Below, piece by piece: positions 1 through 32,210 of a DNA stretch of 32,210 nt (its first letter is position 1; every line of letters begins with the position of its first letter). The stretch comes from a virus. Both the position numbers and the translations under genes were made by a program. The notes under the pieces were generated by a model. It saw only the letters and a program-made list of their open reading frames with translations, was not told where the DNA came from and searched no databases. The stretch lies in IMG/VR virus record IMGVR_UViG_3300010297_000040, positions 1-32,210 of that record. One strand, given 5' to 3'.

Positions 1-1449
1 TCGCAAACACTAGCGAAACAATACTCCCGTCGTATCCGTGAAACCCTTGAACGACCCACCCGCCTAATTGCTGACCCTGAAATGGTGAAAAAAGGGTTGA
101 CAATTGACGCTGAAGGCTGTTTGGCCCAAGATTATGGCCGGTTCAAACCGTTGGCTTCCGGTTCGTTGTGGCGTGCAGAAGAATTCGTGGTAGAACAGTT
201 CATTCCTGGCGGGCTAGACAACAAAGAACCCACCGTTTCTGCGTACGGTATCGACTCAGAGTTCATCGGTCACCGTGCCGACCTATGTTTGTTTGACGAT
301 GTTGCCTCACCGGAGAACGCTAAAGAATCTGTTGCCCGTGACCGGCTGCTGGAACGCTGGGACTCAATGGCTGAGGCACGTTGCGACCCTGGCGGGCTAG
401 TGAATGTAATCGGTCAGAGGCTCGGTCCAGGCGACTTGTACAAACATTGTTTAGACAAAGTGACCTATGACGACATTGAAGAGGATGACGGCGAAGACGC
501 AACTGTTGAGGACGCTTTGGCCGATCCGGTGCGTGTACCCAAATACCATCATCTTGTTTACAAAGCGTATTACGAAGAGCTGGACACCGGCAAACAGTCG
601 CGTTCTAAAAGTTCACCGGCATGGCCGGAAGGACCGTTGCTAGATCCGATACGTTTACCGTGGAAAGACCTGTCGTTCATCCGATACAACCAGCCACAAA
701 AGTTCCGTGTCGTCTACCAGCAAGAAGACATCGATTTGGATTATCAGCTTGTGGAACGCCCACAGTTGATTGGCGGCATCGCATCAGACGGTGTGGAATA
801 TCCGGGTTGTATTGACCGTGACCGTTTCCCAGGAAACATTACTCGTGGGTTAAAACCGCCGTGGGTGTCAATCATTTCGGTTGACCCTTCGCCAGCAAAC
901 TTTTGGGGGGTTATTTGGACTATCTATCAGCCCGATCTTGGTTTGTATCACGTTGTCGATATAGAACGCACCAAACTTACAGCAGAAGACCTGCTCGGTT
1001 ACGATATGTCCACTGGCCGATATACCGGAATTCTTGACGACTGGTGTGATCGTGCCGAGGACATGGGTTATCCGGTGTCACATATTGTTGTTGAGATTAA
1101 CGCAGCGCAACGGTTTTTGTTGGCACACGATTTTGTGCGACGTTGGCAGGCGTTACGACAGTTGCTAATCATCCCGCATACCACGTCCCGTAACAAGTTG
1201 GATGAGAACTTTGGTTTGGAAGCGTTGATTCCTCCGGTTGTCAGGTCGGGTTCGTTGCGGTTGCCTCGCATGTCGGAGAACTGGAAAACGTTGGCGTTGG
1301 TGCAAGAGTTGGAAACTTGGACTCGTGATAAGAAAAAGGGCACGGACTTGGCGATGGCGTTGTGGTTTATGTTGTTGCACGCCCCGAAGTTGACGGAACC
1401 TAAACGTCCACCTCGCATGTGGCGACCCTCATTTTTGGTTGGTACATAA
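1..1449 (+). CDS. terL: Terminase large subunit (5' partial)
   Basis: This is the packaging motor that cuts concatemeric phage DNA and pumps it through the portal. The reading frame is open back to base 1, so the true start and the Walker A part of the ATPase lie outside the window; 482 residues are visible. A Walker B-like stretch (LCLFDD, visible residues 95-100) is followed by a C-terminal RuvC/RNase H-type nuclease with the expected acidic triad: D295 in IISVDPSP, E365 in HIVVEIN and D449 in GTDLAMALW. A Met at 82 exists, but a start there would be arbitrary because coding continues upstream. The stop overlaps the next ATG (TAATG). Position beside the portal fits the usual terL-portal order. 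The assignment rests on motif order and context. Confidence 0.9.
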   Translation, partial: SQTLAKQYSRRIRETLERPTRLIADPEMVKKGLTIDAEGCLAQDYGRFKPLASGSLWRAEEFVVEQFIPGGLDNKEPTVSAYGIDSEFIGHRADLCLFDDVASPENAKESVARDRLLERWDSMAEARCDPGGLVNVIGQRLGPGDLYKHCLDKVTYDDIEEDDGEDATVEDALADPVRVPKYHHLVYKAYYEELDTGKQSRSKSSPAWPEGPLLDPIRLPWKDLSFIRYNQPQKFRVVYQQEDIDLDYQLVERPQLIGGIASDGVEYPGCIDRDRFPGNITRGLKPPWVSIISVDPSPANFWGVIWTIYQPDLGLYHVVDIERTKLTAEDLLGYDMSTGRYTGILDDWCDRAEDMGYPVSHIVVEINAAQRFLLAHDFVRRWQALRQLLIIPHTTSRNKLDENFGLEALIPPVVRSGSLRLPRMSENWKTLALVQELETWTRDKKKGTDLAMALWFMLLHAPKLTEPKRPPRMWRPSFLVGT

Positions 1450-1541
1450 TGCCTTGCGAGAACTGTGGAAAAGAATTTGATCCCGTAGCTACTCGTTGGC
1501 GATGCCCACACTGCGGATTAAAGCACCACTGCTGTGGATAA
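1449..1541 (+). CDS. 30-aa zinc-ribbon miniprotein
   Basis: The gene is only 30 codons long and is translationally coupled to the terminase through TAATG. It has a CxxC pair at residues 3 and 6, a second CxxC at 19 and 22, and ends in HHCCG, so about a quarter of it is Cys or His. That spacing is a classic four-Cys zinc knuckle with possible extra ligands. No other fold could be supported at this size. It sits between the two packaging genes, so a structural or packaging accessory role is possible, but the function is unknown. Its reality is supported by the coupled start, the motif and the otherwise unused gap; no homology could be tested. Confidence 0.6.
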   Translation: MPCENCGKEFDPVATRWRCPHCGLKHHCCG

Positions 1542-1550
1542 TGGTATCCT
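1542..1550 (+). promoter_or_regulatory. Possible extended -10 promoter before portal
   Basis: TGGTATCCT fits an extended -10 element (TGn followed by TAnnnT) in the 42-base gap before the portal. No convincing -35 is visible. It is a weak call, supported mainly by similar boxes at 11789 and 13391. Confidence 0.25.
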
Positions 1551-1583
1551 TAGCGTAAGACTGTCAACTATCTTGGAGTGCGC

Positions 1584-3347
1584 GTGAGGACTATCGAAGA
1601 AATTGTAGCGATGTACAATCATCGTCGCCGGATACTAGGTCCAGTCCACGACCAAATGTTGAAGGTGCGTGAACTTGCCAAAGGCGACGTGATCGTTCCG
1701 TTGAACGAACTAGACAAGAACGCTAAAGCATCTGTCGCCAACCTGCTGTCTGTCGGCCTTGACCAAATGTCAATGCGTGTTGCATCCACAATGCCACACC
1801 CGTACTTCCCTCCAATGAAGGAAGGTTCGGAACGTTCTAAAGATTTGGCTTCGTTGCGACACAAAGCAATGTTGGCGATGTGGGATCAGAACCGGATGAA
1901 CATGAAGCTCCGGCGACGCGCCCGACATCTGCTCGGCTACTCAATGTCACCTGTCGTGGTGAAGCCGTGTTTCCGCACGAACGCACCGAAATGGCATTTG
2001 CGTAACCCGCTTGACACCTACCCGTCACCGAACGAAGATCCAGACAACCCTGTCCCAGAAAACGTGATCTTTACCTACCGCAAACCGTACTCGTGGCTTA
2101 TCCAAATGTACGGTCCGCAGGTTGATGGCCGTCTACGGGTTGGCCGACCAGAACCAGACACCCAGTTCACGTTGCTGGAATATGTTTGCGAGAACGAAAT
2201 TGTGGTCGGTGTGCTGGGCGCAGAGGATGACCCGTCGCTGAATTACATGGAACGTGCCGGTATGGAAGTGCTTGAACTGGAGCGCATCGTTAACCGTGCC
2301 GGTTGCCCCCTAGTAATTATCCCGCAACGCATCACACTTGACACCCCCAGGGGACAGTTCGATGACATGCTCGGAATGTTCTACACCCGTGCGCGTCTGC
2401 AAGCATTAACAGAAATCGCCATTGAGCGAGGCATTTTCCCAGACGAATATCTGGTTGCCCGCCCCGGCGAGAACCCTGAAATTATTGCGTTAGCTGACGG
2501 CAAACGTGGTGAGCTGGGCATCATCAAAGGTGGCGACCTACAAATCCAGCAGGTCAACCCCGGCTACAAAACCGATACGGCTCTTGACCGCATTGAACGG
2601 CAGGAACGTTTGGAAGGTGCAATCCCGGCAGAGTTCGGTGGCGAATCTGGCACAAACATTCGTACAGGTCGCCGTGGCGAAAACGTGCTGTCAGCAGTCG
2701 TGGACTACCGAGTGCAGGAAGCACAAGACCTGTTTGCATCCTCTCTGCTGGAAGAAGACAAGGTTGCTATCGCAATCGAGAAAGCTTATTTCGGTTCGCA
2801 ACCCAAATCGTTCTTCATGCCGGGACGCGCACAGTCCGGCAAAGTTGACTACACACCAAACAAAATTTGGGAAACCGACTTCCACTACGTTTCGTACTCT
2901 GCATCTGGTTCCGACGTAAATAACTTGATTGTTGGCCTCGGACAGCGCATGGGTACTGGCATGATGTCAAAAGAATCTGCCCGTGAAGCCGACCCGATGA
3001 TCGGTGACCCAGAACTAGAGCATGATCGCATCACCGCTGAAGGCGTAGAGTCCGCGCTGCTAGCATCGATCCAGCAGCAAGCAGCCAACCCGGAAGGTCC
3101 ATACCAGCCAGCCGATCTTGCAGCGCTGGTTAAGAAAGTAATGTTGGAAAAGAAATCGTTGTTTGACGCTGTCACAGAAATTGATGAAGCAGCCCGTGAA
3201 CGTCAAGCACAAGAAGTTCCGGCTGGCGCACCTGAAGGTATGCCAGGTTTGGCAATGCCAGGTATGGGTGCCGAGGCACCGATGGCTCCACCGCCAGGAC
3301 CTGCGGAACCTTCTCTTGACGCTCTTCTCGCACAACTCGGAGGCTGA
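1584..3347 (+). CDS. Portal protein
   Basis: The product is the dodecameric head vertex channel that docks the terminase and later the tail. It is 587 residues from the GTG at 1584; an in-frame GTG at 1578 would place the ribosome binding site (GGAG, 1575-1578) on top of the start, whereas 1584 leaves a 5-base gap. The N-terminal part is a long basic helical region (IEEIVAMYNHRRR onward), the middle is mixed alpha/beta with an NPLDTYPSPNEDPDNP segment typical of actinophage portals, and a long helical stem follows. The last 60 residues are a Gly/Pro/Met/Ala-rich disordered tail. Size, order after terL and the overall pattern match SPP1-gp6-like portals. The family is recognised by eye, not by a profile search. 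Confidence 0.85.
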   Translation: MRTIEEIVAMYNHRRRILGPVHDQMLKVRELAKGDVIVPLNELDKNAKASVANLLSVGLDQMSMRVASTMPHPYFPPMKEGSERSKDLASLRHKAMLAMWDQNRMNMKLRRRARHLLGYSMSPVVVKPCFRTNAPKWHLRNPLDTYPSPNEDPDNPVPENVIFTYRKPYSWLIQMYGPQVDGRLRVGRPEPDTQFTLLEYVCENEIVVGVLGAEDDPSLNYMERAGMEVLELERIVNRAGCPLVIIPQRITLDTPRGQFDDMLGMFYTRARLQALTEIAIERGIFPDEYLVARPGENPEIIALADGKRGELGIIKGGDLQIQQVNPGYKTDTALDRIERQERLEGAIPAEFGGESGTNIRTGRRGENVLSAVVDYRVQEAQDLFASSLLEEDKVAIAIEKAYFGSQPKSFFMPGRAQSGKVDYTPNKIWETDFHYVSYSASGSDVNNLIVGLGQRMGTGMMSKESAREADPMIGDPELEHDRITAEGVESALLASIQQQAANPEGPYQPADLAALVKKVMLEKKSLFDAVTEIDEAARERQAQEVPAGAPEGMPGLAMPGMGAEAPMAPPPGPAEPSLDALLAQLGG

Positions 3348-3349
3348 CA

Positions 3350-3682
3350 ATGGCTGAAGCCGAATTCACTGGTCAAACATACGGCCAAGCAACGCAACAG
3401 GCCCAATCGCAACAAGCTGTTCCTACTGGCGCACCCCCAACCGAGGTTCAAGCACAAAAAATGTCTGCCCCAGTTACAGGTTTGACTGCACCAACTGAAC
3501 GTCCTGATGAACCAATTACTGCTGGTTCACCTTTCGGCCCTGGCCCTAACCGTGTTTCATATCAGCCACGCAAACTGGTTGGTGTTGACGAAGTCGAAGA
3601 ACAACTTGCCGTGTTAAACGAAATGTACCCGAACGAAGGTGTCGCATTGTTGTTGGCTCGTTTACGGGAGCGTCGCCGGTGA
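3350..3682 (+). CDS. Small Gln/Pro-rich protein of unknown function
   Basis: This 110-residue protein is disordered over its first ~75 residues, which are rich in Gln, Ala, Pro and Thr. A short charged helix (residues ~78-110, VDEVEEQLAVLNEMYPNEG) follows and ends in Arg-rich LRERRR. It starts two bases after the portal stop and overlaps the next gene by four bases (GTGA), so it is in the same operon. A role in head or portal assembly is plausible from position alone. I do not recognise a named family. Confidence 0.75.
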   Translation: MAEAEFTGQTYGQATQQAQSQQAVPTGAPPTEVQAQKMSAPVTGLTAPTERPDEPITAGSPFGPGPNRVSYQPRKLVGVDEVEEQLAVLNEMYPNEGVALLLARLRERRR

Positions 3683-6600
3683 GTGATCCCCGTGATATGT
3701 CCGTTGACGATGAAGAGCAGCTGTACCGTGAACTTGCCGCTTCTGAGTCCCGCCGCAACAGTTACCGTGCAACAGCCACGCCTGATCTCTCAGACATAAC
3801 CAATCGGATCGTACAAAACGTTCCACATATTGAACCTGGAGTCGCTTTATCTATCGCACAGGGCATCACAAACGGACAAATATCGTACGACGACGGCATC
3901 AATCTCGGGCTGAACGCAACCAAAGCACAAATCGAAACAACCCCCCAAGAACCCGAACAGGGCGGCAGAGGTTTCTTCGGTCGCATTGTTGACGGCGCAC
4001 AAGAAACATTGAAAAGCGGTGTCAAATGGGGTGTCGCTGGCCTCGAGTTCGTACCACAGATCGTCACGAACGTTGCTTCACGAGTTGTACCCCAGGGCGG
4101 CACGTCCGGCGCAAAATATGAAGAGCTGTACCAGGCTCCTAAAACAGATTTTTGGGATGGGCTCGTAGCATCAACCGATCTTGGTGCGCTCATGTCCGGC
4201 GTAGAATCCGGCAACGGATATTTCATCGGTGAAGCAGCATTCGAACGACAGCAGCAAGCCGCCAAAGATTACCGTGGCACAATCGACGGTGAAGCTTGGA
4301 CTATCGGTCGAGGTTTCGCAACAACATTCACCCAGCCAGGTTCACGCGAATACAACATCCTGTCCGGCATTGTTGACGCAGCAGCAGCTATCGCTATCCC
4401 TTCAGTTCCTGGAGGCAAAGCAATTTCCAAAGGTGTCACAAAAGCATCTGATCTTGCAGGTCTGCGTCGTGTTTCTGGTTTAACAGATTTCGCTACACCG
4501 TACATTCAGCGTTCCAAAGTGAATTCGTGGCTGGAAAGCGGTTCCGGCAGGGCGGTCATTGACCGAATCCAAAACGTCACGACAATGGACGAAGCAAAAT
4601 CTTTGTTCCCTAGAGCAGACCGTTTGTTTCATTCGTCTGTTATTGATGCAAACTCGTTTGACGAAGTCAACACGCTGTTGCAAGACAGTTTGGGGTTGGC
4701 TAAACCAGGTTTGTACCGTGTTGACGACATGAAGATCGGCATGCTTGATGATGCCCGTCGCAAAATTTCTTTGTCTCCGAGGTTCTCTGGCCGCTTAAGC
4801 GCAGTTGTCCCTGGACGAGAATTCGTTGTTGATGCAGGAGATACTCGTGCGTTGACAAAAACTGTTGATAACGCTGACGCATACATGAAAACAGTGCGAA
4901 TTGACGCAAAAGATCGTAACCTAATCACTAAGCGTTTGACTGACGCATTGGGCAGCAACAACCGTGCCGAAGCTCGAATTGTATTAGACGAGCTGGAAAA
5001 AAGAGTAATTGACGCTGTTGTTGAAACAAGCGGCCCGCTTGCACGCAAAATTGACAGACAGTTCGTTGAACAAATGTTTGGCGAGTACCGAAAAAACGTC
5101 GACGAGTTCGTCAACTACGGATACATCGACGATGCCGGTGACGCAGCAGTTATTGACGGGTTGACATACGAAGTCAAAAACGCTGCTGGAGACATCGAAG
5201 TTCGTAAAGGCGGAGGTGTCAAAGACACCGCACACCTGTCAACAGAAGTCAAAAAATTCTCTACGTTCTTCCCAGACCCACGAGCACTACGACGAGTCAG
5301 CTCCCAATACTCATGGCTGTGGACAAAATCTGCACAAAACCCAGAGGTATTTGGTGACGCACGCACATTTGTGACCGCATTGGACTTTGTGCAAAACAAA
5401 GTATGGCGGCCACTCACCCTCGTCACGGGCGGATATATGTTCCGTAACATGCTTGAGTCCATCATGCGTCAAACAACAGCACGAGGAATTGCTTCAGGGC
5501 CTACCCACCCGATGCAATGGATACAGTCCATGATGGGCTACAAACATATCGGTGACCTTGAAGGCACACGCTGGCTTGGCGAAGCTGGACGTTTGTCCAG
5601 AGAAGCAAACAAAGAATTCTTTGAAGCAACCGGAGCAAAAATCCGTGAACTCCAAGACCCCGTGTACCTACAAGAACGAGCCATCCGCACAGGCCGGTTC
5701 GCTCTAGCAAAAAGAACTGACAGCCCAGACGATTACGCCCGTGGTGTAGCAACAGAAATCCGTTTGCTAGCTGGTGACGAAGTCGCACGACGACTAGCCC
5801 GAAACGAATCAATCAATGACATTGTCAACAACTTTTTGACTCAACCTCAAGGCAACCAATATGTGCAGGGCCTCCAGTCACGTTGGACAAACCGCAAAAT
5901 CATTGGTTCTGACGGCGCAGAAACACAAGGAACAGTCAAGTTCATTAACGCTGACGGCACATACGATGTTGACAACTTGAAAGCGTACGTCAAGTCTGTA
6001 GAGGATCGTTTGCATCTTAAAACTGGTTCCCGTTTCGAAATGGTTGACGGCAAAAAGCAGTACATCGCTAACACCGGCTACGAAAGCCTCCGCCAAGCTA
6101 TTGCTAACTCACAACCAGGATCTTTAGGAGGATTCGTTGGTCGCAACGGAAAACAATCCGACGCATTCCGACAAGTCAACGTCGGAGCAAAACTTGAAGA
6201 CGGATACGAACCGTTCGAATACACTCAAGATTTCCTAGACGAAATCGCTGCTATCGCATCCGACGCAGATGTTCGCCTACCAGAATACGTCAAACTTGCC
6301 CCACGCCTCGAAGACCAAGTGATTGCAGGCAAATCAAAAGCAAACTGGTTCGACCAAACAACAAACCACTTCTTCTCAAGTGTGTTCGGCAAAAAAGAAG
6401 CGTTCCTCAACCGTTCACCAGTGTTCAGACAGTATTACTACAGGAAAATTAACGACCTGGTTAACGCCAACGAACTGTCACCCGAAGCTCTCGCACGAGC
6501 ATACGAAGCAGTTGCCGAAGGCGGCTACAAATATTTCAACGAAAAAGTTGACATGCTGTCCCGCTTGAAACCCAATGCTAACGGCAAATACACTTGGGAT

Positions 6601-8643
6601 GGCCGTGATATCAGCGAACGGGCATACAAAAAATTGGTGTCTGACGCACAAAAAGACTTGACAAAAGCAAAAAAACGTGTAGCGGCGAAAGGCCCTGACG
6701 CTTACGAAATTTTGGATGACGATTGGGCAGCACGATATGTCGGTTCAAAAGAACTGTGGCAAAAAATTAAGGATGCGCGCTCAGGCAAATTTAAGCCATC
6801 GACAACGTCACGCACCCGCCAGCTAGAAGCGTTAACACCTGATGCAAAGGGACGTTACCTTGTTGACGGCAAACTGGTTTCGCAACGCCAATACGATCAG
6901 CTCCTGATCGCATCTCGAGGGCTATCGCTAGAAGAAGCATCCTTTGCAGCAAAAGCATTCGCAATGGAAGAAACCAAACGAGTGTTTTACAACGCTGCGG
7001 AAGTCAACAACTTTACTGACATCATGCGTATCGCTATCCCGTTCGGACCGGCATGGGGCGAAGCAATGCGGTTCTACGGCAAAGAAGTCATCACGAAACC
7101 GAACCGTGCAAAAAACCTTGCTGTGTCGGTTCAAGGTGTCCGTGACGCAGACCCAGACGGCGACGGAAGAGGGTTCTTCTACAAAGACCCTGTTACCGGA
7201 GAAATGATGTTCAACTATCCGTTCTCCACCGACCTGATGCCGTTTATCGGTGCAGGTGCTGGAGCAATCCTGTTTGAAACATTGTTTGGTCGTGGACGCA
7301 GCTCCGTAGCCACCGCAGGATTTGGCGCACTCGGCGGACTTGGCTTAGGCATAATCGGCAAACAAGTTGCTGACGAAAGCCTCGGGGACGCATCATTCCA
7401 ACTACAAGCACCAGCACAATCACTATCACAATCTTTTCAGGTGCTTCCAGGTTTCGGTCCGGTCATTCAGATGTCTGCCGCAAAACTGTTGGGCGAAAGA
7501 CCAGAGTTTGACGACGTGTTAAGCGTCATATCGCCGTTCGGTTCTTACGAAGATCCGTTGTCAAGCATTGTTCCGTCATGGGCGCAGAAACTGACACAGG
7601 CTATTACTGCTGACCCTGAGAACGACCGCTATTTCGCTGACTTGTATATCGAGTCGTTCCGTGCAATTTATGCGACAGGAGAATACGACAACACCGATTC
7701 GACACAGATGCAGGAATTGCGTAAGCGTGCAGGTTTTGTAGCTAAAACGCTTCTTGTGTTGCGTTCACTCGGACAGTTTGTTGGCCCTGCCCGACCAGAA
7801 CCCGAACTTCTGGTTCCAACCAAATTTGAGGGCGATGTCACTGTAAAAGATGTTGAACTGTTTGTGCAGAACAATGTCCCTGCATCAATTCTTGCTTCGG
7901 TGTTCCGCACTATGCAGGAAGAGGACTACGAAAACGCTGTGGTCAATTTCTTGCAGACGTTCGGTTCAGAAGCGATGATGTACATGCCAGGTTTGTCAAA
8001 CAGCAACGTTCAGGGTTTGCAAGCCACTGATGTGTTCGGTGATTGGGAGCGTCGCAATAAAGATGTGATTGAAGCGTTCCCCACGGTGTACGGATATTTC
8101 GCTACTTCGGGCGGCGAGTTTGAGTTGTCAACCTATCTGCGTCAGCTCAGGTCTGGGGCGCGTGACCGTATCACCGACCCAGCTATTTTGCAGCAAGACG
8201 CAGAAGCAGTGGTCGGCAAGGCGTTGTACATCCAACAGGTACGAGAGTTAGGTGACGATCTTTCTGATCGTACAGCTGCCGAGCTTCGCCAGTACCGTAC
8301 CGATCTGGAGAATCGTCTTCCTGGTTTCAAGTACCAGCCGTTGAACATTAATGAACGTCAACAGATTCTTGCTCAGATCATTGATGCATCAGAGAATGCT
8401 CCTAGTTTGCAGAACAATGCGATTGCCCGTTCGGTGCGTACTTATAACGTTTACCGTGAACAAGCGTTGGCTGTAGCTATTCAACGCAACGATGGTGTTG
8501 ACACTGGTAGTTTGCTCACCCGCAAAAGTAACGCCGATCTGCGACAATGGTTACGGAAAGTAGGTGACACGTTGACATCTCAACCAAATTCACAGTTTGA
8601 ACGAGTATGGACACGAGTCTTTTTTGATGAGGTTGATTTCTGA
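3679..8643 (+). CDS. Giant virion protein, probable internal/ejection protein
   Basis: At 1654 residues this is the largest gene in the window. The start is the GTG at 3679 in a GTGA overlap. It is mostly helical and charged, with hydrophobic Gly/Ala-rich stretches. One at residues ~1184-1228 contains FIGAGAGAILFETLFG and GALGGLGLGIIG and could insert in a membrane. Residues ~960-980 and ~1048-1070 are related copies of a short motif (GKYTWDGRDISERAYKKL against GRYLVDGKLVSQRQYDQL). RSPVFRQYYYRK near residue 915 resembles a segment I associate with giant structural proteins of other environmental phages. It could be a podovirus-type internal ejection protein. A tape measure is less likely, because no tail-assembly chaperone or tube genes precede it. 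It is not a recognised enzyme. Confidence 0.7.
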   Translation: MSDPRDMSVDDEEQLYRELAASESRRNSYRATATPDLSDITNRIVQNVPHIEPGVALSIAQGITNGQISYDDGINLGLNATKAQIETTPQEPEQGGRGFFGRIVDGAQETLKSGVKWGVAGLEFVPQIVTNVASRVVPQGGTSGAKYEELYQAPKTDFWDGLVASTDLGALMSGVESGNGYFIGEAAFERQQQAAKDYRGTIDGEAWTIGRGFATTFTQPGSREYNILSGIVDAAAAIAIPSVPGGKAISKGVTKASDLAGLRRVSGLTDFATPYIQRSKVNSWLESGSGRAVIDRIQNVTTMDEAKSLFPRADRLFHSSVIDANSFDEVNTLLQDSLGLAKPGLYRVDDMKIGMLDDARRKISLSPRFSGRLSAVVPGREFVVDAGDTRALTKTVDNADAYMKTVRIDAKDRNLITKRLTDALGSNNRAEARIVLDELEKRVIDAVVETSGPLARKIDRQFVEQMFGEYRKNVDEFVNYGYIDDAGDAAVIDGLTYEVKNAAGDIEVRKGGGVKDTAHLSTEVKKFSTFFPDPRALRRVSSQYSWLWTKSAQNPEVFGDARTFVTALDFVQNKVWRPLTLVTGGYMFRNMLESIMRQTTARGIASGPTHPMQWIQSMMGYKHIGDLEGTRWLGEAGRLSREANKEFFEATGAKIRELQDPVYLQERAIRTGRFALAKRTDSPDDYARGVATEIRLLAGDEVARRLARNESINDIVNNFLTQPQGNQYVQGLQSRWTNRKIIGSDGAETQGTVKFINADGTYDVDNLKAYVKSVEDRLHLKTGSRFEMVDGKKQYIANTGYESLRQAIANSQPGSLGGFVGRNGKQSDAFRQVNVGAKLEDGYEPFEYTQDFLDEIAAIASDADVRLPEYVKLAPRLEDQVIAGKSKANWFDQTTNHFFSSVFGKKEAFLNRSPVFRQYYYRKINDLVNANELSPEALARAYEAVAEGGYKYFNEKVDMLSRLKPNANGKYTWDGRDISERAYKKLVSDAQKDLTKAKKRVAAKGPDAYEILDDDWAARYVGSKELWQKIKDARSGKFKPSTTSRTRQLEALTPDAKGRYLVDGKLVSQRQYDQLLIASRGLSLEEASFAAKAFAMEETKRVFYNAAEVNNFTDIMRIAIPFGPAWGEAMRFYGKEVITKPNRAKNLAVSVQGVRDADPDGDGRGFFYKDPVTGEMMFNYPFSTDLMPFIGAGAGAILFETLFGRGRSSVATAGFGALGGLGLGIIGKQVADESLGDASFQLQAPAQSLSQSFQVLPGFGPVIQMSAAKLLGERPEFDDVLSVISPFGSYEDPLSSIVPSWAQKLTQAITADPENDRYFADLYIESFRAIYATGEYDNTDSTQMQELRKRAGFVAKTLLVLRSLGQFVGPARPEPELLVPTKFEGDVTVKDVELFVQNNVPASILASVFRTMQEEDYENAVVNFLQTFGSEAMMYMPGLSNSNVQGLQATDVFGDWERRNKDVIEAFPTVYGYFATSGGEFELSTYLRQLRSGARDRITDPAILQQDAEAVVGKALYIQQVRELGDDLSDRTAAELRQYRTDLENRLPGFKYQPLNINERQQILAQIIDASENAPSLQNNAIARSVRTYNVYREQALAVAIQRNDGVDTGSLLTRKSNADLRQWLRKVGDTLTSQPNSQFERVWTRVFFDEVDF

Positions 8644-9362
8644 TGAGTCAAATTGATGACGGCACAAATGATGTTGATCCGTTGGGTTTGGGTACACCGA
8701 CGTTTTATGCGCCTGCCCCGGATACCCCGTATCAGCCGCCTGCACGACAAGTTGTAATTGACGGTCAACGCCAGGACTACACAGGTCCAGGGCTTGTCAA
8801 CGCAAATAACCGTTTCGAATTTTACGATCAATCAGGTAAGCCAGGTAACTACAACCTACGCAACGATCCGCTTCAACTCTATTTGTCTCTACCTCAAGAA
8901 CAGCTTGATGGTTTGCTGGGTCTGATGGAAAACGTCGGTTACAAAGTGAATACTCGAGCACAGCAGTTGTCTGCTATTGGCGAGCTGATGGAAGCTTCTA
9001 ATGTTATTGGGCGCACTTACGATGTGACGTTGCGTGAACTGGGTATGCGTGCTCCGGCGATGGCTACTGCTGCCCCACGGTATAGGGTGTCTGCTCCTGG
9101 CGACATTCTTGCTGTCGGCAATGAGGTTGCTAAAAAGACGTTGGGCCGTCAGTTTACTGAGGATGAGGGGCAGCGTTTTGTGTCGTCTTATCAGCAGGCC
9201 GAGTTGCAGTATCAGCAGGCTGGTTCTGGTGTTGTGACTTCTGCACCTTCTGCTGATGTTGCTGCTGAACAGTTCGCTACCCAGGCTGCACCTGATGAGG
9301 CTCAGGCTTACAAGTATTTGGGTTCGGTCGATATGTTGATGCGTAACATAGGAGCAATCTGA
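8643..9362 (+). CDS. Virion-associated protein, function unknown
   Basis: This 239-residue protein is coupled to the giant protein by TGATG and to the next gene in the same way. The N-terminal ~65 residues are Pro/Gly/Asp-rich and probably disordered. Residues ~75-175 look helical (LQLYLSLPQEQLDGLLGLM, then TRAQQLSAIGELMEAS). The C-terminal part, from about residue 155, is Gln/Ala-rich (LGRQFTEDEGQRFVSSYQQA) and resembles low-complexity tails of actinophage head or tail proteins. Context points to a virion component that acts with its neighbours. Confidence 0.65.
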   Translation: MSQIDDGTNDVDPLGLGTPTFYAPAPDTPYQPPARQVVIDGQRQDYTGPGLVNANNRFEFYDQSGKPGNYNLRNDPLQLYLSLPQEQLDGLLGLMENVGYKVNTRAQQLSAIGELMEASNVIGRTYDVTLRELGMRAPAMATAAPRYRVSAPGDILAVGNEVAKKTLGRQFTEDEGQRFVSSYQQAELQYQQAGSGVVTSAPSADVAAEQFATQAAPDEAQAYKYLGSVDMLMRNIGAI

Positions 9363-10909
9363 TGGCACTCGATTTTGTGGGCAACCGCGTACTGGTGACA
9401 ATAATTAAGTATTTGTCGCCCGGAGCACAACAGTATTTGAACACAGTTTCTCAAACAGGGCGATATTCGTCGTCTAATTTGCCTGCTGGTGTCACTTTGT
9501 CCGGTAGACGGTTACTTGACAAAATCGCTACCGGCCAGGATTTTAGTGTTAAAGATTTGTTGGGTGCAGGTTTGTTGAAAGAATCTGCTCAACGCATTGA
9601 TTTGATTGAGGATGCTGTAGAGAAAGCACGCGCCTTTGAAGAACCAAAATTTCCTTACTATAACCCTGCAACATCAACTGTTGAATCGTTAACTGTAGGG
9701 GAAGCTAGAAATGCTGGTTTGCTAGGGAATTACGCCGGTCCTGAAAAAGATCGGCAAGTCGCTACTGAAGGCGCTACCCCATCAGATGCTGGTCCTTCTG
9801 GCGATGGCATTGATCAGGCTGCTTTAGCGGGAGCAGAATTTGGGGTTCCTCCAACAACACGGGAACCTTATACGGCCCCTCCCGGATATGAATGGGTTTA
9901 TGATCCGCTGCAATCAAAACCTGTTTTGCAAAAAATTGGTGAAGGTAGCGCAGCTACAACTGTTGATACTGGTGATGGCGTTGGCGGCGTTCCCGGTGCC
10001 GTCACTGCCCCGGTTGCAGAAACACCACCTGTCCCGGTTGATTGGGAAACCGCAGCCCAGGAAATGTACCCCGAGTATTACGCCATTGTAAAAAACAACC
10101 CTGAAATTGCTGAACTATTAAAAAAGTCAGCGCAAGAAGGCTGGACAGAACAAAAGTTTGCTGCCGAACTACGAGGCACAAACTGGTATCAAACCACCAC
10201 TTCCGCAGCACGCGAATGGGACACAGCCAGCGCACTCGACCCAGCCAGCTACCAAGCAAAAGTTGACGAAGCCGCAACAGCAATCCAAACCGAAGCATTG
10301 AACCTCGGTATACGGTTATCGGACGCAACGCTACAAAAACTTGCGTTAGATTCAGAACGACTCGGATGGGGAGCACAAACCATCACGAACGCTATCGGTA
10401 TGGCAGCAACTGAAGGCGGCAGCGAAGGAGCGACACAGCTACGAGAAGGCTATTACGGTCAATCCGTACGCAGCCTCGCAAAACAATACGGTGTCACTCT
10501 CGCAGACCAGACGTTCAACTCGTTTGTCAACAAACTTGCTGTCGGAGAAGAAACCCTCGGTTCATTCCAGGACTACGCAATGACTATCGGCAAATCGTTG
10601 TACCCTCCGCTTGCAGAACAGTTCGACGCAGGACGCACATTCGAAGACATCACCGCAAGCTACAAAAACATTGCGGCAGACATCCTCGAGCGCGACGTTA
10701 ACTCAATTGACATGGCAAAACCTGAATGGGTACAAGCGATCACTTACGTCCCTGACGCTAAAACAGGTGAGCAACGCCTGATGAACATGGGTGAATGGGG
10801 AGATTACCTGCGTAAAACAGAATCGTTGGGATACCAGAACACGACCGAAGCCCGTTCCAGGGCATACGAAGTTGGTAACAAGATCGCCAATATGTTTGGG
10901 AGAATCTAA
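9362..10909 (+). CDS. Large structural protein with WYQTT-type helical domain
   Basis: The protein is 515 residues long, with an ATG inside TGATG. Residues 1-90 are helical. Residues ~95-240 are a Pro/Gly/Thr-rich linker. Residues ~245-515 form a helical domain containing ELRGTNWYQTTTSAAREWD and YYGQSVRSLAKQYGVTL. The pattern of a W-Y-x-T-T motif followed by helices about latent sites is one I recognise from actinophage minor structural proteins near the tail or head genes. Combined with its neighbours, an internal virion or head-tail protein is most likely. Enzymatic activity cannot be supported. Confidence 0.6.
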   Translation: MALDFVGNRVLVTIIKYLSPGAQQYLNTVSQTGRYSSSNLPAGVTLSGRRLLDKIATGQDFSVKDLLGAGLLKESAQRIDLIEDAVEKARAFEEPKFPYYNPATSTVESLTVGEARNAGLLGNYAGPEKDRQVATEGATPSDAGPSGDGIDQAALAGAEFGVPPTTREPYTAPPGYEWVYDPLQSKPVLQKIGEGSAATTVDTGDGVGGVPGAVTAPVAETPPVPVDWETAAQEMYPEYYAIVKNNPEIAELLKKSAQEGWTEQKFAAELRGTNWYQTTTSAAREWDTASALDPASYQAKVDEAATAIQTEALNLGIRLSDATLQKLALDSERLGWGAQTITNAIGMAATEGGSEGATQLREGYYGQSVRSLAKQYGVTLADQTFNSFVNKLAVGEETLGSFQDYAMTIGKSLYPPLAEQFDAGRTFEDITASYKNIAADILERDVNSIDMAKPEWVQAITYVPDAKTGEQRLMNMGEWGDYLRKTESLGYQNTTEARSRAYEVGNKIANMFGRI

Positions 10910-11784
10910 TGAGCATGACAGACGCAGTCGGCGGGATGACAGAACTGATCCAAGACACCGATCAACGTTCCGCATACCAAATCATTGAAGACACGTTGCG
11001 CGCATACGGTCTTGAAGGGCTGTCTAATTTTGTTAACAGCATGGTGTTTGACGAAGACATCTTGGATCAAAACATTTTGGTTGGCCGGATTCGTGAAACT
11101 GACCAATACAAGCAACGTTTCTCAGGTAACGAGGCACGCCGACGTGCGGGACTTAACACCCTGTCAGAAGCCGAATACCTGTCACAAGAAAACCGTTACC
11201 GGCAACTGTTCCGTAACAGCGGTCTACCATCACAAATGTTTAACGACAAAGACATCACCGACCGACTCATTTCTAACGATGTTTCACCAGAAGAGGTAGC
11301 TGGCCGAGTCCAAAACGCATACGAAGCAGTAGCTAACGCAGACCCTGTCGTGCTTCAAGAAATGCGTCGCCTGTACAACATTGACGACGGTGGGCTGGCC
11401 GCATACTTCCTTGACCCAGAACGTTCACGCCCCATACTTGAAACCCAGGCTCGAGCCGCACAGATCGCCGGAGCCGCTGCACAGTCCGGTATGGGTATCG
11501 GTGTTGGCACAGCAGAAGAACTTGCACGTCGTGGTATCACTGAACAGCAAGCCCAAGCTGGTTTCCAGGCTATCGAAACAGGCCAGGAAATCTTTGGTTT
11601 AACCACGGAAGAAGCGCAGGCCGGGGAGCAGGCATTCGGGCAACAGGAACAAATCGGTGCGGTGTTCGGCACATCCGCTGCGGCACAGCAACGTTTACGT
11701 CAACGTGGCCGTCGCCGTCAAGCAGCTTTCGAGCAAGGTGGCGGTTTCGCAGGTCAAGGCGCAGAACTCACCGGACTTCAATAA
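10909..11784 (+). CDS. Structural protein with actinophage helical domain
   Basis: This 291-residue protein starts in a TAATG overlap. Residues ~25-190 are helical and carry the order Y-x-x-R-F, a GLNTLSEAEYL segment, GLPSQMF, a DVSPEE segment and AAYFLDPERSRP. I recognise this order from virion proteins of many actinophages, usually upstream of the capsid or tail genes. The C-terminal ~90 residues are Gln/Ala/Gly-rich with an RQRGRRRQAAF basic patch that could contact DNA or the capsid interior. It ends the pre-scaffold operon. Confidence 0.6.
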   Translation: MSMTDAVGGMTELIQDTDQRSAYQIIEDTLRAYGLEGLSNFVNSMVFDEDILDQNILVGRIRETDQYKQRFSGNEARRRAGLNTLSEAEYLSQENRYRQLFRNSGLPSQMFNDKDITDRLISNDVSPEEVAGRVQNAYEAVANADPVVLQEMRRLYNIDDGGLAAYFLDPERSRPILETQARAAQIAGAAAQSGMGIGVGTAEELARRGITEQQAQAGFQAIETGQEIFGLTTEEAQAGEQAFGQQEQIGAVFGTSAAAQQRLRQRGRRRQAAFEQGGGFAGQGAELTGLQ

Positions 11785-11788
11785 CTTG

Positions 11789-11797
11789 TGATATGAT
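11789..11797 (+). promoter_or_regulatory. Extended -10 promoter candidate for scaffold/capsid
   Basis: TGATATGAT matches an extended -10 (TGn-TATGAT). It lies just after the stop of the preceding gene and about 95 bases before the scaffold start. No -35 consensus is seen at 17 bases. A separate capsid-operon promoter is common in tailed phages. Confidence 0.4.
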
Positions 11798-11805
11798 TGT
11801 CCCGA

Positions 11806-11880
11806 TGCCCACGGTGGGCAGGAACCCCGCAAGGGAGAAATAGCAGCGTCACTATCTGCCTCCGGATGGTGATTGGGCAA
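11806..11880 (+). promoter_or_regulatory. Possibly structured 5' leader of scaffold-capsid mRNA
   Basis: A perfect 7-base inverted repeat (11806-11812 with 11814-11820) opens the leader. The element TGGGCA recurs at 11874-11879, directly before the ribosome binding site AGGAG at 11881-11885. TGCCCA (11806-11811) can therefore pair either locally or with the distal copy. A second small hairpin (CCC/GGG around 11825-11835) lies between them. This is a candidate for control of scaffold and capsid translation; no known riboswitch class is recognised. Confidence 0.3.
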
Positions 11881-11892
11881 AGGAGTGTACAT

Positions 11893-12324
11893 ATGGACAG
11901 CAACTTCGATGAAGAGCAAGAAGGCAGAAATCCGTTACGCGATCGGATGAGGCAGCTGGAAGCAGAAAATGCTGAACTGAAAGCGCAAGCAGATGCAGCG
12001 TCTAGCGCGGCACGAGAGTTGGCGTTCGTCAAAGCAGGTATTGACCCTGAGTTGCCGATCTCCAAATATTTCGTGAAAGCGTATGACGGTGAACTGTCGG
12101 CTGACGCTATCCGTGAAGCAGGTATCGAAGCAGGACTTCTGAAAGACACGCAGGCTGAAAGCATCAAGCAGGAAGCCGGAACGTGGAATCGGACGAACCA
12201 GATTGCGGCAGGTTCAGACAGTGAACCTCCTGTCGATTTTGTTCAACGCATTTCGCAAGCAAAGTCTCAGGCAGAAGTTGAAAAGTTGCTGGCCGAAGCC
12301 CAAGCACAATCCGAAGCCTTCTAA
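11893..12324 (+). CDS. Capsid scaffolding protein
   Basis: The product is an internal assembly chaperone for the procapsid. From the ATG at 11893 it is 143 residues; AGGAG lies 7 bases upstream, and longer in-frame starts would run through the leader and give an untypical basic N-terminus. Residues ~15-45 form an acidic coiled coil (RMRQLEAENAELKAQADA). The next segment, LAFVKAGIDPELPISKYF, with YDGELSADAIREAG after it, is a pattern I know from scaffolds of many phages. The C-terminus is Gln/Ala/Glu-rich and helical. It lies immediately before the major capsid gene, the standard position. Confidence 0.75.
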   Translation: MDSNFDEEQEGRNPLRDRMRQLEAENAELKAQADAASSAARELAFVKAGIDPELPISKYFVKAYDGELSADAIREAGIEAGLLKDTQAESIKQEAGTWNRTNQIAAGSDSEPPVDFVQRISQAKSQAEVEKLLAEAQAQSEAF

Positions 12325-12364
12325 CCGTTAGGGGGCTTCCTCTTTCCGAAAGGTTTGATCCCCA

Positions 12365-13330
12365 ATGGCATATACCCAACAGTCATCAGTATCCGTCGAT
12401 CAGGCGGCATTTGATCGGCTCGCATATTTTGCGCTCCGTTCAGAACTTTTGTTTGACGCTGTAGCAGACGTTCAGCCGACCCAGCAGGCGATGCCTGGTA
12501 CGTCGGTTACGTTCACGATCTTCAACGATCTTGCTGAAGCAACGTCAGCCCTCACCGAAACGTCAGACGTTACTGCTGTTGCGATGAGCGACAGCCAAGT
12601 GACAGTGACCCTCAACGAATACGGTAACGCTGTTGCTACGACCGCTAAGCTGCGTGGCACCTCGTTCCTTGACGTTGACACTGTTGCAGCGAACGTCATC
12701 GGTTACAACGCCGGTTCGTCACTTGACACCATTGTTGCTGACGTGTTGAAGGCTGGTTCCAATGTCGCTTATGGCGGCGGCGGTGCAACCACCCCAAGTT
12801 CTCGTACCACCGTTGCTGTGGAAGACGAGTTGGAAGCCAACGACATTCGTAAGGCAACCGCACAGTTGCGTGCAGCGAACGTCCCAACGTTCAACGGTTT
12901 GTACATGGGATTCATCCACCCGGACGTTTCCTATGACCTCCGTTCAGAGACCGGCGCAGCAGCATGGCGTGACCCACACGTCTATGTTGACACCGACATG
13001 ATTTACAACGGTGAGATTGGTGCTTTTGAGGGTGTCCGTTTCATTGAGACACCACGCGCACCTCTGTTTGCTAACGCATCAAACGGATCCGGTTCAGCCG
13101 GTACCATTGATGTGTACGCAACGTTGGTGATGGGCCGTCAGGCTCTCGCTAAGGCACACTCAATCGTTGATGGTAACGGTGCGCTTCCGAAGATTGTCCG
13201 TGGTCCTATCACTGACACCCTTGAGCGTTTCCGTCCAATCGGTTGGTACTGGCTCGGTGGTTACGGTCGCTTCCGTGAGGCAAGCCTCCGTCGTATCGAG
13301 TCATCGTCCAGCATCGGTGCTAACGCCTGA
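12365..13330 (+). CDS. Major capsid protein (N4-gp56-like)
   Basis: The main shell protein, 321 residues, starts at the ATG at 12365 with a GAAAGG ribosome binding site further upstream. A helical N-terminal arm (residues ~10-30) is followed by beta-rich sequence (GTSVTFTIFNDLAEAT). A helical spine lies around ANDIRKATAQLRAANVPTF, then GLYMGFIHPDVSYDLR and VRFIETPRAPLF, and a C-terminal strand contains RPIGWYWLGGYGRFR. This order matches HK97-fold capsid proteins of the N4-gp56 group. It follows the scaffold and is ended by a strong terminator, consistent with high expression. The subfamily is less certain than the role. Confidence 0.8.
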   Translation: MAYTQQSSVSVDQAAFDRLAYFALRSELLFDAVADVQPTQQAMPGTSVTFTIFNDLAEATSALTETSDVTAVAMSDSQVTVTLNEYGNAVATTAKLRGTSFLDVDTVAANVIGYNAGSSLDTIVADVLKAGSNVAYGGGGATTPSSRTTVAVEDELEANDIRKATAQLRAANVPTFNGLYMGFIHPDVSYDLRSETGAAAWRDPHVYVDTDMIYNGEIGAFEGVRFIETPRAPLFANASNGSGSAGTIDVYATLVMGRQALAKAHSIVDGNGALPKIVRGPITDTLERFRPIGWYWLGGYGRFREASLRRIESSSSIGANA

Positions 13331-13352
13331 TCTGGTTGACCCTGGTTGCGTT

Positions 13353-13374
13353 GCCCCCTGCTTCGGCGGGGGGC
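13353..13374 (+). terminator. Rho-independent terminator after capsid gene
   Basis: A 9-base stem (including one G-T wobble) closes on a perfect UUCG tetraloop flanked by C and G, an unusually stable hairpin. It is followed by TTCGCTCTTTCT, a modest T-rich tail. It lies 23 bases after the capsid stop. Confidence 0.8.
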
Positions 13375-13390
13375 TTCGCTCTTTCTGGGG

Positions 13391-13399
13391 TGCTATTAT
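13391..13399 (+). promoter_or_regulatory. Extended -10 promoter of the fibre operon
   Basis: TGCTATTAT is a good extended -10 (TGn-TATTAT) 17 bases after the terminator and 26 before the next ATG, which has its own AGGAG site. Terminator followed by promoter marks a clean transcription-unit boundary. No -35 is evident. Confidence 0.5.
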
Positions 13400-13424
13400 T
13401 TAGTGACGACTACTAGGAGTTGAC

Positions 13425-13787
13425 ATGAGTATTTCTAATTATGCTGAGAACAAGTTGCTGGATGCGATTTCTGGTACTGCGTTCAGTGTTTCTGCTGCGT
13501 ATTTGCAGTTGCATACGGGTGATCCGGGTGAGGATGGTACGGCTAATGCGGCTGGTGAGACTACTCGGAAGGCTGTGTCGTTTGGTGCAGCTTCGGGTGG
13601 TTCGATGGTTTCGTCTGGGACTGTTGAGTGGACGAATGTTTCTACGTCTGAGACTTATTCGCATTGGTCGTTGTGGGATGCTTCGTCTGCTGGTAATGCG
13701 TTGTGGTCTGGGGCGTTGGCTTCGTCTGCTGCTGTGACGGCTGGTGATACGTTTCAGATTACTTCGTTGACGTTGACGTTGGACTGA
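13425..13787 (+). CDS. Small tail/fibre-region structural protein
   Basis: This 120-residue beta-rich protein starts at the ATG at 13425 with AGGAG 5 bases upstream. It contains AAYLQLHTGDPGEDGTANA near the N-terminus, then ETYSHWSLWDASSAGNALWSG and AAVTAGDTFQI. I recognise this order from a widespread small phage protein usually labelled minor tail or fibre protein in actinophages. It is the first gene after the capsid terminator and is coupled by TGATG to the first fibre gene. A virion role is likely; its exact location in the particle is unknown. Third codon positions are strikingly T/G-rich. Confidence 0.65.
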   Translation: MSISNYAENKLLDAISGTAFSVSAAYLQLHTGDPGEDGTANAAGETTRKAVSFGAASGGSMVSSGTVEWTNVSTSETYSHWSLWDASSAGNALWSGALASSAAVTAGDTFQITSLTLTLD

Positions 13788-14371
13788 TGGCAACTAATTT
13801 TCCGGGTTCTTTGGATTCGTTCACGAATCCGTCTGCTTCGGATGCGATGGATTCTGTTACGGTTCCTCATGCTACTCAGCACGCTAATTTGAATGATGCT
13901 GTTGAGGCTTTGGAGTCGAAGGTTGGTGTTGATGGTTCGGCGGTTACTTCGTCGCTTGATTACCAACTAAACGCCATCGGCACATGGATTAATTTCACTC
14001 CAACGTGGTCATTTACTTCTGGCACAATTAACCCTAATGTTGCAACTGGTCGCTACATGGTTGTTAAAGAGTTGGTAATTATTCAAGCAATGTTGCGCGT
14101 TAACAGCGTAAGCGGTAGCGGGGATTTGCAACTCATCGTTCCTTCAGCGGCGGCAATGGATGCCACTCTCACCTCGTTTTGGTCTGGCGGGTACGGGACA
14201 ACATACGACGCTAACACTTTAGTTCACACCGCAGTTATGCCATACCACAGCGGCAGTAACACAATTTTTAATTTCAGGTATCACGGCGGTTTTATTTGCA
14301 CTAGCACATCTCCGATAACTTGGGCAAACAACGACGAACTATTTTGTACCATCATAGGGGAGAAGCCGTAA
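13787..14371 (+). CDS. Tail fibre paralogue 1
   Basis: This 194-residue protein begins with the anchor module shared with the genes at 14595 and 16042: M-x-TNFP, then FTNP, then a QHANLNDAVEALE helix, here with KVGVDGSAVTSSLDYQL. The remaining ~135 residues are beta-rich and differ from the paralogues. They fit a receptor-contacting or trimerising head. Codon choice changes abruptly near 13960, where the anchor gives way to the unique part. The gene is coupled by TAATG to a chaperone-like gene. Fibre function is inferred from architecture. Confidence 0.65.
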   Translation: MATNFPGSLDSFTNPSASDAMDSVTVPHATQHANLNDAVEALESKVGVDGSAVTSSLDYQLNAIGTWINFTPTWSFTSGTINPNVATGRYMVVKELVIIQAMLRVNSVSGSGDLQLIVPSAAAMDATLTSFWSGGYGTTYDANTLVHTAVMPYHSGSNTIFNFRYHGGFICTSTSPITWANNDELFCTIIGEKP

Positions 14372-14598
14372 TGGATTTAACGTCACCGTTTGACCAACAG
14401 AATGTTTCGCTTGATTTGTATGTGGGTCGTATGCGCCACCAGCGTGATCGTTTGTTGGCCGAGTCTGATTGGACTCAAACCCATGATGATCCGACTGGTA
14501 ACCGTGAAGCGTGGGCAACCTACCGTCAAGCCCTGAGGGACTTTCCTGCAACATGGGAACCGTCAGACACCGCCGAGTTCCCTGAGGCACCACAATGA
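14371..14598 (+). CDS. Tail fibre assembly chaperone-like protein
   Basis: From the ATG at 14371 (TAATG overlap, AGGGGAG upstream) the protein is 75 residues. The core RDRLLAESDWTQTHDDP followed by NREAWATYRQALRDFP is the signature of the phage tail (fibre) assembly chaperone family found next to fibre genes in many phages. An in-frame ATG further upstream would overlap the fibre gene without reason. It overlaps the second fibre gene by four bases (ATGA). The likely role is to assist trimerisation or attachment of the adjacent fibre. Confidence 0.7.
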   Translation: MDLTSPFDQQNVSLDLYVGRMRHQRDRLLAESDWTQTHDDPTGNREAWATYRQALRDFPATWEPSDTAEFPEAPQ

Positions 14599-15758
14599 CC
14601 ACGAACTTCCCGTCCAGCATTGATGCGTTCACGAACCCTACGTCAGCTGACACGTTAGATAATCCGCCGCACGATCAACAACATGCCGATATTAATGACG
14701 CTATGGAAGCGGTGCAAACGTCGTTGTTGGATGGCGCACCGTTACATATTGATGATGCTAACGAACGAGTAGGTATTGGTACAACGACACCTAGCACGAC
14801 ACTTCACGTTGCTGGAAGTATCCTGTCTGATGACAGCGTAACGATTGGCTCTGGTGGCGAGTATGTTGCTGGTTCTATTTACTCAGATGCCAACTGGGGA
14901 ATGATTCTTAGGGCAAAACAGGATAGCCCTTTGCAGGCCGAATTTAGGATTGCTAACTCTGCAGATACAGAGCGTCTGCGTATTGACAACTCTGGCAATG
15001 TTGGTATCGGTACAACTACACCTAACAACACGCTGGAAGTCATGGGTGATTTATTTGTCGGTGATACAAGCCGAACATATTCAGGTCATCCGCAGTATGG
15101 AGGTGTTGCGTTTCCTCGTGGCGAGATCATGTTCTCAAACACGAACGGGCAGAACCAACTGTATCTAGCGTCGAACCTCACGATGAACTCGACAGGTAAC
15201 AGTGGCACAGGTGCATTTGAGACAATCAATACTGGTGTTTCAGGATTCATCGGTATTGACAATGGCGGCGTTGCTGTCGGCACAGCCGCTTCAACTACAG
15301 CAGGCGCGGAACCAACATTCAACATTGGAGTAAGTGTTACAAACGCTGGTCATGTTTCAATGCCAAACCAGCCTCGCGTATCTGGTTACGCGAATATAGG
15401 TGGTAGTTACTTTGCTAATTCTAATTACGTAATGAGCAACCTGTTAGTCAATGTCGGGGGCGGTTACAACACTAGCACAGGTGTCTACACGGTTCCTGAA
15501 AGCGGAACTTACATGATGTCTGTTTCTGCTTTATCATCACCAGCCCCAGGTTACGGCTACTACGAGTTTAAGAAGGGTGGTGTTGTTGTGGCTTACACCC
15601 ATTTCAGTCACGATGGCCCTTGGGAAAATTCGGGTGGCACTGTTCTTATTAATTGTGTTGCAGGCGATTTCCTAGAAATCTATATCCGTGTTACGGGCGG
15701 CAACGTAGGTGTTTATCCGGTCAACCATAACTGCGGTTTAATAATGAAAGTAGCGTGA
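14595..15758 (+). CDS. Tail fibre paralogue 2 with C1q-like C-terminus
   Basis: The protein has 387 residues. Residues 1-60 are the shared anchor (MTTNFPSSIDAFTNP, QQHADINDAMEAV, LLDGAPLHIDDANERVGIG). VGIGTTTP recurs twice (near residues ~57 and ~136), each time followed by T-L-[HE]-V, a beta-helical stalk repeat common in fibres. The last ~120 residues (GYNTSTGVYTVPESGTYMMS onward) resemble a C1q/TNF-like jelly-roll, a trimeric fold used in fibre tips. It is preceded by a chaperone gene and followed by a small accessory gene. Receptor binding is inferred. Confidence 0.7.
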   Translation: MTTNFPSSIDAFTNPTSADTLDNPPHDQQHADINDAMEAVQTSLLDGAPLHIDDANERVGIGTTTPSTTLHVAGSILSDDSVTIGSGGEYVAGSIYSDANWGMILRAKQDSPLQAEFRIANSADTERLRIDNSGNVGIGTTTPNNTLEVMGDLFVGDTSRTYSGHPQYGGVAFPRGEIMFSNTNGQNQLYLASNLTMNSTGNSGTGAFETINTGVSGFIGIDNGGVAVGTAASTTAGAEPTFNIGVSVTNAGHVSMPNQPRVSGYANIGGSYFANSNYVMSNLLVNVGGGYNTSTGVYTVPESGTYMMSVSALSSPAPGYGYYEFKKGGVVVAYTHFSHDGPWENSGGTVLINCVAGDFLEIYIRVTGGNVGVYPVNHNCGLIMKVA

Positions 15759-16045
15759 AATCAATGGACATTACCGTCACGATGACAGACATCGAATACC
15801 GAGCGTTTTGCTATGTTGCTGTCAGCCCTCAACAATGGGTTGAAAATCTTGTTGCTAATCGTTGCCGTGAGGCGATGGATGAAATGGTCAAGGATGAAAC
15901 AGAACGCCTGTTGGCTGATCCTGAGGTTGTTTCTATTCCTGCTGATCGGGAACAGATTATTGCTGGTAGCACGTTGTTGTCTGCCGCTGAGCGTCAAGCC
16001 GAGCATGAGGCTAATCCGCCTACTCCTCCCGAGGTGCCTGCATGA
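15755..16045 (+). CDS. Small fibre-accessory protein, copy A
   Basis: This 96-residue protein is paralogous to the product at 17034: TVTMTDIEYRAFCYV aligns without gaps to TITLTEAEDKAIRYL, and both later share ADP-x-[IV]-VSIPA-[DN]-[RK]-EQ. I kept the GTG at 15755 because it makes a four-base overlap with the fibre stop. An ATG at 15764 would give 93 residues and is about equally compatible with the paralogue. It is small, helical and acidic. Similar proteins occur beside fibre genes in other phages. A chaperone or attachment-factor role is inferred from the repeated gene order. Confidence 0.6.
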   Translation: MKSMDITVTMTDIEYRAFCYVAVSPQQWVENLVANRCREAMDEMVKDETERLLADPEVVSIPADREQIIAGSTLLSAAERQAEHEANPPTPPEVPA

Positions 16046-17022
16046 CTACGAATTTTCCGTCCAGCATAGATAACTTTACGAACCCGACATCCAGCTCGAC
16101 GATGGCTTCGCCGTCGCATTCTGCTCAACATGCGGATGTGAATGATGCGGTTGAGGCGATTGAGACTGCGTTGTTGGATGGTGCGCCGTTGCATGTTGAT
16201 GATGCGAATGAGCGTGTCGGTATCGGTACAACGTCACCTGAAGTTCCCCTGCATGTGGAGGGAGGCACTGATGCCTCGCTGACTGCTGGTTCAGGCTATT
16301 TGCAGGTGGGTGAAACATCAGGCGACAACATCGTTATTGACAGCAACGAGATACTCGCACGCAATAACAGTTCATTAGACACTTTGTTTCTGCAAAACGA
16401 AGGTAACTACGTCTACATCGGGTCGAATGTGACGGGGACACGATCTACCGAGAGTTTGCGTATCCAGTCTGGTATCCGTGGACAGTTACCGTCAGCGAAC
16501 GGGAGCAATCAACTGATTCACCTTTACAACAATGTGAACATTGGCTATCCGACTGGTTGGGGTGGGCAGGATGCACCGCAGTACGGGCTATCGGTCTACG
16601 GTGCTATTGACTCGGGCAACCCGATTATTTCTGGGCAGATGGGCACGGCGATGACCAGTCCGACTGGTGACACAATCCTATTGTTCAATGAGTTCTGGGA
16701 GAATCAAGGTGGTATCACTTACTCGGCTGGTGTGTTCACAGTTCCTATTGCGGGCAAATACAGAATTACCTTGAACCCGTTTATGCACGGAAGTTCTGGC
16801 AATTTACGTGTTCTTATCGGCATCAACAACTCTGCACCAGCGAACTCTTCCCACTACGGTCACTGTTATGCCTCGTCTGGGTCTGGGTACAGAACTTTGT
16901 GTCTTGACTCAATCGTTGACCTAACAGCGAACAGCACCATCAGGTTTAGGTTGTATGAAGGACAAATCTACAACACATCTTCTGACCGCTTCAACCAGTT
17001 TTCAATAGCAAAGATCGCATAG
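16042..17022 (+). CDS. Tail fibre paralogue 3 with C1q-like C-terminus
   Basis: The protein has 326 residues and starts in an ATGA overlap. Its first ~75 residues are nearly the same as those of the gene at 14595 at protein level (MTTNFPSSIDNFTNP, DDANERVGIGTTSP) but use clearly different synonymous codons, so the duplication is not recent or was imported. The middle is unique and beta-rich. The end (GITYSAGVFTVPIAGKYRIT onward) is again C1q-like. It is followed by its own small accessory gene. This supports a set of alternative or co-assembled receptor-binding fibres. Confidence 0.7.
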   Translation: MTTNFPSSIDNFTNPTSSSTMASPSHSAQHADVNDAVEAIETALLDGAPLHVDDANERVGIGTTSPEVPLHVEGGTDASLTAGSGYLQVGETSGDNIVIDSNEILARNNSSLDTLFLQNEGNYVYIGSNVTGTRSTESLRIQSGIRGQLPSANGSNQLIHLYNNVNIGYPTGWGGQDAPQYGLSVYGAIDSGNPIISGQMGTAMTSPTGDTILLFNEFWENQGGITYSAGVFTVPIAGKYRITLNPFMHGSSGNLRVLIGINNSAPANSSHYGHCYASSGSGYRTLCLDSIVDLTANSTIRFRLYEGQIYNTSSDRFNQFSIAKIA

Positions 17023-17033
17023 GGAGAAACATC

Positions 17034-17306
17034 ATGGCTACATACACAATCACTTTGACAGAAGCAGAAGATAAGGCAATTCGGTACTTGGTGGATGACC
17101 CTCAAGATTGGATTCAGAACGCCGCAGGCAGTCAAGCACAGCGAGGTGTTGACGCTATTTATGCTGTGGAAGTTGAACGCATGACTGCTGACCCCAACAT
17201 CGTCAGTATCCCAGCGAACAAGGAGCAGGTTGTGTTGGATGCGGAGGTGCTGTCTGTTGTGGAACGTAACGAACAAGCCGAGTTCCCTGACCCGCCACAG
17301 GAGTAA
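17034..17306 (+). CDS. Small fibre-accessory protein, copy B
   Basis: This 90-residue acidic helical protein is paralogous to the product at 15755 over most of its length. The ATG at 17034 has a good AGGGAGAA site. It lies directly after the third fibre, as copy A does after the second. The two copies are well diverged but keep VSIPA and the EQ that follows. The function is unknown; co-occurrence with fibres suggests assembly help or adaptor function. Confidence 0.6.
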   Translation: MATYTITLTEAEDKAIRYLVDDPQDWIQNAAGSQAQRGVDAIYAVEVERMTADPNIVSIPANKEQVVLDAEVLSVVERNEQAEFPDPPQE

Positions 17307-17309
17307 CCG

Positions 17310-18386
17310 ATGAGTCGGCTGTACGAATCCTCCACCGACTACGAAGAACACATAACGTACGCCGGAAACACCGTAGAACAAGACTACGACAACCCCGACT
17401 ACCTATACGACCGGGAACAACTCACCTACGAAGGCACCACCGCCAACGTCGCACAAGGCTACGCATCCACAGCCCTGACGTATTCTACGAATACGACCGG
17501 CTACAACGGGTCACGCACACTCGACACCACCGCTACCGGAACCGGCACCGGCAGCTCCACAACCATAGGTGTTCGCATAGCGTTCCGCACCGCCACAGGT
17601 GACGGCACCGGCACCTCAACAGCAACAGGTTTACACGTCGCCCCACGCACAGCAACCGGCGACGGCACAGGAACCTCTGCTACAACCGGCCTACATATTG
17701 CGCCACGCACCGCCACAGGCAGCGGAACAGGCACATCCAACAACGCCATCCTGCACAAACTATTACGCACCGCATACGGCAGCGGAGGCGCAAGCACCGG
17801 AGACAGCGCAACCGGACTACACATCGCACCCCGAACAGCAACCGGCGAGGGTGACGGAACCTCTGCTGTTGTCCAGGTACGCACCACGTTCGCTACAGGC
17901 AGCGCGTCAGGGGCAGGCACCTCAACTGCGATCGGTGTCCATATTGCTCCACGCACCGCTACAGGCTCAGGTGACAGCACCCAAACCGCCAGCGGACTAC
18001 ACATCGCCCCACGCACAGCAACCGGAACAGGAACAGGCACAGCCACCTCCATCGGCGCACGCTTCGTGTTCCGTGAAGCAAGCAACACCGGCAACGGAGC
18101 AGACATCCCAGCCACCTGGACAAAGAGCTTCATCTTCCGGCCACCCGTCGAAGCCGACTTCCCGTGGGCAAACTACCATTCCGCAACCCCAGCAAACCGG
18201 CTGTTCTCACGGCTCACCCCCGGCGAACGCCGACTCAACGTCTACAAACTCAGCGACGGAACCTACACCTCAATAGATCCACGCAACGACAACGCTGTCG
18301 TCAAAATCTATTTCGGTTCACACGAAAACTTTGTGACCGCAGAAGAAAAAGCAGACCTAGTAGCAGCAGGATACGATGTGACCTGA
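17310..18386 (+). CDS. Repeat-rich virion protein (GLHIAPRTATG repeats)
   Basis: The protein has 358 residues. Residues ~65-255 consist of about nine imperfect 19-23 residue repeats with consensus GLHIAPRTATGxGxGTS, so likely a regular beta-solenoid or fibrous shaft. The C-terminal ~80 residues (RRLNVYKLSDGTYTSIDP, then FVTAEEKADLVAAGYDV) form a compact domain repeated in the next gene. The coding strand is strongly A/C-rich here, unlike the T/G-rich stretch at 13425-13960. A fibre, spike or baseplate role is likely from location and repeats. No catalytic motif is visible. Confidence 0.6.
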   Translation: MSRLYESSTDYEEHITYAGNTVEQDYDNPDYLYDREQLTYEGTTANVAQGYASTALTYSTNTTGYNGSRTLDTTATGTGTGSSTTIGVRIAFRTATGDGTGTSTATGLHVAPRTATGDGTGTSATTGLHIAPRTATGSGTGTSNNAILHKLLRTAYGSGGASTGDSATGLHIAPRTATGEGDGTSAVVQVRTTFATGSASGAGTSTAIGVHIAPRTATGSGDSTQTASGLHIAPRTATGTGTGTATSIGARFVFREASNTGNGADIPATWTKSFIFRPPVEADFPWANYHSATPANRLFSRLTPGERRLNVYKLSDGTYTSIDPRNDNAVVKIYFGSHENFVTAEEKADLVAAGYDVT

Positions 18387-18673
18387 TGGCAACATTCACA
18401 CCACCCACCGACAACCTTCACCACTTCTCAGATTTTGATGTGGATATCCCGTGGAACGAAGAACAACGGTTAGCGTTCCGGTTCCTACAGCACTACCGGC
18501 CAAACCCCCGTGGACGAAACATCTACAAACTTGATGACGGCACCTATGTAGAATCAGAACCGTCAGATATGTCAACAGTTATCCACACCTATCAAGGGGG
18601 TCACGACCATGAAGTTTCCGCTACCGAAGCGGCAAGTCTTACTGCTGCGGGTTACGGCGACTATATTTCGTGA
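18386..18673 (+). CDS. Small protein sharing the C-terminal domain of its upstream neighbour
   Basis: From the ATG at 18386 (TGATG overlap) the protein is 95 residues. Residues ~45-93 (RNIYKLDDGTYVESEP, then TYQGGHDHEVSATEAASLTA and AGY) align with the end of the 358-residue protein upstream. It therefore looks like a stand-alone copy of that domain, with a different ~40-residue N-terminus. A longer in-frame reading exists upstream but would run through the previous gene. A domain with this periodic NVYKL-DGTY pattern may be an attachment module. Confidence 0.6.
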   Translation: MATFTPPTDNLHHFSDFDVDIPWNEEQRLAFRFLQHYRPNPRGRNIYKLDDGTYVESEPSDMSTVIHTYQGGHDHEVSATEAASLTAAGYGDYIS

Positions 18674-18942
18674 CTATGAAACATCGTGAAGTACATCCAA
18701 CGCTTGATATTGAAGGCTGTTTCGGCTGTCGGATTGCGGGCGTTTCGTTCGCAGCGTCATCAATGCCGTCCCGAAAGATCGAAAATAATCGTATTGAAGC
18801 CACAGAACGTCAATGGTCTAAAGACATGGATGCCTATAAGCGGCTCAAACAGGACGGTTTGCAACCAGCCAAAATTGATGGGGCGAGGGAAATCGAGCAG
18901 AAAGCTACCCACCGCTCGCAGGTAGAGACTGGCATTCTGTAG
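18670..18942 (+). CDS. Conserved small phage protein of unknown function
   Basis: This 90-residue protein starts at GTG in a GTGA overlap; an ATG at 18676 is an alternative two codons in. It contains a GCFGCRI motif near the N-terminus, then RQWSKDMDAYKRLKQDGLQP and IDGAREIEQKA. I have seen this order in small proteins of many actinophages, always unannotated. The two Cys could bind metal but only one CxxC is present. It closes the fibre operon, with the next start preceded by a separate -10 box. Confidence 0.6.
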   Translation: MTMKHREVHPTLDIEGCFGCRIAGVSFAASSMPSRKIENNRIEATERQWSKDMDAYKRLKQDGLQPAKIDGAREIEQKATHRSQVETGIL

Positions 18943-18948
18943 TACAAT
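18943..18948 (+). promoter_or_regulatory. Leaderless-type promoter (-10 TACAAT)
   Basis: TACAAT starts at the base after the stop codon at 18940-18942 and is 6 bases from the ATG at 18955. That places the expected transcription start at or within a base of the ATG. No Shine-Dalgarno sequence is present in between. This is the usual geometry of leaderless mRNAs in Actinobacteria. No -35 consensus is visible. Confidence 0.45.
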
Positions 18949-18954
18949 TAGCGC

Positions 18955-19212
18955 ATGGCTGTGTATCAGGGCAAGAACGTGGAGTTGGATTCTCCTCGTC
19001 GTATCCGTAAGGGTGAACCTGGTTATGGCCGCAAGAAGTCTGTCGTGTATGTGAAGGACGGTTCACGGGTTAAGAAAGTTATGTTTGGTGATCCGAACAT
19101 GAAGATCAAGAAGCAAGATCCTGCCCGTAAAAAGTCGTTTGATGCACGCCACAACTGCGATAGTCCGGGTCCTAAAACACAGGCACGCTATTGGAGCTGC
19201 AAAGCATGGTAG
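18955..19212 (+). CDS. Small basic conserved phage protein
   Basis: This 85-residue, strongly basic protein contains KKVMFGDPNMKIKKQDPARK and ends with ARHNCDSPGPKTQARYWSC. This FGDPNM plus RHNCD plus YWSC order is one I recognise as a widespread small family in marine and freshwater phages, without known function. Two Cys and two His residues could form a metal site. It appears to be translated from a leaderless message and opens a run of four tiny Lys-rich genes. It overlaps the next gene by seven bases. Confidence 0.65.
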   Translation: MAVYQGKNVELDSPRRIRKGEPGYGRKKSVVYVKDGSRVKKVMFGDPNMKIKKQDPARKKSFDARHNCDSPGPKTQARYWSCKAW

Positions 19213-19367
19213 CAAAGAAAGCGTTTTGGGATAAGCCAAGCCCTGTCAAAAAGTCAAAGGGTTTGTCTGATGTCCAGAAGAAAGCAGCGAAAGCCCGTGC
19301 TGCGAGAGCTGGCCGTCCGTATCCGAATCTAGTTGATAATGCTTGGGCATCAAGAAAGAAGAAGTGA
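19206..19367 (+). CDS. 53-aa Lys/Arg/Ala-rich protein
   Basis: This very basic protein (MVAKKAFWDKPSPVKK at the start, AKARAARAGRPYPNLVDN later, KKK at the end) resembles short conserved phage proteins containing a GRPYPNL motif. The ATG at 19206 lies in a seven-base overlap. DNA or RNA binding is possible from charge only. Function unknown. Confidence 0.55.
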   Translation: MVAKKAFWDKPSPVKKSKGLSDVQKKAAKARAARAGRPYPNLVDNAWASRKKK

Positions 19368-19368
19368 C

Positions 19369-19503
19369 ATGGCACATTACGGTGGCGTTTACATGAAGAA
19401 GAAGGGCGGAAAGTCCGCTCAGTCAAACGGTCCTGGTTCCAAGTCGTTTGGTCCTGCCTTGTCTACGGCAGAATCAAAAACGAAGAAGGGCAAGAAACGC
19501 TGA
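19369..19503 (+). CDS. 44-aa Lys/Gly-rich protein
   Basis: The protein is MAHYGGVYMKKKGG at the start and ends in KTKKGKKR, with a Ser/Gly-rich centre. The ATG follows the preceding TGA by one base and the TGA overlaps the next ATG. It is probably disordered and highly cationic. Its reality is supported by perfect spacing in a run of similar genes. Confidence 0.5.
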   Translation: MAHYGGVYMKKKGGKSAQSNGPGSKSFGPALSTAESKTKKGKKR

Positions 19504-19607
19504 TGCCGATGAAAAAGAAGAAGGCTCCTGCTGGCTACCATTACATGCCGAACGGGAAGTTGATGAAAGATTCGGCACATAAAGGTTCGGGTAAGAAGAA
19601 GAAGTGA
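19503..19607 (+). CDS. 34-aa Lys-rich protein
   Basis: The protein starts with MPMKKKKAPAGYHYMPNGKL and ends in KKKK. A GYHYMP-[DN]-G motif flanked by Lys runs recurs in tiny genes of environmental phages that I have seen. It is coupled on both sides (TGATG, then GTGA with the connector-like gene). Function unknown. Confidence 0.5.
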   Translation: MPMKKKKAPAGYHYMPNGKLMKDSAHKGSGKKKK

Positions 19608-20485
19608 CTACAGCAGGTCAACTTATTGACCGTGTTGCTGGCGAACTGCTGGCAGGAACGGTAGAAGAACGCAACAAACTTGCGACAGGTGTTGACGCGT
19701 CCGCAACCACGTTGACGTTCACCTACCAGCTGTCAGGTTTGCGTGAAGGCTCAATGTTCGAGATCGGTTCAGAACAGTTTTATGTGTGGACAACAAACTC
19801 GTCCGCCAAATCTGCTGTAGTGGAACGTGGCTTCAACGGCACCACCGCAGCATCCCATGACGCTAACGACATTACGACGGTGAACCCACGGTTCCCTCGG
19901 TCACGAGTGTTGCAACAGTTAAACGCCGACCTAGCAGATTTGTCATCACCGTTAAACGGCCTGTTCCAAGTTAAAACTGTTGATATTGCTTACAACGGTA
20001 GCGACCGCATGGTGAACATTACTGGTGCGACCGACATCCAAAACCTGATTGATGTCCGATACCGTTACCTGTCTGACGACTACCCAATTATTCGCGATGT
20101 TCGTTTGCTGTCTGATATGCCGACCTCCGATTTTGCGTCAGGGTTCGCGTTAGCGTTCGATTCGTATGTCCGGTCAGGCACCATCCGTGTCGTGTACCGA
20201 GCACCGTACGGATCGTTCAGCGCAGAGTCCGACACCGTTGCCGATGTTGGCGGTTCCGACTATCTGGATGACGTGCTGGCGTTAGGCACACAGATGCGTT
20301 TGATGGCTGGCCGTGAAGTGAAACGCAACTTCACCGAATCACAGGGCGATACCCGTCGAGCAGAAGAAGTGCCGTCTGGTGCTGTAGCGAACTCAATGCT
20401 GCAACTACAGCGTTTGCGTCGTGACCGTGTGATGGCCGAAGCTGCACGTTTGAACCGTCAGTATCCTTTGCGTATCCGAAAGTAG
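19604..20485 (+). CDS. Probable head-to-tail connector/adaptor protein
   Basis: This 293-residue protein starts at GTG in a GTGA overlap. Residues ~1-110 match a pattern seen in neck proteins of environmental phages: GQLIDRVAGELL, then LREGSMFEIGSEQFYVW, VERGFNGTTAASHD and VNPRFPRS. A helical segment with many Asp/Leu follows, and the C-terminus is Arg-rich and helical. It precedes a large propeller-like tail protein, as adaptor genes precede nozzle genes in short-tailed phages. The role is inferred from pattern and position; a baseplate protein is an alternative. Confidence 0.55.
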   Translation: MTTAGQLIDRVAGELLAGTVEERNKLATGVDASATTLTFTYQLSGLREGSMFEIGSEQFYVWTTNSSAKSAVVERGFNGTTAASHDANDITTVNPRFPRSRVLQQLNADLADLSSPLNGLFQVKTVDIAYNGSDRMVNITGATDIQNLIDVRYRYLSDDYPIIRDVRLLSDMPTSDFASGFALAFDSYVRSGTIRVVYRAPYGSFSAESDTVADVGGSDYLDDVLALGTQMRLMAGREVKRNFTESQGDTRRAEEVPSGAVANSMLQLQRLRRDRVMAEAARLNRQYPLRIRK

Positions 20486-20491
20486 GCGGCG

Positions 20492-22339
20492 ATGTCGCTG
20501 ATAACTTACACCACGCCGTTCACGGGTGGACCGTCGTTTTACACAGGTATTTCTGGTGCCTCCGATTTGGTGCCACACATTTTTCCGGTCGCTATTGATG
20601 GCCGCCCGTACATGCTGGACACTGCGTCTGGCCGGTATGCCCGCACGTTTGAGGCACGGTTGAGGGATTCGGTTGACCAATCTGATATTCCTGGTGAGGC
20701 TGCGATTAACCCGCAGGGGTTGTGGAGGCGTGGTCAAACGTCTTGGCATTTCGGTTTCAACCAGAAGTATGGGGACTTGCCTGACAGTAATGTTGAACAG
20801 TTTGAGGCTTCGTTGGGTGTGGATGTTTGGACTGAGGGCGAACTCACGTTATTGAACGATGTGAAGGTGTCGTTGTCTACGTCTGCCACGAACCTGTTTT
20901 TGGCTGTTGTTCGTGACGAGCTGTGGTGTACGGATGGCTCAAATGTGAAGTACACGACTAATCCGTATGCTACGTCTCCTACTTGGACAACGATTTCTGG
21001 TACGGGCACGATCCGTGACATGGACTCAACCGGTTCAGATGCTTACATAACTGTTGCTGGTACAGGCAGCACGCAAGGGTTGCGTAAGATCGACGGGTCA
21101 ACGCATTCTCTCAGCACGGTTTCGTACGGCCCAGAGTTCGGTGCGCTCAAGTATGTGAAGGGCCGACTGTTCATTGCTAATAACGGGTCAAGCGAAATGT
21201 ATGTTGACCCAACGTCACCGAATCCTTCGGCTTTCTACACTCATACCGACGCCAATTTCCGTTGGGTTGATTTCGCTGCCGGTCAGAACGCGATCTATTG
21301 CGCTGGTCGTTCTGGCGAAAGGTCGTTGATTTACAAGGTGACGATCCAATCAGACGGCACCCTAGACACACCGGTCGTCGCCGCAGAACTTCCAGTCGGA
21401 GAACGCATCTACAGCATGTCCGGCTACCTCGGCTACGTCCTCATCGGCACCAACGAAGGTTTGCGATACGCCACCGCAGACGCCGACGCCAACCTTGTCC
21501 TCGGACAAACCATCGCAGGGACAAACCCGATCCTGTGTGCCGAGGGCTACCAACAATACGTTTGGGTTGGTGTCACCGATTACACGGGGGATTACACGGG
21601 GCTTGGCCGTATCGACCTGTCACATTATGTTGACGTGAACGTCCCTGCCTCAGCTCCCGACCTGATGTATGAAGGTCAGGGCGATGTGCAAAGTGTTGCC
21701 ACGTTTGACTCGAAGCGGGTGTTCACGGTGTCGGGTGTTGGTGTGGTGGTTGAGGACACAGCGAGCCTGATGTCTTCTGGCTACTGTGAGACTGGTACTT
21801 GGCGTTGGGGTATTCCTGATCCCAAGTTTTTGGCGTTCTTTGACCTTGAATATGAGGCGTTGAACGGCAGTATTGACGTAGATTACGCTTATGACGGCGG
21901 CAACTATGAGCGTCTTGGCACAGCAAACGCGCAAGGTGGCTCGTTAACTTCTTTGTCTGGTTTAGATGAAAAGTTCCGGCAAGCCAAATTTAAAATCACG
22001 TTGAACCGTGACACCGTTACCGCATCTGAGGGTCCTGTGCTGGCACGTTGGCAGGCGAGAGCTGTGCCTGCACCGTCACGTTCCGAGTTGTTCCAGGTGC
22101 CGGTGTTGTTGCATCAACGCATCAACCGTTTCAACCGGGAATACAACGTGGATGTTGAGTTTGAGTTGAACAAACTGCGGGATCTTATCCATAATCCTCG
22201 TGTTATCCAATACCAGACAGGCACGTCAGTCTACAAAACTATTGTTGAGAGTGTAGAATGGGTTCCTGTCGATCAACCTAACGACGACTATATTTTTGAT
22301 GGTACTGCAACGGTGACGTTGCGGTCGCTTGTGGAGTAA
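20492..22339 (+). CDS. Large beta-propeller-like tail protein (candidate nozzle)
   Basis: The protein has 615 residues. From residue ~130 to ~440 it shows repeated short strands with blade-like spacing (KVSLSTSATNLFLAVVRDEL, LKYVKGRLFIANNGSSEMYV, YSMSGYLGYVLIGTNEGL, QQYVWVGVTDYTGDY), consistent with a beta-propeller. Residues ~455-615 form a beta-sandwich-like end with RINRFNREYNVDVEFELNKL. Position after the adaptor suggests a tail nozzle or hub. Around 21350-21560 the codon usage switches sharply to A/C-ending and then returns. Exact function is inferred. Confidence 0.55.
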   Translation: MSLITYTTPFTGGPSFYTGISGASDLVPHIFPVAIDGRPYMLDTASGRYARTFEARLRDSVDQSDIPGEAAINPQGLWRRGQTSWHFGFNQKYGDLPDSNVEQFEASLGVDVWTEGELTLLNDVKVSLSTSATNLFLAVVRDELWCTDGSNVKYTTNPYATSPTWTTISGTGTIRDMDSTGSDAYITVAGTGSTQGLRKIDGSTHSLSTVSYGPEFGALKYVKGRLFIANNGSSEMYVDPTSPNPSAFYTHTDANFRWVDFAAGQNAIYCAGRSGERSLIYKVTIQSDGTLDTPVVAAELPVGERIYSMSGYLGYVLIGTNEGLRYATADADANLVLGQTIAGTNPILCAEGYQQYVWVGVTDYTGDYTGLGRIDLSHYVDVNVPASAPDLMYEGQGDVQSVATFDSKRVFTVSGVGVVVEDTASLMSSGYCETGTWRWGIPDPKFLAFFDLEYEALNGSIDVDYAYDGGNYERLGTANAQGGSLTSLSGLDEKFRQAKFKITLNRDTVTASEGPVLARWQARAVPAPSRSELFQVPVLLHQRINRFNREYNVDVEFELNKLRDLIHNPRVIQYQTGTSVYKTIVESVEWVPVDQPNDDYIFDGTATVTLRSLVE

Positions 22340-22341
22340 CT

Positions 22342-23316
22342 ATGGCTAAGACACGCAGATCGTATACAGGGGCTTCGGTTTCTACGATTACCCAATCAGA
22401 TATCAACGCGTCTGGCACGTCCAGTTTCACTGTCGAATCAGCTACGAATTGGCCGTATGGTGCTGACCCGTTTTATGTGGTGTTGTCTCCTGGTACTGCT
22501 TCTGAAGAAAAGATACTGGTTACTCGGACTAACGCGGGTGATACGACGTTAAACATTTCGTCTGATGTTGTTCGTGGTTTGGACGGTACGTCTGCGGTGG
22601 CGCATGGTTCTGGTGCGACGGTGTATCCGGTGTTTACCGCGGTGGATGCTGACGAGGCTAACGAGCTGGCTTCGATGTGGGAAGCAAAGGGTGACATTGT
22701 TTCGCATGGTGCGTCTACGTTTGCTCGTTTGGCGGTTGGTTCTGATGACACGGTGTTGATTGCTGATGCTTCTGCTTCGTCTGGTTTGGCGTGGGGTCAG
22801 GTTGATACTGCGAATATCGCTAATGATGCGGTGACGAACGCAAAGATTGATGCTGGTGCTGTTGGCACTACAGAGCTTGCTAATGATGCGGTGACAACTG
22901 CGAAGATTGCTGCTGGGGCAGTTGGCACTACAGAAATCGCTACCGGGGCTGTTGAGTACGACAATTTAGATAGCGTTGTGCAGTTGAAGTTCCCGCAGGG
23001 AATTGTGGGTAACTTGTCGGCAAGCGGTGCTTATACATCGGACGCTTTGAGAGATTCTGTAACGGTTACAGCGACTAACCGTCTTATGATGATTGTTGTC
23101 GAAGCCGACGATGTGACCCAATGGGAAGTAAGAAGGAGCGGCGCAGGGACTTTGATTCGTACCGACAAAACCAACCAATATAATGTTTTTGGTTCTGGAA
23201 CAGTTCGGATGTGGGCGCAATCGTCAAACACGACTTACGAATTGTGGAACTACGGAAGCACAAACGGTTTTGGGGCTTCGGGTGTCGCTTACATTGTTGA
23301 TCTTGGGCCATCGTGA
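22342..23316 (+). CDS. Tail fibre-like structural protein
   Basis: The protein has 324 residues; ATG at 22342 with GTGGAG upstream. Residues ~150-215 contain short repeats of the AVTNAKIDAGAVGTTELAND type, a typical trimeric shaft repeat. The N-terminal ~110 residues are beta-rich (GTSSFTVESATNWPYGADP, LDGTSAVAHGSGATVYPVF) and resemble the phage virion module in which a Gly-x-x-HxxG pattern precedes a fibre. The C-terminal ~110 residues form a unique beta-rich tip. It differs from the three fibres at 13787-17022. Confidence 0.65.
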   Translation: MAKTRRSYTGASVSTITQSDINASGTSSFTVESATNWPYGADPFYVVLSPGTASEEKILVTRTNAGDTTLNISSDVVRGLDGTSAVAHGSGATVYPVFTAVDADEANELASMWEAKGDIVSHGASTFARLAVGSDDTVLIADASASSGLAWGQVDTANIANDAVTNAKIDAGAVGTTELANDAVTTAKIAAGAVGTTEIATGAVEYDNLDSVVQLKFPQGIVGNLSASGAYTSDALRDSVTVTATNRLMMIVVEADDVTQWEVRRSGAGTLIRTDKTNQYNVFGSGTVRMWAQSSNTTYELWNYGSTNGFGASGVAYIVDLGPS

Positions 23317-23380
23317 TTCATCTCATGTCTAGCATCGTCAACCCGCACCTCGCAATCAACTTCCAAATAAAGGCACACTG

Positions 23381-24106
23381 ATGGCAAAACGTAGATACAC
23401 CGGATACGACAAAACCGCAAAGCGTAAGCGGGCAGGTTTAGAGAAACTTGTTGACCTTCTTGAAGCCGAGTTCGGTTTGTGGAACAACGGTACTTACGGT
23501 GTTCGAGCGAAGCGTGGCAAGTCGTCCTCCAATTTAAGTGTTCATTCGACGGGCCGCGCCAGTGACATTTCTTGGCGTGGCGCACCGTACAAGGGTTCAG
23601 GTAAGTATGAGGATGCTTGCCGCATGATGGACTTCCTCGTAGAGAACGCCGATGTGTTGGAGATTGAAGCGGTGTTTGATTATTACCCGAAGCCACATGG
23701 CCGTGGCTGGATGTGTGACCGTGACGCATGGAGAGTGTACGACCGGAAGGCGTTCTCTGGTTCACCTGGCGGTGATTGGGTGCATATCGAAATTTCAAAT
23801 AAGTATGCCGATGACCCTGACTATTACGAGCAGAAGATGGCTGAACTGTTGGGAGGCAAGAAGCCTGCCCGCAAACCAGCCGCAAAGAAAGCTGCTGCTC
23901 CTGCGTATCCTGGCAAGTCGTTGCGTAAAGGCTCAAAGGGTGACGACGTGAAACTGGTACAGGAAAAAGTCGGTGCCTATGTTGATGGCGACTTCGGTAC
24001 CAAAACAGAGAAGTCTGTGAAAGCATGGCAGGCTGACAACACCGCATGTTGCGGTCCAAGTGACGGGATCGTTGGTCCTAAAACTTGGGGTTGCATGTTT
24101 GGCTGA
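23381..24106 (+). CDS. Endolysin: M15-type peptidase plus peptidoglycan-binding domain
   Basis: This 241-residue cell-wall hydrolase has two domains. Residues ~15-150 carry a VanY/M15-type zinc site: H55 and D62 in SVHSTGRASDI and H135 in DWVHIE. It probably cuts peptide cross-links. An Ala/Lys/Pro linker (residues 158-178) joins a C-terminal PG_binding_1-like repeat (KGDDVKLVQEKVG, DGDFGTKTEKSVKAWQ, DGIVGPKTWG). There is no signal peptide, so export would depend on the small membrane proteins just downstream. It opens the lysis cassette. Confidence 0.85.
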   Translation: MAKRRYTGYDKTAKRKRAGLEKLVDLLEAEFGLWNNGTYGVRAKRGKSSSNLSVHSTGRASDISWRGAPYKGSGKYEDACRMMDFLVENADVLEIEAVFDYYPKPHGRGWMCDRDAWRVYDRKAFSGSPGGDWVHIEISNKYADDPDYYEQKMAELLGGKKPARKPAAKKAAAPAYPGKSLRKGSKGDDVKLVQEKVGAYVDGDFGTKTEKSVKAWQADNTACCGPSDGIVGPKTWGCMFG

Positions 24107-24108
24107 CG

Positions 24109-25245
24109 GTGCGCCGTGGCCTTCTTACTTGCAGCCAGCTTGCTCTGGCTTCATTGTTTGTCGTCGCTGTGTTTGCTCCGTTGTCTGCGTTTGCGGACTC
24201 GGTGACAATCACTGAAGAAACCGACATCTTTTTCACTGTTGACGAGCAAAGCCTCGTCGTGATTTACGGCAACAGCAATCAGCCCTGTGAGTCTGCGACT
24301 GTTGACCCGTATCTGTGGCTGTATGACGGCAAAGACACGCTGATCGCATACGACGACGACGGCAACTTCAACGATCAAGACCAGTGTGTGTCAGCGAAAC
24401 TGTATGTGACGTTGGACGCTGGTGATTACCGTCTGCGGGCAGGCTATTACCCTGAGCAGTTGGGGCTTGGAAATACCCCTGAGTGGGGTGACGGAACGTA
24501 CGAGCTGTTGTCTGAGATAAACTTGTCTACAACTACTACATCTAGTACAACTACAACAACGACAAGCACGACAACCACTACATCTAGTACGACGACAACG
24601 ACATGGCCTTCTACCACGACAACCACCACCTCGGTTCCTGCACCGGCACCGACAACTGTCCCTTCCTCTACGACGACAACCACCGACGCAACCACCACCA
24701 CTACGATCCCAACGACTACTACATCGCCGTCAACCACCACGATCCCAACGACCACTACTACGTCAAGTACAACAACGACGACGATCCCGCCGACTACTAC
24801 GTTGTCACCGACGACAACATCATCATCGACAACAACGGTCGCGCCTACCTCGACGACTTCAACTATCCCGCCGACTACAAGTACGACAAGCACAACAGTC
24901 GCAGCAACCACAACTTCGACGACCACGACGACAACAGTTGCGCCCACGACGACTTCTTCGCCATCTACGACTACATCAAGCACGACGACGGCTGTATCCA
25001 CCACTACACAGCCCACCACGACTGTCCCCACAACAGTTGCAAGCCCGCCACCGCCACCAAATGACGCACCCGTGGCAGAGAAACAAGTTTTCGAGGAACA
25101 AGTAAATATCTATTCCACCCCCGGATATGATGACTATGTGCCTGCTGGTTCAACCGTTGATGTCGCTACCCGCCGCACAGTGACCGCCGCATCTGTCATA
25201 ATAGGAAGTGTCCCGACCGTGATGTCCCGCAGGAGACTCAAATGA
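24109..25245 (+). CDS. Exported protein: PPC-like domain plus long Thr-rich stalk
   Basis: The protein has 378 residues from the GTG at 24109; an in-frame ATG at 24085 lies inside the endolysin gene and would hide the signal peptide. Residues 1-29 are a textbook signal peptide (Arg-Arg start, hydrophobic core, cleavage after AFA). Residues ~30-135 resemble a bacterial pre-peptidase C-terminal (PPC) jelly-roll: PYLWLYDGKDTLIAYDDDGN, then LYVTLDAGDYRLRAGYY. Residues ~140-310 are an almost pure Thr/Ser tract with occasional Pro, Val and Ile. The last ~65 residues end in a mildly hydrophobic segment and SRRRLK. It is probably exported or surface-attached. Its role, perhaps envelope disruption or cell-surface binding, is unknown. 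Confidence 0.65.
   Translation: MRRGLLTCSQLALASLFVVAVFAPLSAFADSVTITEETDIFFTVDEQSLVVIYGNSNQPCESATVDPYLWLYDGKDTLIAYDDDGNFNDQDQCVSAKLYVTLDAGDYRLRAGYYPEQLGLGNTPEWGDGTYELLSEINLSTTTTSSTTTTTTSTTTTTSSTTTTTWPSTTTTTTSVPAPAPTTVPSSTTTTTDATTTTTIPTTTTSPSTTTIPTTTTTSSTTTTTIPPTTTLSPTTTSSSTTTVAPTSTTSTIPPTTSTTSTTVAATTTSTTTTTTVAPTTTSSPSTTTSSTTTAVSTTTQPTTTVPTTVASPPPPPNDAPVAEKQVFEEQVNIYSTPGYDDYVPAGSTVDVATRRTVTAASVIIGSVPTVMSRRRLK
24526..25050 (+). repeat. ACN-rich microsatellite-like tract
   Basis: About 520 bases made mostly of A and C with interspersed T/G. They encode a Thr/Ser run in the exported protein. Codons vary freely among ACA, ACC, ACG and ACT, so selection appears to act on protein composition, not on a DNA repeat. 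Such tracts can change length by slippage or recombination. Confidence 0.7.
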
Positions 25246-25403
25246 AACATCTGAGAACCCTGTTAGAAGCTCTCATAATGGCTGGAGGTCTGCTGCTGGT
25301 GATCATCACGTTGTCGGGGCAAACAAGAGACATCGCAATCGGCATATCTATTGCTTCCGTGATATTCTTTGTACTGTCAGAACTCGTACCTCCAGAGGAT
25401 TAA
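25242..25403 (+). CDS. 53-aa membrane protein, holin candidate 1
   Basis: The protein has 53 residues and starts in an ATGA overlap with the exported protein. Two hydrophobic segments, about residues 8-24 and 31-48, are separated by a short SGQTRD turn, and the tail is acidic (PPED). That hairpin topology and the place in the lysis cassette suit a small holin or antiholin. It lies three genes downstream of no other transmembrane candidate, so no family name is given. Confidence 0.6.
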   Translation: MKHLRTLLEALIMAGGLLLVIITLSGQTRDIAIGISIASVIFFVLSELVPPED

Positions 25404-25405
25404 AC

Positions 25406-25621
25406 ATGACCGCAGTAGTAGTAAAGCGACTTGTCGCAACGTTCGTAGCAGCCGGTGTACCTAACGTGTTGGCTGGAGCCATTGTTGATGTGGCTGTTTG
25501 GAAGTCCGCTGTGATGGCTGGTGCTATCGCCGCTCTTGGTGCGGTGCAGACGTTAGCTGCCGCTTACAAAGCGGATGGCGAGTTGACCGACGAAGATGTC
25601 GAGTCAGCGTTCAAAGGCTGA
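25406..25621 (+). CDS. 71-aa membrane protein, holin candidate 2
   Basis: Two Ala/Val-rich transmembrane segments (about residues 8-28 and 33-52) precede a soluble tail, YKADGELTDEDVESAFKG. The tail of the D-G-x-L-T-x-x-[DE]-[IV] type ending in AF is typical of r1t-like holins of actinophages. It would perforate the membrane to release the endolysin. The ATG follows the previous stop by two bases. Confidence 0.65.
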   Translation: MTAVVVKRLVATFVAAGVPNVLAGAIVDVAVWKSAVMAGAIAALGAVQTLAAAYKADGELTDEDVESAFKG

Positions 25622-25627
25622 TCTTCT

Positions 25628-25825
25628 GTGCCAACGTGGGCAGTAATCGTGTTGGCGGTTCTCGCCCCCGGTGGCGTTCTCACCGTTCTCATTGAGCGTA
25701 TGCGCCGTGAAAACAACCGTGACCACAACCGTAACAGCGAGTTGTTGCAACAGATTGATGGCAAGGTTGACAAGATCGATAATCGTTTAGATTCTCACAT
25801 GGATTGGCACGCGCATCACGACTGA
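25628..25825 (+). CDS. 65-aa single-TM protein of the lysis cassette
   Basis: GTG start at 25628. A single N-terminal membrane span (residues ~4-22, VIVLAVLAPGGVLTVLI) is followed by a charged segment and an amphipathic helix (LLQQIDGKVDKIDNRLD) ending HMDWHAHHD. Similar short proteins with an LDxHxxWH end occur in actinophage lysis regions. It may be a holin partner or antiholin. A spanin role is less likely, because Gram-positive hosts lack an outer membrane. Confidence 0.55.
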   Translation: MPTWAVIVLAVLAPGGVLTVLIERMRRENNRDHNRNSELLQQIDGKVDKIDNRLDSHMDWHAHHD

Positions 25826-25832
25826 CTTGGTG

Positions 25833-25838
25833 TACAAT
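25833..25838 (+). promoter_or_regulatory. Near-leaderless promoter (-10 TACAAT)
   Basis: The same TACAAT hexamer as at 18943 sits 10 bases before an ATG that has no Shine-Dalgarno sequence. The predicted transcript would have a 5' leader of only a few bases. This marks the switch from the lysis cassette to the next unit. Confidence 0.4.
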
Positions 25839-25848
25839 CTCTAGTCCC

Positions 25849-26010
25849 ATGTCGCTAGATTCTCACACCATCCTTGACATCCGCTGGTTTCTTAGTAGAG
25901 TTGTTCCTCGTGGACCAGATGAAGCTTCTCGTTTGGTTCACCTGATGAGTCAACTCAACCAGGAGGAAACCAATGGGATTAGCGGACGACATAAGGAACG
26001 CACCAACTAG
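25849..26010 (+). CDS. 53-aa protein of unknown function
   Basis: Starting at the ATG at 25849, the protein is 53 residues and helical (SLDSHTILDIRWFLSRVV, then DEASRLVHLMSQLNQEE). Longer in-frame starts lie in the preceding gene and upstream of the -10 box. Its 3' end overlaps the next gene by 38 bases, and the AGGAGG ribosome site for that gene lies inside it. I do not recognise a family. Confidence 0.45.
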   Translation: MSLDSHTILDIRWFLSRVVPRGPDEASRLVHLMSQLNQEETNGISGRHKERTN

Positions 26011-26239
26011 CACTAACCTTTGTTGCGTTACTAGAGCAAGAAAACATTTCGAGGGCGAAGACCTAAAAATGTTGAACGAAGTAATTGAGATAATTGCGAA
26101 ACGGCCAGCGGGTCAAAGGTATGGCGATGGGCCTTCTCAGGTTTGGCTTGCTAATACGTTGACCAACAACGGGTTTAAGGTTAGTCCTAAAACTTTAAGC
26201 ACCCATTTTCGTGGGGAGTGTGCTTGTGGCTCTGTCTAA
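25973..26239 (+). CDS. Small HTH-like protein with C-terminal CxC
   Basis: The protein has 88 residues with a strong AGGAGG site 7 bases upstream. It has a C-C-V-T-R-A-R segment, a helical middle (DLKMLNEVIEIIAKRP), a probable helix-turn-helix (VWLANTLTNNGFKVSPKTLS) and an end of HFRGECACG. I recognise this pattern from small proteins placed before metallophosphoesterase genes in actinophages. DNA binding, perhaps as a regulator or small-terminase-like protein, is possible. It overlaps the next gene by 14 bases. Confidence 0.55.
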   Translation: MGLADDIRNAPTSTNLCCVTRARKHFEGEDLKMLNEVIEIIAKRPAGQRYGDGPSQVWLANTLTNNGFKVSPKTLSTHFRGECACGSV

Positions 26240-27380
26240 AGATTTGCAAGAGGGTCCACCTCCCGCCAAGAAAGAAGTGTTGGGCAAGATCGCGACGCTT
26301 CTTGACCGTAACGGGATTGATGTTGACGAGGTGGGTCGCATTACCCGTGTGTCGTTGTACCAGTCGTTGACAAAAAACGATGAGGGCGAAGCAGAAATCC
26401 ATGACCTTGTTGGTGTGCAGTTGTCACCGTCTTGGGAGGATGGTCCACAGTGGGACCCTGTGTCGCAGGCTGCGCCTGTCAAATGCTCTGTAAAGCCCGT
26501 CAAAGGGCTACAGAAGCCCGAAGGATGGCGGACTGCTGTCATTGTGCCTGACGCACAGATCGGCTATTACAGGGACGCTGACGGCGGGCTGGTTCCCACG
26601 CACGATGAGGACGCAATCAGTTTGTGTCTGTCAGCTATCCGGGATTTGAACCCTGAGGTGGTGGTGTGTGTCGGTGACATGCTTGACGCACCCGAGTTCG
26701 GTAAGTACCGGCTGTCACCTGCGTTCGCTCTCACCACGCAAGCATCTATTGACCGTGCCACAACGTTCGCTGCCGAGTTGCGAGCCTGCGCGCCTGACGC
26801 AGAAATAATTTGGATTGCAGGAAACCACGAAGAAAGGATCACCAATGCGGCACTTGACAACCTCAAAGCAGCGTTCGGTCTTAAACGAGGTAACGATAGG
26901 AAGGGTCTTCCTGTTCTTAGCGTTCCTTTTTTATGCAGGTTTGACGACGCTGACATTAGTTATCTGGCTGGTTATCCGGCATCCTCTTATTGGATCAACC
27001 AGCGCATCAAAGTTATTCACGGGAACAAAGTCCGATCTAACGGTTCGACGGCACACGCCTACTTCAACGGTGACTCAAAGTCCTCGGTTCTCTACGGGCA
27101 TATCCACCGCAGAGAATGGGCAGAAAAAACGAGGCAAGATTGGGATGGGGCCAAAACGATACTTGCGGCATCGCCTGGAACCCTTGCCCGCACGGACGGA
27201 GCTGTCCCTTCGACGCGCGGCGGGCTTGATCTCGACGGGCGACCGTTGACTGTTGTTGAGGATTGGCAGCAGGGATACGGTGTTGTGACGTTCCAACCTG
27301 GTGACGGCAATTTCTTTTATGAGCAGGTCGCTATCCATGATGGGCAGGCATGGTTCCGTGGCAAGTTGTACACTGTGTAA
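26226..27380 (+). CDS. Calcineurin-like metallophosphoesterase
   Basis: The protein has 384 residues from the GTG at 26226, which has GGGGAG 7 bases upstream; GTGs at 26211 and 26220 would lack a site. An N-terminal ~60-residue helical part resembles an HTH. The catalytic domain shows the metallophosphoesterase motifs in order: D109 with Q111 (PDAQIG, where the usual His is Gln), G150-D151, G199-NHE, H265 (VIHGN) and G291-HIHR. It hydrolyses a phosphate ester, but the substrate is unknown. Metallophosphoesterases are common in actinophages in this position, with possible roles in DNA repair or processing. Confidence 0.8.
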   Translation: MALSKDLQEGPPPAKKEVLGKIATLLDRNGIDVDEVGRITRVSLYQSLTKNDEGEAEIHDLVGVQLSPSWEDGPQWDPVSQAAPVKCSVKPVKGLQKPEGWRTAVIVPDAQIGYYRDADGGLVPTHDEDAISLCLSAIRDLNPEVVVCVGDMLDAPEFGKYRLSPAFALTTQASIDRATTFAAELRACAPDAEIIWIAGNHEERITNAALDNLKAAFGLKRGNDRKGLPVLSVPFLCRFDDADISYLAGYPASSYWINQRIKVIHGNKVRSNGSTAHAYFNGDSKSSVLYGHIHRREWAEKTRQDWDGAKTILAASPGTLARTDGAVPSTRGGLDLDGRPLTVVEDWQQGYGVVTFQPGDGNFFYEQVAIHDGQAWFRGKLYTV

Positions 27381-27644
27381 ATGGCACCACCAAAGGTAAA
27401 GAACCCCAAAAAGTCTGCGGCTAACTACCGGAAGAACGCCGCATCTCGAGCAAAAAAAGCTGCGTACGACAAGAAGTACCACAGCAGCGACAGTCGGAAA
27501 GAATACCGTGCCGAACTACAAGCGGAACGCCGTAAGCGTGGTGTAGCTGGCAAGGGCGGAAAAGATATGTCGCACACTAAATCAGGAAACATTGTTGCCG
27601 AGAACGCCAGCAAGAACCGTGCGCGCAATCGAGGCAAAAAATAA
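27381..27644 (+). CDS. Conserved basic phage protein
   Basis: The protein has 87 residues, very basic and low in hydrophobics: AANYRKNAASRAKKAAYDKK, RAELQAERRKRGVAGKGGKD and SHTKSGNIVAEN with NRARNRGKK at the end. I recognise this as a small protein recurrent in marine and actinobacterial phages with a GKGGKDxSHTKxG motif. Function unknown; nucleic-acid binding is plausible from charge. The ATG directly follows the metallophosphoesterase stop. Confidence 0.65.
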   Translation: MAPPKVKNPKKSAANYRKNAASRAKKAAYDKKYHSSDSRKEYRAELQAERRKRGVAGKGGKDMSHTKSGNIVAENASKNRARNRGKK

Positions 27645-27751
27645 TGATGCTGACTTGCCGTGATTGCGGCGAGGTGTGGCCTTCGAACTCCGGTCGTCGG
27701 TGCCGTGAATGTGATAGACATGGTGAACCGTACGATGGCGAGGACGAATGA
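27644..27751 (+). CDS. 35-aa zinc-ribbon miniprotein
   Basis: The protein has 35 residues (MMLTCRDCGEVWPSNSGRR, then CREC). Two CxxC pairs spaced 12 residues apart make a standard zinc ribbon, followed by an acidic tail. Start in TAATG and stop in ATGA couple it on both sides. It is the second such miniprotein in the window, after the one at 1449. Possibly an adaptor or transcription-related factor; function unknown. Confidence 0.55.
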   Translation: MMLTCRDCGEVWPSNSGRRCRECDRHGEPYDGEDE

Positions 27752-28059
27752 GCGAAATCTATGAAGATGACGACACATGGCCTTTGGTTGTGTGCCAATG
27801 GAAAGATGCTCATGCTGGCGGGGACAGCAGTTGGACTCATACAGCAACGTACAAACCTGAAGAGGTGCATGTACTAAGTAGCGGCTGGGTGTGGCCGAAA
27901 TGTTTGGAAGGTCACCTCACGCTTGTCAGCTCCACAATCGGTGAACCTAAAGACCCCGAAGTTGTCGGGGACATCATTCATATCCCCTGGGAAAATATTT
28001 TGGCTGTGTTCTCGTTAGCCATGAATGTCCCTGTGAACTGGATGTCCGAAGACTTCTAG
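27748..28059 (+). CDS. Conserved small phage protein of unknown function
   Basis: The protein has 103 residues, starting in an ATGA overlap. It carries LVVCQWKDAHAGGDSSW near the N-terminus and SSGWVWPKCLEGHLTLVSST in the middle, then VGDIIHIPW. This W-x-D-A plus SGW-x-W pattern occurs in many phage early regions without a known role. It is the last gene before the inverted repeat that precedes the recombination module. Confidence 0.6.
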   Translation: MSEIYEDDDTWPLVVCQWKDAHAGGDSSWTHTATYKPEEVHVLSSGWVWPKCLEGHLTLVSSTIGEPKDPEVVGDIIHIPWENILAVFSLAMNVPVNWMSEDF

Positions 28060-28075
28060 TTGCAAACTGTCACAC

Positions 28076-28112
28076 CCTTCGTGTAAAACTAATGCAGTCC
28101 GCTACACGAAGG
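28076..28112 (+). promoter_or_regulatory. Inverted repeat overlapping exonuclease ribosome binding site
   Basis: CCTTCGTGT (28076-28084) and ACACGAAGG (28104-28112) are perfect 9-base reverse complements with a 19-base spacer. The right arm contains most of the ribosome binding site GAAGGA (28108-28113) of the gene starting at 28120. In RNA it would hide the site; in DNA it could be an operator. A weak promoter-like pair TTGCAA (28060) and TAAAAC (28084) lies across the left arm. Confidence 0.55.
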
Positions 28113-28119
28113 AAAACAA

Positions 28120-29085
28120 ATGCGACGAACAACAATACCGAAACCAGAACACGGCTCAATCGAATGGTTACGGCTACGGCAACGTGACGAAACCGGATAC
28201 CCAGTGGTGTCAGCAAGCGAAGCAGCAGCTGTTCACTCAGAACACCGTTTCAAAACCAAATGGGCGTTAGCAGCAGACAAAATTGCTAACGAACCAGAAA
28301 TCACTGAAACCAACAGGGCGATGGAACGAGGCAACCGTCTTGAACCAGTCATCTTGCAATGGGTGTCAGACGAAATAGGTGAACCAATTATCACGCCAGA
28401 TGTCATGCACGCTGTCACCAGCGGAGGCGCATCACTCATCGCAACACTCGACGGCATAGTAGGTGATCAAGAAAACCCTGATCGTGTCGTAGAAATCAAA
28501 ACCTACAGCCGTCAATGGGACGAGAACGCCGACATTGACGGGTACGGACCGCTACCTGCCTACTGGTTTTGGCAAGGGGTACACCAAGCTGCATGTGCAG
28601 GTGTTGACGAAATCCTGTGGGGCATCTTTGACAGCACCCTCGATCTGCATCTCTACACACAGAAGATGGACAACAGCATCATCGGTAAACACGTCGTTCG
28701 TGTCTCAGATTTCTGTCGTCATGTCGCAACAGGCAACATTCCGCACGAATGGGAACACACCTACGACGACGTAGCAAAAAGTTCCCGTATCAACGAAGAC
28801 GTTGCAAACCTTGACGACCACCAGCAGCTACTCGTCCAACTCTTAACAGTGCAAGCAGAAAAGAAAGAACTTGCCGCCGCAGAAGACGAACTCAAAGCAG
28901 AACTCGCTTTGCTGCTAGATGGCTCAACAGTAGGAACTGTTGGTGGGACCGAGGCTGTCACATGGAAACAACAGTCACGATCAGGATTCGACTCAAAAAG
29001 ATTTGCATCGGAGCACCCGGAGCTATATAGTCAGTACCAGTCGACCAACACATTCCGAGTGTTGCGATTGAAAGGAACCAAATAA
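28120..29085 (+). CDS. YqaJ/lambda-exonuclease-type recombination nuclease
   Basis: The protein has 321 residues. The N-terminal 150 residues fit the YqaJ viral recombinase family: EWLRLRQRDETGYPVVSASE, MERGNRLEP with E75, LIATLDGI with D111 and VEIKTYS with E125 and K127. These are the PD-(D/E)xK catalytic residues of a 5'-to-3' dsDNA exonuclease. A coiled-coil helical region follows at residues ~240-270, with a C-terminal domain typical of phage versions. It acts with the annealing protein encoded directly downstream (TAATG). Confidence 0.85.
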   Translation: MRRTTIPKPEHGSIEWLRLRQRDETGYPVVSASEAAAVHSEHRFKTKWALAADKIANEPEITETNRAMERGNRLEPVILQWVSDEIGEPIITPDVMHAVTSGGASLIATLDGIVGDQENPDRVVEIKTYSRQWDENADIDGYGPLPAYWFWQGVHQAACAGVDEILWGIFDSTLDLHLYTQKMDNSIIGKHVVRVSDFCRHVATGNIPHEWEHTYDDVAKSSRINEDVANLDDHQQLLVQLLTVQAEKKELAAAEDELKAELALLLDGSTVGTVGGTEAVTWKQQSRSGFDSKRFASEHPELYSQYQSTNTFRVLRLKGTK

Positions 29086-29738
29086 TGGATGAACCAAACG
29101 CAGAAAAACTACGTCTTGTCCTAGACAAGTACGCAGTACCTGACCCGAAGATTGTTGGCAAGCTGCCTCGAGGCAACATCCAACTTGACTACGTCGGTCA
29201 CGCCGAGATCACCCGCATCCTCATCGACATTGATCCGTTGTGGGAATGGAAGCCGTTAAAGATTGACGACGACGGTTTGCCTTCTTACCGTGTTGAAAAC
29301 GGCATGGCACACATGGCTGGTGCACTCACGCTGCTCGGCCACACCAGGCTTGCTATCGGTAGCGCACCACACAACAAACAAGACCTGTTGAAAGAACTGG
29401 TGTCCGATTTTTTACGCAACGCAGGCATGAGGTTTGGACTGGCCTTAAGTCTCTGGTCAAAAGAGGAATGGGGCGGCGAATCAGACATTGCGCTAGCACC
29501 AAAGAAAAAAGCACCAGCGAAAAAGCCTGCTGCACCAGCAAAACCTGACAGCGCACCAGTATCTGACAGCGAAAAAGTTGACAAAGACACAGTGTCAAGA
29601 TTCATCGCCGCATGCAAAGGCGCAAACCTTGACCCAATCGAAGTCGCACAACACGCAGAAGTAGCAGACATCGACAACGTAACCATCGCAGACCTCGACC
29701 GTCTGCGTGCCTCATTCAAGGAGCTCATCTCACAATGA
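29085..29738 (+). CDS. Single-strand annealing protein (Erf/Rad52-like)
   Basis: The protein has 217 residues. The core (residues ~30-125) has LDYVGHAEITRILIDIDPLW, MAGALTLLGHTRLAIG and KELVSDFLRNAGMRFGLALS, the pattern of Erf or Sak/Rad52-like annealing proteins in actinophages. An Ala/Pro/Lys linker (residues ~140-165) joins a C-terminal acidic helical domain that may bind SSB or the exonuclease. It promotes single-strand annealing at ends resected by the exonuclease. It overlaps the SSB gene by four bases. Confidence 0.75.
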   Translation: MDEPNAEKLRLVLDKYAVPDPKIVGKLPRGNIQLDYVGHAEITRILIDIDPLWEWKPLKIDDDGLPSYRVENGMAHMAGALTLLGHTRLAIGSAPHNKQDLLKELVSDFLRNAGMRFGLALSLWSKEEWGGESDIALAPKKKAPAKKPAAPAKPDSAPVSDSEKVDKDTVSRFIAACKGANLDPIEVAQHAEVADIDNVTIADLDRLRASFKELISQ

Positions 29739-30118
29739 ACAACATCACAGTAATCGGCAACGTCGGACGCGACCCAGAACTCAAATTCTCACAATCCGGC
29801 ACAGCAATCCTCAAATTCTCCGTAGCTGACACCAGCGGACGCGACGAAAACAAAAAAACCCAATGGTGGAACATCGTCTGCTTCGGTGACCTCGGAGAAA
29901 ACGTTGCAGCAAGCATCAGTAAAGGCACCCGAGTCCAAGTCATGGGTAAAGTGCAACGAGAAAAGTACACAGGCAACGACGGTGTCGAAAAAGAACGCAC
30001 CGAAGTCTTAGCAGATGACGTAGGCATTTCACTCCGCTGGACAACAGCAAACGACGCACCTGTCACCCGTGAAACAGCACCAACGCAACCAGCATTGGAC
30101 GACGAAGAACCCTTCTGA
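29735..30118 (+). CDS. ssb: Single-stranded DNA-binding protein
   Basis: The protein has 127 residues, with an ATGA overlap at the start. An OB-fold core begins NNITVIGNVGRDPELKFSQS and continues with WWNIVCFGDLGENVAASISK and VQVMGKVQREKYTG. A short disordered tail ends in DDEEPF, the usual acidic interaction tip that recruits repair and replication proteins. It fits between the annealing protein and the resolvase-like gene. Confidence 0.9.
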   Translation: MNNITVIGNVGRDPELKFSQSGTAILKFSVADTSGRDENKKTQWWNIVCFGDLGENVAASISKGTRVQVMGKVQREKYTGNDGVEKERTEVLADDVGISLRWTTANDAPVTRETAPTQPALDDEEPF

Positions 30119-30119
30119 C

Positions 30120-30290
30120 ATGGCAAGACCCGTAAAGAAGGTAAACTGGTGGTGCCGCACATGCGGCCAGACGCTCACCACATATCGACCGTTGCTGTCA
30201 GCCCCAATGCACTCGTGCGGGGCAGGCAAGCGACGCAAAACGATGGAGGAAGTAGATGAGCCGCAACAAACAAAAAGGGACAGCATTTGA
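30120..30290 (+). CDS. 56-aa Cys-containing protein
   Basis: From the ATG at 30120, one base after the SSB stop, the protein is 56 residues. It starts with a basic stretch (MARPVKKVNWWCRTCGQTL) that contains a CxxC, with a third Cys in HSCGAGKRRK, so a zinc-ribbon-like site could involve the His. It overlaps the resolvase-like gene by 35 bases and includes that gene's ribosome binding site. Function unknown. Confidence 0.45.
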   Translation: MARPVKKVNWWCRTCGQTLTTYRPLLSAPMHSCGAGKRRKTMEEVDEPQQTKRDSI

Positions 30291-30591
30291 AACGCTGGTC
30301 GTGCGATGGCTTGCCGAACACGGATTCCCGCACGCCGAAAGACGCGCTCTCGCAGGCACCAACGATTTGGGGGATGTCACTGGGATTCCTGGCCTCGTTA
30401 TTGAGTGCAAAAACCACAAAACCTTGTCGTTCTCGGAATGGTTGGAAGAAGCTGAAGTGGAACGTACTAATGCTTCTGCTGATTATGGCATCGTTGTAGC
30501 AAAACGTCGAGGGAAAGGCGACGCAGGCGACCAGTACGCCGTGATGCGACTCGAAGACCTCGCCCGTCTACTTAAAGAAGCCGGATACTGA
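30256..30591 (+). CDS. Holliday-junction-resolvase-like PD-(D/E)xK nuclease
   Basis: The protein has 111 residues, ATG at 30256 with GGAGGAAG upstream. It follows the small archaeal-type/phage resolvase pattern: KGTAFETLVVRWLAEHGFP with E12, RRALAGTNDLGDV with D37 and D40, and LVIECKNHK with E50 and K52. It would cut branched DNA left by recombination or before packaging. Its place after exonuclease, annealing protein and SSB completes a recombination set. Confidence 0.8.
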   Translation: MSRNKQKGTAFETLVVRWLAEHGFPHAERRALAGTNDLGDVTGIPGLVIECKNHKTLSFSEWLEEAEVERTNASADYGIVVAKRRGKGDAGDQYAVMRLEDLARLLKEAGY

Positions 30592-30603
30592 CCGGAGTCC
30601 GCC

Positions 30604-31146
30604 ATGAAAATTATTTCTTGGGTAGTGTTCCTTGTCATATCCATGCTTGGGTACAACGCAACTACTGAAGCCCCAACAGAGGTGACTCCCCCTACCTCCA
30701 CAATCGCTTCAGACCCCCCTAGATTGCGTTCTAAGACGAGCAGCACCACAACAACGACAACGACTGCGGTTTCCACCACCACAACCACCACAGAACCAAT
30801 CCCCGGAATCGAAACAGCACGCTACCCAGACCTGTGGATAACTGCCGTTGAAGCTGGCTGGCCTACCAACCGACTACCAACACTAGACCTCATCGCATAC
30901 CACGAATCACGAGGACAAACAGATGTTGTTGGCACAGGCGCATACGGCGTACTTCAAATCCAATGGTCAGCACACCACGAATGGCTGACAACAGAACTGA
31001 ACATCACCGAACCCGAACAACTATTCGACCCGCTCACCAACATGGTTGCCGCACTCTGGCTAGCCGAATACGCCGAAACAAACTACGGCTGCTGGACACA
31101 ACCCTGGTACATGAGCCTCAACAACCCTTACAAATACTGCAAATGA
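30604..31146 (+). CDS. Exported lysozyme/lytic-transglycosylase-like protein with Thr linker
   Basis: The protein has 180 residues. Residues 1-~17 are hydrophobic (MKIISWVVFLVISMLGYNAT), a signal or anchor sequence. Residues ~46-63 are a Thr/Ser run resembling the stalk of the exported protein at 24109. The C-terminal ~110 residues match a soluble lytic transglycosylase/lysozyme-like fold: DLIAYHESRGQ with E101 as candidate catalytic acid, GAYGVLQIQWS and an NMVAALWLAEYAE helix. C163 and C179 may form a disulphide. It probably degrades host peptidoglycan outside the cell. It lies away from the lysis cassette, which is unusual. Confidence 0.7.
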   Translation: MKIISWVVFLVISMLGYNATTEAPTEVTPPTSTIASDPPRLRSKTSSTTTTTTTAVSTTTTTTEPIPGIETARYPDLWITAVEAGWPTNRLPTLDLIAYHESRGQTDVVGTGAYGVLQIQWSAHHEWLTTELNITEPEQLFDPLTNMVAALWLAEYAETNYGCWTQPWYMSLNNPYKYCK

Positions 31147-31466
31147 AACGAAACAGAGACATAGTCTGGCTACCCCTCTCCCAAATCTTCTTCGACCCAG
31201 ACAAAGAAAAATGGAGAGACAAAGCAGCCTGCAAAAACGCCCCACTCGAAACATTCTTCCCCAAAAAAGGCGCATCAACACAAAGAATCAAAGAAGCAAA
31301 AGCAATCTGCAACACCTGCACAGTCAAACAAGACTGCCTCGAATGGGCAGTCCAATTCTCCGAACGGGCACTCATGGGCATATGGGGCGGAATGACACCC
31401 AACGACAGACGAGCAGAACGCAAACGGCTAGGGTTAAAAGACGATGACACCCGACTGGATGACTGA
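31143..31466 (+). CDS. whiB: WhiB-family transcription regulator 1
   Basis: From the ATG at 31143 (ATGA overlap) the protein is 107 residues. The four cluster Cys residues are C30 (KAAC), C56, C59 and C65 (ICNTCTVKQDCLEW), with GIWGG at 79-83, the WhiB turn. A charged C-terminal tail (ERKRLGLKDD) follows. WhiB proteins bind a [4Fe-4S] cluster, pair with the host sigma factor and steer transcription; phage copies such as that of TM4 repress host whiB genes. It overlaps a second WhiB by 23 bases. Confidence 0.9.
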   Translation: MKRNRDIVWLPLSQIFFDPDKEKWRDKAACKNAPLETFFPKKGASTQRIKEAKAICNTCTVKQDCLEWAVQFSERALMGIWGGMTPNDRRAERKRLGLKDDDTRLDD

Positions 31467-31761
31467 AGCTGCCTGCAAAGGAGCAGACCCCGACTGGTTC
31501 CACCCACCAGACGGCTACCCATCCCTAAAAGAATACGGACTAGCACTCTGCAAACACTGCCCCGTCAAACAAGAATGCCTCGAATACGCACTCTCATTCA
31601 AACTCATCGAAGACCACTACGGCATCTTCGGAGGCACCACACCAATAGAACGACACCGCATACGCACCGGCAGAACACACCAACGCAAACAACCAGGACC
31701 AAAAAAACAAATCATCACCGGACTAGACGACATAGGAGACAACAATGAACCTCACATTTGA
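31444..31761 (+). CDS. whiB: WhiB-family transcription regulator 2
   Basis: The protein has 105 residues from the ATG at 31444. Cluster ligands are C11, C36, C39 and C45 (LCKHCPVKQECLEY), and GIFGG is at 60-64. The N-terminus is shorter than in the upstream copy, and the tail is basic and differs (RTGRTHQRKQPGPKKQ), so the two may contact different partners. It shares the upstream operon and may counter or tune the host WhiB network during infection. Confidence 0.88.
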   Translation: MTPDWMTEAACKGADPDWFHPPDGYPSLKEYGLALCKHCPVKQECLEYALSFKLIEDHYGIFGGTTPIERHRIRTGRTHQRKQPGPKKQIITGLDDIGDNNEPHI

Positions 31762-32029
31762 AGAATGGGCAAAATACGGATGGGAACAAGGCTGGTGCTC
31801 ACCACCAATCTGCCAAACCTGCGACGGCACACCACTCACCTACGAAGAAGAATTCTCATTCGAACAAGGATGGACAGACTGCGTACACATCATCCGCCTC
31901 TACGAATGCGAAGAAGACCGCACAGACGCAACAGAAAACCACGCCCCATCACAATGGCGCGCCAGCAACCGAGGCTGGATTGAACGTGGTAAAGAATTCC
32001 AACCAGCAAACAAACAAAAGCTGGAGTGA
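31745..32029 (+). CDS. Conserved small actinophage protein
   Basis: The protein has 94 residues and overlaps the second WhiB gene by 17 bases. It contains YGWEQGWCSPPICQTCDGTP at the N-terminus, then EEFSFEQGWTDCVHIIRLYE and ENHAPSQWRASNRGW. This GWC-x-PP-x-C order is one I recognise from small proteins of many actinophages. The Cys set (18, 23, 26, 45, 55) could hold a metal. Function unknown. Confidence 0.65.
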   Translation: MNLTFEEWAKYGWEQGWCSPPICQTCDGTPLTYEEEFSFEQGWTDCVHIIRLYECEEDRTDATENHAPSQWRASNRGWIERGKEFQPANKQKLE

Positions 32030-32040
32030 ACTTGCAGTCG

Positions 32041-32109
32041 CCACTATCAATCCACTATCAAGCAACACCCCATTCTGCATAATATGCAACTAGCTCGATA
32101 CATATGCAA
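32041..32109. promoter_or_regulatory. Repeat-rich non-coding control region candidate
   Basis: CCACTATCAA occurs at 32041-32050 and 32052-32061. TGCAT-AAT-ATGCA (32076-32088) is an inverted repeat. ATATGCAA recurs at 32082-32089 and 32102-32109, 20 bases apart, about two helical turns. Such clustered repeats suit protein-binding sites. Confidence 0.35.
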
Positions 32110-32115
32110 AAGCAA

Positions 32116-32143
32116 AAGACCCCCAGCCGGAGCCGAGGGTCTT
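32116..32143. terminator. Terminator hairpin, T-tail on the - strand
   Basis: AAGACCC (32116-32122) pairs with GGGTCTT (32137-32143) around a 14-base loop. On the - strand the hairpin is followed by TTGCTTTTGC, a T-rich tail, so it should stop leftward transcription coming from beyond the window. On the + strand the tail is weak (CTG after TCTT). Confidence 0.55.
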
Positions 32144-32210
32144 CTGCGTGGGGTTTGATACAAGATTTATTCAATACACATGAGTAGCAACACGATGATG
32201 CCCATCCCGA

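Follow-up and report, generated by a model that had tools for sequence, protein, structure and literature searches.

A predicted hairpin over the exonuclease ribosome binding site of a viral recombination module shares its left arm with a conserved promoter-like element

The recombination module and its leader

The window analyzed here is a stretch of virus DNA of 32,210 nucleotides (IMG/VR record IMGVR_UViG_3300010297_000040, positions 1-32,210, one strand, 5' to 3'). Its recombination module begins with an exonuclease gene and continues with genes for a single-strand annealing protein, a single-strand DNA-binding protein (SSB) and a RusA-like resolvase (Table 1). Terminase, portal, capsid, tail-fibre-like and endolysin genes lie upstream of the module on the same strand. 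The gap between the ORF that precedes the exonuclease gene and the exonuclease ATG is 60 nt long and houses an inverted repeat. Pfam and PHROG searches with this upstream ORF returned no match; an ORF with a C-terminus of the PVNW... type precedes the exonuclease in L015, L024, L028, L035, L039, L018, L061 and L070. At 25973-26239, before a phosphoesterase gene, there is a small ORF of 88 aa that is present in several relatives, has no PHROG match at 0.001 and by eye resembles a small DNA-binding protein.

The host is probably actinobacterial, given two WhiB-like genes near 31-31.7 kb, a capsid protein most similar, at about 44%, to those of Streptomyces phages (among the best 8 of 103 records), and an annealing protein for which Mycobacterium phages make up 179 of the 183 matching records. 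The exonuclease had no match when compared with named phages, and among 124 pattern-matching stretches in host genome contigs none encoded a relative.

Table 1. Features of the exonuclease leader and the neighboring genes.
Feature	Position	Strand	Remarks
Upstream ORF, 103 aa	27748..28059	+	stop codon 16 nt 5' of left arm
-35-like box TTGCAA (predicted)	28060..28065	+	TTG box 11-13 nt before ACACC in 41/42 leaders
ACACCC element in promoter spacer	28072..28077	+	ACACC in 42/44 distinct leaders
Left arm of hairpin, CCTTCGTGTA	28076..28085	+	perfect repeat
-10-like box TAAAAC (predicted), 18 nt after -35-like box	28084..28089	+	TA there or one base earlier in 42/42 leaders
Expected transcription start, about 28094-28098	28096	+	taken as seventh base after -10
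Right arm of hairpin, TACACGAAGG	28103..28112	+	perfect repeat
Shine-Dalgarno (SD) core GAAGG within right arm	28108..28112	+	7 nt 5' of ATG 28120
Exonuclease gene, YqaJ-like / RecE-like	28120..29085	+	PF09588 E 1.6e-13; phrog_434 E 3.8e-60
Single-strand annealing protein gene	29085..29738	+	start overlaps exonuclease stop; phrog_3290 E 9e-46
Single-strand DNA-binding protein (SSB) gene	29735..30118	+	PF00436 E 4.8e-25; phrog_44

An ordinary repeat in a rare position

The two arms are complementary at 10 of 10 positions and are separated by 17 nt. An earlier note on this DNA had described a perfect 9-base repeat reaching to 28119; the repeat is present with arms of 10 bp (28076-28085 and 28103-28112), the arm itself ends at 28112, and 28119 is the last base 5' of the ATG. 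The right arm does include the GAAGG of the exonuclease SD, as that note observed, and the folding-energy calculation that it proposed for 28060-28130 yields -17.5 kcal/mol (z -3.60), a value reached in 0 of 200 shuffles. A search of the window against Rfam at the gathering score gave 0 matches.

The repeat had also been called unlikely to be accidental, which holds for its placement on the SD and not for its length. By length alone it is ordinary for 32 kb, because the window contains one perfect inverted repeat of at least 10 bp (loops of 3-60 nt), where 30 shuffles give a mean of 1.3 (sd 0.97), and four of at least 9 bp, where 6.5 are expected. Placement on a given SD is rare: when the sequence from GAAGG onward was fixed and the bases upstream were shuffled, 200,000 trials produced an arm of at least 10 on the SD 31 times, and one of at least 9 there 154 times. 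Multiplied by the 31 starts examined, a crude choice of genes that omits the ORF at 82, these odds correspond to about 0.5% and 2.4% over the whole window. Among those 31 starts, the exonuclease start is alone in having its SD inside a perfect arm longer than 6.

The repeat was rejected as an operator scattered over the window: ACACGAAGG, with at most one mismatch, occurs 7 times against 9.3 expected, and TACACGAAGGA, with at most two mismatches, 10 times against 7.95 expected. A scan of 24000-32210 for terminators found none at the hairpin; the same region has 23 terminator-like sites, compared with 9.7 in shuffles, and these fall mainly on the minus strand, the genes being on the plus strand.

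A promoter-like element conserved among related leaders

For comparison we took the best 80 of 245 relatives, with more distant ones represented only by a further set of loci. Three loci that begin inside the gene and hence have no leader (L019, L031 and L050) were dropped, and the 77 remaining, together with L021 and the window, provided 79 leaders, 44 of which are distinct over their last 60 nt. We define a close group of 24 distinct leaders, which have ACACC and an exonuclease with 58% or more identity to that of the window, and a distant group of 18 leaders with ACACC and an exonuclease identity of 46-51%. A separate pattern search gave 11 stretches, from which L089, on a contig outside the relatives' set, was left out; a scan of viral contigs for the promoter pattern, the matches of which we estimate to be mostly chance, was likewise left out of the counts.

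The motif ACACC lies 42-51 nt 5' of the start codon in 42 of the 44 distinct leaders (as ACACCC in 39 and ACACCG in 3) and is absent from two. Twelve nucleotides after its first base there is a TA-hexamer in all 42 leaders (11 nt in eight leaders with TAATAC), and the spacing from ACACCC to the -10-like box is a fixed 6 nt. The distance from the TTG box to the TA-hexamer is 17, 18 or 19 nt in 17, 23 and 1 leaders, respectively; L083 has no TTG box at the expected place. The distant relatives carry TTGACT with TAAAGT, TAAGGT or TAGGGT, and the promoter-like element is present also in this group, which is without the hairpin. With both strands searched, ACACC-N7-TAnnn[TC] has one occurrence in the window, and the leader pattern, when sought before other genes, was found before none. 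A consensus promoter scan of 24000-32210 did not list the window element, because TTGCAA and TAAAAC are weak matches. We read the element as a putative promoter of the housekeeping type with an added ACACCC.

Several members of this promoter family have perfect dyads of other kinds near the -10 box (CTCCTGT-N7-ACAGGAG, CACCCT-N6-AGGGTG, CACACC-N10-GGTGTG and GGGTGTCACACCC), carried by L256-L259, L262 and L263, by L063, L067 and L066, and by L224, with the presumed SD outside the dyads. L260 has the box TTGACA, and ACAGGT where ACACCC is expected.

Predicted accessibility of the ribosome binding site in two transcripts

The left arm of the hairpin overlaps the promoter-like element and precedes the expected transcription start, and the SD is accordingly predicted to be more paired in a read-through RNA than in an RNA that begins at this promoter. 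The 5-base SD core of the window is calculated to be open at 0.20 in the read-through RNA and 0.94 in the promoter RNA. In the close leaders at 37 C the mean rises from 0.11 (median 0.03) to 0.45 (median 0.42), and the promoter RNA is predicted to be the more open of the two in 24 of 24. The distant leaders show 0.47 in read-through versus 0.49 in promoter RNA, with the promoter RNA more open in 10 of 18. Calculations at 20 C, or with the start placed 5 or 9 nt after the -10 box, give a similar picture. The bases with which the SD pairs lie upstream of the expected start in all 24 close leaders; in L032, where the hairpin is not significant (z +0.33), the partner is a different one farther upstream. 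For L010 the SD is barely more open in the promoter RNA (0.19 vs 0.16), and the group to which it belongs stays rather closed.

The contrast between the two groups extends to the fold itself. From ACACC to the start codon, z is -2 or lower in 16 of 24 close leaders and in 0 of 18 distant ones, and closure of the SD falls in the lowest 5% (SD part kept, upstream part shuffled) in 12 of 24 and 0 of 18. A set of 131 other starts in the same loci, with start codons picked mechanically and therefore crude, served as a control: a perfect arm of at least 7 on the SD occurs at none of them and in 9 of 24 exonuclease leaders, and an SD open probability of 0.2 or less at 12 of 131 and in 18 of 24.

Some relatives have no such arrangement. 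L027 (69% identity) and L049 (68%) lack both the promoter-like element and the hairpin, as does L255, whose leader is the same as that of L027. L224 (65%) keeps the promoter-like element and has its SD open at 0.61. The exonucleases of L027, L049 and L255 are 58-69% identical, the first two to that of the window and the third to that of L035.

Hairpin arms that differ between relatives and still fit each other

Where the hairpin occurs, its sequence has changed. The inner helix is GTGTA/TACAC in the window, GTAGA/TCTAC in L010, GTAGC/GCTAC in L035 and TTAGG/CCTAA in L018; the outer helix is CCTTC/GAAGG or, in L035, CCTCCTGT/ACAGGAGG, and in L035 six bases, AATACT, that overlap the -10 box are looped out. 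The earlier note held that a change in one arm without compensation, in homologs still well expressed, would speak against the fold. Part of this is seen in L005, L007 and L025, where a G of the right arm (at the place of 28108) has become A and its partner is unchanged; these leaders have also gained G bases that lengthen the outer helix.

These forms bear on the alternative that the note had offered, namely operator half-sites in place of an RNA fold. On this reading a repressor bound to the dyad, at about -20 to +17 with its center near -2, would shut off transcription. Such an operator would suit a dyad that spans the predicted promoter, matching arms are expected of it as well, and other dyads near the -10 box are found in the promoter family (L063, L067, L066, L256, L224). 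The spacing of the arms is not constant, however, as would be expected of a dimer's binding site, the distance from the start of one inner arm to the start of the other being 22 in the window, 15 in L010, 11 in L035 and 12 in L018; their place relative to the -10 box shifts, bulges and internal loops occur, and nowhere else in the window is there a half-site without mismatch. We therefore favor an RNA structure and rate an operator unlikely here, with the reservation that dyads lying off the SD in the distant groups keep it alive for the family as a whole.

Arm-swap tests were used because the arms of different groups do not line up in MAFFT alignments; RNAalifold predicted 0 pairs on the alignments A3 (21 of 24 close leaders) and A4 (14). 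In the swap test the right arms were permuted among nine cluster representatives (clusters at 75%), and the fit of the leaders' own arms was matched or beaten by 4 of 362,880 permutations, the true one included. The inner part alone was equaled in 754 and the SD part alone in 3,984 of 362,880. Six broad types gave 2 of 720 arrangements as good, and random rearrangement after inclusion of L224 gave 18 of 400,000. Six representatives of the distant group gave 485 of 720, with 95 of 720 for the inner part and 710 of 720 for the SD part. In the controls, the left arm was paired with nt 1-24 of the gene (102,857 of 362,880 as good) or with codons 9-16 (53,697), two upstream windows were paired with the right arm (45,981 and 132,422), and the left arm was reversed (70,080); overall the five control windows gave no signal, with 13-37% of permutations as good. 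Shared ancestry may inflate the test, as permutations do not fully remove relatedness; the control windows share the same relatedness as the arms, yet they show no signal.

A second alternative is that the fold is an unselected by-product, in which the pyrimidines of the promoter (ACACCCYT) happen to complement a purine-rich SD. About one perfect 10-bp repeat is to be expected in a window of this size, the pyrimidines do belong to a conserved promoter element, and L032, L224, L027 and L049 are without a clear hairpin. On the other hand, the distant leaders hold the same ACACCC and SD-like purines and yet remain unpaired, own arms outdo swapped arms as the controls do not, and the inner arms, which lie outside the anti-SD and SD, give a signal by themselves. 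We regard chance as slightly less likely than an operator. The note's view that a fold would hide the SD of this module is supported in silico by a strong fold, by SD pairing in related leaders and by the better pairing of own arms.

A model for a two-transcript lock

The features found by computation are the repeat, its fold, a conserved promoter-like element, the mutual fit of the arms across relatives and a left arm that lies before the expected start. We consider that a translation lock operating through two transcripts of the recombination module is the best explanation for them, and a fairly probable one. The 0 pairs from RNAalifold, the non-significant hairpin of L032 and the relatives without the lock (L027, L049, L224) weigh against it. 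In this model, read-through RNA from the upstream terminase, capsid, tail and lysis genes would carry both arms and fold, hiding the exonuclease SD and turning translation off. The start of the annealing-protein gene overlaps the stop of the exonuclease gene, and this second gene may fall silent as well. The local promoter (TTGCAA, 18 nt, TAAAAC) would start an RNA near 28096, between the arms, and this RNA, having no left arm, would leave the SD open. Synthesis of the recombination proteins would then depend on firing of the local promoter, and late read-through RNA would yield none. The activity of the promoter, its start site, read-through, the block to ribosomes and the timing are what we infer in this scheme. 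The earlier note, in proposing that the folded transcript blocks translation, had overlooked that the left arm sits inside the promoter-like element, which would confine the fold to read-through RNA.

It is quite improbable that the fold instead tunes messages of the local promoter that start farther upstream, as a translational damper, thermosensor or protein site: the start position is deduced from the -10 box, and the calculated fold is stable at both 20 and 37 C, but a start upstream of 28076 requires another promoter where just 16 nt of intergenic DNA precede the arm, and the conserved promoter-like element places the start after the left arm.

The two-transcript lock can be carried further, in a reading that we hold only tentatively and think rather doubtful. 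In it, a family of uncultured and probably actinobacterial phages would use the same DNA in two ways. One use would be as a promoter of a new type, marked by ACACCC at a fixed distance from the -10 box and answering to a novel regulator; the other would be as the left half of an RNA lock that blocks the production of recombination proteins from late read-through. Around an unchanging promoter, the lock would repeatedly have been rewritten in different letters, and some lineages would be without it.

Comparison with known systems

The closest layout we compared is that of phage T4. In the published account (PMC3014915), the SD of gene e is hidden by structure in long early transcripts, late transcripts that start just upstream of the ribosome site are without the 5' part and are translated, and the late promoter lies in the 5' strand of the hairpin in e, soc, 49 and I-TevI. 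The window resembles gene e in having the SD in the 3' arm and, where the DNA encodes the 5' arm, a promoter-like element, in a long RNA that is closed and a short one that is open (for the window by calculation), and in a structure that some relatives seem to keep and others are without. It differs in that its promoter would be of the host housekeeping type, whereas that of T4 is a late promoter, and in that it would lock a recombination module placed after structural genes; the silent read-through is early in T4 and, judging by gene order, would be late in the window. The likeness described here is one of layout. Pairing of the SD in the long RNA and a promoter-like element in the 5' strand are both predicted for the window, and as to conservation with changed sequence, the arm swaps (4 of 362,880, with clean controls) stand beside the 0 pairs from RNAalifold and the absence of the lock from L027, L049 and L224. 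A literature search found no report of such a lock in this phage group, which is no proof of absence.

We also compared the element with the PafBC-dependent promoters of mycobacteria, which respond to DNA damage and are given as tTGTCRgtg - 8 nt - TannnT (PMC5656591), with a -26 motif bound by PafB according to a second source (PMC11804915). The window has TGTCA (28068-28072) spaced from the TA of its -10 box as in that motif, and DNA-metabolism genes downstream. A PafBC promoter was nonetheless rejected: in TGTCACAC - 8 nt - TAAAAC (28068-28089), TGTCA and TA fit, and the rest and the final T do not. The last three letters of the motif differ in the window, a -35-like box is present, and relatives vary TGTCA (TGTTA, TGTGA, TGTAA, TGCCA) but keep ACACC.

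If the lock exists as proposed, the device known from T4, a promoter inside an SD-hiding hairpin, would have arisen independently in phages of very different hosts. It would here serve recombination rather than lysis genes, insulating a module that lies downstream of late genes. Related lineages in which the promoter has been kept and the hairpin rewritten or lost would offer a case for asking how two readings of one DNA evolve together, and ACACCC would take its name as a promoter element without a known partner.
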